Shown: positions 1 through 64,000 of the stretch, piece after piece
Position numbering within the stretch: position 1 is the stretch's first letter
Layout: each line of letters begins with the position of its first letter
NCBI RefSeq assembly: GCF_014635665.1
Contig: NZ_BMDG01000017.1
Coordinates: forward strand, 1 to 64,000
DNA from: Isoptericola cucumis
Lineage (GTDB): Bacteria; Actinomycetota; Actinomycetes; Actinomycetales; Cellulomonadaceae
DNA length: 64,000 nucleotides
Direction of reading: 5' to 3'
Position numbers and translations under genes: made by a program
Notes under the pieces: model-generated
What the model was told of the DNA's origin: nothing
The model's database searches: none
The model's input: the letters and a program-made list of their open reading frames with translations, nothing else

Positions 1-132
1 CCCTACCCCGACGTCATCACCACGCCCGGCGTGTCACCGGGGACCCCCCTCATCCGCGAAGAGCCGCATTACCGCAGGTCAGAGTCGCGATCGACGGCTG
101 AAGCACTGGGCGTGGGCTCTGTCGCCCGTTGA
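1..132 (+). CDS. possible C-terminal end of a gene cut by the window edge
   Basis: Frame 1 is open from the first base to a TGA at 130-132 and would encode 43 residues rich in Pro, Arg and Ser. No domain is recognisable and the tail is too short to judge coding potential. From 133 to 258 I see no gene; the next recognisable element is the hairpin that follows the arsenic operon. Treat this as a weak call. Confidence 0.2.
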   Translation, partial: PYPDVITTPGVSPGTPLIREEPHYRRSESRSTAEALGVGSVAR

Positions 133-258
133 GAGAGACGAGACGAGCCCGGTGAGGGCGGCGCGAGGGGGGAAAGGCCCAGTGGCCGCGCGGTTCGCGC
201 TCAGCCGGCATCCTGCTGCGCCGAGCCGCTGCCTGAGCTCAGCCATACAGCGTATGAC

Positions 259-284
259 GGCCGCAACCTCCTCCGGTTGCGGCC
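259..284 (-). terminator. hairpin after the arsenic operon
   Basis: A perfect 10-bp inverted repeat (259-268 with 275-284) surrounds a 6-nt loop, 30 bp downstream of the arsC stop on the minus strand. There is no clear T-tract, as is common for actinobacterial terminators. It would end the trxB-acr3-arsRC-arsC transcript. Confidence 0.6.
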
Positions 285-314
285 CGTAGTGCTCGGGATG
301 CGGATCGGTGCGGG

Positions 315-743
315 TCAGGCCACCGGCTCGACGTCGAGCGAGGCGAGCAGTTCGCGGATTCGACGCTCGATCTCGTCGCGGATGGGCCGCACGGCGTCGA
401 TGCCCTGGCCGGCGGGGTCGTCGAGCTGCCAGTCCTCGTACCGCTTGCCGGGGAAGATCGGGCAGGCGTCGCCGCAGCCCATGGTGATCACGACGTCGGA
501 CGCTTGGACGGCGTCGGTGGTGAGCACCTTGGGCTGCTCGGCGGTGATGTCGACGCCGACCTCGGCCATCGCCTCGACGGCGACGGGGTTGATGCGGTCG
601 GCGGGCATCGAGCCGGCGGACCGGACCTCGACGGCGCCGCCCGAGAGCGCGCGCAGGAAGCCCGCGGCCATCTGGGAGCGGCCGGCGTTGTGCACGCAGA
701 CGAACAGGGCGGACGGCTTCGTGGTGGCGTGGGTGTCGGTCAC
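315..743 (-). CDS. arsC: arsenate reductase, low-molecular-weight phosphatase fold (stand-alone ArsC)
   Basis: This 142-residue protein reduces arsenate to arsenite in the cytoplasm so that the Acr3 pump can export it. The CX5R phosphate-binding loop CVHNAGRS lies at residues 16-23, and the TMGCGDACP segment and a C-terminal DDP are typical of actinobacterial ArsC. The chosen GTG at 743 has GGAG 6 nt upstream. A second in-frame GTG at 770 overlaps the previous stop as GTGA and would add nine residues; translation is probably coupled either way. It is the last gene of the arsenic operon and a second reductase besides the domain in the upstream fusion. The electron donor (thioredoxin or mycothiol) cannot be decided from sequence; the operon's own thioredoxin reductase favours the thioredoxin route. 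Confidence 0.92.
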   Translation of the reverse strand: MTDTHATTKPSALFVCVHNAGRSQMAAGFLRALSGGAVEVRSAGSMPADRINPVAVEAMAEVGVDITAEQPKVLTTDAVQASDVVITMGCGDACPIFPGKRYEDWQLDDPAGQGIDAVRPIRDEIERRIRELLASLDVEPVA

Positions 744-766
744 GGTGGTCTCCGGGGTTCGGTCGT

Positions 767-1816
767 TCACGGGGTGGGCAGGTCGAGGTCGGGCAGCAGG
801 TCGGTGAGCAGTGCGCGCACGCGGGTGTCGAGCTCGTCGCGGATGGCGGCGACGCCTGCCGGGGAGGCCAGGGCGGGGTCGCCGACGAGCCAGTCCTCGT
901 ACCGCTTGCCGGGCAGGATCGGGCACACGTCGCCGCAGCCCATGGTGATCACGACGTCGGCGGCGCGGACGGCGTCGTCGGTCAGCGGCTTCGGGAACGG
1001 CTCGTCGGTGCCCAGTGCGGCGAGCTCGGGGCGCACGGCGGGGTGCACGTCTGCCGCCGGGGTGGACCCGGCGGAGCGGACGACGACCCGGTCGCCGGCG
1101 TAGTGCCGTACGAGCGCGGCGGCGAGCTGGGAGCGGCCGGCGTTCGCGACGCACACGAACAGCACCTGGGGAGCGTCCGCAGTACCGGTGTGGGCGTTCG
1201 TGGATGCCTCGCGGGTCAGGTCGTCCAGCCGCTGGCGGGCGAACCTGTCGGTGAGGGTGAGCAGGTGCGCCGAGACCTTGGCCGAGCGGGCCAGCGCCGT
1301 GTACGACTCGCGCACGGTGCGCAGCACGACGTCGTCGGCCAGGTCGGGATGAGTGGCCGCGAGGTCGGCGGCGAGCCGGTCGAGCGCGGCGTCGGCGTCC
1401 TCGAGCCCGGTCAGGTGCGGGTGCTCGCCCAGGGCGTCCAGGGCGGCGGGCGCGAACGACTCGAGCAGGGTGCTGATCGCGGACTTGTAGCCGGGGGTGA
1501 TGTGATACCAGACCCACGTGCCGCGCCGCTCGGAGGCGAGCACGCCGACGTCGCGCAGCACCTTGAGGTGATGGGAAACCGTGGGCTGGGACACGTCGGT
1601 CAGCTCGGCCAGGTCGCACACGCACGCCTCCCCGGCCGGCGCGGTGGCGAGGAAGGACAGCATCCGCAGCCGCAGCGGCTCGGCCAGCGCCTTGAGCGTG
1701 GCCGCAACCGCGCCCGCGGCCTCGGTGCCGATCGCGTGCGCCTCGATGCGGGGCCCGCAGTCCGGGTCGCGCACCGTCAGCGGCACACTCCCCTCGGTCG
1801 TGTCGGTGGCGGTCAT
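767..1816 (-). CDS. ArsR-ArsC fusion: arsenite-sensing repressor joined to arsenate reductase
   Basis: One 349-residue chain carries three parts. Residues about 35-110 form an ArsR winged helix with the arsenite-sensing CVCDL motif (Cys65, Cys67) just before the recognition helix SQPTVSHHLKVL. Residues about 115-205 are a helical linker. Residues about 215-349 are a low-molecular-weight-phosphatase ArsC with P-loop CVANAGRS starting at Cys222 and TMGCGDVCP further on. The likely role is autoregulation of the operon plus reduction of arsenate. The ATG at 1816 overlaps the acr3 stop as ATGA, so the genes are translationally coupled. The fusion is seen directly; both activities are inferred from family motifs. 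Confidence 0.93.
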   Translation of the reverse strand: MTATDTTEGSVPLTVRDPDCGPRIEAHAIGTEAAGAVAATLKALAEPLRLRMLSFLATAPAGEACVCDLAELTDVSQPTVSHHLKVLRDVGVLASERRGTWVWYHITPGYKSAISTLLESFAPAALDALGEHPHLTGLEDADAALDRLAADLAATHPDLADDVVLRTVRESYTALARSAKVSAHLLTLTDRFARQRLDDLTREASTNAHTGTADAPQVLFVCVANAGRSQLAAALVRHYAGDRVVVRSAGSTPAADVHPAVRPELAALGTDEPFPKPLTDDAVRAADVVITMGCGDVCPILPGKRYEDWLVGDPALASPAGVAAIRDELDTRVRALLTDLLPDLDLPTP

Positions 1817-2928
1817 GACCTCACCTCGTCCAGCTCTCGTGCGGGCGGCTCGATGGAGTAGGGGGCGACGGCGAACCATCGCCGGGCGACCCACAGGGAC
1901 ACGTAGACCAGGCCCACCAGGACCGGGACCTCGATGAGCGGCCCGACAACCCCGGCCAGCGCCTCGCCGGAAGTGGCGCCGAAGGTGCCGATCGCCACCG
2001 CGATGGCGAGCTCGAAGTTGTTGCCCGCCGCGGTGAACGCCAGCGTGGTCGTGCGGGCATAGCCGAGGTCGAGCAGCTTGCCGAGCACCATCCCCAGGCC
2101 CCACATGACGGCGAAGTACACCAGCAGCGGCAGCGCGATCCGCACGACGTCGAGCGGGTTCGAGGTCACGGCGTCGCCCTGCAGGGCGAACAGCAGCACG
2201 ATCGTGAACAGCAGCCCGTACAGAGCCCAGGGGCCGATCTTCGGCACGAACCGCTCCTCGTACCAGTCGCGGCCCTTGGTCCGCTCGCCGATCCAGCGGG
2301 ACGCGAACCCCGCCACCAGCGGGATGCCGAGGAAGACCAGCACGTTGAGCGCGATCTGCCCGATCGAGACGTCCAGTCCCTGGGTGTCGAGGCCGAGCCA
2401 GCCGGGCAGCACGGTGAGGTAGAAGTACCCGAGCAGCGAGAAGGCGATCACCTGGAACACGGAGTTGATCGCCACCAGCACCGCGGCGGCCTCCCGGTCG
2501 CCGCAGGCCAGGTCGTTCCAGATCACGACCATGGCGATGCAGCGTGCCAGGCCCACGATGATGAGCCCGGTGCGGTACTCGGGCAGGTCGGGCAGGAACG
2601 TCCAGGCCAGGGCGAACATCAGCGCCGGGCCGACGATCCAGTTCAGCAGCAGCGAGCTGACCAGCAGCTTCTTGTCGCCGGTGACCGAGGCGACCTTGTC
2701 GTAGCGGACCTTGGCCAGCACCGGGTACATCATCACCAGCAGCCCGAGCGCGATCGGGACCGAGATGCCGCCGACCTCCATCGAGGCCAGCACGTCCGAC
2801 AGACCCGGGACGAACCGGCCCACCAGCAGGCCACCGAACATGGCCAGGCCGATCCAGGCCGGAAGCCAGCGATCCAGGGTGGACAGGCGCCGGACGGCGT
2901 CGGTCTGCGGGGTCGCTGCGTCGCTCAC
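1813..2928 (-). CDS. acr3: arsenite efflux transporter, ACR3 family
   Basis: A 371-residue integral membrane protein with about ten hydrophobic segments, the normal size for ACR3. The signature segment [11 protein letters not shown] contains the conserved membrane cysteine, and a later helix has the [16 protein letters not shown] motif with its conserved Glu. It exports arsenite (possibly antimonite) produced by the two ArsC domains encoded downstream. The GTG start overlaps the trxB stop by 4 bp (GTGA) and its own stop overlaps the arsRC start (ATGA), placing it second in a four-gene operon. Confidence 0.95.
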
Positions 2929-3965
2929 CGGGCCACCTCCCGCGCGTCGGCGTCAGCGAGGGCGGCAGGGAGCCCGTCAGGGTTGGGCGCCGTCGGGGTG
3001 CCGGCCAGGGACTGCTCGCCCTCGGCGTCGGCGACCTCGGTGAGGTAGGACTGGGCGTCGAGCGCGGCTGAGCACCCGGAACCGGCGGCGGTGATCGCCT
3101 GGCGGTACGTGTGGTCGACGGCGTCGCCGCAGGCGAAGACGCCGGGCAGGTTGGTGCGGGTCGAACGGCCCTCGACGAGGATGTAGCCCTCGTCGTCCAG
3201 GTCAATCTGGCCCTTGACCAAGTCGGTGCGCGGGTCGTGACCGATGGCGACAAACAGCCCGGTCGTGTCGAGCTCGCGCTCGGCGCCGGTGACGGTGTCG
3301 CGCAGGGTGAGCCCGGTGACCTTGTTCTCGCCGGAGATGCCGGCGACCTCGCTGTTCCAGGCGAACTCGATCTTCGGGTCTGCCTGGGCCCGGTCGGCCA
3401 TGATCTTCGAGGCACGCAGCGAGTCGCGACGGTGCACGATCGTCACCTTGGACGCGAAGCGGGTGAGGAAGGTGGCCTCCTCCATCGCGGAGTCGCCGCC
3501 ACCGACGACGGCGATGTGCTGGTCGCGGAAGAAGAACCCGTCGCACGTGGCGCACCACGAGACGCCGCGGCCGGAGAGCCGCTTCTCCTCGGGCAGGCCC
3601 AGCTCGCGGTAGGCGGAGCCGGTCGCGAGGATCACCGCACGGGCCTTGAACGTCTCGCCGCCGCCGGTGACGACCGTCTTGACGTCGCCGGCGAGCTCCA
3701 CCTGCTCCGCGTCGTCCCACAGCACCTTGGCGCCGAACCTCTCGGCCTGCTCGCGCATCGCCTCCATGAGGTCCGGGCCCTGGATGCCGGCGGGGAAGCC
3801 GGGAAAGTTCTCGACCTCGGTGGTGTTCATGAGCGCGCCGCCCGCGGTCACGGACCCCGCGATCACGACGGGAGCCAGACCAGCCCGCGCGGCGTACACG
3901 GCCGCGGTGTAGCCCGCCGGGCCAGAACCAACGATGACAAGGTCGTGGACCTGCTGTATCGACAT
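2925..3965 (-). CDS. trxB: thioredoxin reductase of the arsenic operon (ArsT-like)
   Basis: A 346-residue NADPH-dependent flavoprotein with the FAD motif [13 protein letters not shown] near the start, the redox CATCDG motif in the middle and the NADPH-binding [10 protein letters not shown] next to it. The last 25 or so residues extend beyond the usual end of the family. As first gene of the arsenic operon it probably supplies reduced thioredoxin to the ArsC domains, as ArsT does in Streptomyces ars clusters; that role is inferred from context. The ATG at 3965 has no Shine-Dalgarno sequence. A CAATAT box lies 6 nt upstream and overlaps a palindrome, suggesting a leaderless, repressible start. 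Confidence 0.94.
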
Positions 3966-3990
3966 ACGTCAATATTGACACATGTCTATG
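3966..3990. promoter_or_regulatory. probable ArsR operator and trxB promoter
   Basis: The perfect 12-bp palindrome GTCAATATTGAC lies at 3968-3979, 3 bp before the trxB ATG, followed by the imperfect repeat CATGTCTATG at 3981-3990. This is a locally AT-rich spot in very GC-rich DNA. ArsR-family operators are short AT-rich inverted repeats over the promoter, so this is the likely site of the ArsR-ArsC fusion. It lies between two divergent genes and could control both. Confidence 0.65.
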
Positions 3991-4095
3991 TTGTAGCCAA
4001 CCCGGGCCCCTCCACACCGGAGACCTGCTCGGCTCCGACCGGTGGGCCCGAACCATGTTCTCCGTTCGTCCGCCCACGTGAGAGAGAATCGGCGC

Positions 4096-4407
4096 ATGAA
4101 GATCGAGCTCTTGGTCGTTGACGCATGCCCGAACGTGGCGCCCGCCCGCGCTGCGCTGCGCCGGGTCCTGGATCGGGCTGGCCTCGACGCGCCGATCGCC
4201 ACCGTGGTCATCGATGACGACGACCAGGCCCAGGCGCGCAGCTTTCTCGGATCGCCGTCGTTCCACATCGACGGGCACGACGTTTTCCCCGCCCCGGGCT
4301 CCCAGCCTGGAGTGGCGTGCCGGGTCTATCCCACGGCCGCCGGCCTGCGTGGAGTGCCCGACGATCATGCGCTGGGTGCCGCGGTCGCGGCCCGCACCGG
4401 GCGCTGA
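4096..4407 (+). CDS. small thioredoxin-fold protein with a CPN motif
   Basis: A 103-residue protein beginning with a beta strand (MKIELLVVDAC) and the motif CPN, followed by a helix and a conserved GSPS...DG...F segment and CRVY near the end. This layout matches small thioredoxin-like proteins often found next to mercury or arsenic resistance genes and sometimes mislabelled alkylmercury lyase. The active site has one Cys (CPN) rather than CxxC, with another Cys in CRVY. The ATG at 4096 is preceded by a purine-rich GAGAGAGAA. It diverges from trxB across the putative ArsR operator, which suggests co-regulation. Biochemical function is unknown. Confidence 0.75.
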   Translation: MKIELLVVDACPNVAPARAALRRVLDRAGLDAPIATVVIDDDDQAQARSFLGSPSFHIDGHDVFPAPGSQPGVACRVYPTAAGLRGVPDDHALGAAVAARTGR

Positions 4408-4423
4408 CCGTGCTCGACCGGCC

Positions 4424-4948
4424 CTAAGGTGCCGCCTCGGGCCCATGGGCACGTGTCGGGTCGTATGGGCGGTGACGTCGAATCGCCCCAACAGTGATCG
4501 GTGCCCCGATCGCTGCGGGCAGGAGCCAGAACGACCAGTCTGGTAGCCGTTCCCACAATGGCAAGTGCGGCCCGTTGTCGACGTAGAACGCGGTCAGCAT
4601 CGCGACGTACGCCAGGCTCATCCACGCGATGTGCGCGACGTCGTCCCCGCTGTGGCGGCGGTTACGCCATCCGAGCGACGCGGCAGTCAGCGAAGCTCCC
4701 CCGAGCACCGCCAGATGGACCGTCGCAGGCCAGCGGATCACGACCATGACCGCCATCGATCCGAAGAGGGCGGCGATCCCGCCGAGGAAGACACGCCCCG
4801 CTCCGATGTGCCACCGACCGCCCTTCACGGCAAGCATCGCGACAAGTCCCGCGAGCACCGCCGTGATCCCCGCAGTGATGTGCAGAAGCAGGGCCATGTC
4901 GAACACCGGACCCGCGTCCGGTTCCGGCAGACCCGGGATATCGATCAC
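4424..4948 (-). CDS. four- or five-helix membrane protein of unknown function
   Basis: This 174-residue protein has hydrophobic segments at about residues 18-40, 50-70, 75-92, 105-125 and 135-155, with a His-containing first helix (LLLHITAGITAVLAGLVAM). It resembles uncharacterised DUF2306-like membrane proteins, but I cannot assign it firmly. The GTG start at 4948 has a good GGAGG site. It converges on the CPN gene and lies downstream of merR-ynfA on the same strand, so it may be read through from that operon. Confidence 0.7.
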   Translation of the reverse strand: MIDIPGLPEPDAGPVFDMALLLHITAGITAVLAGLVAMLAVKGGRWHIGAGRVFLGGIAALFGSMAVMVVIRWPATVHLAVLGGASLTAASLGWRNRRHSGDDVAHIAWMSLAYVAMLTAFYVDNGPHLPLWERLPDWSFWLLPAAIGAPITVGAIRRHRPYDPTRAHGPEAAP

Positions 4949-5013
4949 GACTGCCTCCGGCCTTGGGGTACCCCCTTGCCCAGCGTCTCACCGACCGAGC
5001 CTGTCGGAGTGGC

Positions 5014-5349
5014 TCAGGTAGGTCGCGGGGCGTACATGATGACGGCGACACCGGCGAGACAGATGAGGGCGCCGGTGACGTCCCACCGGTCGGGCTTGAA
5101 GCCGTCGACGACCATGCCCCAGGCGAGGGACCCGGCGACGAAGATGCCGCCGTAGGCCGCGAGGATGCGGCCGAAGTTCGCATCCGGTTGGAGCGTGGCG
5201 AAGAAGCCGTACAGGCCGAGAGCGATCACACCCGCGCCGATCCAGACCCAGCCCTTGTGCTCACGGATTCCTTGCCATATCAGCCAAGCACCGCCGATCT
5301 CGAAGAGGGCGGCGGCGCCGAACAGCAGGATCGAGCGGGCAAGGTTCAT
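5014..5349 (-). CDS. ynfA: YnfA family small membrane protein (UPF0060)
   Basis: A 111-residue protein with four transmembrane helices and family motifs [34 protein letters not shown] and a final AVIMYAPR, all typical of YnfA. The family resembles small multidrug resistance pumps, but its substrate is not established. The ATG at 5349 overlaps the merR stop as ATGA, so it is coupled to and probably controlled by that regulator. Confidence 0.93.
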
Positions 5350-6071
5350 CGGGCGGCCTCCTGGGCACCGAGCAGGTCGTCAAGCATGGTGCGCGCCTCG
5401 GGCGGCGCGGTGATCGTCAGGTCGAACGTCGAGTCGTGCAGGTCGATCCGGAACGTGTAGAACGCGCAGCAGCCCTGCTCGGCCTGCGCGAGAGCGGTGG
5501 CGCGCCCCAGAGTGCTGGTCGGGAGCGTCACGCGAACTCCGCCGTTCACGTCGGCGCGCGGCGCGCCGGCCAGCAGCTCGCGCCAGTCGGCGACCCGGCC
5601 GCCATAGTCGTCGCCGTCGAGGGAGCACGCGATCGGGGTACGAGGCTCGTCCACGACCGGGAGGGCCGGCCGCGCGCGATCGAGAAAAGTGCACCCGGCG
5701 TCGCAAGGCTCGGCGCGGTCGGGCAGGGCGTCCAGCCGCTCGACGGCCGTCGCCAGGGTCGAGCGCAGCGCTTCAAGGGAGGCGATCCGCTCATCGACCT
5801 GGGCCGCGTGCTCGACGAGCATCGGCCGGTACGTCGCGCGCACGCTGTGGCACGGCTCCGACTCCCACGCAGTGACGAGCTCGCGCACCGCGGGCAGCGG
5901 TAGGTCGAGGTGCTTGGCCTGGGCGATGAACGCGAGCCTGTCGACGGCCGCGTCGCCGTCGACGCGGTAGCCGTTCTCAGCCCGGTCCGCCGGCAGCAGG
6001 CCCTCGGACTCGTAGAAGCGCAGCGTGGACGCCGGCACTCCGGTACGCGCCGACAGCTCGGAGATCCTCAT
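5346..6071 (-). CDS. MerR family regulator with a Cys-rich C-terminal half
   Basis: A 241-residue protein. Residues 1-70 are a MerR winged helix ([11 protein letters not shown]...[10 protein letters not shown]), followed by a helical dimerisation region to about 125. The remaining half is longer than in metal-only MerR proteins: it has Cys in EPCHS, EPCDAGC and TPIACSLDG and ends in a domain with an [10 protein letters not shown] motif. The effector is unknown; the cysteines suggest a metal or thiol-reactive compound. The ATG at 6071 lies just below a classical MerR-type promoter, and ynfA is coupled behind it, so autoregulation of merR-ynfA is likely. Confidence 0.9.
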
Positions 6072-6080
6072 GACCACGAC

Positions 6081-6110
6081 GGTAAACCTTCGACTCGGCT
6101 TGAAGGTCAA
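6081..6110 (-). promoter_or_regulatory. MerR-type promoter and operator of merR-ynfA
   Basis: On the minus strand TTGACC (6110-6105) and TTTACC (6086-6081) are 18 bp apart and enclose the inverted repeat ACCTTC-N10-GAAGGT (6086-6107). A long spacer carrying such a dyad is the hallmark of promoters activated by MerR proteins, which untwist the DNA. Confidence 0.8.
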
Positions 6111-6205
6111 GCCCTCGTTGTCGGAAGCCCTCGGGGCACCCACCGAATCAGAGCATTCCGAATCTCCCCTACCCGCCCTGTGTACGGGCGCCGAGCCGCC
6201 GCGAG

Positions 6206-8290
6206 TCAGGGCCCCGGGTTGGACGCGGGAGTTGCTGCTTGCCGTTCGCTGCGCGACGGTGCGGGGTTCTCGAGGTGCGGCAGCGGGGGTAGTGCGACGC
6301 TTCCTCGAGCTGCACGTAGGCCGTTGAGGATGACCACGACTTCCGCGATCTCGTGGACGAGGACGACGCCGGCCAGCCCGAGCACGCCGAACAGGGCGAG
6401 CGGGAACAGCACGAGGATGATAGCCAGGGCGAGCAGGATGTTTCCGGTCATGATCCGCCGGCCACGGCGGGCGTGGGCCAGGCCCTGGGGCACGAGGCGA
6501 AGGTCGCTGCCGGTGAAGGCGACGTCGGCGGTCTCGATGGCCGCGGCTGAGCCGCCGGCGCCCATCGCGATGCCGACGTTGGCGGCGGCCAACGCGGGCG
6601 CGTCGTTCACGCCGTCGCCGATCATGGCCGTCGGGACTCGTTGGGCCGACTCGCGTACTGCGCGTTCCTTGTCCTGCGGCAGTTGCGCGGCGCGCACGTC
6701 GGGGATGCCCGCCTCGCGGGCGAGAGCGTTCGCCGTGCGCTCGTTGTCGCCGGTCAGCATCATCACCCGGACGCCGTCGTCGGCAAGGTGGCGGACGGCT
6801 TCGGCGGCCTCCGGGCGCAGTTCGTCGCGGATGCCGAGGAGCGCGACGGGAGCGCCGCCGATCTCCACGGCGACGACGGTCATGCCCCGTTCTTCCAGCT
6901 TCGCCGCGTCGGGCTCGAGGTCGCCGGCGTCGATCCAGCGGGTGGTGCCGACGCGCACGGGTGTGCCCGCGACGATGCCTTGCAGGCCGCGGCCGGGGTG
7001 TTCTTCGACGTCGTCGGCGCGGGAGGCTGCCGGCGCGGCGGCGAGGATCGCCGCGGCCAGGGGGTGGGTGCTGCGGGCCTCCAGCGCTGCTGCCAGCACG
7101 AGGGCGCGCTCGCGCGTGGTGTCGGGGCTGGTGACGACCTCGACGACCTCGGGCCGGTTGAGGGTGAGCGTGCCGGTCTTGTCGATGGCGACGGCGCGGA
7201 CCGTGCCGAGCTCTTCGAACGCTGCTCCGGACTTGATGATCATTCCGAAGCGGCTGGCGGCGCCGATGGCGGAGATCACGGTGACGGGGACGGCGATCGC
7301 CAGGGCGCAGGGTGAGGCCGCTACCAGGACGACGAGGGCTCGCTGGATCCAGGTTCCGGGATCGCCGACGACGAAGCCCCAGACGGCGACCAGGACAGCG
7401 GCGACCAGCACGATGGGGACCAGGGGGCGGGCGATGCGGTCGGCCAGGCGTGCGCGCTCGCCCTTGCGCGCCTGGGCCTCCTCGACGAGGCGCACAATCG
7501 TGGTCAGGGAGTTGTCGCGTCCGTCCGCGGTGGCCTCGACCTGCAGGGTGCCCGTGCCGTTGATGGCGCCGGCGGGAACGAAGTCGCCGGGGCCGACCTC
7601 GACCGGGATGGACTCTCCGGTGATGGTCGAGGTGTCCAGCGAGCTACGCCCGGAGGTCACGACGCCGTCGGTGGCGAGCCGCTCGCCGCCGCGCACGACG
7701 AGCAGGTCCAGCTCGCGAACCTGGTCGGCGGGGATGTCGATCTCGCCAGACAGCCGGGAGATGCGGGCCGTCTCGGGCATGAGGTCCAGGAGCGCGCGCA
7801 GGCCGTGCCGCGCGCGGTCCATGGCACGGTCCTCGAGGGCTTCCGCGATCGAGAACAGGAACGCCAGCGCGGCCGCCTCGCCGACGTGGCCGAGGGCCAC
7901 GGCGCCGACGGCGGCGATGGTCATGAGCAGCCCGACGCCGAGGCGCCCACGCAGCAGTCGCCGCAGCGCGCCGGGGGCGAACGTCCAGGCGCCGGCGAGC
8001 AGGCTCGCGGCCTGGACGACACCCGCAGACACCTCGAGGCCGCTCCACTCCAAGCCGTACCCAGCAGCGAGGAGGACGCCGGAGACCGCGGGCAGCAGCA
8101 GCGCGCGGTCGCGCCACCACGGCGCGAGCTCTTCCTGCGCGTCCTCTTCGTCGTGGCCGTCGCGGCCTGTCCCGTCGGCGCCGGCCGGTGACTCGGCCGA
8201 GCCGGTCTTCCCGGCCGCGGAGGACGAACCCAGCCCGAGGGGCATAGGCCGGTCCTCGGGCTCGTCGGGGCCGCAGCACTCGCGGCTCAT
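6206..8290 (-). CDS. heavy-metal P1B-type ATPase, Cd/Zn/Pb class (CtpG/CmtA-like)
   Basis: A 694-residue metal-exporting ATPase. It has the phosphorylation motif DKTGTLT, the actuator TGES, the GDGVNDAPAL hinge, an STHPLAAAI nucleotide-binding HP locus and the membrane metal site ASPCALAIAVP; SPC is typical of Zn/Cd/Pb/Co pumps. No CxxC heavy-metal domain precedes the first helix, but the N-terminus has a CC pair and a His/Asp/Glu-rich stretch of about 60 residues. The ATG overlaps the cmtR stop as ATGA. In M. tuberculosis CmtR controls the P-type ATPase CtpG (cmtA), so the pairing points to cadmium/lead efflux. Substrate is inferred. Confidence 0.92.
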   Translation of the reverse strand: MSRECCGPDEPEDRPMPLGLGSSSAAGKTGSAESPAGADGTGRDGHDEEDAQEELAPWWRDRALLLPAVSGVLLAAGYGLEWSGLEVSAGVVQAASLLAGAWTFAPGALRRLLRGRLGVGLLMTIAAVGAVALGHVGEAAALAFLFSIAEALEDRAMDRARHGLRALLDLMPETARISRLSGEIDIPADQVRELDLLVVRGGERLATDGVVTSGRSSLDTSTITGESIPVEVGPGDFVPAGAINGTGTLQVEATADGRDNSLTTIVRLVEEAQARKGERARLADRIARPLVPIVLVAAVLVAVWGFVVGDPGTWIQRALVVLVAASPCALAIAVPVTVISAIGAASRFGMIIKSGAAFEELGTVRAVAIDKTGTLTLNRPEVVEVVTSPDTTRERALVLAAALEARSTHPLAAAILAAAPAASRADDVEEHPGRGLQGIVAGTPVRVGTTRWIDAGDLEPDAAKLEERGMTVVAVEIGGAPVALLGIRDELRPEAAEAVRHLADDGVRVMMLTGDNERTANALAREAGIPDVRAAQLPQDKERAVRESAQRVPTAMIGDGVNDAPALAAANVGIAMGAGGSAAAIETADVAFTGSDLRLVPQGLAHARRGRRIMTGNILLALAIILVLFPLALFGVLGLAGVVLVHEIAEVVVILNGLRAARGSVALPPLPHLENPAPSRSERQAATPASNPGP

Positions 8291-8646
8291 GCGCCGACCT
8301 CGCAGGCGGTGCAGCCGGGTACCTCGCACAGCGGGTTGGCGCACTCGCGCCCGTCGCGAACGTCGAGCACGACGCGAACGAGCTCCCCGAGCGCGGCGCT
8401 CAGGTGCGGGTCGGCGATGGCGTACCGGGTACGACGCCCGTCGGGTTCGGTGAGCACGAGCCCGCAGCCGCGCAGGCACGCGAGGTGGTTCGACACGTTG
8501 GACCGGGACAGGTCCAGGCTCGCCGCCAGGTCGGCGGGATACGCCGGGCCGGCCAGCAGGCGCTCCAGGATGCGCGCCCGGGTTGGGTCGCTCATGGCAC
8601 GCCCGAGCCTGCCCATCACCTCGATGCGGTCGACAGTGTTCAGCAT
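8287..8646 (-). CDS. cmtR: CmtR-type ArsR/SmtB repressor (Cd/Pb sensor)
   Basis: A 119-residue winged-helix repressor. Cys57 and Cys61 sit in the recognition helix (HLACLRGCGLV) and Cys102 in the C-terminal tail. These are exactly the three cysteines, with the same numbering, that bind Cd(II) or Pb(II) in M. tuberculosis CmtR. A further Cys-rich tail (C107, C112, C115) extends the metal-binding region. The ATG at 8646 lacks a Shine-Dalgarno site and follows a TACTGT box by 7 nt, so it is probably leaderless. It is coupled by ATGA to the ATPase that it should control. Confidence 0.93.
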   Translation of the reverse strand: MLNTVDRIEVMGRLGRAMSDPTRARILERLLAGPAYPADLAASLDLSRSNVSNHLACLRGCGLVLTEPDGRRTRYAIADPHLSAALGELVRVVLDVRDGRECANPLCEVPGCTACEVGA

Positions 8647-8792
8647 GCGGTGAACAGTACATGGAGGACTGAATCGACGGCCAGAGCTGACCGACCTTCG
8701 GACATGCGAGCGAGCTGCGTTATCTGTTCGTGACTTTCTGGGTCGTCGTCGGGTACATTCGCTCCACCTCACGATCGTGGGGTGCACGGGCG

Positions 8793-8957
8793 GGCGCCGA
8801 GCCCTGCCGCCGCTGCGTGCTGATCGACACCCGGCAGGGACGGGGGAACCACTTTCGGGCGCCGCAGGTCGGCGTCCTCGGGGTGAAGCCACGCGAGCAT
8901 GCCTCGCTGGCCGGGTCAGTCTCCGACCCGAATCCGACAGCTAACCTCGCAGGCGCC
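8793..8957 (+). ncRNA. c-di-AMP riboswitch (ydaO-yuaA class)
   Basis: Conserved blocks appear in family order: the GGCGCCGAGCCCTGCC 5' region (8793-8808), GGGACGGGGGAACCA (8837-8851), GGGGTGAAGC (8880-8889) and the 3' block CCGACAGCTAACCTCGCAGG (8934-8953). The two ends, GGCGCC at 8793-8798 and 8952-8957, can pair as P1. In actinobacteria this class typically controls cell-wall hydrolase genes such as rpfA, and here the next long gene is a VanY-type peptidase. A Shine-Dalgarno AGGAGA begins directly after P1. Confidence 0.92.
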
Positions 8958-8968
8958 AGGAGATATCG

Positions 8969-9052
8969 ATGCGCGTTTGCGTTTACCCGTGCCCTGTGCC
9001 CGAATTCCATCTCACGCCTGCCGCGGGCCGACTCTTGTGTGGTCTCGCATGA
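8969..9052 (+). CDS. 27-residue upstream reading frame between riboswitch and peptidase
   Basis: The ATG at 8969 follows AGGAGA (8958-8963) at good spacing. The frame encodes 27 residues including Cys4, Cys8 and Cys24 and ends in a TGA at 9050-9052 that overlaps the peptidase ATG at 9049 as ATGA. The peptidase itself has no Shine-Dalgarno sequence, so this short frame may deliver ribosomes to it and place its translation under riboswitch control. Being short it could be coincidental, but a ribosome-binding site plus exact 4-bp overlap argue for function. Confidence 0.5.
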   Translation: MRVCVYPCPVPEFHLTPAAGRLLCGLA

Positions 9053-9930
9053 GGCACGGCCACACCATCCCGGCGGGGGCACGACAGGCCCGCCCGACCC
9101 GCAGCCGCTCGGCACGCGGCCGCCATGCCGAGGGCCGCAAGCCCGGCACGCGAACCGGCGCCCGCATCCTGGGCGGCAGCCTCGGCGTCGCCGCCATGGT
9201 CGCCACCACGGCGGCCTTCGCGATCACCACCGGCGAGCCTCAGCACGCCCACGCCGAGACGCTCGGGCAGAACCCCGACACGCAGGCACAGGAAGCGACA
9301 GGGGCCTCGAAGCAGGTCACCGCCGCCCCGCCGATCGTCGTCGACCGGTCCGCCAAGATCTCCAGGACCGAAGAGCGAATGAAGATCAAGATCGAGCCGG
9401 CACCTCCCGAGCCCAAGCCGACCCCGCCGCCCGAGGCCGCATCGGACGCACCGCAGGAACAGGCTGCCGACGCGGCTGACGGCGGTGGGGCGCTGCCCGG
9501 CTGCGTCGCCGCGGTCGATGAGGGATCGGCCAACGGGCAGGTCCCGGACGACCAGCTGTGCTCGCCCTGGGACGGGGCGCAGCAGGTACGCGCGGATGCC
9601 GCCGAGGCGCTGGCCGAGCTGAACGAGGCCTACGTCGCCCGGTTCGGCGAGTCCATGTGCATCTCGGACGGCTACCGGTCCTACGACCAGCAGGTCGCGA
9701 CCAAGGCGGCCAAGGGCTACCTCGCCGCCACGCCGGGCACGTCCAACCACGGCTGGGGTCTCGCGGTCGACCTGTGCGCCGAGACCTACGCCGGGGAGCG
9801 ATGGGACTGGCTCGCAGACCAGGCGCAGACCTCCGGCTGGGACAACCCGGACTGGGCGCGTCCGGGCGGCTCGAAGTACGAGCCGTGGCACTGGGAGCTC
9901 GTCGAGGGCGTCGCGGCACAGGAATCCTGA
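9049..9930 (+). CDS. VanY-type D-alanyl-D-alanine carboxypeptidase (M15 family), exported
   Basis: A 293-residue protein. Residues about 30-65 hold an Arg-rich cytoplasmic stretch and a signal or anchor helix (GSLGVAAMVATTAAFAI). A Pro/Glu/Lys-rich linker follows, and the last 130 residues form a VanY zinc peptidase with SDGYRSYDQQ, SNHGWGLAVDLC (His and Asp ligands) and the C-terminal EPWHWEL. It should trim peptidoglycan stem peptides outside the membrane. The start at 9049 overlaps the upstream short frame as ATGA; upstream in-frame starts lie inside the riboswitch. Control by c-di-AMP fits this signal's known role in wall homeostasis. Confidence 0.88.
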   Translation: MRHGHTIPAGARQARPTRSRSARGRHAEGRKPGTRTGARILGGSLGVAAMVATTAAFAITTGEPQHAHAETLGQNPDTQAQEATGASKQVTAAPPIVVDRSAKISRTEERMKIKIEPAPPEPKPTPPPEAASDAPQEQAADAADGGGALPGCVAAVDEGSANGQVPDDQLCSPWDGAQQVRADAAEALAELNEAYVARFGESMCISDGYRSYDQQVATKAAKGYLAATPGTSNHGWGLAVDLCAETYAGERWDWLADQAQTSGWDNPDWARPGGSKYEPWHWELVEGVAAQES

Positions 9931-9985
9931 ACCCGGCACGTGCGCCGTGGCGGACGACTGTGATCTGCGAGTCAGGTTCACGCCC

Positions 9986-10001
9986 TAGGATCCTTCTCGC
10001 C
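9986..10001 (+). promoter_or_regulatory. -10 box directly before a small membrane protein gene
   Basis: CTAGGATC contains TAGGAT at 9986-9991, 10 nt before the ATG at 10002, with no ribosome-binding site. The same CTAGGATC box at the same 10-nt distance precedes the related gene at 14486. Confidence 0.6.
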
Positions 10002-10433
10002 ATGGTTGCCACGACCCGACACCCAATCGTCACGACCGCGGTGCGGTGCGTGCTCGGGATCGTGCTGCTCACGCTCGCCTGCGTGCTCGGGCTGACCGTG
10101 GTCGACTCGCCGCCGTCGGGCACCGCGTCCGCGTCAGGTTCGGTGGATGCGGTCGCGACCCTCGCGGACGGCCCGAACCTCGAAGCCCCCGTGGCCGCGG
10201 GCGGCGAAGAGGTCGCTCCCGGAGCGCCCGCGGGTCACCACGACGACGGGACATTCGCCCTGTTGTGCCTGTGCGCGATGCTTGTGGCCACGGCGCTGGT
10301 GACGGCGCACCGGCGCCCGGTGCGCCGTGCCGCGATCATGGCGGTTCGCGGTGGTGAGGACCTTCCACGTGGGCCCGTCATGGCACTTCCCGCTCGGCCG
10401 GACCCGCTCACCTGGGGCGTGAGCCGCACGTAG
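10002..10433 (+). CDS. small membrane protein with LLCLC motif (paralogue 1)
   Basis: A 143-residue protein of no family I recognise. It has an N-terminal transmembrane helix containing RCVL (about residues 15-35), a Ser/Ala-rich extracytoplasmic stretch with AAGGEE, a His/Asp patch GHHDDG, a second helix starting LLCLCAMLVATALV (about 85-100), an Arg-rich loop and a terminal WGVSRT. The protein at 14486-14956 shares the RCVL helix, AAGGE, LLCLCA and terminal WGV.R in the same order, so they are paralogues. It sits just before dsbA-like and ccdA. Thiol or copper handling at the membrane is a guess from the CLC motif and neighbours. Confidence 0.75.
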   Translation: MVATTRHPIVTTAVRCVLGIVLLTLACVLGLTVVDSPPSGTASASGSVDAVATLADGPNLEAPVAAGGEEVAPGAPAGHHDDGTFALLCLCAMLVATALVTAHRRPVRRAAIMAVRGGEDLPRGPVMALPARPDPLTWGVSRT

Positions 10434-10625
10434 GTGCTCCGCGAGCCGCCGTGCGACCACCTGCGCGCGTCGCACGGCCCGGCCACGTCCTGATGCGGGA
10501 CGCGGCCGACGAGAGGCCAGGGCCGCCGCCGTCCTGAATGAGGGCTGTCGGCCGTCTCGACCCCCTGTGCCTCACGGGCTCCGTCGTGCACCTGCCACCG
10601 CTCCTGTGAACCCCGAGGAACCCTC

Positions 10626-11285
10626 ATGACTACCCGCCGCGTACTGCAGTCCGTGCTCGTCGCCACCGTGATCGCCGTCATCGGCCTCGTTGTCTGGCTC
10701 GTGAGCTCAAGCGACTCGCCCGAACCGACACGAGCCGCGTCCGGGGCCGACGCGCCCGCCGTCGTGAACGACGAGACCCACATCGTGAACCAGGCTCAGG
10801 ACGAGAAGGCCGTCCTGGTGGAGTTCCTCGACTTCGAGTGCGAGGCCTGCCGCGCGTTCTATCCCGCCGTCGAGCAGCTACGAGCCACCCAGGGCGACGA
10901 GCTGACCCTGGCCATCCGGTACTTCCCCATCCCGTCGCACGTGAACTCGACGAACGCCGCGGTGGCCGTCGAGGCTGCCGCCCGCCAGGGGCAGCTCGAG
11001 GCGATGTACCAGCGGATGTACGAGACCCAGGCCGAATGGGGCGAGCAGGGCGACTCCCAGGCCGACGTCTTCCGCGGCTTCGCCGAGGACATGCACCTGG
11101 ACCTGGAGCAGTACGACGACGACGTTGCCGACCCCGAGGTCGCGGCCCGCGTCCAGCGCGACTTCGACGACGGCCGCGCGCTCGGCGTGCAGGGCACACC
11201 GACGTTCTTCCTCGACGGGCAGCGGCTCGAGGTGTCCAGCCCGGATGAGCTGGTGCAGGTCGTGCAGGAGGCGCTGGCGAAGTGA
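10626..11285 (+). CDS. DsbA-like thiol:disulfide oxidoreductase, membrane anchored
   Basis: A 219-residue protein with an N-terminal helix (about residues 6-27) and a DsbA-type thioredoxin domain. The active site is CEAC (Cys72, Cys75) after FLDFE, and the cis-Pro loop is GTPTFF. It should act outside the membrane on protein disulfides or as a redox partner of CcdA. The ATG has GAGGAA upstream. The stop overlaps the ccdA start as GTGA, so the two are coupled. Confidence 0.92.
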   Translation: MTTRRVLQSVLVATVIAVIGLVVWLVSSSDSPEPTRAASGADAPAVVNDETHIVNQAQDEKAVLVEFLDFECEACRAFYPAVEQLRATQGDELTLAIRYFPIPSHVNSTNAAVAVEAAARQGQLEAMYQRMYETQAEWGEQGDSQADVFRGFAEDMHLDLEQYDDDVADPEVAARVQRDFDDGRALGVQGTPTFFLDGQRLEVSSPDELVQVVQEALAK

Positions 11286-12010
11286 GCATCCCCGAGGTGG
11301 TCTTCTCCGGCGGGCTCGCGCTGGCGGTGCCCCTCGCCCTCCTGGCCGGGCTGGTGTCCTTCGCCTCTCCGTGCATCCTGCCGCTCGTACCGGGGTACCT
11401 CGGTTACATCGGCGGGATGGGCGAGCAGTCGTCCCGGCGACGGCTGCTGGCAGGGGTCGGGCTCTTCGTGGCCGGGTTCACCGTCGTCTTCGTCGCCTAC
11501 GGTGCGCTCTTCGGCGCGCTCGGGGCGTGGTTGCTGCGATATCAGGGACCGCTGATCCGGATCCTCGGGGTGTTCGTGATGCTGATGGGCTTGGTGTTCG
11601 TCGGCCAGATCGGACCGCTGCAGCGCGTCGTGCGCCCGTCCTGGACACCGCGGGTGGGCATCGCCGGCGCGCCCGTGCTCGGGGTGGTCTTCGGCCTGGG
11701 CTGGGCACCCTGCCTGGGCCCGACCCTGGTCGCGATCTCGGCACTGAGCATCGATGCCGCCTCCGCACCGCGCGGAGCACTGCTCGGCCTCGTCTACTGC
11801 CTGGGCCTCGGGGTGCCGTTCGGGCTCATCGCCTGGGGCTTCGGCTGGGCCCAGCGCTCGACGACCTTCCTGCGCCGACACCTGCGCACCATCAACGTCG
11901 CCGGCGGGATCGTCCTGATGCTCGTCGGGCTCGCCATGGCCACGGGCGCGTGGTCGCTGCTGATGACGAACGTCCAGGCCTGGGTGAAGGGCTTCGTGAC
12001 ACCGATCTGA
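11282..12010 (+). CDS. ccdA: CcdA/DsbD-type membrane electron transporter
   Basis: A 242-residue protein with six hydrophobic helices. The two redox cysteines lie in SFASPCILPLVPGYLG (Cys31) and GLGWAPCLGPTL (Cys144), as in CcdA. It carries electrons from cytoplasmic thioredoxin to extracytoplasmic thiol proteins, here presumably the coupled DsbA-like protein, and may serve cytochrome c maturation with CcsB encoded downstream. The GTG start overlaps the preceding stop. Confidence 0.94.
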   Translation: MSIPEVVFSGGLALAVPLALLAGLVSFASPCILPLVPGYLGYIGGMGEQSSRRRLLAGVGLFVAGFTVVFVAYGALFGALGAWLLRYQGPLIRILGVFVMLMGLVFVGQIGPLQRVVRPSWTPRVGIAGAPVLGVVFGLGWAPCLGPTLVAISALSIDAASAPRGALLGLVYCLGLGVPFGLIAWGFGWAQRSTTFLRRHLRTINVAGGIVLMLVGLAMATGAWSLLMTNVQAWVKGFVTPI

Positions 12011-12038
12011 CGACCTCGACAGCATCGCCATCCGTCGC

Positions 12039-12044
12039 TAGCAT
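12039..12044 (+). promoter_or_regulatory. -10 box of the arsR gene, leaderless arrangement
   Basis: TAGCAT at 12039-12044 is 6 nt before the ATG, and no Shine-Dalgarno is present. AGCATCGCC occurs twice, at 12021-12029 and 12040-12048, a direct repeat that may be part of the operator. Confidence 0.55.
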
Positions 12045-12050
12045 CGCCGT

Positions 12051-12449
12051 ATGACGATGCAACAGGCTCCGCCGCGGCCCGAGATCGACCGGGTGGCCAC
12101 CGGAGCGTTCGCCGACCTCTTCCACGCCCTGTCCGACGCGACGCGGCTGGCGCTGTTGCAGCACCTCGCGATCGGTGAACACCGCGTGCGCGACCTGGTC
12201 GAGCATCTCGCCCTCGCGCAGTCGACCGTGAGCAAGCACCTGGCGTGCCTGCGCGAGTGCGGGCTGGTATCGGTGCGCACGCAGGGGCGCGCGTCGTGGT
12301 TCTCGCTGGCCGAGCCCGAACTCCTGGCACGGCTCCTGGCGGGGGCGGAGCAGCTGCTCGACGCGACCGGGGACCGGGTCACGCTCTGCACGCACCTCAT
12401 GCACCCCCACTCGCACGCTCCCGCGTCCTCGTCTGTGGGAGTGTCCTGA
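12051..12449 (+). CDS. ArsR/SmtB repressor with CmtR-like cysteines
   Basis: A 132-residue winged-helix protein. The recognition helix reads STVSKHLACLRECGLV, with two Cys placed as Cys57/61 of CmtR. The tail has LCTHLMHPHSH, a plausible third thiolate plus His-rich ligands for Cd, Zn or Co. Its stop overlaps the CDF start (TGATG), so it most likely represses that efflux gene. Confidence 0.9.
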   Translation: MTMQQAPPRPEIDRVATGAFADLFHALSDATRLALLQHLAIGEHRVRDLVEHLALAQSTVSKHLACLRECGLVSVRTQGRASWFSLAEPELLARLLAGAEQLLDATGDRVTLCTHLMHPHSHAPASSSVGVS

Positions 12450-13397
12450 TGGGTGCCGGGCACAGCCATGGGCCGGCGGCGTCCGACGGTGGCGGTACGG
12501 CGCCGGCGCACCGGCGCAGGCTGGCGATCGCCTTCGGGATCACCGCGACGATCGTGGTCGCCCAGGCAGTCGGGTCCGTGGTCACTGGCAGCCTGGCTCT
12601 GCTGACCGACACCGCCCACGCCGTCACGGACGCCGCGGGTCTGCTGGTGGCGCTGGTCGCGGCCACGCTCATGCACCGGCCGGCCGACAAGAAGCACACC
12701 TGGGGATTTCGCCGCATCGAGGTGATCGCGGCGCTCGGCCAGGCGACGCTGCTCATCGTCGTGGGTACCTACGCGGCCGTGGAGGGGGTGCGTCGCCTGG
12801 TCGAGCCGCCGGAGGTCCCGTCCACCGAGCTCCTCGTCTTCGGCATCGTCGGTCTGGTGGCGAACATCGTCGGCATGCATCACGGTCCTGTCCTCCAGCC
12901 GCGGGGCCAACCTCAACATGCGCGCCGCGTTCCTCGAGGTCCTCAACGACGCGCTCGGCTCCCTGGGCGTGATCGTGGCGGCGATCGTCATCGCGACTAC
13001 GGGCTACCAGCGCGCCGACGCGATCGCCGGACTGTTCATCGCCGTGCTCATCGTGCCCCGCGCGTTCACGATCATGCGCCAGACGTTCCGGGTGCTGATG
13101 GAGTACACCCCCGAGGGCTTGGATCTCGACGAGGTCCGGGAGCACGTCCTGGCGCTCGAGCATGTGCGAGACGTGCACGACGTGCACGCCTCCACCGTCG
13201 CGACGGGGCTGCCCGTCATCTCCGCGCACGTGGTGGTCGACGACGCGTGCTTCGCGGAGGGCCACGCGCCCGACATCCTGCGTCGCATCCGCACGTGCGT
13301 CGCCGAACACTTCCCGGTGTCGGTGGAGCACTCGACCATCCAGCTGGAGACGTCACGGCTGCGCGCGGACGAGCATGCGTCCGCCGGCCACGCGTGA
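12449..13397 (+). pseudogene. cation diffusion facilitator (CzcD-like), interrupted by a frameshift
   Basis: The first part (12449 to about 12877) encodes the N-terminal helices with the LTDTAHAVTDA metal-site motif. The second part resumes one frame later at about 12879 with ITVLSSSRGANLNMRA and runs through NDALGSLGVI to a cytoplasmic domain ending at 13397. Joined, they give a full-length CDF of about 315 residues. The shift corresponds to one extra base (or two missing) at about 12878, right after GLVANIVGM. Either this is a recent inactivation or a sequence error; everything else in the gene is intact. It would export Zn, Cd or Co and is coupled to the preceding arsR. Confidence 0.85.
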
Positions 13398-13413
13398 CCT
13401 CTCCCCCACGAAA

Positions 13414-14385
13414 TCAGGGTGCCTCGGGCCGGCTGCCGAGACGCCGCAGGTAGTCGTTGTAGGCGTCGAGATCGGGGTCGCCCTCGGCGTCGATGCGCCG
13501 GTCGGCGGCGGCGACCTTGCGGGTCTCGTCCTTGTTCCACCGCACGAAGATGATCAGCAGCATGATCAGCGAGGGCAGCTCGCCGTACGACCAGGCGAGC
13601 GCCCCCGCCGTGCCCTGGTCGGCCATGACGTCCACGCCCCACGACGCCGGCGGGTGGGTGAACGCGGAGACCAGCGGGGCGCTGGCCATCATCACGATGA
13701 CGCCGAAGAACGCGTGCGTGGGCATCTCGATGAACATGTCGGCCGCACGGCCGAGGTGACCTTGCGGCTTGGGCAGCGGGTCACGGGACAGCACCGGGAC
13801 GGTGAACAGGATTCCGGCGAGCAGGAACAACAGCTCCAGCGAAAGGTGCCCGCCCCAGGTGGACAGCAGGTCCCCAGCGAGGTCGCTGAGGTACAGGGCG
13901 TAGAAGCACAGCAGGAACAGCGGGATCATCAGCGCCGGGTGCAGGGCCACCCGCCCCGGCCACGACCGCAGCCCCCACCGCGCCGCGACGAGGACCGGGC
14001 GCCCGGCACGGTTGTGCGGGACTGTGCGCAGCAGCAGCGTCCCAGGACGCCCGAGCACCAGCAGCGGCGGGACCGCCATCATGAGGGTCAGCTGCTGGAA
14101 CATGAACACCGAGTACATCTCGAGTCCGTAACCCTCGACCCCGGCGCCCATCACGATCGTCAGGACGGCGCAGCCGCTGAGGAACGACAGCGTGGCCCAG
14201 GGCGACCACCGGCGACCGGTCGTCCACACGTGGATCGCGCCGGCCAGGTAGAGGGCCGCCGCGAGCAACGCGATCACCGGGATCACAGGGATCGGCTGGA
14301 TCGTGGGGGCGAGGTACGTCTCCCACGAGGGGGGCGCGGTGGGCACCCAGACCGGACCGTCGAACTGCGCCGGGACCGTCACCAC
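13414..14385 (-). CDS. CtaG-type cytochrome c oxidase assembly / copper protein
   Basis: A 323-residue membrane protein with about seven helices. It shows the caa3-type CtaG features MYSVFMFQQLTLMMAVPPLLVLG, HPALMIPLFLLCFYALYL, MPTHAFFGVIVM and a final SYGELPSLIMLLIIFVRW. The GTG pair at 14385/14382 follows a strong GGAGGTGG at 6 nt; an upstream ATG at 14487 would add 34 non-conserved residues and has no such site. The family is linked to copper delivery to oxidase. It is related to the C-terminal half of the CopD-CtaG protein nearby and is transcribed opposite to its neighbours. Confidence 0.88.
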   Translation of the reverse strand: MVTVPAQFDGPVWVPTAPPSWETYLAPTIQPIPVIPVIALLAAALYLAGAIHVWTTGRRWSPWATLSFLSGCAVLTIVMGAGVEGYGLEMYSVFMFQQLTLMMAVPPLLVLGRPGTLLLRTVPHNRAGRPVLVAARWGLRSWPGRVALHPALMIPLFLLCFYALYLSDLAGDLLSTWGGHLSLELLFLLAGILFTVPVLSRDPLPKPQGHLGRAADMFIEMPTHAFFGVIVMMASAPLVSAFTHPPASWGVDVMADQGTAGALAWSYGELPSLIMLLIIFVRWNKDETRKVAAADRRIDAEGDPDLDAYNDYLRRLGSRPEAP

Positions 14386-14469
14386 GGCGAACCACCTCCA
14401 CCTCAGAATGCCGCACGGACCGTAACAGAGACCACTGCGCGAGGGTTCAGGCGCACGGCGCGACGCGTC

Positions 14470-14485
14470 TAGGATCGACCCTGCC
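14470..14485 (+). promoter_or_regulatory. -10 box directly before the second small membrane protein gene
   Basis: TAGGAT (14470-14475, within CTAGGATC) is 10 nt before the ATG at 14486, the same sequence and spacing as at 9986. No ribosome-binding site is visible. Confidence 0.6.
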
Positions 14486-14956
14486 ATGGCTGCTCAGACC
14501 CGGACCCGTGCAGGATCGACCGTCACGCGCTGCGTGCTGACGGTCGTGCTGCTCGCGCTCACCGTGTTGCTTGGCACCACGGTGCTGGAGACGGCCGGAC
14601 CTTCGCCGGCGGCGACCTCGAGCGCGTCCAACACATTCAGCACCTCGAGCACGTCCGACCACGTCGTCGCGGCGGGTGGCGAACACTACGTCGAGGCCCT
14701 TGGCGCGGCCGCGCACGGTGCGCTGCCGGACGCCTACGAAGTTGTCGAGGCCGGTCATGGCGACGAGCCGGTCAGCCTGCTGTGCCTGTGTGCCCTGCTC
14801 GTGGCCGGCATTGCGATGCTCGTACGCGGTGCCGCGACGCTGTGGCGGCAGGTGGCCTCAGCCGGCGACCGGGGGCTTCGCGCCATGCCCGCTGGTCTGG
14901 GCGGAGCATCCCTCCAGCGCAGGGGCGCTCTGGCCTGGGGAGTGTGCCGCAGGTAG
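14486..14956 (+). CDS. small membrane protein with LLCLC motif (paralogue 2)
   Basis: A 156-residue paralogue of the protein at 10002-10433. It has an N-terminal helix with TRCVLTVVLLALTVLLG, a Ser/Thr-rich stretch, VAAGGEHYVEA, a GHGDE patch, a second helix starting LLCLCALLVAGIAM, an Arg-rich region and terminal WGVCRR. It precedes ccsB-copC-copD on the same strand. I know no named family for it. The CLC pair at a membrane boundary, His/Asp patch and placement suggest a role in copper or thiol traffic, but that is speculation. Confidence 0.75.
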   Translation: MAAQTRTRAGSTVTRCVLTVVLLALTVLLGTTVLETAGPSPAATSSASNTFSTSSTSDHVVAAGGEHYVEALGAAAHGALPDAYEVVEAGHGDEPVSLLCLCALLVAGIAMLVRGAATLWRQVASAGDRGLRAMPAGLGGASLQRRGALAWGVCRR

Positions 14957-15172
14957 ACCCGCCGGTGGCGTGACGTCGACGTCGCCACGTCGAGCGTCCC
15001 GCCCCGTCAGCTCACCTTGCCCCTTCCTCGCTCGGCACCCTGATCCATCTTGCTCTCGCGCGTCTCGCTCTGGCGCGTGACGAGATCTCGGATGTTGCCG
15101 GGCCGATCGTCGCGGCCCCGCGACCCCGGCGCCAGCCGTCGGCGGTTCGGTCGTGCCGCGGAGAGGAATCCC

Positions 15173-16090
15173 GTGTCTCCCTCCGACTTGAGCGCCTTGT
15201 TCGCCTGGGGCGCCGCGACGGCCCTGGCCACCGCCATGGTCGCCTTCGCGGCCGATCTCGCCCGCCGTGCGGACGACCGCACCGGACCACCTGCGGCGAC
15301 CTCACCCGGGACCGTGACCCGGCCACGGCGGGCCGCCGGCGCCGGGATGGCCACCACCTGGCTCGCCACCGTGATGCTCGTGGCCGCGATCGTCCTGCGG
15401 GGAATCGCCGCCGGCAGGACCCCGTGGTCGAACATGTACGAGTTCACGCTTGTCGGCGCCGCTACCGCCCTGATCGTCTTCCTCCTGCTCAACCTGCGCC
15501 GGGACCTGCGGTTCCTCGGGACCTTCGTCACCGGCATCGCGGCACTGTTTGTGGTGCTCGCGCTCAACGTGTTCTACGTCCCCGCAACCGGGCTTTTTCC
15601 CGCCCTGCAGTCCTACTGGCTCGTCATCCACGTGGGCATCGCCGTGGGTTCGGCCGGGATCTTCACCGTCAGCTTCGTCCTGTCCTGCCTGCAGCTCCTG
15701 CGTGACTCCCAGCAGCACGGCACGAGGGCGCTCTCCGGGCGCGGATGGGGCTGGCTGAACCACCTGCCCGAGCCCGCCGCGCTTGAGGGCCTGTCGTTCC
15801 GGCTCAACGCCATCGGCTTCATCGGGTGGACCTTCACCCTGATCGGCGGTGCCATCTGGGCCGAAGACGCCTGGGGTCGCTACTGGGGATGGGACCCCAA
15901 GGAGGTCTGGACCTTCGTCATCTGGGTCATCTACGCCGCCTACCTGCACGCCCGCATGACCCGGGGCTGGGCCGGACGGCGTTCCGCCTACCTCGTCCTG
16001 GTCGGCTACACGTGCGTGATCTTCAACTTCACCGTGGTGAACCTGATCATCAACGGCAAGCACTCCTACTCGGGCCTGACCACCGGATGA
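15173..16090 (+). CDS. ccsB: cytochrome c biogenesis protein CcsB (ResC)
   Basis: A 305-residue membrane protein with eight or so helices and the haem-handling tryptophan motif WGWDPKEVW at about residues 238-246. It should act in system II cytochrome c maturation, passing haem to apocytochromes outside the membrane. The GTG at 15173 has AGAGGA upstream. The usual partner ResB is not in the window, but CcdA is encoded nearby. The protein may serve an oxidase linked to the copper genes that follow. Confidence 0.93.
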   Translation: MSPSDLSALFAWGAATALATAMVAFAADLARRADDRTGPPAATSPGTVTRPRRAAGAGMATTWLATVMLVAAIVLRGIAAGRTPWSNMYEFTLVGAATALIVFLLLNLRRDLRFLGTFVTGIAALFVVLALNVFYVPATGLFPALQSYWLVIHVGIAVGSAGIFTVSFVLSCLQLLRDSQQHGTRALSGRGWGWLNHLPEPAALEGLSFRLNAIGFIGWTFTLIGGAIWAEDAWGRYWGWDPKEVWTFVIWVIYAAYLHARMTRGWAGRRSAYLVLVGYTCVIFNFTVVNLIINGKHSYSGLTTG

Positions 16091-16173
16091 CCGATCACCG
16101 ATCCCGCACCACGTCAGCAATCCCGCCTTCGGACACCACCCCCGTCCACAGCCACCACCAAGGAGATGCCCCT

Positions 16174-16812
16174 GTGACACGCCCCGTCCGCCGCGCCCTC
16201 GCCGCGCTCACCGCACTCGGCACCGCCACCCTGGCGATGCTCGCCACCGCACCCGCGGCCAGCGCCCACGACGAGCTCCTGTCCTCCAAGCCCGCCGACG
16301 GCCAGGTCGCCACCGAGGTGCCCGCAGCGGTCGAGCTCACGTTCAGCGCGGACCTCATCCTCACCGGCGTGGAGATCGTGGTCACCAACTCCGGCGGCAA
16401 GCAGGTCCCGACCGGATCCGTAGGAGTCAGTGGTTCGGAGGTCACCACTCCGCTCCCGTCGGACCTCGCGTCGGGCGATTACGACGTCACCTGGCGTGTC
16501 GTGTCGTCCGACGGCCACCCGATCGACGGCAGCTTCTCCTTCACGCTCGATGTCCCCGACCCGTCCCCGAGCCCTTCGGACACCAAGGCCGCCGCACCCG
16601 CGCCGAGCGCCACCCCCTCCGCGGAACAGGCGCCCGAGCCGGCGAGCACCGCGCTCGCCGTCGACCAGCCGTCCACGGACGATGGTCAGGTCTCGTCCAC
16701 GGTCCTGTGGTGGTTCGCCGGGATCATCGCCGTCCTGCTTCTTGCCATCGCCGCGATCTGGCTCATCGAGAAGCGCCGCAAGGCGCAGCGCAACGACCCC
16801 GCAGGCACATGA
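16174..16812 (+). CDS. copC: CopC-domain copper-binding protein with C-terminal anchor
   Basis: A 212-residue protein. Residues 1-28 form a signal peptide ending ASA, so the mature chain starts HDELLSSKPADG with the N-terminal His that binds Cu(II) in CopC. The CopC beta-sandwich ends with WRVVSSDGHPIDGSFSFTL, which contains the second conserved Asp-x-His. A Pro/Ser-rich linker and a transmembrane helix (VLWWFAGIIAVLLLAIAAIWLI) with a basic tail follow. The GTG at 16174 is preceded by AGGAG. It overlaps copD (ATGA). Role: copper capture outside the membrane. Confidence 0.93.
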   Translation: MTRPVRRALAALTALGTATLAMLATAPAASAHDELLSSKPADGQVATEVPAAVELTFSADLILTGVEIVVTNSGGKQVPTGSVGVSGSEVTTPLPSDLASGDYDVTWRVVSSDGHPIDGSFSFTLDVPDPSPSPSDTKAAAPAPSATPSAEQAPEPASTALAVDQPSTDDGQVSSTVLWWFAGIIAVLLLAIAAIWLIEKRRKAQRNDPAGT

Positions 16813-18855
16813 CAGGACGATCCTCGCGGCCGTCCGGGATCCCGAGCATGCCGCCGCGGCCGTGGTGGCTGATCGCCGCCGGGCCCGCCGCTGTTCTCGT
16901 CGCCGTCCTGGCCGTGCTGGCGGGCGGCGCCTACTCCGGCGCGTCCCAGGCCCTGAGCGGGTTCTCCGACCCGGGAGCCCTGGTGCGGCACGGTCTGCCC
17001 GTGGCCACCGTCGTCACCGAGCTGTCCCTGTCGGTCACGTTGGGTTCACTGGTCGTCGCCGCGTGCCTGGTCCCGCCGGGGCGCGCGCAGTCGCGCCTGC
17101 TCGCGACCGCCGGCTCCGCGTCGGCCGTGTGGGCCGTCGCCGCTGTCGCCCAGCTCGTGCTGCGGTACGCCAACGTGTCCGGTACGTCGCCCGCCTCACC
17201 CGCGTTCGGCCAAGGCTTGGCGCAGTTCGTCACCGAGCTCGAGCTCGGCAGGCTCTACCTGGCGATCATCATGGTCGCCGCGGTGACCTCCGCTCTCGCG
17301 ATGGCCCTCGGCGGGCCTGTCGGGGCGATGTGGACGACGCTGTTGCCCCTGGCTGCCCTCGCGGCCCAGTCCACCACCGGGCACGCCGCCGGTGCGGCCG
17401 ACCACGAGCTGGCCGTCGGCGCCATGCTGCTGCACCTGGTCGGCGCGGCCGTGTGGGTGGGCGGCCTGGGCTCGCTGCTCGTCGTCGTACTCACCCGGGG
17501 TGAACAGCGTGACGACGGCCGGGTGGCGGCTGCCGCGGTCGCGCGCTTCTCGCCGGTCGCGGGGTGGTGCTTCGCCGCCGTGGGGATCTCGGGCGTCTTG
17601 AACGCCTGGATCCGGATGGCGTCGGTCGGCGACCTGCTCACCCCGTACGGGACCTTGATGTTGGTCAAGGTCGTGCTCATGGTCGCGCTCGGCGGCCTCG
17701 GATTCGCCCACCGCATGTGGGTCGTCGACCGACTGGGCAAGACGTCGGGCGTCTCCGCCGTGCGGCGCCTGGCGCCTGCTGGCCGTCGAGCTGCTGGTCA
17801 TCGGCGCCGTCTCCGGCGTCGCCGTGGCGCTCGGCGCGACCGCGCCGCCGGAGCCCGACGAGGTACCCGTCGACGTCTCGCCCGCCTACCAGCTCACCGG
17901 CGAGGCGCTGCCCCCCGAGCCGACCATGGCGCGCTGGTTCACCGAGTGGAGCTTTGAACCTCTGCTGGCGTTCGCGTGCATTGCGGGCGTCGTCGTCTAC
18001 CTCCGCCGGGCCTGGAGACTGGCGCGTCGCGGGGACAGGTGGCCCGTGGGGCGCACGGTGTCGTGGTGCCTGGGCATGGTCGTGATGTTCTGGGTGACCA
18101 GCGGCGGCCCGGCCGTGTACGGACAGGTGATCTTCAGCGGCCACATGGTGCAGCACATGACGCTCGCGATGCTGGTGCCGCTGTTCCTCGTCCTGGCCGC
18201 GCCCGTCACGCTGCTGCTGCGCGCCATCCCCGCCCGCAAGGACGGATCGCGCGGGCCGCGCGAATGGGTGCTCGGCCTGGTGCACTCCCGGTTCGGCCAG
18301 TTCCTCGCCCGCCCGGTGGTGGCCGCCGTGCTCTTCGCCGGCGGCATGATCGCCTTCTACTACACGCCCGCGTTCGAGTTCGCGCTGCGCAACCACGCCG
18401 GGCACGTGTGGATGATCGTGCACTTCACGCTGGTGGGGTACCTGTTCGCCAACGCCCTGGTGGGCATCGACCCCGGCCCCAAGAGACCGGGCTACCCGCA
18501 GCGGTTGCTGCTGCTCTTCGCGACGATGGCGTTCCACGCGTTCTTCGGCGTGGTGCTCACCACCGGCGAGTCGCTGCTCGTGGCCGACTGGTTCGGCAAC
18601 ATGGGCCGCCCCTGGGGCCTGCCCGCCATCGACGACCAGCAGCGCGGCGGCGGCGTCGCCTGGGGCATCGGCGAGCTCCCGACGCTCGCGCTCGCCATCG
18701 CCGTCGCCGTCGCGGTGCAGTGGACCACCTCCGACGAGCGAGAGGCGCGCCGCCGGGACCGCAAGGCCGACCGCGACGGCGACGCCGAGCTCACCGAGTA
18801 CAACGCCATGCTCGCCAAGATGGCCGAGCACGACGACCGCCCGACAGAGAAGTAG
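16809..18855 (+). pseudogene. copD: CopD-CtaG fusion membrane protein, split by a frameshift
   Basis: The first frame (16809 to about 17774) encodes a CopD copper-transport domain with GHAAGAADHELAVGAMLLHLVGAAVWVGGLG. The second, one frame later, picks up at about 17776 with LLAVELLVIGAVSGVAVALG and continues as a caa3-type CtaG domain ending at 18855 (QVIFSGHMVQHM, MAFHAFFGVVLTTG). Such CopD-CtaG fusions of about 680 residues are common in actinobacteria, so one extra base at about 17775 explains the break. The CtaG half could be made separately from the GTG at 17824. Whether it is a true mutation or a sequence error cannot be told here. Confidence 0.85.
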
Positions 18856-18944
18856 AGGACCGGCCGAAGCCCAAGCGACAGCTGGCGGTCCGCCCGAAGC
18901 AAGGCGATGGGGGCCACGCAGACGCGCACCATCGCCGGCGACCA

Positions 18945-18987
18945 ATGATCGACGATCATCGGCTATCATCGACGAGTGTCGATCATA
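18945..18987 (+). promoter_or_regulatory. operator pair and leaderless promoter of arsR-cadD
   Basis: ATGATCG-A-CGATCAT at 18945-18959 is a perfect inverted repeat. A second imperfect one, TATCATCGAC...GTGTCGATCATA (18964-18987), covers the -10 box TATCAT (18964-18969) and the GTG start 6 nt further on. Two repeats bracketing the promoter are what an autoregulating ArsR dimer would need. Confidence 0.7.
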
Positions 18988-19347
18988 AGTCTTGAGGTGT
19001 GCACCGCCAGTACAGCGGACGTCGAGCCGGCAGTCGCGTTGTTCCGCTCGTTGGGCGACCCCGCACGGCTGGCCATCGTGCGCCGGCTCGCGGTCGGGGA
19101 AGCGAGGGTCGCGGAGCTGACCCGCGAGTTGGGCCTGGCGCAGTCGACGGTGTCTTCGCACGTGGCGTGCCTGAAGGACTGCGGCCTGGTCGAGGGGCGG
19201 ATGGAGGGCCGGCGGGTGTACTACTCCCTGGCCCGCCCCGAGCTGCTGGACATGCTCGCGGCAGCCGAAACACTGCTCGCTGCGACGGGCAGCGCCGTCG
19301 CGCTGTGCCCGACGTACGGGGTCGACGGGCAGGTGTCGGCGTGCTGA
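18976..19347 (+). CDS. ArsR/SmtB repressor of the cadD operon
   Basis: A 123-residue winged-helix regulator. The recognition helix STVSSHVACLKDCGLV carries the CmtR-like Cys pair, with further Cys near the N-terminus (EVCTAS) and in the tail (VALCPTYG). It probably senses Cd or Pb. The GTG start is leaderless (TATCAT 6 nt upstream) and sits inside its own palindromic operator. Its stop lies 4 bp inside cadD, so the two genes form an operon. Confidence 0.91.
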   Translation: MSIISLEVCTASTADVEPAVALFRSLGDPARLAIVRRLAVGEARVAELTRELGLAQSTVSSHVACLKDCGLVEGRMEGRRVYYSLARPELLDMLAAAETLLAATGSAVALCPTYGVDGQVSAC

Positions 19348-19952
19348 GCACGATCGCGGCCGCGGCCGGGTTGTTCGTCGCGACCAACCTCGACGACATC
19401 GTGGTGCTGACCGTCCTGTTCGCCGTCGCGGCGCGGGGCACCTCGCAGCTACGCGGGTGGCAGATCGTCGCGGGCCAGTACCTCGGCCTCATCACCCTGA
19501 TCGCGGTCAGCTTCCTGGCCGCCCTGGGCCTGACGATCGTGCCGGACGAATGGGTCGGCCTGCTCGGCCTGATCCCGCTGGCCATCGGTGTGCTCGGCCT
19601 AGTGCGCACCCTGCGCGGCAAGGATGACGACGACGAGGCCGAGTCCGCGCTGAAGGCGGTGGGGCTGCTCGGCGTCGCCGGCATCACGATCGCCAACGGC
19701 GGGGACAACATCGCGATCTACACCCCGGTGTTCCGCACCATGTCGACCACGGACGCACTGGTCACGATCGCGGTGTTCCTTGTCCTGCTCGCCGGGTGGT
19801 GCCTGCTCGCCCGCGCGATCGGGACGAACGAGAAGGTCACCGAGGCGCTGGAGAAGGTCGAGCACTGGCTCGTGCCCGTGGTGTTCATCGGCCTCGGCGT
19901 GTTCATCCTCATCGAGTCCGGCACCCTGGGCCACATCGCCTCGCTGCTGTAA
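19341..19952 (+). CDS. cadD: CadD-type cadmium resistance transporter
   Basis: A 203-residue membrane protein with five or six helices and the CadD hallmarks LFVATNLDDIVVL near the start and ITIANGGDNIAIYTPVF in the middle, both with membrane-embedded acidic residues. The family confers cadmium resistance by efflux, independent of ATPases. The GTG at 19341 overlaps the arsR stop by 7 nt. A strong hairpin follows. Confidence 0.92.
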   Translation: MLSTIAAAAGLFVATNLDDIVVLTVLFAVAARGTSQLRGWQIVAGQYLGLITLIAVSFLAALGLTIVPDEWVGLLGLIPLAIGVLGLVRTLRGKDDDDEAESALKAVGLLGVAGITIANGGDNIAIYTPVFRTMSTTDALVTIAVFLVLLAGWCLLARAIGTNEKVTEALEKVEHWLVPVVFIGLGVFILIESGTLGHIASLL

Positions 19953-19962
19953 CCCGAGACGG

Positions 19963-19998
19963 CAAGGCGCCGGCCACGAGAGCGTGACCGGCGCCTTG
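19963..19998 (+). terminator. terminator after cadD
   Basis: CAAGGCGCCGGCCAC (19963-19977) pairs with GTGACCGGCGCCTTG (19984-19998) with one mismatch around a 6-nt loop and is followed by TTGGG. It ends the arsR-cadD transcript. Confidence 0.8.
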
Positions 19999-20117
19999 TT
20001 GGGCCCTTACCGCGCAGCCCGGATGGGCCTGCCACACCTGGTTCGGTTTGGCGGCTCGGCCGCGGACGCGCAAAGGGGTGGAACAGAGCAAGTACCAGGC
20101 CTGTCGTGTTGCCTCTG

Positions 20118-20282
20118 TCAGCGGCCGAAGAGCCTGCTGAGGAAGCCGCGCGACGGCGCTGCGTCCTCGTGGCCTGGGCACCACTTGTTGGCGGCGACGA
20201 CGCGCCTGACGTCGGCGATGTGCTGGCCGCAGCCGGCCCAAGTCGTCTTGCCGCAGGTCTTGCAGGTGGCGGGGTAGCACAC
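20118..20282 (-). CDS. 54-residue Cys-rich (zinc-ribbon-like) protein of the sulfur operon
   Basis: A GTG at 20282 with AGGAG 7 nt upstream opens a 54-codon frame. The product starts VCYPATCKTCGKTTWAGCGQ and continues with HIADVRRVV and a KWCPGH segment, ending in a basic RGFLSRLFGR tail. Its CxxC, C and CPGH ligands look like a small zinc ribbon. It lies 29 bp behind cstR, so it is probably the last gene of the trx-cstR transcript. I recognise it as a small conserved actinobacterial type but know no function. Confidence 0.7.
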   Translation of the reverse strand: MCYPATCKTCGKTTWAGCGQHIADVRRVVAANKWCPGHEDAAPSRGFLSRLFGR

Positions 20283-20311
20283 GCGAGTTCTCCTAGCTGG
20301 TGCGGTGGTGC

Positions 20312-20587
20312 TCAGGCGAGCATGAGGAAGAGCTTCTCGAGCTCTGCGGTGGTCAGGCCGTCCTCGTTCTCGGAGGTGCCATCAGGGTCGACGGCGCAGT
20401 CGCGCATCGCCGTGGAGACGATGGCGAACCCCGCCCGGTCGAGTGCGCTGGACACGGCAGCCAGCTGCGTGACCACGTCACGGCACTTCCCGCCGGTCTC
20501 GACGGCGTTGATGACTGCGTCAAGCTGACCGCGTGCGCGGCGCAGCCGGTTGACGATCTTGCGCTGTGCTTCGACGTCGGGGGTCAT
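20312..20587 (-). CDS. cstR: CstR-type persulfide-sensing repressor (CsoR/RcnR fold)
   Basis: A 91-residue all-helical repressor. Cys35 (GGKCRDVVTQL) and Cys64 (MRDC) are 29 residues apart, as in CsoR, but the His needed for Cu(I) is replaced by Ala60. Having the two Cys without the His is the CstR pattern, in which persulfides cross-link the cysteines and release DNA. The surrounding genes (CstB-like enzyme, rhodanese, TauE, thioredoxin) support a sulfur rather than a copper role. C-tract/G-tract operators occur at three nearby promoters. Confidence 0.88.
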   Translation of the reverse strand: MTPDVEAQRKIVNRLRRARGQLDAVINAVETGGKCRDVVTQLAAVSSALDRAGFAIVSTAMRDCAVDPDGTSENEDGLTTAELEKLFLMLA

Positions 20588-20685
20588 GGGATCGGAGTCT
20601 CCTCGGGGATGGGGTAAGCGGTCGCGGTCAAGCGCCGGCGAGCAGGGTGAGCATCTCAAACGGCGCTCGTGCGGCTCTCGCCCTT

Positions 20686-21051
20686 TCACGTCGCCTGCTG
20701 ATCGGCGATCTGCTCGCGGACCTTCTCCATGTCCAGGTCCTTAACGGCCTCGATCACCTGCTCCAGCTGCGGGGCCGCCAACGCCCCGGGCTGGTCAAAG
20801 GTGATGACCCTCTCCCGGAATGCCATCAGTGTGGGGATAGACGTGATGTTGAACGCCGCGGCCAACTGCTGCTGGGCTTCGGTGTCGACCTTGCCGAACA
20901 CGATGTCAGGATGATTCTCGGAGGCGGCCTCGAAGACCGGCGCAAACGACCGGCACGGGCCGCACCACTCGGCCCAGAAGTCCAGCAACACGATGTCGTT
21001 GCCGGAGATGGTCTCCTCGAGGTTGTCGAGCGTGATCTCGCGCGTGGCCAT
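20686..21051 (-). CDS. trxA: thioredoxin
   Basis: A 121-residue thioredoxin with active site WAEWCGPCRSF and the cis-Pro loop SIPTLMAF. It ends with a charged helix slightly longer than in standard TrxA. The ATG at 21051 lies about 12 bp from a CstR-type operator, so it is probably induced by reactive sulfur species. It could reduce persulfides left on proteins or keep CstR in check. Confidence 0.93.
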   Translation of the reverse strand: MATREITLDNLEETISGNDIVLLDFWAEWCGPCRSFAPVFEAASENHPDIVFGKVDTEAQQQLAAAFNITSIPTLMAFRERVITFDQPGALAAPQLEQVIEAVKDLDMEKVREQIADQQAT

Positions 21052-21062
21052 GCCACTACCAT

Positions 21063-21078
21063 ATACCCCCAGGGGTTT
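21063..21078 (-). promoter_or_regulatory. CstR/CsoR-type operator before trxA
   Basis: ATACCCCCAGGGGTTT is a near-perfect inverted repeat of a C-tract and a G-tract flanked by AT, the usual form of CsoR/CstR sites. It lies directly upstream of the trxA start. Confidence 0.75.
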
Positions 21079-21096
21079 CCTCGAACATGATCCGCA

Positions 21097-22437
21097 TCAC
21101 AGGCGAACCGAGGGGACTGCTTGGCGGGCCCGAGTGCCGGGGCCTTCCTTGCGCGTCCTTGTGGTGGGCGGGCAGTTGGCTCTGGAGTGTGTCTCGTACA
21201 TCCTGAGCGCGACGACGATGCCGGAGACCGCTGTCAGGCCGGCGACGACCCAGACCGCCGAGCGGAGTCCCCACAGGTCGGCGATGACGCCGGCGAGGAC
21301 GGCGCCGATGGCGAAGCCGCCGTCGCGCCATAGCCGGTATACGCCGACCGCGCGGGCGCGCCACGCGGGATGGGCGACGTCGCCGATCGCAGCGAGCAGG
21401 GTCGGATAGACCATCGCCGTCCCGACACCGAGCAGGGCGGCGGCCACCACCCAGGGAGCGAAGGTGTCCGCGGAGACCACCAAGGCGAGGGCGACGGCCT
21501 GGACAAGCATGCCCGCGGTGATGAAGGGCTTGCGGCCCAGCCGGTCCGACAGCGGCCCGGTGACGAGCTGGCTCAGCCCCCACACTGCGGGATAGACGGC
21601 GGCCAGGACGCCGATTCTCGCTACCGAGAGCCCGGCGGCGGCGAACAGGATCGGAAACAGGCCCCAGGCCAGGCCGTCGTTGAGGTTGTTGACCATCCCG
21701 GCCTGGCTTGCCGCCGACAGCGCGGGCTCGCGAAAGCTCGTCTGGACGAAGACCTGCCGGTTGGTCAACTCCGCGTGCAGGTTGTGGTCTGTGCCGTCGC
21801 TGCGGGACGTGTGTCGGGCGGCTTCCAGGCGGGCGTGTTCGCGCGTCTCGCGGACCACGAGCCCGGACAGGCCGAGTGCCAGCGCGACATAGGCCGCCCC
21901 CAGCAGGAACGGTGCCGGCCGCAGCCCGTAGTCGGTGGCGAGGTAGCCGGTGGTCACCGCGGTGAACGCGACGGCCAGGTAGCCGGCGGCTTCGTTCAGC
22001 CCCATTGCCAGGCCGCGGCGGCCAGGGCCGGCGAGGTCGATCTTCATGATCACGGTCGTGGACCAGGTCAGTCCCTGGTTGATTCCGAGCAGGACGTTCG
22101 CGGCGACGATCCAGCCCCATGACGGTGCCCAGATCAGCATCAGCGGGATCGGGATCGCGACGAGCCACCCGGCGAGTAGGACGGGCTTGCGGCCGAACCG
22201 GTCCGACCAGGTGCCGGCGAAATAGTTCGCGGCCGCCTTGGTGGCGCCGAAGGCCAGGACGTACGTCAGCAGGAAGGTGTAGCCGCTCAGGTGGTAGGTC
22301 TGGTCGGCGAGCAGCGGCAACACCGTGCGCTCCTGCCCGAGCACCCCACCGACCAAGGCGTTGACCACCACGAGGAGGCTGAACTGGCCGAGGTTCGCGC
22401 GGATGCCTAGCCGCGGGCCTGCGGTGACGTGAGTCAT
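21097..22437 (-). CDS. MFS transporter of the sulfur-stress cluster
   Basis: A 446-residue protein with twelve predicted helices and two MFS loop motifs: GTWSDRFGRKPVLLAG between helices 2 and 3, and GPLSDRLGRKPFITAG in the second half. The C-terminus is hydrophilic and basic. The ATG at 22437 is about 60 bp from a CstR-type operator. Substrate unknown; context suggests export of a sulfur compound or of a toxic reaction product. Confidence 0.88.
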   Translation of the reverse strand: MTHVTAGPRLGIRANLGQFSLLVVVNALVGGVLGQERTVLPLLADQTYHLSGYTFLLTYVLAFGATKAAANYFAGTWSDRFGRKPVLLAGWLVAIPIPLMLIWAPSWGWIVAANVLLGINQGLTWSTTVIMKIDLAGPGRRGLAMGLNEAAGYLAVAFTAVTTGYLATDYGLRPAPFLLGAAYVALALGLSGLVVRETREHARLEAARHTSRSDGTDHNLHAELTNRQVFVQTSFREPALSAASQAGMVNNLNDGLAWGLFPILFAAAGLSVARIGVLAAVYPAVWGLSQLVTGPLSDRLGRKPFITAGMLVQAVALALVVSADTFAPWVVAAALLGVGTAMVYPTLLAAIGDVAHPAWRARAVGVYRLWRDGGFAIGAVLAGVIADLWGLRSAVWVVAGLTAVSGIVVALRMYETHSRANCPPTTRTRKEGPGTRARQAVPSVRL

Positions 22438-22494
22438 CGCCCGGTTTTCTGGCGTGTGTCGGTCGGCAAGTCGTGCGGAGCCATGCGGGCATCC

Positions 22495-22512
22495 TATACC
22501 CCCCGGGGTGTA
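22495..22512 (-). promoter_or_regulatory. CstR/CsoR-type operator before the MFS gene
   Basis: TATACCCCCCGGGGTGTA is an inverted repeat of the same type as those at 21063 and 22586. It lies in the divergent region between the MFS gene and the CstB-like gene. Confidence 0.78.
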
Positions 22513-22585
22513 CGTCTCCCTGGCCGTCTTCGCGCCTGCCGGGGCCGGTGTGCGAGCCCTCCGCGTCGGCGAACGGTCGATTTGG

Positions 22586-22601
22586 ATACTCCCGGGGGTA
22601 T
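22586..22601 (+). promoter_or_regulatory. CstR/CsoR-type operator before the CstB-like gene
   Basis: ATACTCCCGGGGGTAT has one mismatch between its 8-bp halves. It is 46 bp upstream of the ATG at 22647 and about 90 bp from the operator that serves the divergent MFS gene. Confidence 0.75.
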
Positions 22602-22646
22602 GTGCCACGCTCGTCTGGCACACCGACCCCGATTGGGAGAGATGCA

Positions 22647-24062
<1,416 letters not shown>

Positions 24063-24173
24063 TTCCAGCCCTCACACGGCGAGGCCCCGGTCTCACTTGT
24101 CGGCGATCAGTTCTCACCGCCGGCACGGCCGGGGCCGACCCTTGCGTACCCGTCTACGAAAGGACAAACAGTC

Positions 24174-24776
24174 TTGGAAACGATCACCAGGCCCTCTACC
24201 CTCGCCGCCTCGGAGCTGAAGGAGCGCATCGCCGAAGACGATGCCCTGACGATCATCGACGTGCGGTCCGCCGCCGAGTTCGAGTCGGCCCACATTCGAG
24301 GGTCCTACAACGTCCCCCTGCCGCTGCTCTCCGAGCACACCCACGACCTGGCAGAGCGACTGCAGGGACACGTCGTACTGGTGTGCCAGTCAGGCGTCCG
24401 CGCCGAGGACGCTCGCAAGCGTCTCGCCGCCGTTGGCCTGGACAGCGCAGCCATCCTGTCGGGCGGAATCTCCGCCTATGAGGCGGCCGGCGGCGCGGTA
24501 GTCCGCGGCGCGCAACGCTGGGCCATGGACCGCCAGGTCCGCATGACCGCCGGCTCCCTCGTCCTCCTCGGATTCGTCGGCAGCAAGCTCGTCACCCCCG
24601 GGCTCGGATACCTCTCGGCAGCCATCGGCGCCGGCCTCACCTACTCGGCACTGACCAACTCCTGCGCCATGGCAGCGGTCCTGTCGAAGATGCCGTGGAA
24701 CAAGACGACCGCGAACCCCACCCTCGACAGCGCGATCCGGAGCATCCCGCGCGCGACCCAGACGTCCCGAGCCTGA
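24174..24776 (+). CDS. rhodanese with membrane-embedded DUF2892-type tail (YgaP-like)
   Basis: A 200-residue protein starting at a TTG. Residues 10-105 form a rhodanese domain with active site CQSGVRAE. Residues about 125-170 hold two hydrophobic helices (MTAGSLVLLGFVGSKLV and the GLTYSALTNSCAMAAVL segment with NSCAM), the form seen in YgaP. It should transfer sulfane sulfur at the membrane. It lies 111 bp after the CstB-like gene on the same strand. Confidence 0.88.
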   Translation: METITRPSTLAASELKERIAEDDALTIIDVRSAAEFESAHIRGSYNVPLPLLSEHTHDLAERLQGHVVLVCQSGVRAEDARKRLAAVGLDSAAILSGGISAYEAAGGAVVRGAQRWAMDRQVRMTAGSLVLLGFVGSKLVTPGLGYLSAAIGAGLTYSALTNSCAMAAVLSKMPWNKTTANPTLDSAIRSIPRATQTSRA

Positions 24777-24876
24777 CTGCTCACGACGTCGACGGCCGGT
24801 ACCGAGCCGCGACAACCCCATCCCAGCTCGGTGCCGGCCTACTCCGGCTGCTCCAACGAACGACTAAGAGGCACTC

Positions 24877-25743
24877 ATGGAAATCCACCTTGTCATCGTC
24901 ATGGCACTCGCCGTCGTCGTTGGCGTGTCCCTCGGGCTTCTCGGCGGAGGTGGCTCCATCCTGACCGTCCCACTGCTCACCTACGTCGCGGGACTGGACC
25001 CCAAGGAGGCCATCGCAGCCTCCCTGTTCGTGGTCGGAACCACGTCGATCGTCAGCACCGTCATGCATGCCCGTCAGGGCAACGTGCGCTGGCGCACAGG
25101 ACTGATCTTCGGCGCGGCCGGCATGACCGGAGCCTTCCTGGGAGGTCTCGCCGGCGGCCACATCCCCGGGACCGTCCTGATGATCGCCTTCGCGATCATG
25201 ATGGTCGCCACCGCCCTGGCCATGATCCGCGGCCGCAAGGCCCGCACCACCCACCACGCCGACGGCAACCGGGAGCTCCCGCTCGGGCGGGTTTTGCTCG
25301 ACGGCCTCGTGGTCGGACTTGTCACCGGCCTGGTCGGAGCAGGCGGCGGATTCCTCGTCGTGCCTGCACTCGCCCTGCTCGGCGGCTTGCCCATGCCCGT
25401 GGCGGTCGGCACGTCCCTGCTCGTGATCGCGATGAAGTCCTTCGCCGGCTTCGGCGGCTACCTGACGACCGTCAGCATGGACTGGCCCCTGGTCGCCGCA
25501 GTGACCGCCGCCGCGATCGTCGGCTCCATCCTCGGCGCTCGCCTGACCTCACGCGTCCCCGAGGCAGCCCTTCGCAAGGGATTCGGCTACTTCGTGCTCC
25601 TCATGGGCGCATTCGTCCTCTACCAGGAACTGCCGTCACCGGCTGGTACGACGGTTGCGGCCATTATCGTGCTCGCCGTGACCGCCGTGGCCGCTTGTCG
25701 ACTGGCAGGGGACCGGTGCCCCCTGCCAGTCGCTGCGAAGTGA
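24877..25743 (+). CDS. TauE/SafE family sulfite or sulfur-anion exporter
   Basis: A 288-residue membrane protein with eight or nine helices and the internal repeat typical of TauE: LGLLGGGGSILTVPLL in the first half and LVGAGGGFLVVPALALLGG in the second. In cst-like operons such transporters remove sulfite or thiosulfate made by CstB and rhodanese. The ATG at 24877 follows AAGAGG. The last 15 codons coincide with a strong hairpin. Confidence 0.9.
   Translation: MEIHLVIVMALAVVVGVSLGLLGGGGSILTVPLLTYVAGLDPKEAIAASLFVVGTTSIVSTVMHARQGNVRWRTGLIFGAAGMTGAFLGGLAGGHIPGTVLMIAFAIMMVATALAMIRGRKARTTHHADGNRELPLGRVLLDGLVVGLVTGLVGAGGGFLVVPALALLGGLPMPVAVGTSLLVIAMKSFAGFGGYLTTVSMDWPLVAAVTAAAIVGSILGARLTSRVPEAALRKGFGYFVLLMGAFVLYQELPSPAGTTVAAIIVLAVTAVAACRLAGDRCPLPVAAK
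25699..25732 (+). terminator. hairpin overlapping the 3' end of the TauE gene
   Basis: CGACTGGCAGGGG (25699-25711) pairs perfectly with CCCCTGCCAGTCG (25720-25732) across an 8-nt loop. It lies inside the last codons of tauE and ends 8 bp before the stop, so it may terminate the CstB-like/rhodanese/TauE transcript or be a structured end left by an element. Confidence 0.6.
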
Positions 25744-25830
25744 ATCACCGGCGAACCTCAAAATTCGCGTGCAGCCCGCACCCAGGTGCCGATACCGAAC
25801 AGGCCCATACCGGGTCCTCGGCGGCGGACA

Positions 25831-26347
25831 CTCGACGCGCAACGTGACGCGCTGCTGGCCGCCGGAGTCGACGTCCGGCACCTGCGGGGTCGAGACGGCG
25901 TCGGGTCGGCGGGACGACCGACCGGTCCTGGCCGCTCTCCTGGCCGACATCGAAATGGCTGACGCCGTCGTTGTGACCAAACTCGACCGCCCCGGACGAA
26001 GAGTGTCCCACCTGGTGCGCGTGGTCGACGAGCTCGAGCGCCGCGACGTTGCTCTGCGCTCTCTGTCCGAGCAGATAGATACGAGCACGTCGGCCGGCCG
26101 GTTCATGGTGCACATGCTCGCCGCGCTCGCCCAGATGGAGGCCGATCTGATCCGCGAACGCACCCTCGACGGCCTAGCGGCCGCGCGTTCACGCGGACGG
26201 ATCGGCGGACGTCCGACCGTCATGTCACCGGAACGGCTCGCTACTGCGCGGGCATCGGTCGCGGGTGGCCAATCCATTGCGTCCGTCGCGCGGGCGCTCG
26301 GAGTGTCGGTCTCCACAGCCCGTCGGCACCTCGCCGAGCTTGGGTGA
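25831..26347 (+). pseudogene. serine recombinase (resolvase) remnant
   Basis: The C-terminal two thirds are readable in one frame: DDRPVLAALLADIEMADAVVVTKLDRPGR..., then SLSEQIDTSTSAGRFMVHMLAALAQMEADLIRERTLDG and a helix-turn-helix ending SVSTARRHLAELG. A preceding piece (LDAQRDALLAAGVDVRHLRGRDGV) is in another frame from 25831, with a break at about 25898. The N-terminal segment with the catalytic serine (normally GYARVS) is missing. It is a decayed Tn3-type resolvase or invertase, evidence of past mobility at this edge of the island. Confidence 0.75.
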
Positions 26348-26420
26348 AGGTCTACCTTCAGCCGGGAACACCGGTCGCCGGCTCAGTCGGTCGCGAAGCG
26401 CCCGAGCGCCCAGGAACTCG

Positions 26421-27020
26421 CACCTCACGAGCACGCACCTCTACCAGTCGGACATGCTCCCGCCGGGCCCGGTACTCGTCGTCGGTGGCGCAAACTCCGG
26501 TCGGCAGATCGCGGTCGAGCTCGCCCAGACCAGGCGCCCCGTGCACCTGGCAGAGGGTGCGAGGCTGCGCGAGCTGCCACAACGACCGCTCGGCCGTGAC
26601 CTGTTCTGGTGGCTGACCACCTCCCGCGCCATCGACGCCCCGGTTGCCTCGCGCGTCGGGCATCGCCTGCGCGCGAACGAACCAGTCATCGGCACTCCGC
26701 GTCGTGCCCTGCGTGCCGCGGGCGTGACCTTCCACCCCCGCGCAGAGGGCGTCGCCGGCGACACCGTCGGGTTCGTCGACCGGCACACCGTCCAGCCCAC
26801 CGCCGTCGTGTGGGCCACCGGATACCTCAACGACGACACCTGGATCACCATCCCTGGTGCCCTCGACGAAGCCGGCGCCCTCATCGTCGACGACGGTACG
26901 ACCCCCGTCGCGGGGCTTTACGCCATCGGGCGCTCCTGGCAACGCGACCGCGGCTCTGCGCTGCTCGGCTTCGTCGACCGCGACGCACGACGCCTCGCGG
27001 CCCGTCTCTCCTCTGAATGA
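26421..27020 (+). pseudogene. C-terminal piece of an ArsO-like flavin monooxygenase
   Basis: From HLTSTHLYQSDMLPPGP the frame continues as a second Rossmann region, VLVVGGANSGRQIAVELA, then GRDLFWWLTTS, VVWATGYLNDDTWI and GLYAIGRSWQRDRGSALLGF. This matches the C-terminal half of flavin-dependent oxidoreductases of the ArsO/CzcO group. The N-terminal FAD-binding part is absent; a decayed resolvase occupies its place. An ATG at 26454 could start a 188-residue product, but it would lack the FAD site. Probably a deletion relic of an arsenic-linked oxygenase. Confidence 0.7.
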
Positions 27021-27089
27021 TGAGCCTCGATCTGCTGGCCTCCTTCACGGTTGCTCGCTGATCGTGGTCGGGTATCCCATCGATGACCA

Positions 27090-27115
27090 GGCGTCGGCAG
27101 GCTGCCGCCGACGCC
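27090..27115. terminator. hairpin between the monooxygenase relic and the integrase
   Basis: GGCGTCGGC (27090-27098) pairs with GCCGACGCC (27107-27115) around 8 nt. It can stop transcription from either side and lies 26 bp beyond the integrase stop. Confidence 0.55.
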
Positions 27116-27140
27116 GATCAACGAGAACCGTGACATCAGG

Positions 27141-28430
27141 TCAGACGGCGCGCAGGTGCTGTCCTTTCGCGGGCTTCCTCGTCTCCTGCTCGCCTACTCG
27201 AGCGGTGCCGAGGGAGGACCGGACGAGGCGCTCGAGAGTGTGTCGCACGTCCGGCGCCATCGGGGCGCGCGCGATGTAGTGCGTCCGTGTGATGCCGGTG
27301 AGCTTGTGCCCGAGCACGAGGCCGGCGATCTCTTGCCCGTGCTCCTCGTCGATCGCCGTCGCGGCAGTCGACCGGAGCTTGTGGAAGCTCACACGGTGCT
27401 TCTGCAACGCCCCGCCGGAGAGCTCGACCACCCGGTCGAGGACCTTGGCGGCGTTGCCGGTGTTCCACGGCGTGCCGTTGCGGGTGGGGAACACCCAGTC
27501 CGTCGGCTTCCACCACGCTGGCCGGATCCCCTCGATCGCGTCGACCACGGACGGCGGCAAGAGGAGCGTCCGGTTGCTTGACTCGGTCTTCGGCACGTCC
27601 TGGCGCAGCACGCCCTTCCCTTTGAGCTCTACCTGGGTGCCGGAGATCGTGACCGTCGGGTCATGGCCGTCAAGGTCGAGGTCGCTCCAGCGCAGCGCGC
27701 CGGCCTCCCCCACACGCATCCCGGTGCCGAGCAGGATCACGATCAAAGCGTCGAGGTTTCGCACCGTCGTGTGCGCTGCCTGCATGTTCGGCGACGTCGT
27801 GAGGATGCTGCGGATCGCCCGCAGTTCCTCGGGCTTGAGCACGATCGGCCGAGGGTCGGTGCGGTTGATCGAGTCGACTCCCGCCATCGGGTCGGTGACC
27901 AGGAGCCCGAGCCGGACGGCACCGTGGAACGCCTTGCGCAACACGATGCGGATCTCGGCGGCGCGCCCGCGGGACTCCTCCGCCTGTTCGAACAACCAGG
28001 TCTCCAGCGCCAGGGTCGTCGCCTCGTTGAGCCTGAGGTCGCCGATACCACCCGGGCGCGCGCGGATGTTCCGCACCGCGCGCACCGAGTGCACCATTGA
28101 CTGGGGTCTCGGGGGCTTGCTTCCCCGGCGCTCGGCCGCGTCCGAGCGGGTCCAGTACGCGCTCGACTCGGCGAGCGCTCGGTCGAGCCACCTTTCGCAC
28201 AGTTCGCCGACAGTCGTCACGGATGCGATCTGCGCGGTCCCGGTGAGCGTGTCGAGCTTGTCTCGCAGGTCGCTGGTGGCTTTGGTCTTCGTGGGCCCGA
28301 CGGCGGAGGCCCAGTGGTATGCCCCGAGCGCGTCGCGGTAGCGCACGCGTGCGCGCCACCGGTTCGTGCCGTCGATCCGCTTGGTGTTGATGTCGCCGGC
28401 CTCCCCGAGGCCGAGCCGGGCACGAGCCAT
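27141..28430 (-). CDS. int: tyrosine recombinase / integrase
   Basis: A 429-residue phage-type integrase. It has an N-terminal arm-binding region, a SAM-like core-binding domain (about residues 65-180), and a catalytic domain with LGTGMRVGEAGALRW (Arg), HKLRSTAATAI (His-x-x-Arg), LVLGHKLTGITRTHYI (His and the Tyr nucleophile). All catalytic residues are present, so it could be active. It is coupled to an excisionase gene (stop and start share one base), the usual order in actinobacterial integrative elements. It marks the right side of the accessory island. Confidence 0.95.
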   Translation of the reverse strand: MARARLGLGEAGDINTKRIDGTNRWRARVRYRDALGAYHWASAVGPTKTKATSDLRDKLDTLTGTAQIASVTTVGELCERWLDRALAESSAYWTRSDAAERRGSKPPRPQSMVHSVRAVRNIRARPGGIGDLRLNEATTLALETWLFEQAEESRGRAAEIRIVLRKAFHGAVRLGLLVTDPMAGVDSINRTDPRPIVLKPEELRAIRSILTTSPNMQAAHTTVRNLDALIVILLGTGMRVGEAGALRWSDLDLDGHDPTVTISGTQVELKGKGVLRQDVPKTESSNRTLLLPPSVVDAIEGIRPAWWKPTDWVFPTRNGTPWNTGNAAKVLDRVVELSGGALQKHRVSFHKLRSTAATAIDEEHGQEIAGLVLGHKLTGITRTHYIARAPMAPDVRHTLERLVRSSLGTARVGEQETRKPAKGQHLRAV

Positions 28431-28681
28431 CAGGCCACCACCCTCGACTCACTCCACGCGAGGAGGTCGCGCGGGTCGTACAGCACGTGCCTGCCGTGGA
28501 GCCGGTAGCGCGGGCCGATGCCCTCGAACCCGGCGCGTCGCCACTTCTCCAGGGTGTGTACCGAGACCCCGAGCGTCTCGGCAGCCTGCTCCGGGGTGAA
28601 GTACCCCGTCGCCGGTAGCGTCGTGTGCTGGGGCGCCGTGTGCTGGGGCGTCGTGTGCGTGGTGTGCGTCGTCGTCTTCAT
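28430..28681 (-). CDS. xis: excisionase-like helix-turn-helix protein
   Basis: An 83-residue protein with a Thr/His-rich N-terminal repeat (TTHTTHTTPQHTAPQHTT) and a MerR-type helix-turn-helix: GYFTPEQAAETLGVSVHTLEKWRRAGF, then a wing YRLHGRHVLYDPRDLLAW. This is the common form of directionality factors next to integrases. The ATG at 28681 is chosen because upstream residues of the longer frame look non-coding. Its stop overlaps the int start by one base. Confidence 0.85.
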   Translation of the reverse strand: MKTTTHTTHTTPQHTAPQHTTLPATGYFTPEQAAETLGVSVHTLEKWRRAGFEGIGPRYRLHGRHVLYDPRDLLAWSESRVVA

Positions 28682-28930
28682 GCCCCGCAGGTGTGCGCCG
28701 CACACCTGCCGGACAGGGAGAGAGCCGCATCCACGCGGCGCCAGCCGTCCGACGCGGCGCCTGCAATTCGTGCGCATGGTGAGCCGTCCTGGCCTCGCGG
28801 ACGACGTCCGCGCAGGTCACCTGCCCGATACCCGAGAACGAAGTACTTTTCCGTGTGAGCGCCCGGGTGGTCGCACCGAGCAGCGGCGCGCCGGCGGCCA
28901 CCGCGTGGCTGGCCGGGACAGGCTGGGTCG

Positions 28931-29284
28931 TCAGGTCGGGGCGCCCTCTCGCGACGCTTGCGCCAGCCGCACGACGAGGTCGTCCGGGATCGGCCTGCTC
29001 GGCGTGAAGGTGATGCCGGTCTTGGTGGCCTTGAGCCCCGCGGCGGCGATCTCGTCGGCGTGCCCGGAGACGGCGCCGGGGAGGACGTACAGCCCGCACT
29101 GCTTGCTGAAGGCCGCGTAGCTCGCGACCACCGAGCCGCCGATCGCGAACCCCGGCATGTGGTACGCCACGATCTCGTCCGCCTCCGGCAGGGCGCGGGC
29201 AAGAAGGGTGCGCAGACGGTTCAGCGCGGGCTGGAACTTCTCCGGTGCCGCAGCGATGTAGGCGTCGTGGTCGTCTGTCGTCAT
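28931..29284 (-). CDS. DUF1801 family protein
   Basis: A 117-residue protein with MTTDDHDAYIAAAPEKFQPALNRLR at the start and the family motifs EADEIVAYHMPGFAI and GLYVLPGAVS. The fold is YdhG/iron-chaperone-like, of unknown function. The ATG at 29284 follows GGAGCGAGG. A longer start at 29347 would add 21 residues with no family support. It appears to be the first gene outside the accessory island. Confidence 0.88.
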   Translation of the reverse strand: MTTDDHDAYIAAAPEKFQPALNRLRTLLARALPEADEIVAYHMPGFAIGGSVVASYAAFSKQCGLYVLPGAVSGHADEIAAAGLKATKTGITFTPSRPIPDDLVVRLAQASREGAPT

Positions 29285-29454
29285 GGCCGTGCCTCGCTCC
29301 CGGTCCCCCGTCATGGCTGCTCGCTGACCAACCCTAGTCAGTCCCACCCGTGACCGGGACTGCTGCGCGGAGACACCTCTGCCGCGTCATCGATCGGAGG
29401 GCGGTTCCTGGCTTGGCGGTGCGCTCGAGCGCCACGGTCCGGGAGGATGCGGTC

Positions 29455-30105
29455 ATGACCTCGCACCCACGCCCCGACCACGACGACGCCCGACCGACGC
29501 TGACGGTGGACCGCTACCGGCCCGGCGACCGCGACGCCCTGTACGACGTCTGCCTGCGCACCGGCGACTCGGGCGAGGACGCCTCCGCCGTCTACGCCGA
29601 CGGCGACCTCCTCGGCCACCTCTACCTCGGCGCGTACCTGGCGCTGGAGCCCGAGCTGGCCCGTGTGCTGCGTCGCTCGGACGGCGTCGCCGTCGGCTAC
29701 TGCGTGGCGACCGCGAGCACGCCCGACTTCGAGCGCCGGTGCGAGGAGAGCTGGTGGCCCCCGCTGCGCGACCGCTACGCCCCGCCCGCCGCCGGAGACG
29801 AGTCGCCGGACGCCCGCCTGGTGCGCGCGATCCACGCCCCCTCGCGCTCCGACGCCGCGTGGTTGGCGCAGTATCCCGCGCACCTGCACGTCGACCTGCT
29901 GCCCGAGGCGCAGGGGGGCGGCAGCGGCCGCCGCGTGCTCGAGGCCGTCCTGGACGCCGTCGGCGACACCGGCGCTCCGGGGATCCACCTCGGCGTCGGC
30001 GGGCGCAACGTGCGTGCGATCGGGTTCTACGAGCACCTGGGCTTCCGCACCGTGGAGCACCAGCCCTGGGGCCTGACGATGGGCATGCGCCTGCCCCGTC
30101 GCTGA
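29455..30105 (+). CDS. GNAT acetyltransferase (first gene of the amino-sugar cluster)
   Basis: A 216-residue GNAT protein. The N-terminal half has RYRPGDRDALYDVCLRTGDSG and an HLYLGAYLALEP segment, as seen in acetyltransferases related to the domain attached to O-GlcNAcases. The acetyl-CoA site is DLLPEAQGGGSGRRVL, followed by GVGGRNVRAIGFYEHLGFR. The ATG at 29455 follows GGGAGGA. It is 115 bp upstream of the NamZ gene, with a separate promoter between. A role in amino-sugar metabolism is inferred from similarity and position. Confidence 0.85.
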   Translation: MTSHPRPDHDDARPTLTVDRYRPGDRDALYDVCLRTGDSGEDASAVYADGDLLGHLYLGAYLALEPELARVLRRSDGVAVGYCVATASTPDFERRCEESWWPPLRDRYAPPAAGDESPDARLVRAIHAPSRSDAAWLAQYPAHLHVDLLPEAQGGGSGRRVLEAVLDAVGDTGAPGIHLGVGGRNVRAIGFYEHLGFRTVEHQPWGLTMGMRLPRR

Positions 30106-30150
30106 GCGTCTCCCCTCCTCACACGGCCTGCCACCCGATCGAACCGGTTC

Positions 30151-30190
30151 GCGAAATTTATTGACGCGGACAAGCATCTGTTCGTAACTT
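30151..30190 (+). promoter_or_regulatory. promoter and possible operator of the NamZ-ABC operon
   Basis: TTGACG (30161-30166) and TAACTT (30185-30190) with an 18-bp spacer form a good housekeeping promoter 30 bp before the NamZ start. The AT-rich strings AATTTATTG and AACTTATTG flank the region as a direct repeat, unusual in this GC-rich DNA and possibly a regulator site. The NamZ GTG is preceded by GAGAGGAG. Confidence 0.7.
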
Positions 30191-30220
30191 ATTGGCACAC
30201 CGGTGTGAGAGGAGTCACTC

Positions 30221-31408
30221 GTGACCACGGCAACGCCGCCGCGGACCGGACTGACCAGGGTCGTCGACGACCCCGGGCTGCTCGGCAAGGAACCCGTCGC
30301 ACTGTGCGCGAACTACACCGCCGTCACCGCGGACCTCGAGCGCGGGGTCGACGCGCTCCTGGCCGCCGGCGTCCCGGTCACCTCGCTGCTCACTCCCGAG
30401 CACGGGTACTGGGGCGCCGCCCAGGCGGGCCTCAGCGACGGCGACGGCGTCGACGCCCCCACCCGCCTGCCCGTGCTCGACACCTACCGCGTCGCCGGCG
30501 CCGACCTCGACGCGCTCCTCGGGCGGTCCGGCGCCGACCACGTCGTCGTCGACCTCCAGGACGTCGGCACCCGGTTCTACACCTACATGTGGACGCTGTA
30601 CGACCTGCTGTGCGCCGCCGCCCGGACCGGGCGGCGCCTCACCGTGCTGGACCGGCCGAACCCGCTCGGCCGCCGGCGGGCCGGGCCCGGACTCGACCCC
30701 GCCTGCGCGAGCTTCGTGGGCCGGGAGTCCGTTCCGCTCCAGCACGGGCTGACGCTGGGCGAGCTGGCGCGCTGGTTCAACGCCGTGCACGTGCCGGCCG
30801 TCGCCGGGCGCGGCGCCGACCTCGCCGTCGTCGAGCTCGACGGCTGGGACGGGGGCCGGCGAGCCGACGACGAGCCGTGGGTCATGCCGTCCCCGAACCT
30901 GCCCACGCTCGACTCCGCCGTCCTCTACCCCGCCACCGGGCTCGTCGAGGGCACCACGCTGTCCGAAGGACGCGGCACCACGCGCCCGTTCGAGCTCCTC
31001 GGGGCGGGCTGGACCGACGGACGGCTCGCGGCCGCGCTGCGCGAGCGGCAGCTGCCGGGCGTCGTAGTGCGGGAGGCCGTGTTCCGCCCCATGTTCTCCG
31101 CGTGGGCCGGCGAGACCGTCCACGGCGTCCAGCTCCACCTCACGGACTCGGGCGACTTCGACCCGCTCGCGACGGGGTTCGCCCTGCTGCGCACCGTCGC
31201 CGACCTCTACCCGGACCGGGCCCTGTGGCGCGACCGGTCCGAGGGCCGCCCCCCGTTCGTCGACCTCCTGTGGGGGTCGCCGTCGCTGCGCGAGGGCATC
31301 GACTCCCGCGCCACGCTCGCGGAGATCCTGCGGGCCGCGCCCGACACGCCCGCGATCCCGCCGGGCACGGTCCTCTACCCGAACCACCCTGCGGAGGTTC
31401 CTGCGTGA
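30221..31408 (+). CDS. namZ: NamZ-type exo-beta-N-acetylmuramidase (DUF1343), no signal peptide
   Basis: A 395-residue DUF1343 protein. Conserved blocks are LLTPEHGYWG (Glu-containing PEHG), DLQDVGTRFYTYMWTLYDLL, VLDRPNPLG, GRESVPLQHGLTLGELARWFN and PSPNLPTLDSAVLYPATGLVEGTTLSEGRGTTRPFE. Characterised NamZ enzymes release MurNAc from the non-reducing end of peptidoglycan chains. This one starts directly with MTTATPPRTGL and has no signal sequence, so it should act in the cytoplasm on imported fragments. The genes behind it overlap in turn and end in an oligopeptide-type ABC transporter. Substrate is inferred. Confidence 0.9.
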   Translation: MTTATPPRTGLTRVVDDPGLLGKEPVALCANYTAVTADLERGVDALLAAGVPVTSLLTPEHGYWGAAQAGLSDGDGVDAPTRLPVLDTYRVAGADLDALLGRSGADHVVVDLQDVGTRFYTYMWTLYDLLCAAARTGRRLTVLDRPNPLGRRRAGPGLDPACASFVGRESVPLQHGLTLGELARWFNAVHVPAVAGRGADLAVVELDGWDGGRRADDEPWVMPSPNLPTLDSAVLYPATGLVEGTTLSEGRGTTRPFELLGAGWTDGRLAAALRERQLPGVVVREAVFRPMFSAWAGETVHGVQLHLTDSGDFDPLATGFALLRTVADLYPDRALWRDRSEGRPPFVDLLWGSPSLREGIDSRATLAEILRAAPDTPAIPPGTVLYPNHPAEVPA

Positions 31409-32103
31409 CACCCCAGACAGTCCTGGCCGTCGGCGCCCACATCGGCGACATGGACCTCGCGGCCGGCCCCGTCCTCGCCCAGAACGTGCTCGACGGCGGC
31501 ACGTCCGTGCTCGTCGCTCTCACCCCCGGCGAGCGCGGCCACCCGCGCCTCGACGCCGAGCGCTACAAGGCGCAGAAGATCGCCGAGGCCGAGGCGTTCG
31601 CCGACGGCATCGGCGCCCGGGTCGTCGTCTTCGACGACCTCTCCGACGGTTTCCTGCCCGCCGACGACGCCGTCGCCGACCGGCTCACCATGCTGGTGCG
31701 GGACGTGCGCCCCGACCTGATGCTCGCCCACTGGCCGCGCAGCATGCACTCGGACCACACCAACGCCTCGACGGTCGCCGAGCGGGCACGGTTCCTGGCC
31801 GGCCTGCCGGGCCACCGGGAGGATGACCGCCCGCGTCACGGGGTCGCGCGGTTCCTCTACACCGAGAACTGGGAGGACGCCCCGGGCTTCGAGGCGGACA
31901 CCTTCGTCGAGATCTCGCCCGAGGCGCAGGCGCGCTGGACGGACGCGATCAGCGGCCAGGCGTTCGCCCGGGGCGAGACGTACGGGTTCCGCTACATCGA
32001 CTACTACTCGGCGCAGATGGTCACGCGAGGCTGCCTGGCGGGCGTGCCGCACGCCGTCGCGTTCTCGAGCGGCGACCTCCCGGCGCTGCGGAGGCTCCCG
32101 TGA
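31405..32103 (+). CDS. PIG-L family deacetylase with a variant metal motif
   Basis: A 232-residue PIG-L/LmbE protein. The usual AHPDDE reads AHIGDMD here, keeping His and Asp but replacing the final Glu by Asp and the Pro-Asp by Ile-Gly. The second motif is MHSDHTNAS. The family removes N-acetyl groups from GlcNAc-type sugars. The GTG start overlaps the namZ stop (GTGA) and its own stop overlaps the next start. Together with NamZ and the GNATs it suggests de- and re-acetylation of amino sugars in the cytoplasm. Activity should be confirmed because of the variant motif. Confidence 0.85.
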   Translation: MTPQTVLAVGAHIGDMDLAAGPVLAQNVLDGGTSVLVALTPGERGHPRLDAERYKAQKIAEAEAFADGIGARVVVFDDLSDGFLPADDAVADRLTMLVRDVRPDLMLAHWPRSMHSDHTNASTVAERARFLAGLPGHREDDRPRHGVARFLYTENWEDAPGFEADTFVEISPEAQARWTDAISGQAFARGETYGFRYIDYYSAQMVTRGCLAGVPHAVAFSSGDLPALRRLP

Positions 32104-33065
32104 CCGTCACCTACCGGGGGCACCGGCCCGGCGACCTCGAGGCCCTCGCCGAGCTCACGGCCGTCGCCATGCCGCGCGACGTCGTGAGCGAGGAGTGGCT
32201 CGCGGAGAACGTGCTCCTCGACGTCAACTTCGACCCGGACGGCCTCGTCGTGGCGGCGGACCAGGAGACCGGGCAGCGGCTCGGCTTCGTCTACGCGGTG
32301 GTCGCCGCCCGCGGCGTCCCCGCCGACCCGGCCGCGGGCTTCCTCACCATCGGGTGCGTCCACCCCGACCATCGCCGTCGTGGCATCGGCACGCGCCTGC
32401 TGAGGCGCGCGACGGAGCACCTCGCCGCACGCGGCGCGACGTCGGTCACCTACGCCGGATACCCGCAGGCCTACTTCCTGCCGGGCCTGGACGTCGACAC
32501 CTATCCCGAGGCCGCCGCCCTGCTCGCCGCCCACGGCTTCGCGACGCGGTACACCGCGGCCGCGATGACGCTCGACCTCGACGCGTACGCCATGCCCGCC
32601 TCGGTGCGGGACCTGGTGCGCGCCCGGACCGACGAGGGGTACCGCCTCGGGGTGGCCACCTACGACGATCTGCCGGACGCCATCGAGTTCGCGTCCCGCC
32701 GGCTCGCGCCGGACTGGGGGCTCGCGATCCGTGACTCCGTCCTGCGGCACGGTCAGGGCCCCGGCCGGGTGCTCCTCGCCCGGGACCCCGCGGGCGACGT
32801 CGTCGGCGTCTCCACCTACGGCGCCTACCGCGGCCTGCGCGAGCGCTTCGGGCCCATCGGCGTCGACGAGTCCCGTCGCGGGACCGGCCTGGGCCGTGCG
32901 CTGCTCCACCTCACCCTCACGCGGATGCGGGCCGAGGGCGCGCACTCCGCCTGGTTCCTGTGGACCGGGGAGGACTCCCCCGCCGGCCACCTGTACCGGT
33001 CCACGGGGTTCGACGTCGTCCGGCGCTTCGAGGTCATGCGCGCGCCGCTCGACGCGCGCCCCTGA
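32100..33065 (+). CDS. tandem-domain GNAT acetyltransferase
   Basis: A 321-residue protein with two GNAT domains. The N-terminal one has GCVHPDHRRRGIGTRLLRRA, a complete acetyl-CoA site. The C-terminal one has GPIGVDESRRGTGLGRALLHLT followed by GHLYRSTGFDVVRRFEVM. The GTG start overlaps the PIG-L stop by 4 bp, so expression is coupled. Acceptor unknown; an imported amino sugar or muropeptide is the natural guess. Confidence 0.87.
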   Translation: MTVTYRGHRPGDLEALAELTAVAMPRDVVSEEWLAENVLLDVNFDPDGLVVAADQETGQRLGFVYAVVAARGVPADPAAGFLTIGCVHPDHRRRGIGTRLLRRATEHLAARGATSVTYAGYPQAYFLPGLDVDTYPEAAALLAAHGFATRYTAAAMTLDLDAYAMPASVRDLVRARTDEGYRLGVATYDDLPDAIEFASRRLAPDWGLAIRDSVLRHGQGPGRVLLARDPAGDVVGVSTYGAYRGLRERFGPIGVDESRRGTGLGRALLHLTLTRMRAEGAHSAWFLWTGEDSPAGHLYRSTGFDVVRRFEVMRAPLDARP

Positions 33066-33144
33066 CCCTCCCCGCGGGAGCCGCCAGCGGCATCCGCCCG
33101 GCACGACGAGCAACCCACGACCAATCCACCCACGAGAGGCCACC

Positions 33145-34806
33145 ATGAGAACGACGACGTTCCCCCGAGCGGCCGCGGTGCTCGCCGCAGCTTCGCTCGC
33201 CCTGGCCGGCTGCAGCGGCGCCGGCGGCGACACCGGTCAGCCCGCACCCGGCGGCGCCCCGGCGGCCCTGTCCGTCCACGCGAACACCGCGAACACCTAC
33301 GAGCGCAACTTCAACCCGTACTCGCCCACCGCCAACCAGGGCACCAAGGGGATGATCTACGAGCCCCTGCTGCTCAACACCCCGATGACCCCCGGGGAGT
33401 CCGTCCCGTGGCTGGCGGAGTCCATGGAGTTCAACGAGGACGGCACAGTCGCGACGTTCACGCTCCGCGAGGGCGTGACGTGGTCCGACGGCGAGGCCTT
33501 CGACGCGGACGACGTCGCGTTCACGTTCAACCTCATGCGCGACAACCCGGCCGCGAACGCGTCGGCCCTGGACCTCGACAAGGCGACCGCCGTCGACGCC
33601 CGCACGGTCGAGGTGGCGTTCAACAGCACGTCGTTCGCCTTCAAGGAGGCGATCGAGAACACCGTCATCGTCCCGGAGCACGTCTTCGCGGACGTCGACC
33701 CCGTCGAGTTCACGAACGAGAAGCCGGTGGGGACGGGCCCCTTCGTCCTCGGCGACTTCTCGCAGCAGCTGTACACGCTGACCAAGAACGACAGGTACTG
33801 GAACGCCGACGAGGTCGAGGTCGGCGAGGTCCGGTACCCGGCGGCGTCCGACCAGACGTTCAACACCTCCCTGCAGGCCGGGGAGCTGGACTGGGCCGGC
33901 GGGTTCGTCGCGAACATCGACCAGATCTTCATCAACCAGGACCCGGAGAACCGCTCGTACTGGTACCCCGGCGACGGCCTCGTCAACCTGCTCGTCAACG
34001 ACCAGAAGGCCCCGTTCGACGACCTCGAGCTGCGCAAGGCCGTCTCCGCCGCCGTCGACCGCGACCAGCTGTCCGAGGTCGCGATGCAGGGGTACACGCC
34101 GCCGGCCCACCCCACGGGACTGCCGCTGCCCGCCTTCGAGGGGGTCATGAGCGACGAGTACGCCGACGCGGCGTTCACGCGGGACGTGGACCGGGCCAAC
34201 CAGCTCCTCGACGACGCCGGCTACGCGAAGGGCCCCGACGGGGTGCGCACGACGCCCGACGGCGAGCGCCTGTCGTTCACCCTGCAGATCCCGTCCGACT
34301 ACGTCGACTGGGTGACGATGTCCCAGCTGTTGTCCGAGCAGCTCAAGGAGGTCGGGATCGAGCTGAAGCCGCAGGGCGTGTCGTTCGACGCCTGGCTGCA
34401 GGCGCGCGGCGCCGGCGCGTTCGAGATGACGATCGCGTCCGTGCCGATGGGGCTGTCCCCGTACACCCTCTACCGGGCCATCATGAGCTCGGAGTACCGG
34501 GAGGACGAGGGGCCGGTCATCGCCAACTACTCGCGCTTCTACGACGAGGAGGCCGACGCGCACCTCAAGGCGTACGCGGCGACCGACGACGAGGCGCAGC
34601 AGCAGGCCGCGCTCGACGGGATGCAGCAGATCATGGTCGACGAGCTGCCGCTCATCCCGCTCCTCCAGTCGCCGAACTGGGCGCAGTTCAACACCGCGAG
34701 CTGGGAGGGCTTCCCCAGCGAGGAGGACCCGTACGCCCTCGGCGCGCCGTACCAGTTCCCCGACAACCTGCTCGTCGTCACCCGCCTGACCCCGGCCGGG
34801 AAGTGA
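33145..34806 (+). CDS. family 5 solute-binding lipoprotein of an oligopeptide-type ABC transporter
   Basis: A 553-residue lipoprotein with signal peptide and lipobox LALAGC at about residues 18-23. The mature chain has the SBP_bac_5 pattern: YEPLLLNTP, FTLREGVTWSDGEAFDADDVAFTFNLM, GTGPFVL and a C-terminal LPLIPLLQSPNW. It captures the imported ligand outside the membrane. Family 5 proteins bind peptides but also oligosaccharides and muropeptides. It follows the GNAT by 79 bp and precedes the permease by 7 bp. Confidence 0.94.
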   Translation: MRTTTFPRAAAVLAAASLALAGCSGAGGDTGQPAPGGAPAALSVHANTANTYERNFNPYSPTANQGTKGMIYEPLLLNTPMTPGESVPWLAESMEFNEDGTVATFTLREGVTWSDGEAFDADDVAFTFNLMRDNPAANASALDLDKATAVDARTVEVAFNSTSFAFKEAIENTVIVPEHVFADVDPVEFTNEKPVGTGPFVLGDFSQQLYTLTKNDRYWNADEVEVGEVRYPAASDQTFNTSLQAGELDWAGGFVANIDQIFINQDPENRSYWYPGDGLVNLLVNDQKAPFDDLELRKAVSAAVDRDQLSEVAMQGYTPPAHPTGLPLPAFEGVMSDEYADAAFTRDVDRANQLLDDAGYAKGPDGVRTTPDGERLSFTLQIPSDYVDWVTMSQLLSEQLKEVGIELKPQGVSFDAWLQARGAGAFEMTIASVPMGLSPYTLYRAIMSSEYREDEGPVIANYSRFYDEEADAHLKAYAATDDEAQQQAALDGMQQIMVDELPLIPLLQSPNWAQFNTASWEGFPSEEDPYALGAPYQFPDNLLVVTRLTPAGK

Positions 34807-34813
34807 CCACGGC

Positions 34814-35791
34814 GTGAAGTACCTCCTGCGCAAGGTGCTGCTCTACGTGTTCATCGCCTGGGCCGCGCTGACGATGAACTTCCTCATCCCCCGCCTGATG
34901 CCCGGCGACCCGGTCTCGTTGCTGGTCGAGCGGCTCAACGGCCGGATCGACCCGGCGGCGATGTCCGCGATCGCGGAGAGCTACGGCATCACGGACGACC
35001 CCCTGCTGGTGCAGTACCTGGACTACCTCGGCTCCCTCGCGCGGGGCGACCTGGGCCTGTCGATCGGGCTCTATCCCGTGCCGGTCGCGGACATCGTCAT
35101 GGGCGCGCTCCCCTGGACGATCGGCCTCGTCGGCACGACCACGGTCATCAGCTTCGTGATCGGCACGGCTCTCGGGGTCGTCCTCGCGTGGCGGCGCGGG
35201 AAGCGCACCGACCTCCTCCTGCCCGGCCTGACGTTCCTCAACGCCGTCCCGTACTTCTGGATGGCGCTGATCCTGGTGCTCGTCTTCGCCGTGAACCTGG
35301 GCTGGTTCCCGGTCTCGCAGGCGTACACGCCGGGCCTGACCCCGGGCCTGACGCCCGAGTTCGTCGGCTCGGTGCTGTACCACGCGGTCCTGCCGGCGAT
35401 CACCATCATCATCGCGTCGTTCGCCGGCTGGGTGCTGAGCATGCGCAACATGACCGTGACCGTCCTCGGCGAGGACTACGTGACGATGGCCGAGGCCAAG
35501 GGGCTGCCGCGCCGGATGATCCGGCTCGACTACGCCGCGCGCAACGCGATCCTCCCGTCGGTGACCGGGTTCGCGCTCTCGCTCGGCGCCGTCGTCGGGG
35601 GCTCGATGCTGACGGAGGTCATCTTCAACTACCCCGGCGTCGGCTACACCCTCTTCCAGGCGGTCCAGAACCAGGACTTCCCCCTCATGCAGGGCCTGTT
35701 CCTCATCATCTCGCTCGCGGTGATCGCGGCGAACCTCATCGCGGACGTCGTGTACGTCTTCCTCGACCCGCGCACCCGGCAGGAGGGCTGA
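34814..35791 (+). CDS. ABC transporter permease (DppB/OppB type)
   Basis: A 325-residue permease with six helices, the N-terminal [32 protein letters not shown] of the family and the EAA loop [22 protein letters not shown]. It pairs with the permease half of the next protein. A GTG start at 34814 follows the binding-protein stop by 7 bp. Confidence 0.94.
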
Positions 35792-35793
35792 GC

Positions 35794-37677
35794 ATGTCCC
35801 GAGCCACATCACGGGCCACGTCCCGGGCCACGTCACGAGCCACGTCACGGGCCACCCCACGCGCGATGACGCGGGCGATGTCACCGTCGACGCTGCTCCC
35901 GTCGTCCGGCAAGGTCCGGCTCGGCCTGGCCATCACGCTGTTCTTCGTGCTCCTCGCGGCGCTGGGCCCGCTGCTCACCGCCTACGACCCGCAGCAGAGC
36001 GGCCCGGACATCCTGCAGCCGCCGTCGGGCCAGCACTGGTTCGGCACCACGCAGACCGGGCAGGACGTGTTCTCCCAGTTCGTGCACGGCGCCCGGGTCT
36101 CGCTCGGCGTCGGGGTGGTCGCGGGGATCGTCTCGCAGGTGATCTCCGTGCTCGTCGGCATGATCGGCGGCTACTTCCGCGGCGCGACCGACGAGCTCCT
36201 CTACGTCCTCACCGCGGTGTTCCTCGTGGTGCCGGGCATGCCGCTCCTCATCGTCCTCACCGGCTACCTCCCGTCCCGCGGGATGGTGTCGGTCGCGCTC
36301 GTCATCGCCATCACGTCCTGGGCGGGGTCCGCGCGGGTGCTGCGCGCCCAGACGATGTCGCTGCGCCGGCGCGACTTCGTGGAGGCGGCTCGCGCGACCG
36401 GCGAGTCGCGCACCCGGATCATCTTCTCCGAGGTCATGCCGAACGCCCTGCCGCTGGTCGCGTCGGGCTTCCTGTTCTCCGTGATCACGGCGGTGCTCTC
36501 CGAGGCGGGGCTGTCGTTCCTCGGGCTCGGGTCGCTGACCACCACCAGCTGGGGGTCGATGCTCTACTTCGCGCAGAGCGCCCAGGCCTTCCTCTACGGC
36601 GCCTGGTGGTGGTTCGTCCCGCCCGGGCTCGCGATCGCTGTCGTCGGCGCGGGCCTGGCCCTCATCAACTTCGGGATCGACGAGTTCGCCAACCCTCGCC
36701 TGCGCACCGGCAGGAGCCGGCGTCGGCCGGTGCGGCGGTCCGGTCCCGTCGCGGCCGCGCTCGCCGCGGCGACCACGGCCCCGGAGGTCCGGGAGCCCGA
36801 GTCGTCGGAGCCCACCGACCCCGGCCCCCAGGTCCGGCCGGCGGACGTCGCGGGCGACCCCGTCGTCTCGGTCCGCGACCTCGTGGTCGAGTACGACACG
36901 CCCGACGGCCGGGTGCGCGCGGTGGACGACGTGTCCCTCACGCTGCACCGCGGCGAGGTCCTGGGGCTGGCCGGCGAGTCCGGCTCCGGCAAGTCGACGC
37001 TCACCAACGCCGTCACCCGGCTGCTGCGCACCCCCGCCGAGGTCACGGCCGGGTCGATCACCTACCACCGCAGGTCGCGGGACGGCTCCCGCCGCGAGGA
37101 CGTCGACCTCCTGGGCCTGCCCGACGACGAGCTGCGCGTCCTGCGCTGGAGCGAGATCGCGATCGTCTTCCAGAGCGCCATGAACGCCCTCAACCCGGTC
37201 ACCCGGGTGTCGGCCCAGTTCGACGACGTGGTCCGCGTCCACCGGCCCACCATGCCCGCCGCCGACCGCCGGGCGCTCGCGGTGCAGATGCTGCAGAAGG
37301 TGGGCATCGAGCCCGACCGGGTGGACGCCTACCCGCACGAGCTGTCCGGGGGGATGAAGCAGCGTGTCGCCATCGCGATCGCGCTCGTGCTCGAGCCCGA
37401 GGTCATCGTCATGGACGAGCCGACCACCGCGCTCGACCTGCTGGTCCAGCGCGAGGTGCTCGACCAGGTCATGCGGCTGCGCGACGAGTACGGGTTCGCG
37501 ATCGTCTTCACCACCCACGACCTCGCCCTGCTGCTGGAGATCGCGGACTCCATCGCCGTGATGCAGACCGGCCGGCTCGTCGAGTACGGCCCCGCGCTCG
37601 AGCTGTACACCGACGCCCGCCACCCGTACACGCGCGCGCTGCTGCGCTCGCTCGCCGACCTGGGAGCCCTCCTGTGA
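35794..37677 (+). CDS. fused ABC permease (DppC type) and ATPase (DppD type)
   Basis: A 627-residue fusion of two usually separate subunits. Residues 1-29 are seven repeats of (S/P/T)RA(T/M). Residues about 40-310 are a DppC-like permease with EAA loop [25 protein letters not shown] charged linker follows to about 350, then an ATPase with Walker [10 protein letters not shown], signature [15 protein letters not shown] and Walker [13 protein letters not shown]. Other ATGs (35866, 35878) lie in the repeat, so the N-terminus may be shorter. It is read continuously with no sign of a lost stop. Its stop overlaps the next gene (GTGA). Confidence 0.93.
35797..35880 (+). repeat. seven 12-bp coding repeats, SRAT type
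   Basis: Five near-identical 12-bp units (TCACGGGCCACG type, 35797-35856) and two diverged ones (35857-35880) encode SRAT x5, PRAM and TRAM at the start of the permease-ATPase fusion. Copy number could change by slippage without breaking the frame. Confidence 0.9.
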
Positions 37678-38522
37678 GCACCACGACCACCAAACGCCCC
37701 GGACCCGCCACCGGCGAGGTGGTGCTCGAGGCGCACGACCTGGTCAAGGACTTCCGGGGCAAGCGTGCCGGGCTCCGTCGCACGCGGTTCCGCGCCGTCG
37801 ACCACGTCTCGCTGGCGCTGCGCACCGGCCAGGTGACGGCGCTCGTGGGACAGTCCGGCTCCGGCAAGAGCACGGTCGGGCGGCTGCTCGCACGTCTCGT
37901 GCCGGCGACCTCCGGGGAGATCCTGCTGCGCGGGCGTCCGGTCACGGCGACCCACGGCCGCCGCTTCGTGGAGTACACCTCGACGGTGCAGATGACCCTG
38001 CAGGACCCCTTCGCGTCGCTCAACCCCGTGCACCGGATCTCCCACGTGCTGGAACGGAGCCTGCGCATCCACGGTCACGCCGCCACCGCCGAGGAGGTGG
38101 AGCACCAGAGCCTCGAGCTCCTGCGCCGGGTGAACCTCACGCCGCCCGAGCGGTACCTGCACCGGTTCCCGCACGAGCTGTCGGGTGGCGAGCGGCAGCG
38201 GGTCTCGTTCGCCCGGGCCCTCGCGGCACAGCCGCAGGTGCTGCTCGCGGACGAGCCGGTGTCGATGCTGGACGTGACGATCCGCAAGGAGATCCTCGAC
38301 CTGCTCGCCGACCTGCGCCGCACCGAGGACCTCGCGGTCCTCTACATCACCCACGACCTCGGCTCCGCCCGCGCCTACTCCGACGACACGGTCGTGATGT
38401 ATCACGGCCAGGTCGTCGAGCGCGGGCCGAGCCACGAGGTGATCGACGACCCCCAGCACGAGTACACCCGGCGGCTGCTCGCCGCAGCGCCGAACCCGCG
38501 GCGGCGGCTCGACGCCCGCTGA
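37674..38522 (+). CDS. ABC transporter ATPase (DppF type)
   Basis: A 282-residue ATPase with Walker [11 protein letters not shown]-loop [14 protein letters not shown], signature [16 protein letters not shown], Walker [13 protein letters not shown] and the C-terminal oligopeptide-transporter extension ending AAPNPRRR. With the fused ATPase it forms the heterodimeric motor of the importer. The GTG at 37674 overlaps the preceding stop. Confidence 0.94.
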
Positions 38523-38531
38523 CCCGGGCCG

Positions 38532-38707
38532 TCAGTCGCGGAACGCGTGCCAGCAGATGTCGTCGCGGCGGCGCTGGCCGTCCAGGACGAGGTCGCGCAC
38601 CGCCGCGGCGCCGAGGTCGTGGGCAGGCGGTGGTGCTCGTCGGTCAGGGTGCCGCCGCGGCGCAGCGTGACGAGCCGGGGGTCTCGGTCGGTCGGGAGGA
38701 TCGGCAT
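38532..38707 (-). pseudogene. collapsed immunity-protein gene: first and last segments joined
   Basis: The ATG at 38707 begins PILPTDRDPRLVTLRRGGTLTDEHHRL, which matches the start of a widespread actinobacterial putative immunity protein family. One frame on, the sequence reads AHDLGAAAVRDLVLDGQRRRDDICWHAFRD and stops at 38532, which matches the C-terminal end of the same family. The middle, usually about 100 residues, is missing and the junction is out of frame. It is therefore an internal deletion relic. Family recognition is from memory of its conserved ends. Confidence 0.6.
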
Positions 38708-38749
38708 GTGCCCAACCGACCGGCCGGGCCGTCGTGCTGCGCCTGCGCC

Positions 38750-39112
38750 CTACGCCGCGGTGCTGCCGCGCAGGATCGAGGACATCTTCTTGCCGCGCGC
38801 GACCTCGTCGACCAGCTTGTCCATCCAGCGGATCCGCTGCATGAGCAGGTCGGTGATCTCCTCGACCCGGACGCCGCAGATGACGCCCGTGATGAGGACG
38901 GCGTCCGGGTTCATGGCCGGTGCCTCGGCGAAGAACGTCTCGAGGTCGACCTCGTCGGCGACCGCCCTGGCGAGACCCGGCCCGTCATAACCGGTGAGCC
39001 AGGTGAGGACACGGTCGAGGTCGGCCGTGCTGCGGTCCTTGCGCTCCACCTTCTGCACGTACATCGGGTAGATGCTGGCGAACGTCATCCGCCGGATCCG
39101 GTCCGCGACCAT
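38750..39112 (-). CDS. DUF2200 family protein
   Basis: A 120-residue protein with the DUF2200 pattern RIRRMTFASIYPMYVQKVERK, LTWLTGYD, ETFFAEAPAMNPDAVLITGVICGVRVEEI and a terminal RIRWMDKLVDEVARGKKM. Function unknown. The ATG at 39112 follows GAGGAGG at 5 nt. Confidence 0.9.
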   Translation of the reverse strand: MVADRIRRMTFASIYPMYVQKVERKDRSTADLDRVLTWLTGYDGPGLARAVADEVDLETFFAEAPAMNPDAVLITGVICGVRVEEITDLLMQRIRWMDKLVDEVARGKKMSSILRGSTAA

Positions 39113-39122
39113 CGTCGCCTCC

Positions 39123-39165
39123 TCGTGGTGCCGCACCTCGTGGTGCCGTGTTCTTCGTGGTGCCG
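39123..39165. repeat. three short direct repeats upstream of the DUF2200 gene
   Basis: TCGTGGTGCCG occurs at 39123-39133, 39138-39148 and 39155-39165, spaced by 15 and 17 bp. They lie in the 83-bp gap between the DUF2200 and DUF6580 genes. Possibly a regulator site or remnants of slippage. Confidence 0.5.
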
Positions 39166-39195
39166 TTCTTCGCGCTCCCCGCTGGGAGGCTACTG

Positions 39196-39816
39196 CTACT
39201 GGTGCGCCGCGCGCGGCAGGGCCGCGACGACCGTGGTGCGCTCGAGGCGCCCGGTCAGCGCCACCAGCCCGGCGGCGAGCGGCAGCAGCACCAGGTTGCC
39301 GAGCAGCATCGGGCGCAGGAACGGCAGCCCGGACACGTAGCTGGCCAGCAGGCCGTCGATCCCCGCCGGGTAGAAGGTGCCGCGGCCGAGCCACCACACC
39401 CCGGCGTTGGTCCACAGGTAGAAGAACAGGGAGCTGCCCACGCCGAAGCCCAGCGCGCTGACGAGCCGCGCGCCGGAGCCGCGCACCCGGCCGGCCCACC
39501 AGGCGCCGACGCCGATCACGGCCCACGCCGTCCAGGTGAACACCAGCACGTTCGAGTTGCCGAGCAGCACGTCGCTCAGCGCGACCACCACCAGGGGCGC
39601 GAGCATCGCGAGCCGGTGACGCAGCAGGCCCGCGGCGGCGAAGGCCGCGGCCGTCGACAGCTCGAGGTTCGGCGGGGCACCGAGGTCGTCCTTCACCAGG
39701 CGCCAGGCCACCGCGCCCGCGACGAGCAGCACGGCCAGCGCCGGGCGCCACCAGCGGCCGACGAGGTCGCGGGCGCCCAGCGGGGCGTCCAGACGTGGGG
39801 CGTGCGCAGACGTCAC
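39196..39816 (-). CDS. DUF6580-type membrane protein (possible transport subunit)
   Basis: A 206-residue protein with five or six helices: RWWRPALAVLLVAGAVAWRL, LSTAAAFAAAGLL, LAPLVVVALSDVLLGN, VFTWTAWAVIGVGAWWAG, GSSLFFYLWTNAGVWW and FLRPMLLGNLVLLPLAAGLVAL. The pattern matches DUF6580, which resembles S components of ECF vitamin transporters. The GTG at 39816 overlaps the stop of the lipoprotein gene. No energising ATPase is adjacent. Confidence 0.75.
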   Translation of the reverse strand: MTSAHAPRLDAPLGARDLVGRWWRPALAVLLVAGAVAWRLVKDDLGAPPNLELSTAAAFAAAGLLRHRLAMLAPLVVVALSDVLLGNSNVLVFTWTAWAVIGVGAWWAGRVRGSGARLVSALGFGVGSSLFFYLWTNAGVWWLGRGTFYPAGIDGLLASYVSGLPFLRPMLLGNLVLLPLAAGLVALTGRLERTTVVAALPRAAHQ

Positions 39817-40226
39817 TTGATCTCCTCGAGCTTCCAGGTGATGGTCTGGCCGTCCTTCGTCTTCAGGGAGCCGGCGCCGACCTGGGCCGCCTCGTCGTCG
39901 ACGTACAGTGCCCAGAACTCGGTCTCGGGATCGGCCTCCCGGCCGCGGATGGCGGTGACGTAGGCGTTCTCGCCCTTCCCCTGCACCTGGGCCTGCGGGT
40001 CGTTCTCCTCGAGCAGCTCGAGCGCCGAGCGCCCGTCCTCGCCCGCGTAGGAGAACTCGCTGAGGTTCTCCGCGACGTGCTCGCTCGGGTCGACCGAGAC
40101 CGTCGGGCTCGCGGACGCGGCGGGGGCGTCGTCGGACCCGGAGCAGCCGGCCAGCAGGCCGACCGCCAGGACCGCCGCCGGAAGGCTCGCCAGGGCGCGC
40201 CGATGAAGGGGGTGGGTGATCGTCAC
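39813..40226 (-). CDS. DUF4430-type lipoprotein
   Basis: A 137-residue lipoprotein with lipobox LAVGLLAGCSGSDD and a C-terminal domain with SALELLEENDPQAQVQ, a GRE...FWALYVDDEAAQVGAGSL block and ending in ITWKLEEIK, typical of DUF4430, a domain also found in cobalamin-binding proteins. It is coupled to the DUF6580 membrane gene, so a capture protein plus translocator pair is plausible. The GTG start has a TAATCT box 6 nt upstream, a leaderless arrangement. Confidence 0.82.
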   Translation of the reverse strand: MTITHPLHRRALASLPAAVLAVGLLAGCSGSDDAPAASASPTVSVDPSEHVAENLSEFSYAGEDGRSALELLEENDPQAQVQGKGENAYVTAIRGREADPETEFWALYVDDEAAQVGAGSLKTKDGQTITWKLEEIK

Positions 40227-40317
40227 GCCCCGAGATTACCCGGACCGCCGCGCCGCTCGCCCGGCGATCCACACCTCGGTCGTGCCGCGGCCCGCGCGCA
40301 ACGGGCCGGCCGACGGG

Positions 40318-42444
40318 TCACACGTCGATGCGCGAGTGGTCCAGCGTCTGCGCGCCGGCCACGATGAACTCCTTGCGGGGCGCGACGTCGCTGCCCATCA
40401 GCAGCTCGAAGACCCGTTCGGCCGCCTCGGCGTGCTCCACCGTGACCCGGCGCAGCGTGCGGTGCCGGGGGTCCATCGTCGTCTCGGCGAGCTGGTCGGC
40501 GTCCATCTCCCCCAGGCCCTTGTACCGCTGGATGTCCTCCTTGTAGCGGCGCCCGGCGCGGTCGAGCTTCTTGAGCGTCGCCGTCAGCTCGGCCTCCGAG
40601 TACGTGTACAGGTACTCGTTCTTGCGTCGCCCCGAACCGATCACCTCGACGCGGTGCAGCGGCGGCACGGCGGCGAACACCCGGCCCCCCTCGAGCATCG
40701 GGCGCATGTACCGGTAGAAGAGCGTCAGCAGCAGCGTGCGGATGTGCGCGCCGTCGACGTCGGCGTCCGTCATCAGCACGATCTTGCCGTAGCGCGCCGC
40801 GTCGAGCTCGAACGACCGACCGGAGCCCGCGCCGATGACCTGGATGATCGCCGCGCACTCGACGTTGCGCAGCATGTCGCTGATCGACGCCTTCTGGACG
40901 TTGAGGATCTTGCCGCGGATCGGCAGCAGCGCCTGGAAGTCGGACGACCGGGCGAGCTTGGCCGTGCCGAGGGCGCTGTCTCCCTCGACGATGAAGAGCT
41001 CGCTGCGGTTGACGTCGTCGCTGCGGCAGTCGGCCAGCTTCGCCGGCAGCGAGGACGACTCCAGCGCGTTCTTGCGCCGCGAGATCTCCTTCTGCTTGCG
41101 CGCGGTGACGCGGGCCCGCATCTCGGCGACGACCTTCTCGAGCAGCAGCGCCGACTGCGCCTTCTCGTCCCGCTTCGTGGAGGTGAGCAGCGCGCCGAGC
41201 TCCTTCTCCACCACCCGCGAGACGATGCCGCGCACCGGCGCGGTGCCGAGGACCTCCTTGGTCTGCCCCTCGAACTGCGGCTCCGCCAGACGGACGGTCA
41301 CGACGGCGGTCAGCCCGGCCAGGACGTCGTCCTTCTCGATGCGCTCCGCCGCGTCCTTGGTCGAGACCTTGAGCCGGCGCGCGTTCGCCTCGATCTGCTT
41401 GCGCACCGTCTTGAGCAGGCCCTGCTCGAACCCGGCGTGGTGCGACCCACCCTTCGGCGTCGCGATGATGTTCACGAAGGTGCGCAGCTCCGTCTCGTAG
41501 CCCCCGCCCCAGCGGAGCGCCACGTCCACCTCGCACTCGCGCTGCACCTCCTGCGGCGTCATGTGGCCGCGGGAGTCGAGCACGGGCACCGTCTCGCTGA
41601 AGTGCCCCTTGCCCTGCAGCCGCCACGTCGACGTGACCGGGGCGTCCGGCGCGAGGAACTCGACGAAGTCGACGGCGCCGCCCGAGTGCTGGAACACCTC
41701 CTCGTAGGGGCCGGACTCCCCCGGCGTGCCCGGCAGGCCGCGCTCGTCGCGCACCGTGAGCTTGAGGCCGGGCACGAGGAACGTCGTCTGGCGGGCGCGC
41801 GTGACCAGCTCGTCGTAGCTGAACACCGCCGACTTCGGGAAGACCTGCCGGTCCGCCCAGTAGCGCACCCGGGTGCCGGTGACACCGCGCTTGACCTTGC
41901 CGACGACGGCCAGCTCGCTGTGGTCGGTGAACGGGGTGAACGGGGACTCCGGCGACGGGCCCGTCGCCGGGTCGGAGAACACGCCCGGCTCGCCGCGGTG
42001 GAACGTCATCCGGTAGGTCTTGCCGCCGAGGTCGACCTCGGCGTCCAGGCGCGCGGAGAGCGCGTTGACCACCGAGGCACCGACGCCGTGCAGGCCGCCC
42101 GAGGCCGTGTACGAGCCGCCGCCGAACTTGCCGCCGGCGTGCAGCTTGGTGAAGACGACCTCGACGCCCGACAGCCCCGTCTTGGGCTCGACGTCGACGG
42201 GGATGCCGCGCCCGTCGTCCTCGACCGTGACCGACGAGTCCGCGTGCAGCACGACGCGGATCGTCGTCGCGTGGCCGCCCAGGGCCTCGTCGACCGAGTT
42301 GTCGATGATCTCCCACAGGCAGTGCATGAGGCCGCGCGAGTCGGTGGACCCGACGTACATGCCGGGGCGCTTGCGGACCGCCTCGAGGCCCTCGAGGACG
42401 GTCAGGTGGCGCGCGGTGTACCCGGACTCGGAGGTGGCAGTCAC
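40318..42444 (-). CDS. parE: type IIA topoisomerase B subunit (ParE / second GyrB)
   Basis: A 708-residue ATPase subunit. The GHKL domain has VRKRPGMYVGSTDSRGLMH, EIIDNSVDEAL, DGRGIPVD and the TKLHAGGKFGGGSYTASGGLHGVGASVVNALS block. The Toprim domain has EGDSALGTAKLAR, PIRGKILNVQKA and MTDADVDGAHIRTLLLTLFYRYM, and the C-terminal end RRYKEDIQRYKGLGEMDADQL is conserved. It lies near sigA as in many actinobacteria, so it is the chromosome-segregation type. The GTG at 42444 has a TACCCT box 7 nt upstream and no Shine-Dalgarno. Confidence 0.93.
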   Translation of the reverse strand: MTATSESGYTARHLTVLEGLEAVRKRPGMYVGSTDSRGLMHCLWEIIDNSVDEALGGHATTIRVVLHADSSVTVEDDGRGIPVDVEPKTGLSGVEVVFTKLHAGGKFGGGSYTASGGLHGVGASVVNALSARLDAEVDLGGKTYRMTFHRGEPGVFSDPATGPSPESPFTPFTDHSELAVVGKVKRGVTGTRVRYWADRQVFPKSAVFSYDELVTRARQTTFLVPGLKLTVRDERGLPGTPGESGPYEEVFQHSGGAVDFVEFLAPDAPVTSTWRLQGKGHFSETVPVLDSRGHMTPQEVQRECEVDVALRWGGGYETELRTFVNIIATPKGGSHHAGFEQGLLKTVRKQIEANARRLKVSTKDAAERIEKDDVLAGLTAVVTVRLAEPQFEGQTKEVLGTAPVRGIVSRVVEKELGALLTSTKRDEKAQSALLLEKVVAEMRARVTARKQKEISRRKNALESSSLPAKLADCRSDDVNRSELFIVEGDSALGTAKLARSSDFQALLPIRGKILNVQKASISDMLRNVECAAIIQVIGAGSGRSFELDAARYGKIVLMTDADVDGAHIRTLLLTLFYRYMRPMLEGGRVFAAVPPLHRVEVIGSGRRKNEYLYTYSEAELTATLKKLDRAGRRYKEDIQRYKGLGEMDADQLAETTMDPRHRTLRRVTVEHAEAAERVFELLMGSDVAPRKEFIVAGAQTLDHSRIDV

Positions 42445-42560
42445 GGGAACGAGGGTAGACGACCCGAACAGGTGTTCCGTGTGGCCCACGCCGCTATGCC
42501 CGGAGCGAACCCGCCCCGCGGCCGGGATGCTCCGCGGCGGGGGGATGGTTGGATGGTCAT

Positions 42561-42776
42561 GTGAGCACCACGACGATCGAACCGAGCCAGCCGCTGACCG
42601 CCGCCGACCGCTGCGACCGCTGCGGCGCCCAGGCGTACGTTCGCGTGGTCATGCCCGTCGGAGAGCTCCTCTTCTGCGGGCACCACGCACGTGCGCACGC
42701 GGACGCCTACGCGGACGTCGCGACCCACGTCCAGGACGAGACCGACAAGCTGCACGCCGAGCACGGCGCGGGCTGA
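42561..42776 (+). CDS. small zinc-finger-like protein DUF7455
   Basis: A 71-residue protein with DRCDRCGAQAYVRVVMPVG followed by LLFCGHHARAHADAY, giving CxxC and CxHH-type ligands. It matches the short conserved actinobacterial proteins that sit between the sigA and parE/gyrB genes. Function unknown. The GTG at 42561 is probably leaderless (TTGGAT 6 nt before). Confidence 0.88.
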   Translation: MSTTTIEPSQPLTAADRCDRCGAQAYVRVVMPVGELLFCGHHARAHADAYADVATHVQDETDKLHAEHGAG

Positions 42777-42844
42777 GGTCCCCCGGACGGCAGGCCTGCG
42801 GGCCCCGTCCCGACGGACACAGCACCACGCAGCACGACACACCA

Positions 42845-42877
42845 GGAGCCCCGCGCCGCAGGTCGGCGCGGGGCTCC
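42845..42877. terminator. bidirectional terminator between DUF7455 and the GH2 gene
   Basis: GGAGCCCCGCGCCG (42845-42858) pairs perfectly with CGGCGCGGGGCTCC (42864-42877) around 5 nt, between two convergent genes. Confidence 0.85.
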
Positions 42878-42893
42878 GGTGCGTCCGGGCTCG

Positions 42894-45521
42894 TCAGCCC
42901 CCGGCCACCTGCGCCACCTCCTCGGCGGCCAGGGCCCGGTCCCACACGCGCACGTCGTCGACCGCGCCCGCCCAGAAGTCGACGTCGCCCTCGCCGAACC
43001 GCGCACGGCCCACGGTGAGCGGCCCCTCGGACGCGGGGTTCAGGCACTGCGTCATCGAGTCCTGCAGGACGCCGTCGACGTACAGGGAGTGGGTCTGCGT
43101 GGCCGCGTCCCGCACGCCCGTGACGTGGTACCAGCGGTCGACCTCGGGCACGAACGTCGACTCGACCCGCCCGCCGGCCGTCGAGAACGAGAACCGGTCG
43201 TTGTCCCCCCGCTTCTGCAGGAAGAACGCCGACTGGACGGGGCCGTCCTGACCCACGGCGGTGCGCCAGCCGTCGTCACGGTCCATCTTGACCCAGGCGG
43301 AGACCGTGAAGCTGCCCGTCGTGTCCAGCACGGGTCCGGCGGTCTCGGCGTGGCCGCCCGTCCCGTCGAGCTGCAGCGCCCCGCCGTCCCGGCCGGCCGT
43401 CCACGTCGCGCCCGGGCGGAGCGTCAGGTCGGCGTCGCCCGCCGCGTCGGCGGCGACGTCACCGACGCCCTCGTCCAGCGGCCAGGCCGACAGCCCGGTC
43501 AGGCCGGGCGTGCCGGGGTCGTCCGGCGGCGCGGCACCGCTGCCGTCCGCGGTCTCGATGATCTCCTCGTTGATGGCACGCACCTGGTCGAAGTCCATCT
43601 TCTCGACCTGCCGGTCGTAGGTGAAGAAGCCGTTGACCTCGTGCTCGACGTCGGTGATCTGCGTGTAGATCGACCCGCCGACGCCGCACTGCTGCGCCGC
43701 GGTGACGACGTCGCGCTGGTTCTCGACGTACCGCCGGGTCAGCGTGGCGGGGTCCGGCGTCATCTCGTACGCGTGCCCGTCGGCGAACCACATGTGACCG
43801 TCCGTCTCGAGGCCGAATCCGCCGTGCTCGCCGTCGATCGACGCCCGCTTGGCGTCCGGCGCCGGCGTGGCCGGCCCGACGTACTGGTGCCAGTCGACGA
43901 CGTCGCCGGCGCCGCTGTCCCCGAGCGAGTCGCAGCAGTTCACGCCGCTGTGCGCGTTCACCAGGCGGGACGGGTCCTGCGCCTTGACCTCCTCGGCGAT
44001 GCGGCCGGTGGCCTCCCGGGACCACTCGCCCCAGCCCTCGTTGAACGGCACCCAGCCGATGACGGAGGTCCAGCTCGAGTGCTGGTCGACCATCTCGTGC
44101 AGCTCCCGCTCGAACTGCTCCTGGGCGGCGGCCGGCGGTCGCCCCCCGGTCTTCATGGAGGGCATGTCCTGCCAGACGAGGAGGCCGAGCCGGTCGGCGT
44201 GGTAGAACCAGCGGTCCGGCTCCACCTTGATGTGCTTGCGCACCGTGTTGAACCCCAGCTCCTTGTGCTGCTCGAGGTCGAACGCGAGCGCCTCGTCGGT
44301 GGGCGCGGTGTAGATGCCGTCCGGCCAGTACCCCTGGTCCAGCGTCGAGAGCAGGAAGGTGATCTCGCCGTTGAGGGTGATCCGGTTCTTGCCGTCGGCA
44401 CCCGGCGCCACCCCGATCTCGCGCATCCCGAAGTAGGAGTCGACACGGTCGACGGGCCGCCCCTTCCCGCCGTCGTGCCCGGCGCTCCGGCCCGTGCCGT
44501 CGACGAGGCGCACCTGCAGGTCGTACAGGTACGGGTCGTCCGGCGACCAGAGGCGGGCGTCGGGCACCGGAAGGTCGAAGGTCTCGCCGACGACGCCGCG
44601 GGTGCGGCTCACCGGCCGCTTGCCGGCCCGCACCACGGCCTCGACCGTCATCCCCTCGGCCGCGTCGGTGCCCTCGACCGTGAGCGCCAACGTCCCCGAG
44701 TCGATGTCGGGGGTCATGTCCAGCTTCTCGACGGACGCCGGCGCGACCGGCTCGGCCCACACGGTCTGCCAGATGCCGGACGCCCCCTCGTAGAAGATGC
44801 CGCGGTCGGGGACGTTGCGCTGCTTGCCGACGGGCTGCCACGTGGCGTCCGTCCTGTCCGTCACGCCGACGACGACCTCCTGCGGGCCCGACCGGGTCAG
44901 GGCGTCGGTGACGTCGGCCGAGAACCGGCCGAACCCCCCGGTGTGCCGGGCCACCTCCTGGCCGTTCACCCACACGGTGGCGTCGTGGTCCACGGCGCCG
45001 AAGTGCAGCACGACCCGTTGGTCGCCGGCCCGCCAGGACTGCGGCACCTGCATCGTGCGGCGATACCACATGTGGTCGTCGTGGCGGTCGATCCCGGACA
45101 GCTCCGACTCCGCCGGGTACGGCACCAGGATCTCCTCGGCGAGGTCCTCGCCGAACGGGGGCGCCGCACCCTCCTCGGCCGCCGCGTACTGCCACAGGCC
45201 GTTGAGGTTGAGCCAGCGGTCGCGCTCCAGCTGCGGGCGGGGGTACTCCGGGAGCGCGTTGTCCGGGGTGACCTCGTCGGTCCACGGGGTCGGCAACCGG
45301 GCGTCGGTCACCGGCCAGGGGTCGGCGTCGGAGGCCGGCGCCGACGACGCCGGCAGCGGGCCGGCCACCGCCAGCACCCCGCCGGTGGCCACCGCCGCGA
45401 GGGCCGCGACCAGCCGCCGACGGCGCGCGTGCGGCGGTGGTGCGGGCCGTGCCTCGGGCCGGCTCAGGGGTGTGCTCGAACGGGGATTGCGTGATCTCTG
45501 CCGGAACGACAACGCTGTCAC
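42894..45521 (-). CDS. secreted glycoside hydrolase family 2 enzyme with LamG-like domain
   Basis: An 875-residue exported enzyme. After an Arg-rich N-terminus comes a signal sequence (RLVAALAAVATGGVLAVAGPLPASSAPA). A GH2 jelly-roll follows (DRWLNLNGLWQYA ... MWYRRTM ... VWVNGQEVA), then an Ig-like domain and a TIM barrel with HIKVEPDRWFYHADRLGLLVWQDMPS, IGWVPFNEGWGEWS (acid/base Glu) and SIDGEHGGFG. The last 200 residues are a LamG/concanavalin-like domain (GSFTVSAWVKMD ... YVDGVLQDS). Likely substrate is a beta-galactoside or related polysaccharide; exact specificity is unknown. The GTG at 45521 has GAGG at 4 nt; another GTG at 45560 is possible. Confidence 0.88.
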   Translation of the reverse strand: MTALSFRQRSRNPRSSTPLSRPEARPAPPPHARRRRLVAALAAVATGGVLAVAGPLPASSAPASDADPWPVTDARLPTPWTDEVTPDNALPEYPRPQLERDRWLNLNGLWQYAAAEEGAAPPFGEDLAEEILVPYPAESELSGIDRHDDHMWYRRTMQVPQSWRAGDQRVVLHFGAVDHDATVWVNGQEVARHTGGFGRFSADVTDALTRSGPQEVVVGVTDRTDATWQPVGKQRNVPDRGIFYEGASGIWQTVWAEPVAPASVEKLDMTPDIDSGTLALTVEGTDAAEGMTVEAVVRAGKRPVSRTRGVVGETFDLPVPDARLWSPDDPYLYDLQVRLVDGTGRSAGHDGGKGRPVDRVDSYFGMREIGVAPGADGKNRITLNGEITFLLSTLDQGYWPDGIYTAPTDEALAFDLEQHKELGFNTVRKHIKVEPDRWFYHADRLGLLVWQDMPSMKTGGRPPAAAQEQFERELHEMVDQHSSWTSVIGWVPFNEGWGEWSREATGRIAEEVKAQDPSRLVNAHSGVNCCDSLGDSGAGDVVDWHQYVGPATPAPDAKRASIDGEHGGFGLETDGHMWFADGHAYEMTPDPATLTRRYVENQRDVVTAAQQCGVGGSIYTQITDVEHEVNGFFTYDRQVEKMDFDQVRAINEEIIETADGSGAAPPDDPGTPGLTGLSAWPLDEGVGDVAADAAGDADLTLRPGATWTAGRDGGALQLDGTGGHAETAGPVLDTTGSFTVSAWVKMDRDDGWRTAVGQDGPVQSAFFLQKRGDNDRFSFSTAGGRVESTFVPEVDRWYHVTGVRDAATQTHSLYVDGVLQDSMTQCLNPASEGPLTVGRARFGEGDVDFWAGAVDDVRVWDRALAAEEVAQVAGG

Positions 45522-45604
45522 CTTTCCTCGGTCCACTCCGTCGTGGTGCCACCAGCGCACCCGCGATGCCTGGATCGCGCAACTCGGGCGGTCCTCGGAC
45601 GCAC

Positions 45605-45635
45605 GAGGGCCCGCACCCGAGAACCGGGTGCGGGC
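45605..45635 (-). terminator. terminator after sigA
   Basis: GGGCCCGCACCCG (45605-45617) pairs perfectly with CGGGTGCGGGCCC (45623-45635) around AGAAC, 17 bp beyond the sigA stop and 83 bp before the GH2 start on the same strand. Confidence 0.85.
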
Positions 45636-45652
45636 CCTGTGACCTGCGGGTG

Positions 45653-47212
<1,560 letters not shown>

Positions 47213-47233
47213 AAACCGACCTTTCGGCATTCG

Positions 47234-47305
47234 AGGGTACGGTGCACCGCCGTCGTTGCCCTGGGACTGGGAGGGTCGAGGCTCGAGCGGGACACCCCTA
47301 TTGTA
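47234..47305 (-). promoter_or_regulatory. two promoter elements upstream of sigA
   Basis: On the minus strand TACAAT (47305-47300) is a near-consensus -10 box about 90 nt before the sigA start, and TACCCT (47239-47234) is a second, 21 nt before the GTG. A clear -35 is not visible for either. The wider gap 47213-47604 between uspA and sigA holds these elements and no gene that I can support. Confidence 0.55.
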
Positions 47306-47604
47306 CCGGCGACACCCGCGCCAGCACGGCACCCTGGGCTCCTGCGCCCGCATGTGCACCCTGCTCCGCTCGTTCACCGGTCCTTGTCCAACGCCCGGGA
47401 CCGGACGAAGATTCCCACCATGCTGCGGCAGACGCGGCCTGGCGGAACCTCGGCCGGGGGCCGCCGCGCCGGCCTGTGACCGGCGGGTGGTCACGTGTGT
47501 CACACCACGGCGCCGTCGCCGTCACCCGCACGATCGCCCGCACCGTCACCACCAGGACGAACGCTCGCGTCCCTCGCGCGGCCGGGCCGTGCGGCCTCCG
47601 GTCG

Positions 47605-47964
47605 TCACGGCTTCACCGCGAGCACCGGGCACGGCGCCTCCAGCAGGATCCGCTGCGCGCCCGACCCCAGGATCAGCTTGCCCACCGGGCTGCGTCGACG
47701 GAGGCCGATCACGATCAGCTCGGCCCCGGAACCGTGCGCGGTCCGCACCAGGTCCTCCGCAAGATCACCCGTGCCGGGCACGATCCTGGAGGAGACACCG
47801 GCGTCGGCCAGCCGGGCCCCGACCGCCTCCACCGCCTCCCGGTCCTCCTCGGGCCGGCTCACGACGACGGCCAGGGGGACGTTCCGTTCCCGGGCCTCGG
47901 TGACGGCAGCGGTGAGCGCCGCCTGCCCCTCCGCCGTGCCCAGGAGTCCGACGACGATCGACAT
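47605..47964 (-). CDS. universal stress protein, single UspA domain
   Basis: A 119-residue protein with an N-terminal MSIVVGLLGTAEGQAALTAAV strand-helix and the ATP-binding end GSGAELIVIGLRRRSPVGKLILGSGAQRILLEAPCPVLAV, where G-x2-G-x9-G(S/A) is preserved. It probably binds ATP. The ATG at 47964 has a TAGCGT box 7 nt upstream and is likely leaderless. It lies between sigA and the DUF4192 gene on the same strand. Confidence 0.9.
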   Translation of the reverse strand: MSIVVGLLGTAEGQAALTAAVTEARERNVPLAVVVSRPEEDREAVEAVGARLADAGVSSRIVPGTGDLAEDLVRTAHGSGAELIVIGLRRRSPVGKLILGSGAQRILLEAPCPVLAVKP

Positions 47965-47974
47965 GGGTGGCACG

Positions 47975-49297
47975 CTACCCGACCCTCCCGCCGTCCGCGC
48001 CGGCCCCGGTGCCCCGGGGCATCGCCCGCACCCAGCCGGGCGGGACCGCCGCAGCGAGCACCCCGTCGAGCAGGGCTGCCAGCCGGTATGCCGGGTCCGC
48101 CTCGGCGGCCGCCGCGACGCGGTGGGCGGCGAGCCCGCCGTCACCCTGCCACCAGGCGAGCAGGCCCAGCAGCGTGAGCGGGGCGGCGTGCCACCGCCGC
48201 GGCACGTGCGCGACGAGCTGCTCCAGCACCACCTGCGCGGCTGCCGCCGTCCCCGGGTCCGGCAGGACGGCGACCCGCGGGTCCACGACGCGCGCGATCG
48301 CCCGCGCCGTGGCCACCTCGACCTCGGCCCGCCCGGCAGCGTCCTCGTCGGGAGCGTCCCTGCCGGCGACGGTGCGGCGCGCGGGCTCGTCCCCGCCGGG
48401 GATCACGGACAGCAGGACGGCGTCCCGGACCGCGACGTCGTCGAGCGCGACGGCGAACCGGCCCAGGCGTGCGGGCGGCAGGTCCGTCGGCGCGGACTCC
48501 CCCGGGCCGAGCTCGAGGTCCCGCGCGGCGTGGCGCACGAGGTCGCACCACAGGTCGTACCCGGAGGCCCGGCTGCGGGCGGCGTGGTCCCGTGGCGTCG
48601 CACCGGCGCCCGCGGCCGGCGCCTCGCGGACGGCCTCCCGGGCACGGGCGGCGCGGGTCGCAGCGCGCGCCGCCCGCGAGCGCCGGGCGTCGTCGACCCG
48701 AGGGAGCCGGTACGCGTCGTCGGCCGACGACGCCACCGCGCGCCCGGTCAGCGCCAGCGCCGCGTTGACCGCGCGGTGCTCGAGGTCGGCGGGCGGGTGC
48801 CCGTGCGGAGGGCAGCACGCGGGGTCGGTGCAGTCCAGGCCGCGATAGCCCTCAGGCGCCACCAGCCAGGGGTCGACGTCGCCCACGAGCGCGAGCTCCG
48901 CCAGCGCGGGACCGACCAGGCGCCGCGCGGTCCGCGCGTCGCGCGCCGTGTGGACCGCCGCGACGATCTCCGCGGTCCCGACCCGCCGTGCCGCCGCGAC
49001 CAGCCGGTCGACGGCGCCCCGCCCTTCCCTGCCGGACGAGCCGCCGCGCAGGTCGTCGAGGCCCACCCGGGCGACCAGTCCCACGACCTGCCGGTCGGTG
49101 ACACACACGACCACGAGGCTCTCCCTCGGCCGGTACCCGAGGAGGTGCGGGACCGCCGCGAGGAGGTCGCGGGCGGAGCGTGCCCGGACGACCGGCGGGT
49201 CGGCGTCCGCGGCGGGACTGCCGGCGGCACCGCCGCCGGGGTCGGCGGACGGGTCGGGCGGCGGCACGGCATCACGTGTCTGGGCTGTCGGTGGCAT
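47975..49297 (-). CDS. DUF4192 family protein
   Basis: A 440-residue protein with the DUF4192 start VVRARSARDLLAAVPHLLGYRPRESLVVVCV and the C-terminal block RRWHAAPLTLLGLLAWWQGDGGLA...AEADPAYRLAALLDGVLAAAVPP. An Ala/Arg-rich middle part separates them. Common in actinobacteria near sigA; function unknown. The ATG at 49297 is chosen over an upstream start that would add 25 unconserved residues. Confidence 0.88.
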   Translation of the reverse strand: MPPTAQTRDAVPPPDPSADPGGGAAGSPAADADPPVVRARSARDLLAAVPHLLGYRPRESLVVVCVTDRQVVGLVARVGLDDLRGGSSGREGRGAVDRLVAAARRVGTAEIVAAVHTARDARTARRLVGPALAELALVGDVDPWLVAPEGYRGLDCTDPACCPPHGHPPADLEHRAVNAALALTGRAVASSADDAYRLPRVDDARRSRAARAATRAARAREAVREAPAAGAGATPRDHAARSRASGYDLWCDLVRHAARDLELGPGESAPTDLPPARLGRFAVALDDVAVRDAVLLSVIPGGDEPARRTVAGRDAPDEDAAGRAEVEVATARAIARVVDPRVAVLPDPGTAAAAQVVLEQLVAHVPRRWHAAPLTLLGLLAWWQGDGGLAAHRVAAAAEADPAYRLAALLDGVLAAAVPPGWVRAMPRGTGAGADGGRVG

Positions 49298-49446
49298 GCC
49301 CCGATCCCAGCGCGCTCCGGTCGCGCCCCGCGCGGCCGGTGGGCAGGTCTGTGGACGCCCCGACCTGGGCACAGGTTCCGCCGCCCGTCGCCCCGCGCAC
49401 CGACCCGTCGTGACCGACGACCGCGGGGCCCGCTACGGTGGGCGCC

Positions 49447-50094
49447 GTGCTCCCGTCCGACCCTGCGCACCCCCGTCGACCCCGCGCCGTGAGGCGTCCC
49501 GCGACGCGTCCCGCGGGCGTCGTGGCAGGCGTCACGAGCGTGCTGCTCCTGGCCGGCCTCACGGCCTGCCAGGCGGACGGCGGTCCCGCGTCCGGCTCCG
49601 ACGCCTCCGCCCGGTCGGCCGCGTCGGACACGTCCGACGACTCCGGGCGCGGCGTCCGCGGCGAACCCGGGGACGACGCGGAGACCACCACGGACCCCCA
49701 GCCCGCCGACACCCCGGCGGCGCTCCCCACGTTCGACCCCGCCACCACCGTGGGCGGGTACGCGCCGGACTTCCCGAAGGACCTCCTCGGCGCACCGGAC
49801 GACGCGACGGTGCTCGCCAGCTCCGCCGTCCCCGGCGACGGGCGGCTGACCGAGGTGACGCTCAACCTCACCACCTCCCGCAGCGCGCAGCAGGTCATCG
49901 ACCAGCTCGCCGAACGGCTCCGGGACGCCGGGTTCGAGGAGTCGGCGTCGACGACCTTCTCCGGGCTCACGGCGCAGACCACCTTCACCCGCAAGCAGCA
50001 GCACAAGAAGCCCGTCCTGGAGACCGTGCTCCTCGGCGTCTTCGACGAGGGCGAACGGCGGCTCGTGACGGTGAGCGGGTCCCTCGTCGTCTGA
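49447..50094 (+). CDS. lipoprotein of unknown function
   Basis: A 215-residue lipoprotein with an Arg/Pro-rich n-region, helix AGVVAGVTSVLLLAGLTAC (lipobox LTAC) and a long Ser/Asp-rich linker. The C-terminal 120 residues (LPTFDPATTVGGYAPDFPKDLLGAPDDATVLASSAV ... ITDQL-like repeat VIDQLAERLRDAGFEE) resemble small actinobacterial lipoprotein domains without a named role. The GTG start is leaderless (TACGGT 7 nt upstream). Confidence 0.78.
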   Translation: MLPSDPAHPRRPRAVRRPATRPAGVVAGVTSVLLLAGLTACQADGGPASGSDASARSAASDTSDDSGRGVRGEPGDDAETTTDPQPADTPAALPTFDPATTVGGYAPDFPKDLLGAPDDATVLASSAVPGDGRLTEVTLNLTTSRSAQQVIDQLAERLRDAGFEESASTTFSGLTAQTTFTRKQQHKKPVLETVLLGVFDEGERRLVTVSGSLVV

Positions 50095-50152
50095 CCCCTC
50101 CCGGCGCCCGGCCCGGCTCACCGCGCCCGCGGGTCGGCTTAGGCTGTCGGAC

Positions 50153-51259
50153 ATGCCCACCGCCACCGCCCTCGTCGATCTCGAGAACCTCCGCACCGAC
50201 GTGGACGCGGCGCTCGACCAGCACCTCGAGGCCCTGGCCGCCGAGGTGAGCACGGTGGGCGCCGCCGCGTCCGCGCTGACCACGCAGGTCGCCGCGCTGC
50301 TCTCCGGCGGCAAGCGCCTCCGGGCGGCGTTCTGCTACTGGTCCGCGCGGGCCCACGGCGTGCCGGCCGAGGGTCCCGGGCGGGACGCGGCCGTGCGCGC
50401 GGGCGCCGCGCTCGAGCTGTTCCAGGCTGCGGCGCTGCTGCACGACGACGTCATGGACGCCTCCGACACACGCCGCGGCCGCCCGACGGCCCACCGCGTG
50501 TTCGAGGCCCGGCACTCCGGCGCCCGCTGGTCGGGGGACGCGGGGCGCTTCGGCACGGCGGCGGCGATCCTGCTCGGGGACCTGTGCCTCGTCGCGTGCC
50601 AGCGCGAGATGGCGGCCGCGGTCGCCGGGCTGCCGGCGGGACGCGCGGCGGCGACGCGCGAGGTCTTCGACGCGATGCAGACCGAGGTCGTCGTCGGGCA
50701 GTACCTCGACGTGCTCGTGCAGGCCGAGCCGTGGGGGCTCGACCCGGCGTCCGACGAGCAGCGCGCACGGGCGGTGCTGCGGGCGAAGTCGGCCCGCTAC
50801 TCGGTCGAGCGGCCGCTCGTCCTCGGCGCGCTGCTCGCCGGCGCGGGGCCGGAGGCGCTCGCCGCGATGACCGCGGCGGGCACCCCGCTGGGCGAGGCCT
50901 TCCAGCTCCGCGACGACGTCCTCGGGGTCTTCGGCGACCCGGCGGTGACGGGCAAGCCCGCCGGGGACGACCTGCGCGAGGGCAAGCGGACCGTCCTCGT
51001 CGCCCGGACGATGGCGAACGCCGACGGTGCCGGCCGCGAGCTGCTGGCGACGAGCCTGGGCGACCCCGACCTCGACGCCGGGACGGTGGCCCGGCTGCGC
51101 GACGTCATCACCTCGAGCGGCGCGCTCGCAGAGGTCGAGGACCTCATCGCCCAGCTGACCGGGCAGGCCCTCGACGCCCTCGGCGCGGCCGACCTCGACG
51201 AGCGCTCCCGGACGGTGCTCGCCGACCTCGCGCGGGCGGCGGTCGACCGGGCCGCCTGA
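50153..51259 (+). CDS. polyprenyl diphosphate synthase (IdsA-like)
   Basis: A 368-residue trans-prenyltransferase. The first Asp-rich motif is LLHDDVMDASDTRRGRPTAH, the second FQLRDDVLGVFGDPAVTGKPAGDDLREGKRT, and GGKRLRAAFCYW is the conserved N-terminal box. It condenses IPP with allylic diphosphates, giving geranylgeranyl or longer chains for quinones or carriers. The order with the Rv2175c-like and kinase genes matches M. tuberculosis idsA2. The ATG at 50153 has TAGGCT 7 nt upstream. Confidence 0.93.
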   Translation: MPTATALVDLENLRTDVDAALDQHLEALAAEVSTVGAAASALTTQVAALLSGGKRLRAAFCYWSARAHGVPAEGPGRDAAVRAGAALELFQAAALLHDDVMDASDTRRGRPTAHRVFEARHSGARWSGDAGRFGTAAAILLGDLCLVACQREMAAAVAGLPAGRAAATREVFDAMQTEVVVGQYLDVLVQAEPWGLDPASDEQRARAVLRAKSARYSVERPLVLGALLAGAGPEALAAMTAAGTPLGEAFQLRDDVLGVFGDPAVTGKPAGDDLREGKRTVLVARTMANADGAGRELLATSLGDPDLDAGTVARLRDVITSSGALAEVEDLIAQLTGQALDALGAADLDERSRTVLADLARAAVDRAA

Positions 51260-51323
51260 GCGGCGCCCGACCACCGCCGACGCGCCGGGAGTCCACGGGA
51301 CGTCCGCGGGGCGTGCCGGACCG

Positions 51324-51737
51324 TCAGCCGACGGTCTGGGCCACGCGCCGCACCTCGTGCTTGCGCCCGGACCGGAGCGCCTCGACCGGGGTGGTCCCCA
51401 TCGACTCCTCCGGCTCGAAGAGCCAGCGCAGGATGTCGTCGTCGGGCAGTCCGCCGTCAGCGAGGACGAGGACCGTGCCGCGCAACGCCCCGAGCACCTC
51501 CTGGCCGCCGTCCTCGGACGGCACCAGGAACGCGGCGGGCACCTGGAACGTGCGACGCTCCCCGCGCCGCACCCCCACCAGGTTCCGCTCCGACACCTGC
51601 CGGCGGACCTTGCCGACGTCGGTGCCGAGCGCCTCGGCGACGTCGGGCAGCGTCAGCCACTCCCCGACGAGCGCATCGAGCGAGCTCTGCCCGTCGTCGT
51701 CGGACGGGCGGGCCTGGGTGGGGGACGCATCACTCAC
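51324..51737 (-). CDS. Rv2175c-like DNA-binding protein, likely kinase substrate
   Basis: A 137-residue protein with a winged helix (EWLTLPDVAEALGTDVGKVRRQVSERNLVGVRRGERRTFQVPAAFL) and a C-terminal helical region. It matches Rv2175c of M. tuberculosis, a DNA-binding protein phosphorylated by the adjacent kinase PknL. Here too it diverges from a PASTA kinase, 48 bp apart. The Thr/Ser-rich N-terminus (MSDASPTQARPS) is a plausible phosphorylation target. Confidence 0.88.
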   Translation of the reverse strand: MSDASPTQARPSDDDGQSSLDALVGEWLTLPDVAEALGTDVGKVRRQVSERNLVGVRRGERRTFQVPAAFLVPSEDGGQEVLGALRGTVLVLADGGLPDDDILRWLFEPEESMGTTPVEALRSGRKHEVRRVAQTVG

Positions 51738-51785
51738 CGGGCCAGCCTACGGCCCCGCCGGCGCCCCCGCGCCTACACTCGTCGC

Positions 51786-53807
51786 GTGGCCATCGCGACG
51801 ACCGACCCGCTCCTCGGCCGCCTGGTCGACGGGCGGTACGAGGTCTCCGCACGCCTCGCCCGCGGCGGGATGGCCACGGTCTACCTCGCCACCGACCGCC
51901 GGCTCGACCGCGACGTCGCGGTCAAGGTCATGCACCCCCACCTGGCGGACGGCGTCGACGGCGCGGCCTTCGTCTCCCGCTTCCGGCGGGAGGCGCGGGC
52001 CGCCGCACGCCTCACCCACCCGGGGGTGGTCGCCGTCTACGACCAGGGGCTCGACGGCGACACGAGCTACCTCGTGATGGAGTACGTGCCGGGCACCAAC
52101 CTGCGGCACGAGCTGCACACCGAGGGCACGCTGAGCGTGCGGCGCACGCTCGACGTCCTGGCCCAGGTCCTCGCCGCGCTCGCCGCCGCGCACCGCAAGC
52201 AGCTCGTGCACCGCGACGTGAAGCCCGAGAACGTCCTCGTCGTCGCCGACCCGGACGCCACCGACGACGAGCCCGAGGACGGCGACGGGCCGGCCGGTGG
52301 CCGGGTGAAGGTCGCGGACTTCGGCCTCGCGCGCGCGGTCACCGAGGTCACGTCGACGGCCACCGGGACCATCCTGGGCACCGTCGCCTACCTCGCCCCC
52401 GAGGTGGTGACGAGCGGCGCCTGCGACGCCCGGACCGACGTCTACGCGGTGGGCGTGCTCGCGTACGAGATGCTCACCGGGACGCTCCCCTACCCCGGGG
52501 AGCCGCCCCTGCAGGTGGCGTTCCACCACGTCCACGACGACTTCCCGGCGCCGTCCGGACGGGTGCCCTGGCTGCCCCCCGAGCTGGACCGGTTCGTGGC
52601 CTCGTGCACCGCACGCAACCCCCAGGCCCGACCTGCGGACGCGGGTGCGGCGCTCGAGGCGCTCGAGCTCCTGCGCGCGGGGCTCGACGACGACGTCCTG
52701 GACCTGCGTGCCGACCCGCCGCCGCGGGTGGCCGACGACGCCGACGACGCCCCCCGCGGCCCCGACGAGGACGACGTCGACGACGGCGGGACGAGCGCCG
52801 TGGACGAGATCCCGACCGGCTTCTTCCAGGAGGTCTCCGCGCCGGGCCGCGCGACCGACCTCCTCGTCGAGCAGCCGACCGCGGCGCTCGACGACGGGAG
52901 CCGGCGGCGCTCGCGACGGCGGCGTGTCGTCGCCTGGGTCCTCGTGCTGCTCCTGCTGGTCGGCGGGGGCGGCTACAGCACCTGGTGGTGGTTCGACGAC
53001 GGCCCCGGCGCCTGGACCACCGTGCCCACCGGCATCGCGGGCGTGCCCGCGGACGACGCCGAGCAGGTGCTCGGCCAGGCCGGCCTCGACACGTCGGCCA
53101 GCCGTGCCTTCCACGACGACGTCCCCGCCGGCGCCGTCGTCACCACCCGCCCCGCGCCGGGCGAGCGCGTCCGCAAGGACGGCAGCGTGGAGGTGGTGGT
53201 CTCGCGCGGGGTGCAGATGCTCACCGTCCCGGGCGAGCTGGTCGGCGCGCACCGGAAGCAGGCCGCGGCAGCGCTCGAGGACGCCGGGTTCGGGCTCGCG
53301 CCCGTGGTCCGCGAGCACGACGACGCGGCGGCGAAGGGCACCGTCCTGGGCGTCTCGGTGCCCGAGGGCTCACGGCAGCGGCACGACACCCCGGTGCGGC
53401 TGACGGTGTCCGACGGCCCGGCACCCGTCCAGGTGCCGCAGGAGGTCGGCAAGGAGAAGGACGAGGCCGTCGCCGACCTGGAGAGCCTGGGGCTGCGCGT
53501 CACGCTCGCCGAGCCCGAGTACTCCGAGACCGTGGACAAGGGCCACGTGCTGTCCCAGACGCCCGAGCACGGGGCCACCGCGCACCGGACCGACACCGTG
53601 ACGCTCACCGTGTCGCAGGGCCCGCCCCTGGTCGCCGTGCCCGACGTCGTCGGGATGAAGAGCGCCGAGGCCCACGACGCGCTGGAGAAGGCCGGCTTCC
53701 AGGTGGAGGAGAACAGCTACCTCGGCGGGCTGCTCGATACCGTGCGGTTCCAGGACACCACCGGCAAGGCGCCCAAGGGCAGCACCGTCACCGTGACTGT
53801 CTGGTGA
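51786..53807 (+). CDS. pknL: Ser/Thr protein kinase with four PASTA domains (PknL-like)
   Basis: A 673-residue membrane kinase. The kinase domain (residues about 15-285) has GGMATVYLA, VAVKVM, HRDVKPENVLV (catalytic Asp144), DFGLA and APE. An acidic juxtamembrane region leads to a transmembrane helix (VVAWVLVLLLLVGGGGYSTWWW, about residues 380-400). Four PASTA domains follow, each about 65 residues, the last starting VAVPDVVGMKSAEAHDALEKAGF. PASTA domains bind peptidoglycan or muropeptides, so it should sense wall fragments. The GTG start is leaderless (TACACT 6 nt upstream). Its last 20 bp overlap the convergent aroG. Confidence 0.94.
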   Translation: MAIATTDPLLGRLVDGRYEVSARLARGGMATVYLATDRRLDRDVAVKVMHPHLADGVDGAAFVSRFRREARAAARLTHPGVVAVYDQGLDGDTSYLVMEYVPGTNLRHELHTEGTLSVRRTLDVLAQVLAALAAAHRKQLVHRDVKPENVLVVADPDATDDEPEDGDGPAGGRVKVADFGLARAVTEVTSTATGTILGTVAYLAPEVVTSGACDARTDVYAVGVLAYEMLTGTLPYPGEPPLQVAFHHVHDDFPAPSGRVPWLPPELDRFVASCTARNPQARPADAGAALEALELLRAGLDDDVLDLRADPPPRVADDADDAPRGPDEDDVDDGGTSAVDEIPTGFFQEVSAPGRATDLLVEQPTAALDDGSRRRSRRRRVVAWVLVLLLLVGGGGYSTWWWFDDGPGAWTTVPTGIAGVPADDAEQVLGQAGLDTSASRAFHDDVPAGAVVTTRPAPGERVRKDGSVEVVVSRGVQMLTVPGELVGAHRKQAAAALEDAGFGLAPVVREHDDAAAKGTVLGVSVPEGSRQRHDTPVRLTVSDGPAPVQVPQEVGKEKDEAVADLESLGLRVTLAEPEYSETVDKGHVLSQTPEHGATAHRTDTVTLTVSQGPPLVAVPDVVGMKSAEAHDALEKAGFQVEENSYLGGLLDTVRFQDTTGKAPKGSTVTVTVW

Positions 53808-55158
53808 GCATCTCCGCCACCTGGAACGCCGTCTCCAGCGACTGCTGGTGGTTGAGCCGCGGGTCGACCAGCGTCTCGTAGCGCAGCGCGAGCCCGTCGT
53901 CGGAGATCTCCTCGCTCCCGCCGAGCACCTCGGTGACGTCGTCACCGGTGAGCTCCATGTGCAGGCCGCCGGGCACCGTGCCGAGCGCCCGGTGCACCTC
54001 GAAGAACCCGGTGACCTCGTCCAGCACGTCGGCGAACCGGCGCGTCTTGAACCCGCTGTCCGACGTGATCGTGTTCCCGTGCATGGGGTCGGTCACCCAG
54101 GTGACCGCCACCCCGGCCGCGGTCACCTCCTCGACGACGGCGGGCAGCACGTCGCGCACCCGGCCGGCGCCCATGCGGGCGACGAACGTCAGCCGGCCCG
54201 GCACGTTGTCCGGGTTGAGGCGCTCGGCGAGCGCGATCGCGTCCGCCGGCGCCGTCGTCGGCCCGAGCTTGACCCCGACCGGGTTCGCCACGCGGGACAG
54301 GAACTCGACGTGCGCGCCGTCGAGCTGGCGCGTGCGCTCCCCGATCCACAGGAAGTGCGCGGAGGTGTCGTACGCACGGCCCGTCGCCGGGTCGACCCGC
54401 GTCAGCGCCCGCTCGTAGTCGAGGATGAGCGCCTCGTGGCTGAGGTAGAACTCGACCGTGCGCAGCGCGTCGAAGTCCGCGCCGCACGCCTCCATGAACC
54501 GGATCGCCCGGTCGATCTCGGTGGCCGTGCGCTCGTACCGCGAGTACGCGGGGTTGCGCATGAAGCCGCGGTTCCACTCGTGCACCTGCCGCAGGTCGGC
54601 GTAGCCCCCGCGGGTGAAGGCCCGCACGACGTTCGCCGTCGCCGCCGAGATCCGGTACGCCTGCTCGAGGCGGCGCGGGTCGGGGGCCCTGTCGGCCGGG
54701 GTGAAGGGGTGCCCGTTGACCATGTCCCCGCGGTAGGCCGGCAGCGTCACGCCGTCGCGCGTCTCCGAGTCGCTCGAGCGCGGCTTGGCGTACTGCCCGG
54801 CGAGCCGGCCCATCTTGACCACGGGCGTGCTGGCCCCGTGGGTGAGGACGACCGCCATCTGCAGGATGGTGCGCACCTTGTTGCGGATGCGCGTCGCGCT
54901 CGCGTCGGCGAACGTCTCGGCGCAGTCGCCGCCCTGCAGGAGGAACGCCTCGCCGCGGCCGGCCGCGGCGAGGCGCTGCGTGAGCAGCTCGGCCTCCGCC
55001 GGCACCACCAGGGGCGCAGCACCCGACAGCCGCGCGGCGACGGCCGCGAGGGCGTCCGCGTCGGGCCAGGCCGGCTGCTGGCGTGCCTCGAGCGCGCGGA
55101 ACCGGTCGAGCCCCTCAGGGTCCGTGCCGGGTGCCACGATGTCGACGGCGGTGCTCAT
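53788..55158 (-). CDS. aroG: class II 3-deoxy-D-arabino-heptulosonate 7-phosphate synthase
   Basis: A 456-residue type II DAHP synthase, first enzyme of the shikimate pathway (PEP plus erythrose 4-phosphate). Signature blocks are LLQGGDCAETFAD (metal Cys), KMGRLAGQYAKPRS, LWIGERTRQLDGAHVEF, GVKLGPTT, WVTDPMHGNTI and GGLHMELTGDDVTEVLGG. Size and motifs match plant/mycobacterial AroG. Its 3' end runs 20 bp into pknL on the opposite strand. The M. tuberculosis orthologue (Rv2178c) sits in the same neighbourhood. Confidence 0.95.
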   Translation of the reverse strand: MSTAVDIVAPGTDPEGLDRFRALEARQQPAWPDADALAAVAARLSGAAPLVVPAEAELLTQRLAAAGRGEAFLLQGGDCAETFADASATRIRNKVRTILQMAVVLTHGASTPVVKMGRLAGQYAKPRSSDSETRDGVTLPAYRGDMVNGHPFTPADRAPDPRRLEQAYRISAATANVVRAFTRGGYADLRQVHEWNRGFMRNPAYSRYERTATEIDRAIRFMEACGADFDALRTVEFYLSHEALILDYERALTRVDPATGRAYDTSAHFLWIGERTRQLDGAHVEFLSRVANPVGVKLGPTTAPADAIALAERLNPDNVPGRLTFVARMGAGRVRDVLPAVVEEVTAAGVAVTWVTDPMHGNTITSDSGFKTRRFADVLDEVTGFFEVHRALGTVPGGLHMELTGDDVTEVLGGSEEISDDGLALRYETLVDPRLNHQQSLETAFQVAEMLTRQSR

Positions 55159-55189
55159 GCGGGTCCCCCGAGCTCTCGGTGCCGGTGCC

Positions 55190-56416
55190 TCAGTGCGCGG
55201 CCGGCTGCGCCGCGACCAGCGGCTGGCCGATGCCCTCGAGGATCTCGCCGAACCAGGGCACCGAGACGTCGAACGCCTTGCCGCCCGCGATGCGCGGGAA
55301 CGCGATCGCCTTGAGGCGGTCGCCGTCCTCCTCGTCGTGGCCGATGACGCCGGCCTCGCCGCGCAGCGCGCACTCGACGGCCAGGTCGGTCATCGACTTG
55401 ATGAGGCGCAGGTCCTCGGCGTTCGCGGCCGCGGCACGCGAGTAGTAGCCCGACTTCTGCACCATGACCTTCTCGGCACCGAGCTTCTCGGCGAACTGCT
55501 TCGCGAACCACTGCCCGGGGTTGATGGTGTCGAGCTTGACGTGGCCGAACGGGTCGCGCGGCACCTCCTCGCCGGCGGCCTCGAGCTGCGCGACGATCTC
55601 GTGCATGCCCGCGCCCTCGGACAGGAAGATGTTGACGTTGCCGATCTCGTCCATCGTGGTGCGTAGGCGCGCGGCCTCGGCCTCGATGTCGAGCTGCAGC
55701 TCCGGCAGGAACACCGCGTGCACGTCCCAGCGCTCGCGCGTCAGGCCGAGGGCGGGCGCCCACTCCTGCGCGTCGAGCCACGTGCGGTACTCCTTCGCGG
55801 CGGCCGCGGTGAGCCAGCCGCAGTGCCGGCCCATGACCTCGTGCACGATGAGCATGCGCGGGCCCGAGCGGTGCTCGCCGATGACGTTCGCGGCGAAGCC
55901 CGCGGCCTCCTCGGCCGCCGTCCACGCACCGAGCGACTGACGGATCGGCACCACGTCGTTGTCGATCGTCTTGGGCAGCCCGACGACGGTGAGCTCGTAC
56001 CCGTTGTCGTGCAGGTAGGCCGCGAGGTCCGCGGCCGTCGTGTTGGTGTCGTCGCCGCCGATGGTGTGCAGGACGTCGACGCCGTCGGCCTTGAGCTGCT
56101 CGGCCGCGACCTCGAGCGGGTTCTGCCCCTCGGACACGAGACCGCGCTTGACGCAGTCCGCGGCGTTGGTGAGCTTCACGCGCGAGTTGCCGATCGGCGA
56201 GCCGCCGAAGCGGTGCAGGATGCCGGCCTGCTTGCGGCCCTCGCCGTCCACCACGATCTTCGTCCCCGTGAGCAGGCCGTGGTAGCCGTACTGGTAGGCG
56301 ATGATCTCGATCGACGGGTCGAGCTCGGTGTACCGCTCGATGAGGCCACCGACCGCGGATGACAGGCACGGGGCGAAGCCGCCAGCGGTCAGGAGAGCCA
56401 CACGACGAACCGACAT
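55190..56416 (-). CDS. pfp: 6-phosphofructokinase, pyrophosphate-dependent type
   Basis: A 408-residue phosphofructokinase. LLTAGGFAPCLSSAV replaces the ATP-type GGDxPGLN start; IGGDDTNTTA carries the second Asp found in PPi-dependent enzymes instead of GGDGS, and PKTIDNDV is the catalytic loop. Further marks are MGRHCGWLTAAAA and VNIFLSEGAGMHE. It interconverts fructose 6-phosphate and fructose 1,6-bisphosphate, probably reversibly with pyrophosphate. It is 31 bp upstream of aroG on the same strand; glycolytic flux and the aromatic entry point may be co-transcribed. Confidence 0.9.
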   Translation of the reverse strand: MSVRRVALLTAGGFAPCLSSAVGGLIERYTELDPSIEIIAYQYGYHGLLTGTKIVVDGEGRKQAGILHRFGGSPIGNSRVKLTNAADCVKRGLVSEGQNPLEVAAEQLKADGVDVLHTIGGDDTNTTAADLAAYLHDNGYELTVVGLPKTIDNDVVPIRQSLGAWTAAEEAAGFAANVIGEHRSGPRMLIVHEVMGRHCGWLTAAAAKEYRTWLDAQEWAPALGLTRERWDVHAVFLPELQLDIEAEAARLRTTMDEIGNVNIFLSEGAGMHEIVAQLEAAGEEVPRDPFGHVKLDTINPGQWFAKQFAEKLGAEKVMVQKSGYYSRAAAANAEDLRLIKSMTDLAVECALRGEAGVIGHDEEDGDRLKAIAFPRIAGGKAFDVSVPWFGEILEGIGQPLVAAQPAAH

Positions 56417-56586
56417 GACAGGAGCTACCTCTCGGTGGGGGACGAACTGCCCTGACATCCTATGAGCACCCACGGGCGCGCGGCACCGGCGTCCACGGGC
56501 GCCGCCGACCGTGCGCGACCGGCCCGTCCCGTGCGATGATGCCGGGACGAGCCTCCCCCGCCACCGGCGCCGGGAGGCTCTCTCGT

Positions 56587-57132
56587 ATGACCTCGACGAA
56601 CTCTCGCCCGCACCCGTCACGACCCGCCGCGCCGGGCGACCCGCTGCCTGTCGTCCGCCCTGCCGTGGCCGCGGACCGCGCCCTGCTGGACCGCCTGTGG
56701 CAGCTCTTCCGCCACGACCTGTCGGACGTCGACGGCACCCTGCCCGACGCGGCCGGCCGGTTCCGCGACGAGCGCCTGCACGCGGCGTTCACCGACCCCG
56801 GATGGCGCGGCCACGTCGTCGAGCGGGGCAGGCGGCCCGCGGGGTTCGCCCTCGTGCGCGGGCTGGACGGCCCCGTCCGGGTGCTCTCCGCGTTCTTCGT
56901 GGCCCGCGGCGCCCGGCGCGAGGGCGTCGGCCGTCATCTCGCAGCCCGGGTGCTCGCGTCGACGCCCGGGACGTGGGAGGTGCCCTTCCAGGACGCCAAC
57001 CTGCCCGCCGCGGCGTTCTGGCGGCGGGTCGCCGAGGAGGCGGCCCCGGGAGCGTGGGCCCTCGAGCACCGCCCGGTGCCGGGCCGGCCGGACCTGCCGC
57101 CGGACGCCTGGATCGTGCTCGACGTCGCCTGA
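56587..57132 (+). CDS. GNAT acetyltransferase
   Basis: A 181-residue protein with a GNAT core: VVRPAVAADRALLDRLWQLFRHDLS, then VLSAFFVARGARREGVGRHLAARVLAS as acetyl-CoA motif A, and FQDANLPAAAFWRRV. The second half of the chain resembles small acetyltransferases that modify short metabolites. The ATG at 56587 follows GGGAGG at about 11 nt. Substrate unknown. It converges on plsC with a 7-bp gap. Confidence 0.82.
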   Translation: MTSTNSRPHPSRPAAPGDPLPVVRPAVAADRALLDRLWQLFRHDLSDVDGTLPDAAGRFRDERLHAAFTDPGWRGHVVERGRRPAGFALVRGLDGPVRVLSAFFVARGARREGVGRHLAARVLASTPGTWEVPFQDANLPAAAFWRRVAEEAAPGAWALEHRPVPGRPDLPPDAWIVLDVA

Positions 57133-57139
57133 CGGGGGC

Positions 57140-57844
57140 TCAGCCTTCCTCGTCGACCTTCCGGCCGGCGGCCAGGCGGGCCTTCATGGTCGCGGCGTAG
57201 ACGTCCACGTACTCCTGCTCGGAGAGCCGCATGATCGCGTACATGATCTCGTCGGCCACCGACCGCAGGACGAACCGGTCGTGCTCCATCCCGCGGTAGC
57301 GGCTGAAGTCGAGCGGCTCGCCGATGACGATGCCGATCGGCATCGGCTTGGGGACCGCCCGGCCGAGCGGCTGGGCGACGTCGGTGCCCACCATCGCGAC
57401 GGGGACCACGGGGGCGCCGGACTCGAGCGCCAGGCGGGCGACGCCCGTCTTGCCCCGGTACAGGCGGCCGTCCGGGCTACGGGTGCCCTCCGGGTAGATG
57501 CCGAAGAGGTCGCCCTCGTCGAGCACCCGCAGCCCGGTGCGCAGGGCGGCCTCGCTCGCCTTGCCCCCCGCACGGTCGACCGGGATGGTGCCGACGCCGC
57601 GCATGAAGCCCGCCACCAGGCGGCCGCGGACCCCACCGCCGGTGAAGTAGTCCGACTTGCCGAGGAACTGCACCTGCCGGTCCAGCACGAGGGGCAGCAC
57701 GAACGAGTCGATCACCGCGAGGTGGTTGCTGGCGAGGATGGCCGGGCCGCTGGACGGCACGTTCTCCACGCCTTTCGTCCAGGGGCGGAAGGCGAGCCGG
57801 AGCCACGGTCCGACCAGCACGTTCTTCATCACCCAGTAGAACAA
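57140..57844 (-). CDS. plsC: 1-acyl-sn-glycerol-3-phosphate acyltransferase (PlsC family)
   Basis: A 234-residue membrane-associated acyltransferase with the catalytic NHLAVIDSF (H-x4-D variant), GTIPVDRAGGKAS, FGIYPEGTRSPDGRLYRGKTG and VPVAMVGT motifs. It should make phosphatidic acid or a related lipid. The TTG at 57844 has AGGAGG just upstream, making it the likely start. It matches the Rv2182c position in M. tuberculosis. Confidence 0.92.
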   Translation of the reverse strand: MFYWVMKNVLVGPWLRLAFRPWTKGVENVPSSGPAILASNHLAVIDSFVLPLVLDRQVQFLGKSDYFTGGGVRGRLVAGFMRGVGTIPVDRAGGKASEAALRTGLRVLDEGDLFGIYPEGTRSPDGRLYRGKTGVARLALESGAPVVPVAMVGTDVAQPLGRAVPKPMPIGIVIGEPLDFSRYRGMEHDRFVLRSVADEIMYAIMRLSEQEYVDVYAATMKARLAAGRKVDEEG

Positions 57845-57957
57845 CGGTCCTCCTCGACGTGCGCCTTGCGGTCACCACTGCGTCCACCGGCGTCGTCCGC
57901 CGATGGGTTCTGCCCCTGCCTTCCGCAAGGCGTCGCCCACGACAATAGAGTGAACCC

Positions 57958-58503
57958 ATGGCCGCACCGAACCCGGACGCCGATCCGGGCACGCCCGACG
58001 ACCTCCCTGACGACGCCGTCGAGGCGCGCTGGGCGGACATCGTCGCGCAGCTCGGTCCCCTCGACGGGCCGGACGCGCCGGAGCACGGTGCCTCGTCCGG
58101 GAGCTCCTCGCAGCCGACGGGCGGGCCCGCGCCCGCCGGCGACGACCCGCCGGTCGCTGCGGGTCCGGCCGCGGCGCCCGTGGCCGGGCAGGGCCCTCGG
58201 GACTGGCCCGCCACGCCCGAGGTGGACGCCCTCGACGAGGCGGACTCCCACTTCGTCCCGCCGGAGCCCGAGCCGCTCCTGAGCCGCGACCCGCTGCTGA
58301 CCATGGCGTGGTCCGTCGTCGCCGCCGTCCCGATCCTCACGGTGGTGCTCGTCGTCGTGCGTGCGCTGGTCCCGGCCCTGCACCTGCCCGGGTGGCTGGG
58401 GCCGGTCGGCGGCGGCCTCTTCCTCGCGGCCGTCGCCGTCCTGCTGTGGCGGATGCCGCACCACCGCGACCCGGAGGACGACGGCACGGGCGCCGTCGTC
58501 TGA
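57958..58503 (+). CDS. membrane protein with acidic Pro-rich N-terminus
   Basis: A 181-residue protein. Residues 1-105 are acidic and rich in Pro/Ala/Ser with an amphipathic VEARWADIVAQLG segment. Two helices follow (TMAWSVVAAVPILTVVLVVVRAL and GPVGGGLFLAAVAVLLWRM), then a short acidic tail. Conserved small proteins of this build occur in actinobacteria, without known function. The ATG at 57958 has TAGAGT 6 nt upstream (leaderless). Confidence 0.8.
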   Translation: MAAPNPDADPGTPDDLPDDAVEARWADIVAQLGPLDGPDAPEHGASSGSSSQPTGGPAPAGDDPPVAAGPAAAPVAGQGPRDWPATPEVDALDEADSHFVPPEPEPLLSRDPLLTMAWSVVAAVPILTVVLVVVRALVPALHLPGWLGPVGGGLFLAAVAVLLWRMPHHRDPEDDGTGAVV

Positions 58504-58520
58504 CGGCGGCTCCGGCGGCC

Positions 58521-58580
58521 GGCTCAGGGCCGAGCGGCTCAGGGCCGAGCGGCTCAGGGCCGAGCGGCTCAGGGCCGAGC
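58521..58580. repeat. four tandem 15-bp repeats between convergent genes
   Basis: Four exact copies of GGCTCAGGGCCGAGC lie end to end from 58521 to 58580, three bases before the stop codon of the ROK gene. GCTC and GAGC within each unit can pair, so the array can fold into several hairpins and may serve as a terminator for both convergent genes. Confidence 0.9.
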
Positions 58581-58583
58581 CGA

Positions 58584-59528
58584 TCAGCGGCGCGCCAGGT
58601 CCGCGGCGCCGATGATGCCCGCCTCGTTCCCGTGCTGGGCGAGCTCGATGCTCGCCACCGGGCGGTGCCCGAGCGCGGACAGCTGGGCCTCGTACGCCTT
58701 GCGCACCGGCGACAGCAACAGGTCGCCCGCCGCCCCGACGCCGCCGCCGATGACGATGAGCTCGGGGTCGAGCAGGGCCGCCACCGACGCCGACCCCTCG
58801 CCGATCCAGCGGCCGAGGTTCGAGAGCAGCTCGACGGCGAGCTCGTCGCCCTCCTGGGCGGCCTGGGTCACGCACGGCCCCGTGATCGTCGCTGGGCCGC
58901 CGTCCGCCAGCTCGACGAGGCGCTGCGCGCGGGCGGGCTGCGCGATCGCCGCCTGGCGCGCGTCCCGCACGAGGGCGGTGCCCGACGCGTACTGCTCCCA
59001 GCAGCCCTCGTGCCCGCACCCGCAGTAGTGCCCGCCGGGCACCACCCGCATGTGGCCGACCTCGGCCGCCACGCCCCACTTGCCGCGCACGAGCTCGCGG
59101 TCGACGACGATCGCGCCGCCGAGGCCCGTGCCCACGGTGAGCATCAGCATGTCCGTGGCCTCGCGGGCGGCGCCGAAGCGGAACTCCGCCCACCCGGCGG
59201 CGTTGGCGTCGTTCTCCACGACCACCGGCACGTCGGGCTCGAGCAGGTCCTCGATGCGCTGCGCCAGGGGGTACTCCCGCCACGCGATGTTCGGCGCGAA
59301 GAGCACGGAGCGCCGGTCGGGGCTCACGAAGCCCGCAGCGGCGAGGCCGATCGCACCGACCTCGTGCTCCTTCGCCAGCTCGGTGCACGCCTCGGCGATC
59401 ACGCGGTCGATGTCCGCGACGTCGTCCGCCACCGTCTCCCGACGCACCTGCGCGAGGATCCTGCCCGCCTCGTCCACGACGCCGACCGCGATCTTGGTGC
59501 CGCCGATGTCGACTCCGATGGCGTGCAT
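58584..59528 (-). CDS. ROK family glucokinase
   Basis: A 314-residue sugar kinase. It has the phosphate motif GVDIGGTKIAVGVVDE at the N-terminus, VVVENDANAAGWAEFRFG (catalytic Asp), LTVGTGLGGAIV and the zinc motif GHYCGCGHEGCWEQYASG. It lacks an N-terminal DNA-binding domain, so it is a kinase rather than a NagC-type repressor. Likely substrate is glucose. The ATG follows GTGAGGTCAACGC, with GAGG as the ribosome site. Confidence 0.93.
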   Translation of the reverse strand: MHAIGVDIGGTKIAVGVVDEAGRILAQVRRETVADDVADIDRVIAEACTELAKEHEVGAIGLAAAGFVSPDRRSVLFAPNIAWREYPLAQRIEDLLEPDVPVVVENDANAAGWAEFRFGAAREATDMLMLTVGTGLGGAIVVDRELVRGKWGVAAEVGHMRVVPGGHYCGCGHEGCWEQYASGTALVRDARQAAIAQPARAQRLVELADGGPATITGPCVTQAAQEGDELAVELLSNLGRWIGEGSASVAALLDPELIVIGGGVGAAGDLLLSPVRKAYEAQLSALGHRPVASIELAQHGNEAGIIGAADLARR

Positions 59529-59730
59529 GCGTTGACCTCACGTTTTCGTTCGTCGGAATCCCGCCGCGACCGCGCGACGGGGGGGGAGACGCGCAGGGCG
59601 CGCAGGGTCCAGACTAGCGACGTGCCGGGCCGAGCAGCGACGCTGTCCGATTCCGTCGCACCCGGCCCGGACCACCCCCTGAGACCCGGTATCGTGACCG
59701 CCACGGACGAGCCCTGCCACTGGAGTCAGA

Positions 59731-61542
59731 ATGGACGAGATCACTCTTCCGCAGGCAGTAGAGCTGCCTGCGACGTCGAACCTCAACGACCTGCTCGCCA
59801 CCCGCGTGGCGACCGACCCGCGAGCCCCGCTCGCCGAACGGCCCGCGGCCGACGGCTGGGCGCCGGTCTCCGCCGCCCAGTTCGACGCCGAGGTGGTCGC
59901 TGTCGCGAAGGGCCTCGTCGCCAGGGGCGTGCAGCCCGGCGACGCGGTCGGCATCATGTCGCACACCCGCTACGAGTGGACGCTGCTCGACTTCGCCGCC
60001 TGGGCGGCGGGGGCCGTGGTGGTCCCCGTCTACGAGACCTCCTCGGCCGAGCAGGTCGAGTGGATCCTCTCCGACTCCGCCGTCTCGGTCCTCGTCGTCG
60101 AGGAGCCGGCGCACGCCGCCACGGTGGCCGAGGTCGCGGACCGCACCCCCGCGCTGCGCGAGGTCCTGACGATCGACGACGGCGCGATCGCCGAGCTCAC
60201 CGCGGCCGGCGCCGAGGTGAGCGACGACGAGATCGCGCGGCGTCGCGGGATCGCGGACCTCGAGGACGTGGCGACGCTCATCTACACGTCGGGCACCACC
60301 GGGCGCCCCAAGGGCGCACAGATCACCCACGGCAACCTCGCCCTGCTGGCCGTCAACGCCGTGGCCGCGGTGCCCGAGGTCTTCAAGGACGGCGGGCGCA
60401 CGCTGCTCTTCCTGCCGCTGGCGCACGTCTTCGCCCGGTACATCGAGGTCCTGGCGATCGCGAGCGGCACGGTGCTGGGCCACTGGTCGAACCTCAAGAC
60501 GGTCACCGAGGGCCTGGGGACGTTCCGCCCCACCTACATCCTCGCGGTGCCGCGCGTGTTCGAGAAGGTCTACAACGCCGCGGAGCAGAACGCCGCCTCC
60601 GGGGGCAAGCTCAAGATCTTCCACTGGGCGGCCGCCACGGCGATCGAGTACTCGCGCGCTCTCGACACCCCGTCGGGCCCGTCCCTGTGGCTGCGGCTGC
60701 AGCACAAGGTCGCCGACACGCTCGTCTTCGGCAAGCTGCGCGCGGTCCTCGGGGGCCAGGCGCGATACGCAGTCTCAGGCGGAGGGCCCCTCGGCGAGCG
60801 GCTCGGCCACTTCTACCGCGGGCTCGGCCTGAACATCCTGGAGGGCTACGGCCTCACCGAGACCACGGCGCCGACCTCCGTGAACCGCCCCGACGCCACC
60901 AAGATCGGCTCCGTCGGCCAGCAGCTTCCCGGCTGCGGGGTGAAGATCGCCGCCGACAACGAGGTGCTGCTGCGGGGCATCCAGGTCTTCAAGGGCTACC
61001 ACAACAACCCGGAGGCGACCGCGGAGTCGTTCGAGGACGGCTGGTTCCGCACCGGCGACCTCGGCACGCTGGACGACGACGGCTTCCTCACGATCACGGG
61101 CCGCAAGAAGGAGATCATCGTGACGGCCGGGGGCAAGAACGTCGCCCCCGCGCTCCTCGAGGACCGCATCCGCGCCCACGCCCTCGTGAGCCAGTGCGTC
61201 GTGGTCGGCGACAACCGGCCGTTCATCGGCGCCCTGGTCACGCTGGACGCCGAGGGTCTGCCCGGGTGGCTGAAGATGCACGGCAAGCCGGAGATGCCGC
61301 CCGAGCAGGCGGCGACGGACCCCGACGTCCTCGCCGCCCTCGACGCCGCCGTCACCCGCGCGAACCAGGCGGTCTCCAAGGCGGAGTCGATCCGCAAGTT
61401 CGCCGTCCTGCCCGGCGACCTCACCGTCGAGAACGGCTACCTCACGCCGAAGCAGAGCGTGCGCCGGCACGTCTTCGTCAAGGACTTCGCCACGGAGATC
61501 GACGATCTGTACGTCGACACGCGGCAGAAGTCGACCAGCTGA
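59731..61542 (+). CDS. long-chain fatty acid-CoA ligase (FadD15-like)
   Basis: A 603-residue AMP-forming ligase. The AMP-binding signature is TLIYTSGTTGRPKGAQITHGNL; later come GLNILEGYGLTETTAPTSVN, FEDGWFRTGDLGTLDDDGFLTITGRKKEII and TAGGKNVAPALLEDRI. It activates fatty acids to acyl-CoA. Size and position agree with M. tuberculosis fadD15 (Rv2187). The ATG has GGAG 5 nt upstream, and a TATCGT -10 box lies about 35 nt before it. Confidence 0.93.
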   Translation: MDEITLPQAVELPATSNLNDLLATRVATDPRAPLAERPAADGWAPVSAAQFDAEVVAVAKGLVARGVQPGDAVGIMSHTRYEWTLLDFAAWAAGAVVVPVYETSSAEQVEWILSDSAVSVLVVEEPAHAATVAEVADRTPALREVLTIDDGAIAELTAAGAEVSDDEIARRRGIADLEDVATLIYTSGTTGRPKGAQITHGNLALLAVNAVAAVPEVFKDGGRTLLFLPLAHVFARYIEVLAIASGTVLGHWSNLKTVTEGLGTFRPTYILAVPRVFEKVYNAAEQNAASGGKLKIFHWAAATAIEYSRALDTPSGPSLWLRLQHKVADTLVFGKLRAVLGGQARYAVSGGGPLGERLGHFYRGLGLNILEGYGLTETTAPTSVNRPDATKIGSVGQQLPGCGVKIAADNEVLLRGIQVFKGYHNNPEATAESFEDGWFRTGDLGTLDDDGFLTITGRKKEIIVTAGGKNVAPALLEDRIRAHALVSQCVVVGDNRPFIGALVTLDAEGLPGWLKMHGKPEMPPEQAATDPDVLAALDAAVTRANQAVSKAESIRKFAVLPGDLTVENGYLTPKQSVRRHVFVKDFATEIDDLYVDTRQKSTS

Positions 61543-61567
61543 CGCCGGCGCCACAGCGGGTGCGCTC

Positions 61568-61599
61568 GAGCCCGCCGGGACCTCCGTCCCGGCGGGCTC
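61568..61599 (+). terminator. terminator after the acyl-CoA ligase gene
   Basis: GAGCCCGCCGGGAC (61568-61581) pairs perfectly with GTCCCGGCGGGCTC (61586-61599) around CTCC, 26 bp after the stop. Confidence 0.88.
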
Positions 61600-61680
61600 G
61601 ACCGCGTTCCGGCCAGGCGCCCGGAGCGGTGTCCGTGCCAGCCTCCGGGCCTGTCGGTGGCCCTCGCTAGCGTCCCGCCC

Positions 61681-63486
61681 ATGCCGAGCACGACACCGGT
61701 CCGGGGCGCACCGGCCCCGCGCACACCGGTCCAGCACACCTTCGCCGAGCTCGGGACCCCGCTGAGCGACGTCACGTTCGTCGTCGTGGACCTCGAGACC
61801 ACCGGCGGCCGGGTGTCCGACAGCGGCATCACGGAGATCGGGGCCGTCAAGGTGCGCGGCGGCGAGGTGCTCGGCGAGCTGCAGTCGCTCGTCGACCCGG
61901 GGCGGCCGGTGCCCGCGTTCGTCGCCCGGCTCACCGGCATCACCACCGCGATGGTCGCCACCGCTCCCCCGCTCGACCTGGTGCTGCCCAGCTTCCTCGA
62001 GTTCTCGCGCGACGCCGTGCTCGTGGCCCACAACGCCCCGTTCGACGTCGGCTTCCTCCGGGCGGCGTGCGAGCAGCTCGGCTACGAGTGGCCCGGCTAC
62101 CGGGTCGTGGACACCGTGCCACTGGCACGGCGGGTCGTCACGCGGGACGAGGCCCGCAACCACAAGCTGTCCACCCTGGCCGCGCTCTTCCGCGCCACCG
62201 TCACGCCCGAGCACCGCGCCCTCGCGGACGCGCGCGCGACGGTCGACGTCCTGCACGGCCTCCTCGAGCGGCTCGCCCCGCTCGGCGTGACGCACCTCGA
62301 GGACCTGGCGACGGCGTCCGACCCGGTGCCGCCGGACGTGCGCCGCAAGCGCACCCTGGCGGACGGGCTGCCCGAGGCGCCGGGTGTCTACCTGTTCCGC
62401 GGCCCCGGCGACGAGGTGCTCTACGTGGGGACGTCGACCAACCTGCGCAAGCGGGTGCGGTCCTACTTCACCGCGGCCGAGAAGCGGCGCCGCATCACGG
62501 AGATGCTCCGGATCGCCCACGCCGTCACCCCCGTCGTCTGCGCCACGGCGCTCGAGGCCCAGGTCCGCGAGCTCCGGCTCATCGCCGAGCACGAGCCGCG
62601 GTACAACCGTCGCTCGAAGTACCCCGAGCGGCAGTCGTGGGTGCGGCTCACCTCCGAGCCCTACCCCCGGCTGTCCGTGGTCCGCCAGGTGCGCCCCGAC
62701 TCCGCCCACATCGGTCCGTTCTCCTCCCGGCGCACCGCGCAGTCCGCCGTCGAGGCGCTCCAGGACGCCTTCCCGGTCCGGCAGTGCACGGCGCGGCTGG
62801 CGCGCGTCTCCCGGGTCGCCGGCAGCCCCTGCGCGCTGGCGGGCATGGGCCGCTGCTCGGCGCCGTGCGTCGCCACGACGGCACCCGACACCGCGTACGA
62901 CGAGGTCGTGCACGCGCTCCGCGGTGCGCTCCTCGGCGACCCCGCTGGGGTCGTGGAGCCTCTCGCCGCGCGAGTGGGCGCCCTCGCCGCGCAGGAGCGG
63001 TTCGAGGAGGCCGGGCGGCTCACCGAGCGCCTGCGCGCCTACCTGCGGGGAGCCGCGCGCACGCAGCGGCTCGACCCCGTGGCGCGGTGCGCCGAGATCG
63101 TGGCGGCCCTGCCCACCCCCGACGGCGGCTGGGAGCTGGTCGTGGTGAAGCACGGGCGGCTCGCCGGGACCGCGGTGACCGGCCCCGACGACGACCCGCT
63201 GCCGGTCGTCGACGCGCTCCGCGCCACGGCGGAGGTCGTCGAGCCGGCGACCGCCCCCGCCCCGGCCTGCCATCCCGAGGAAGCCGACCTCGTCCTGGAC
63301 TGGCTGGAGCGACCCGGGGTGCGCCTGGTGCACGTGAGCGGGCCCTGGTCGTGGCCGGTGCGGTCGGCGGCGATGCACGTCGACCTCGCGCAGGTCCGTG
63401 CGGCGGTCGACGGGGACGGCGAGATCGACCGGTCGGTCGTCGGCGGTGCGCTGCCCGCGGTCGTCGCTACGATGGCGCCATGCTGA
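61681..63486 (+). CDS. DEDDh exonuclease fused to a UvrC-type GIY-YIG nuclease
   Basis: A 601-residue fusion. Residues about 25-195 are a DnaQ-like 3'-5' exonuclease (FVVVDLETTGGRV with its DxE pair, HNAPFDVGFL, EHRALADARATVDVLHGLL). Residues about 230-315 are a GIY-YIG domain (APGVYLFRGPGDEVLYVGTSTNLRKRVRSYF). The rest resembles the UvrC middle part, with CALAGMGRCSAPC. This architecture is known in Rv2191 of M. tuberculosis and suggests a DNA repair role. The ATG at 61681 has TAGCGT 7 nt upstream. Confidence 0.92.
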   Translation: MPSTTPVRGAPAPRTPVQHTFAELGTPLSDVTFVVVDLETTGGRVSDSGITEIGAVKVRGGEVLGELQSLVDPGRPVPAFVARLTGITTAMVATAPPLDLVLPSFLEFSRDAVLVAHNAPFDVGFLRAACEQLGYEWPGYRVVDTVPLARRVVTRDEARNHKLSTLAALFRATVTPEHRALADARATVDVLHGLLERLAPLGVTHLEDLATASDPVPPDVRRKRTLADGLPEAPGVYLFRGPGDEVLYVGTSTNLRKRVRSYFTAAEKRRRITEMLRIAHAVTPVVCATALEAQVRELRLIAEHEPRYNRRSKYPERQSWVRLTSEPYPRLSVVRQVRPDSAHIGPFSSRRTAQSAVEALQDAFPVRQCTARLARVSRVAGSPCALAGMGRCSAPCVATTAPDTAYDEVVHALRGALLGDPAGVVEPLAARVGALAAQERFEEAGRLTERLRAYLRGAARTQRLDPVARCAEIVAALPTPDGGWELVVVKHGRLAGTAVTGPDDDPLPVVDALRATAEVVEPATAPAPACHPEEADLVLDWLERPGVRLVHVSGPWSWPVRSAAMHVDLAQVRAAVDGDGEIDRSVVGGALPAVVATMAPC

Positions 63487-63761
63487 CCGCGATCGTGCTC
63501 ATCGACACCGAGGCCGACCAGATCCCCGAGGTCGCCCTCCAGGTCACCGACCTCAAGGGCGTCAGCGAGGTCTACTCCGTCACCGGGAAGGCCGACCTCG
63601 TCGCCATGGTGCGCGTCCGCGAGCACGAGGAGCTGGCCGACGTCATCGCCGACGGGATCAGCAAGGTCCCCGGCGTCGTGCGCACCGAGACCCTCATCGC
63701 GTTCCGGACGTACTCGAACGTCGACCTCGAGCAGGCGTTCGCGCTCGGCCTCGACGACTGA
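63480..63761 (+). CDS. stand-alone Lrp/AsnC ligand-binding domain protein
   Basis: A 93-residue protein matching only the C-terminal RAM/AsnC domain: MLTAIVLIDTEADQIPEVALQVTDLKGVSEVYSVTGKADLVAMVRV, then LADVIADGISKVPGVVRTETLIAF. No DNA-binding domain is present. Such proteins form decameric rings that bind amino acids. The ATG at 63480 lies inside the end of the exonuclease gene and has its own TACGAT box 6 nt upstream. It faces trpD, so a link to amino acid status is plausible. Confidence 0.92.
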   Translation: MLTAIVLIDTEADQIPEVALQVTDLKGVSEVYSVTGKADLVAMVRVREHEELADVIADGISKVPGVVRTETLIAFRTYSNVDLEQAFALGLDD

Positions 63762-63803
63762 CGCGGCGGGGGTACCGGCGGGGCCAGGCGGGCCACCTCC
63801 TGC

Positions 63804-63828
63804 GGCCCCGCGTGCCCGCACGCGGGCC
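63804..63828. terminator. hairpin between the AsnC-domain gene and trpD
   Basis: GGCCCCGCGTGC (63804-63815) can pair with GCACGCGGGCC (63818-63828) with one bulged base. It lies between two convergent genes. Confidence 0.5.
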
Positions 63829-63857
63829 GGAGGTGCCAGGTCAGGGCGCGTGCCTGC

Positions 63858-64000
63858 TCAGTGCTGCGTCTGCGCGACCCAGCGCTGCAGCACCTGCTCG
63901 GCCGCGCCCTCGTCGATGCTCCGCGCGGCGCGCTCCAGCCCGGCCTGCAGGCGCTCGACGAGCGAGCCCGTGCCGGTGCCCGGCAGGCTGCCGTCCGCAA
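63858..64000 (-). CDS. trpD: C-terminal end of anthranilate phosphoribosyltransferase (partial)
   Basis: The minus-strand frame ending in TGA at 63860-63858 encodes 46 residues reading [20 protein letters not shown]...[20 protein letters not shown]. The ending [13 protein letters not shown] is like the last helix of TrpD, and Rv2192c (trpD) follows the Rv2191-type gene in M. tuberculosis. The gene runs off the window, so identification rests on this short tail plus synteny. Confidence 0.6.

Follow-up and report, generated by a model that had tools for sequence, protein, structure and literature searches.

NamZ exo-beta-N-acetylmuramidases are specific for MurNAc at the non-reducing end. A 64,000-nucleotide stretch of Isoptericola cucumis DNA, referred to here as the window, carries a NamZ gene without a signal peptide upstream of an ABC importer, which raises the question what such an enzyme would cleave inside the cell, and how its substrate would get there. 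A sequence-only reading of this DNA had proposed import of a MurNAc-containing saccharide or muropeptide, intracellular cleavage, acetyl-group editing and a new downstream route.

Gene content and layout

The predicted gene content was borne out, since a GNAT acetyltransferase, a signal-less NamZ, a PIG-L-fold protein, a tandem GNAT, a lipoprotein and a complete ABC importer were all found, and the eight proteins have strong Pfam matches (Table 1). GC3 was 0.84-0.99 in the protein-holding frames, a range that includes no separate values for NamZ and PIG-L. According to the coordinates, 4-base overlaps join NamZ to PIG-L, PIG-L to the tandem GNAT and the penultimate importer gene to the last, and the gaps are 79 bases between the tandem GNAT and the lipoprotein, 7 between the lipoprotein and the permease, and 2 between the permease and the fused protein. 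The importer is complete as had been read, but its permease C and ATPase D, taken for separate proteins, form one protein, and this DppC/DppD-type fusion is a single frame in 16 of the 28 importer loci described below.

Table 1. Features of the locus, with positions in the window
Feature	Position	Strand	Evidence
GNAT1, single-domain GNAT acetyltransferase	29455..30105	+	PF00583, E 1.8e-7
Candidate promoter/operator	30152..30196	+	half-sites CGAAATTTATTGAC (30152-30165) and CGTAACTTATTGGC (30183-30196)
NamZ, exo-beta-N-acetylmuramidase family, without signal peptide	30221..31408	+	PF07075, 3.4e-57; PF20732, 2.9e-41
PIG-L/LmbE-fold protein, HIGD replacing HxDD	31405..32103	+	PF02585, 9.4e-17
Tandem GNAT, glucosamine N-acetyltransferase fold	32100..33065	+	PF00583, 1e-18, two stretches
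Lipoprotein of substrate-binding family 5, closest to chito-oligosaccharide binders	33145..34806	+	SBP_bac_5, 4e-74; LALAGC
ABC importer permease, DppB type	34814..35791	+	PF00528, E 3.4e-41
Permease (DppC type) and ATPase (DppD type) fused, 627 aa	35794..37677	+	PF00528 and PF00005, one frame
ATPase, DppF type	37674..38522	+	PF00005, E 1.3e-28

The candidate half-sites between GNAT1 and NamZ, whose resemblance was assessed by eye, are spaced 31 bp and cover TTGACG (30161-30166) and TAACTT (30185-30190) with a spacer of 18. A comparable -35/-10 pair was seen in 11 of 17 hand-picked upstream regions, the window's own among them. Because of this promoter-like stretch, GNAT1 may form a transcription unit apart from the NamZ operon. 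With at most one mismatch, the half-site pair is the sole pair in the genome, and a genome-wide regulon was rejected, as besides the operon's pair there was just one match, on contig 11. By eye, the latter sits in an apparent ATPase Walker A stretch, on the opposite strand.

A NamZ without signal peptide

NamZ scored above the cut-off with both Pfam models (PF07075, 193.6 bits against 26.9; PF20732, 142.2 bits against 25). It lacks the signal peptide that defines exported NamZ proteins, as had been read from the sequence, and its reading frame is closed four codons ahead of the GTG start. Six motifs chosen from alignments (PEHG, QDxGxRFYTY, DRPNPxG, HGxTxGEL, PSPNxP and SxGRGTxxPF) are all kept in this protein and in the exported paralog of the same genome. 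Among 41 signal-less NamZ proteins each motif was matched by 24 to 40, and several deviate from the set, L046, L048, L049, L054 and L056 in four of the six motifs. The window's NamZ seems to be a cytoplasmic exo-muramidase, putatively with the specificity of its family. Among the papers listed by the literature searches we recognised no description of a cytoplasmic NamZ, or of this operon, which does not establish absence from print.

Recurrence of the importer and salvage genes

For the co-occurrence survey, 54 loci were fetched (counted by hand), comprising 24 of 74 rows other than the window's own (the nearest ones, followed by paralogs), 23 of some 80, and 7 more; many further NamZ matches, 42-50% identical, lie outside this sample. 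The window, L014 and L018 brought the total to 57, of which one, cut by a contig end (L070), stands outside the division into 41 signal-less and 15 exported NamZ loci. The seven loci L010-L013 and L015-L017 enter the counts once each. Labels such as GH3, MurQ and AmiE-like denote the best tblastn match at 1e-10, and Pfam or NCBIfam, run on part of these proteins, agreed in every case. Signal peptides were called by a home-made rule, not SignalP; the rule missed that of the L062 NamZ, which was reassigned by eye to the exported group, and called the L026 NagZ exported, which was taken as false.

An Opp-family importer was found at 28 of the 41 signal-less NamZ loci and at none of the 15 exported ones, so the suggested co-occurrence does recur, although the sequences are related and the origins of the arrangement few. 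Fisher's test gave 4.6e-6, a value that counts kin as independent and is not proof; the tree holds just two independent pairs, and therefore the association cannot reach significance. Nineteen of the 28 importers are close to that of the window and nine are distant (lipoprotein 22-27% identical). At eight of nine close named loci the same importer follows NamZ, complete in seven of them, with identities of 50-87%.

Beside the 28 importers lie genes for MurQ (17 loci), AmiE-like hydrolases (17), NagZ-like GH3 proteins (13), MurR (7) and AnmK (3), with MurQ near 9 of the 19 close versus 8 of the 9 distant importers. Six of the 28 stretches, including the window, hold none of MurQ, MurR, NagZ, AnmK and BadF. 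GH3 and AmiE-like proteins are without signal peptides where NamZ is, and mostly have one where NamZ has one; at the importer loci, 16 of the 17 AmiE-like proteins (PF00144) lack a signal peptide, the remaining one being cut off. This pattern suggests that NamZ, GH3 and AmiE-like proteins shift compartment jointly.

Ligand of the importer

The label oligopeptide-type turned out to be a poor guide to the ligand, as the best-scoring solved relatives of the lipoprotein, whose lipobox-like LALAGC was recognised by eye, are chito-oligosaccharide binders (E 6e-72). Among these is the Vibrio chito-oligosaccharide-binding protein (1zty, 5yqw, 6lzq and others). According to the parts of PMC8449061 available, cluster C-VI oligosaccharide-binding proteins conserve Asn204, Trp363, Asp365 and Trp513. 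Asp365 is retained in the window's lipoprotein, and Trp363 and Trp513 correspond to Tyr386 and Tyr536; in the 19 lipoprotein rows viewed, of 20, the sugar-site Asp is kept and the Trp363 position is aromatic. Several solved matches carry depositor names of peptide or oligopeptide binders. The same genome encodes two more binding proteins, 37-38% identical to this lipoprotein.

Salvage genes elsewhere in the genome

The locus itself lacks MurQ, as had been noted: MurQ, MurR, GH3 NagZ, AnmK, BadF kinase and AmiE-like hydrolase gave no tblastn match in the window at 1e-10. All six are present elsewhere in the genome, which has two AnmK and one BadF kinase outside the window. One MurQ candidate (C13, 315.5 bits) is above the cut-off of 302 and another (C3, 297.6) slightly below; for comparison, the MurQ model matched 12 of 14 control genomes at a threshold of 0.001, with scores above the cut-off in just 5 of them. 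Since the genome has these enzymes as well as an exported NamZ and an exported GH3, no new downstream route has to be invoked, and a MurQ-free one, as envisaged from the locus, was rejected in view of its MurQ, AnmK and BadF kinase; moreover, MurQ adjoins the importer in many relatives, as counted above. The single AmiE-like match in this genome (1e-10) has a signal-like N-terminus, so peptide removal in this organism would probably take place outside.

The PIG-L-fold protein and the acetyltransferases

The PIG-L-fold protein resembles PIG-L/LmbE deacetylases (BshB, MshB and chitobiose deacetylase) in its fold and metal ligands, H12, D15 and H118 being invariant in the proteins compared. It differs from them in the first Asp of HxDD, which is Gly in 14 of 14 proteins (HIGD). 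As far as the text of PMC4101496 was accessible, this Asp is the proposed general base of these deacetylases, although in BshB it may serve solely as acid. The missing general base makes a role as deacetylase doubtful. The top fold match, GalB hydratase (5cgz), also lacks the first Asp (HSAD).

When the tandem GNAT model was compared with solved structures using Foldseek (E 2e-20, TM 0.76), ranks 1-6 were taken by the Clostridium acetobutylicum glucosamine N-acetyltransferase (5kf1, 5kgh, 5kga), presumably GlmA. This enzyme and the fungal GH3-GNAT protein 4zm6 are the top structural matches (TM 0.73-0.80), at only 16-18% identity. Asp287 of the solved glucosamine acetyltransferase, which like Tyr297 has been mutated in deposited structures, aligns with Leu287 of the tandem GNAT.

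A GNAT1 homolog immediately upstream of NamZ is fused to a BadF kinase in Nesterenkonia sedimenti (L014) and to a GH3 glycosidase at locus L090, fusions that tie GNAT1 to amino sugars. In one stretch, L090 combines MurQ, an importer, the GH3-GNAT1 fusion, a signal-less NamZ, MurR and BadF; it was spotted through GNAT1 adjoining NamZ, was added later and is part of no count. The fusion resembles that of fungal 4zm6, as portrayed in excerpts of PMC4680927. Across the order, 122 of 396 genomes encode GNAT1 homologs, mostly unlinked to salvage genes, and GNAT1 was discarded as an operon marker, being near just 2 of 41 signal-less NamZ genes and common elsewhere. Nor are long GNAT1 frames salvage-enzyme fusions in general, which holds for L014 and L090 only: apart from ATPase/permease cross-matches, salvage genes were found at 0 of the 23 other long-frame loci fetched (0 of 8 and 0 of 15). 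Of the proposed acetyl-group editing, the GNAT half is thus backed by the glucosamine N-acetyltransferase-like fold and the GNAT1 fusions, and the PIG-L half is weakened by the Gly in place of the proposed general base.

Proposed function

We consider it likely that the operon serves the salvage of peptidoglycan-derived amino-sugar oligosaccharides, most likely MurNAc-GlcNAc, and infer the importer ligand, the order of reactions and the GNAT roles as follows. Outside the cell the lipoprotein would capture the fragment, which the ABC importer would carry in intact. Cytoplasmic NamZ would then cut MurNAc from its non-reducing end, and MurQ and a kinase, whose genes lie in other parts of the genome, would convert MurNAc to GlcNAc-6-phosphate. 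The tandem GNAT and GNAT1 may re-acetylate N-deacetylated sugars, enabling the glycosidases. What stands of the earlier proposal of import and intracellular cleavage is thus a cytoplasmic NamZ coupled with an importer in a context of peptidoglycan salvage, without its ligand guide, new route or PIG-L editing. A bolder version credits Actinobacteria with a wholly cytoplasmic counterpart of the Bacillus NamZ-NagZ-AmiE system that has a dedicated ABC importer, and gives the PIG-L protein, which lacks the proposed base, a new reaction on the MurNAc saccharide after import, such as hydration or the removal of a lactyl-linked group, in place of deacetylation; it strikes us as unlikely.

The AmiE-like proteins at the importer loci, nearly all without signal peptides, would also fit import of a true muropeptide whose peptide is removed intracellularly by the AmiE-like hydrolase or the PIG-L-fold protein, and LmbE-fold enzymes do include amide hydrolases (PMC4101496, in part). 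The lipoprotein, however, resembles disaccharide binders, and with the signal-like N-terminus of the genome's only AmiE-like match this makes the muropeptide unlikely. Uptake of chitin or chitosan disaccharides, or other GlcNAc/GlcN glycans, with NamZ drifted to a non-muramic substrate, would agree with the (GlcNAc)2-binding relatives of the lipoprotein and with the tandem GNAT's likeness to glucosamine N-acetyltransferases; we regard it as quite unlikely in view of the MurQ, AnmK and MurR linkage in relatives, which indicates MurNAc, and the retained NamZ motifs. That an unrelated peptide or metal importer lies downstream of NamZ by chance is very improbable: NCBIfam gives the importer parts nickel/oligopeptide names, all from matches that do not exceed the cut-off, whereas the linkage is conserved at the close named loci and a close copy is present at 19 of the 41 signal-less loci.

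Comparison with known systems

Our preferred reading, salvage of MurNAc oligosaccharides, would make the operon a version of the Bacillus NagZ-AmiE-NamZ salvage system that works in the cytoplasm and relies on an ABC importer instead of MurP. The B. subtilis ybbC product is, we assume, NamZ. The set found in the B. subtilis murQ-murR-murP-amiE-nagZ-ybbC cluster (PMC5061867, in part), namely MurQ, MurR, AmiE-like, NagZ-like GH3 and NamZ proteins, recurs near the operon in relatives, though the members present vary. According to the same portions of that paper, the B. subtilis AmiE and NagZ work outside the cell; MurNAc enters there through the PTS protein MurP. By contrast, NamZ here, and GH3 and AmiE-like proteins in relatives, lack signal peptides. 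The downstream chemistry of the operon looks ordinary, and it is the intracellular site that contrasts with this best-known system. Agrobacterium YejBEF-YepA is likewise an ABC importer for peptidoglycan fragments, a likeness drawn from the description in parts of PMC9790009 and not from sequence. The sections available describe Streptomyces coelicolor as having MurQ and lacking a MurP ortholog (PMC5061867), and mycobacterial MurNAc recycling as largely unclear (PMC13041923). For MurNAc or oligosaccharide uptake in actinobacteria the operon supplies a candidate importer and a putative intracellular exo-muramidase, and joint relocation of the three enzymes, a rule that can be put to the test, would indicate in which compartment a species degrades wall fragments.

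Predicted intracellular and extracellular NamZ proteins

Translation and Pfam searches bore out a gene set of NamZ, a PIG-L-fold protein, a tandem GNAT, a lipoprotein, a permease, a fused permease-ATPase and an ATPase. The claim that this NamZ is signal-less also held, since its frame is closed four codons 5' of the start, leaving no possible signal peptide. The genome (4.46 Mb in 29 contigs, the window being contig 17) encodes a second NamZ on contig 4, which has 434 residues, a signal-like N-terminus and 45% identity to the window NamZ, and which adjoins a GH3 protein (PF00933, 1.2e-86) likewise with a signal-like N-terminus. From these N-termini we infer that Isoptericola cucumis has one NamZ inside and one outside.

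Features of the window in and around the operon
Feature	Position	Strand	Remark
Metallo-beta-lactamase fold and rhodanese domain protein	22563-24059	+	resembles a persulfide dioxygenase fusion
Phage-type integrase (PF00589)	27141-28430	-	about 1.8 kb upstream of NamZ
GNAT gene	29455-30105		just 5' of the operon
Operon	30221-38522	+	translation and Pfam

Within the window's family (221 genomes), 12 genomes gave a NamZ match at 1e-20, and apart from the window's own none exceeded 54% identity to the window NamZ. In the tree this protein clusters with Brachybacterium (support 89 and 91, under the starred level), and the gene was likely gained horizontally. A tRNA search of the window found none.

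The region 5' of NamZ contains a candidate operator of two 14-base half-sites, 31 bp apart, overlapping a TTGACG/TAACTT pair, and a -35/-10 pair of this type occurs in 11 of 17 hand-picked upstream regions, including that of the window. At one mismatch, the half-site is found genome-wide just here and once on contig 11, there inside a coding region as judged by eye. A MurR-type regulator is a natural candidate for binding the predicted half-sites; none is encoded in the window.

Downstream route and relatives of the operon

The lack of MurQ and MurK here had been taken to mean a new downstream route, which is not needed because MurQ, AnmK and a BadF kinase are encoded elsewhere in the genome. 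MurQ lies at C13:125090 (contig 13; 315.5 bits), with the BadF kinase immediately 5', and a second candidate at C3:51604 scored just below the cut-off (297.6 bits). AnmK is found on contig 13, and another on contig 3 as two pieces of one frame, where the cluster also encodes a signal-less GH3, a CUT1-type permease and an RpiR regulator. This GH3-AnmK-MurQ cluster (L009, C3:43000-61000) has a lipoate-protein-ligase-like gene between regulator and CUT1-type importer. The single AmiE-like protein matched in the genome at 1e-10 (C4:165686) has a signal-like N-terminus.

Eleven relatives turned up when genome contigs were scanned; 9 share 58-71% identity and come from Ruania (2), Occultella (3), Brachybacterium (2), Nesterenkonia and Haloactinopolyspora. 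The whole importer is present in 7 of these 9; one further contig stops after permease B, and in Haloactinopolyspora the importer was not found within the fetched stretch. Among the relatives' neighbours, HMM searches confirmed MurQ (345 bits in Nesterenkonia, cut-off 302), AnmK (460 bits, cut-off 440), RpiR/MurR-type regulators, GH3, NagB and a PF00144 hydrolase.

Importer and compartment in NamZ loci

A co-occurrence survey covered 57 NamZ loci, which a home-made signal peptide rule (L062 by eye) divided into 41 signal-less, 15 exported and 1 cut off. An Opp-family importer accompanied 28/41 signal-less and 0/15 exported NamZ, but with related sequences, few origins and just two independent contrasts this association supports no statistical claim. 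The same comparison gave 32/41 versus 0/15 for the tandem GNAT, 14/41 versus 0/15 for PIG-L, 23/41 versus 1/15 for MurQ, and 3/41 versus 11/15 for the GH3 closest to the exported query. The 28 importers comprise 19 that closely resemble that of the window and 9 distant ones (lipoprotein 22-27% identical), with MurQ nearby in 9/19 and 8/9, AmiE-like proteins in 9/19 and 8/9, and GH3 NagZ in 8/19 and 5/9, respectively. At least one of MurQ, MurR, NagZ, AnmK and BadF occurs in 22/28 importer loci, and none within the stretches searched for the other six, the window and L031-L035. The L036 importer, which gave no permease matches between its lipoprotein and the final ATPase, may belong to a decayed operon.

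Beside exported NamZ, 10/11 GH3 and 8/9 AmiE-like proteins carry signal peptides. Where an importer accompanies a signal-less NamZ, 11/14 GH3 have none, two are cut off and one was called exported, which we take as a false call; 16/17 AmiE-like proteins have none and one is cut off. Beside other signal-less NamZ, 2/2 GH3 and 5/5 AmiE-like proteins lack one. The AmiE-like label is based on PF00144, the family of B. subtilis AmiE (checked by Pfam in 8 proteins, among them that of the window's genome), and on adjacency to GH3 and NamZ, the arrangement seen in B. subtilis. Across a tree of 58 NamZ proteins, rooted at the midpoint, the signal trait switches at least twice, the signal-less proteins forming groups of 37 and 4 rows. 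The latter (L071-L074), from genomes of the window's family and adjoined by MurQ and a CUT1-type permease, apparently lost export separately.

Predicted ligand of the lipoprotein

The lipoprotein belongs to substrate-binding family 5 (Pfam). Among solved proteins, chito-oligosaccharide binders match it best (E 5.8e-72), followed at 1e-57 to 1e-47 by entries labelled oligopeptide-, mannoside- or just substrate-binding, which are Thermotoga sugar binders (PMC8449061); nickel and peptide binders rank lower, from about 1e-26. Some Vibrio sugar binders were deposited under peptide-binding names, so entry names alone cannot settle the ligand class. According to PMC8449061, the key residues of Vibrio CBP are Trp363, Asp365 and Trp513, which align with Tyr386, Asp388 and Tyr536 of the lipoprotein. 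An aromatic residue and the Asp at the first two positions are kept in 19/20 aligned relatives (the 19 with variants printed), and this conservation favours a disaccharide ligand. Two further binding proteins in the genome are 37-38% identical to the lipoprotein. In L029, two lipoprotein copies, with 58% and 52% identity to that of the window, lie in tandem in one operon.

PIG-L-fold protein and GNATs compared with solved proteins

The PIG-L-fold protein retains its metal ligands and has HIGD at the HxDD site of LmbE enzymes, as do all 14 PIG-L proteins (14/14); the first Asp of HxDD is the proposed general base (PMC4101496). For its model (pLDDT 80.3) the hydratase GalB ranked first (E 1.2e-12), level with BC1534/BshB and ahead of further deacetylases, and GalB also misses the proposed-base Asp. 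The tandem GNAT is present in 14/14 PIG-L loci, and its model (pLDDT 86.7) matched the C. acetobutylicum glucosamine N-acetyltransferase at ranks 1-6 and a fungal GH3-linked enzyme at rank 7. Such acetyltransferases can N-acetylate peptidoglycan fragments ahead of glucosaminidase cleavage (PMC4680927). Because Asp287 of the solved glucosamine enzyme aligns with Leu in the tandem GNAT, substrate and mechanism may differ.

Homologs of GNAT1, the single-domain GNAT preceding the operon, mostly lie elsewhere, and 0/23 other fetched loci showed a salvage link. In Nesterenkonia sedimenti (L014:8309-9898), a BadF/NagK-type kinase encoded directly 5' of NamZ carries the homolog at its C-terminal end. 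In L090 (6724-8997), from a genome of the same order as the window's, a 758-residue frame combines an N-terminal GH3 (PF00933, 4e-75) with a C-terminal GNAT1 homolog (PF00583, 1.8e-8), directly 5' of a NamZ without signal peptide as judged by eye; the stretch includes an importer (lipoprotein 32%, permeases 50% identical), MurQ, MurR and BadF. These two fusions thus group GNAT1, by sequence, with amino-sugar enzymes, and that in L090 recalls the fungal GH3-GNAT enzyme. We regard the operon as probably a conserved cytoplasmic version of a known salvage pathway.
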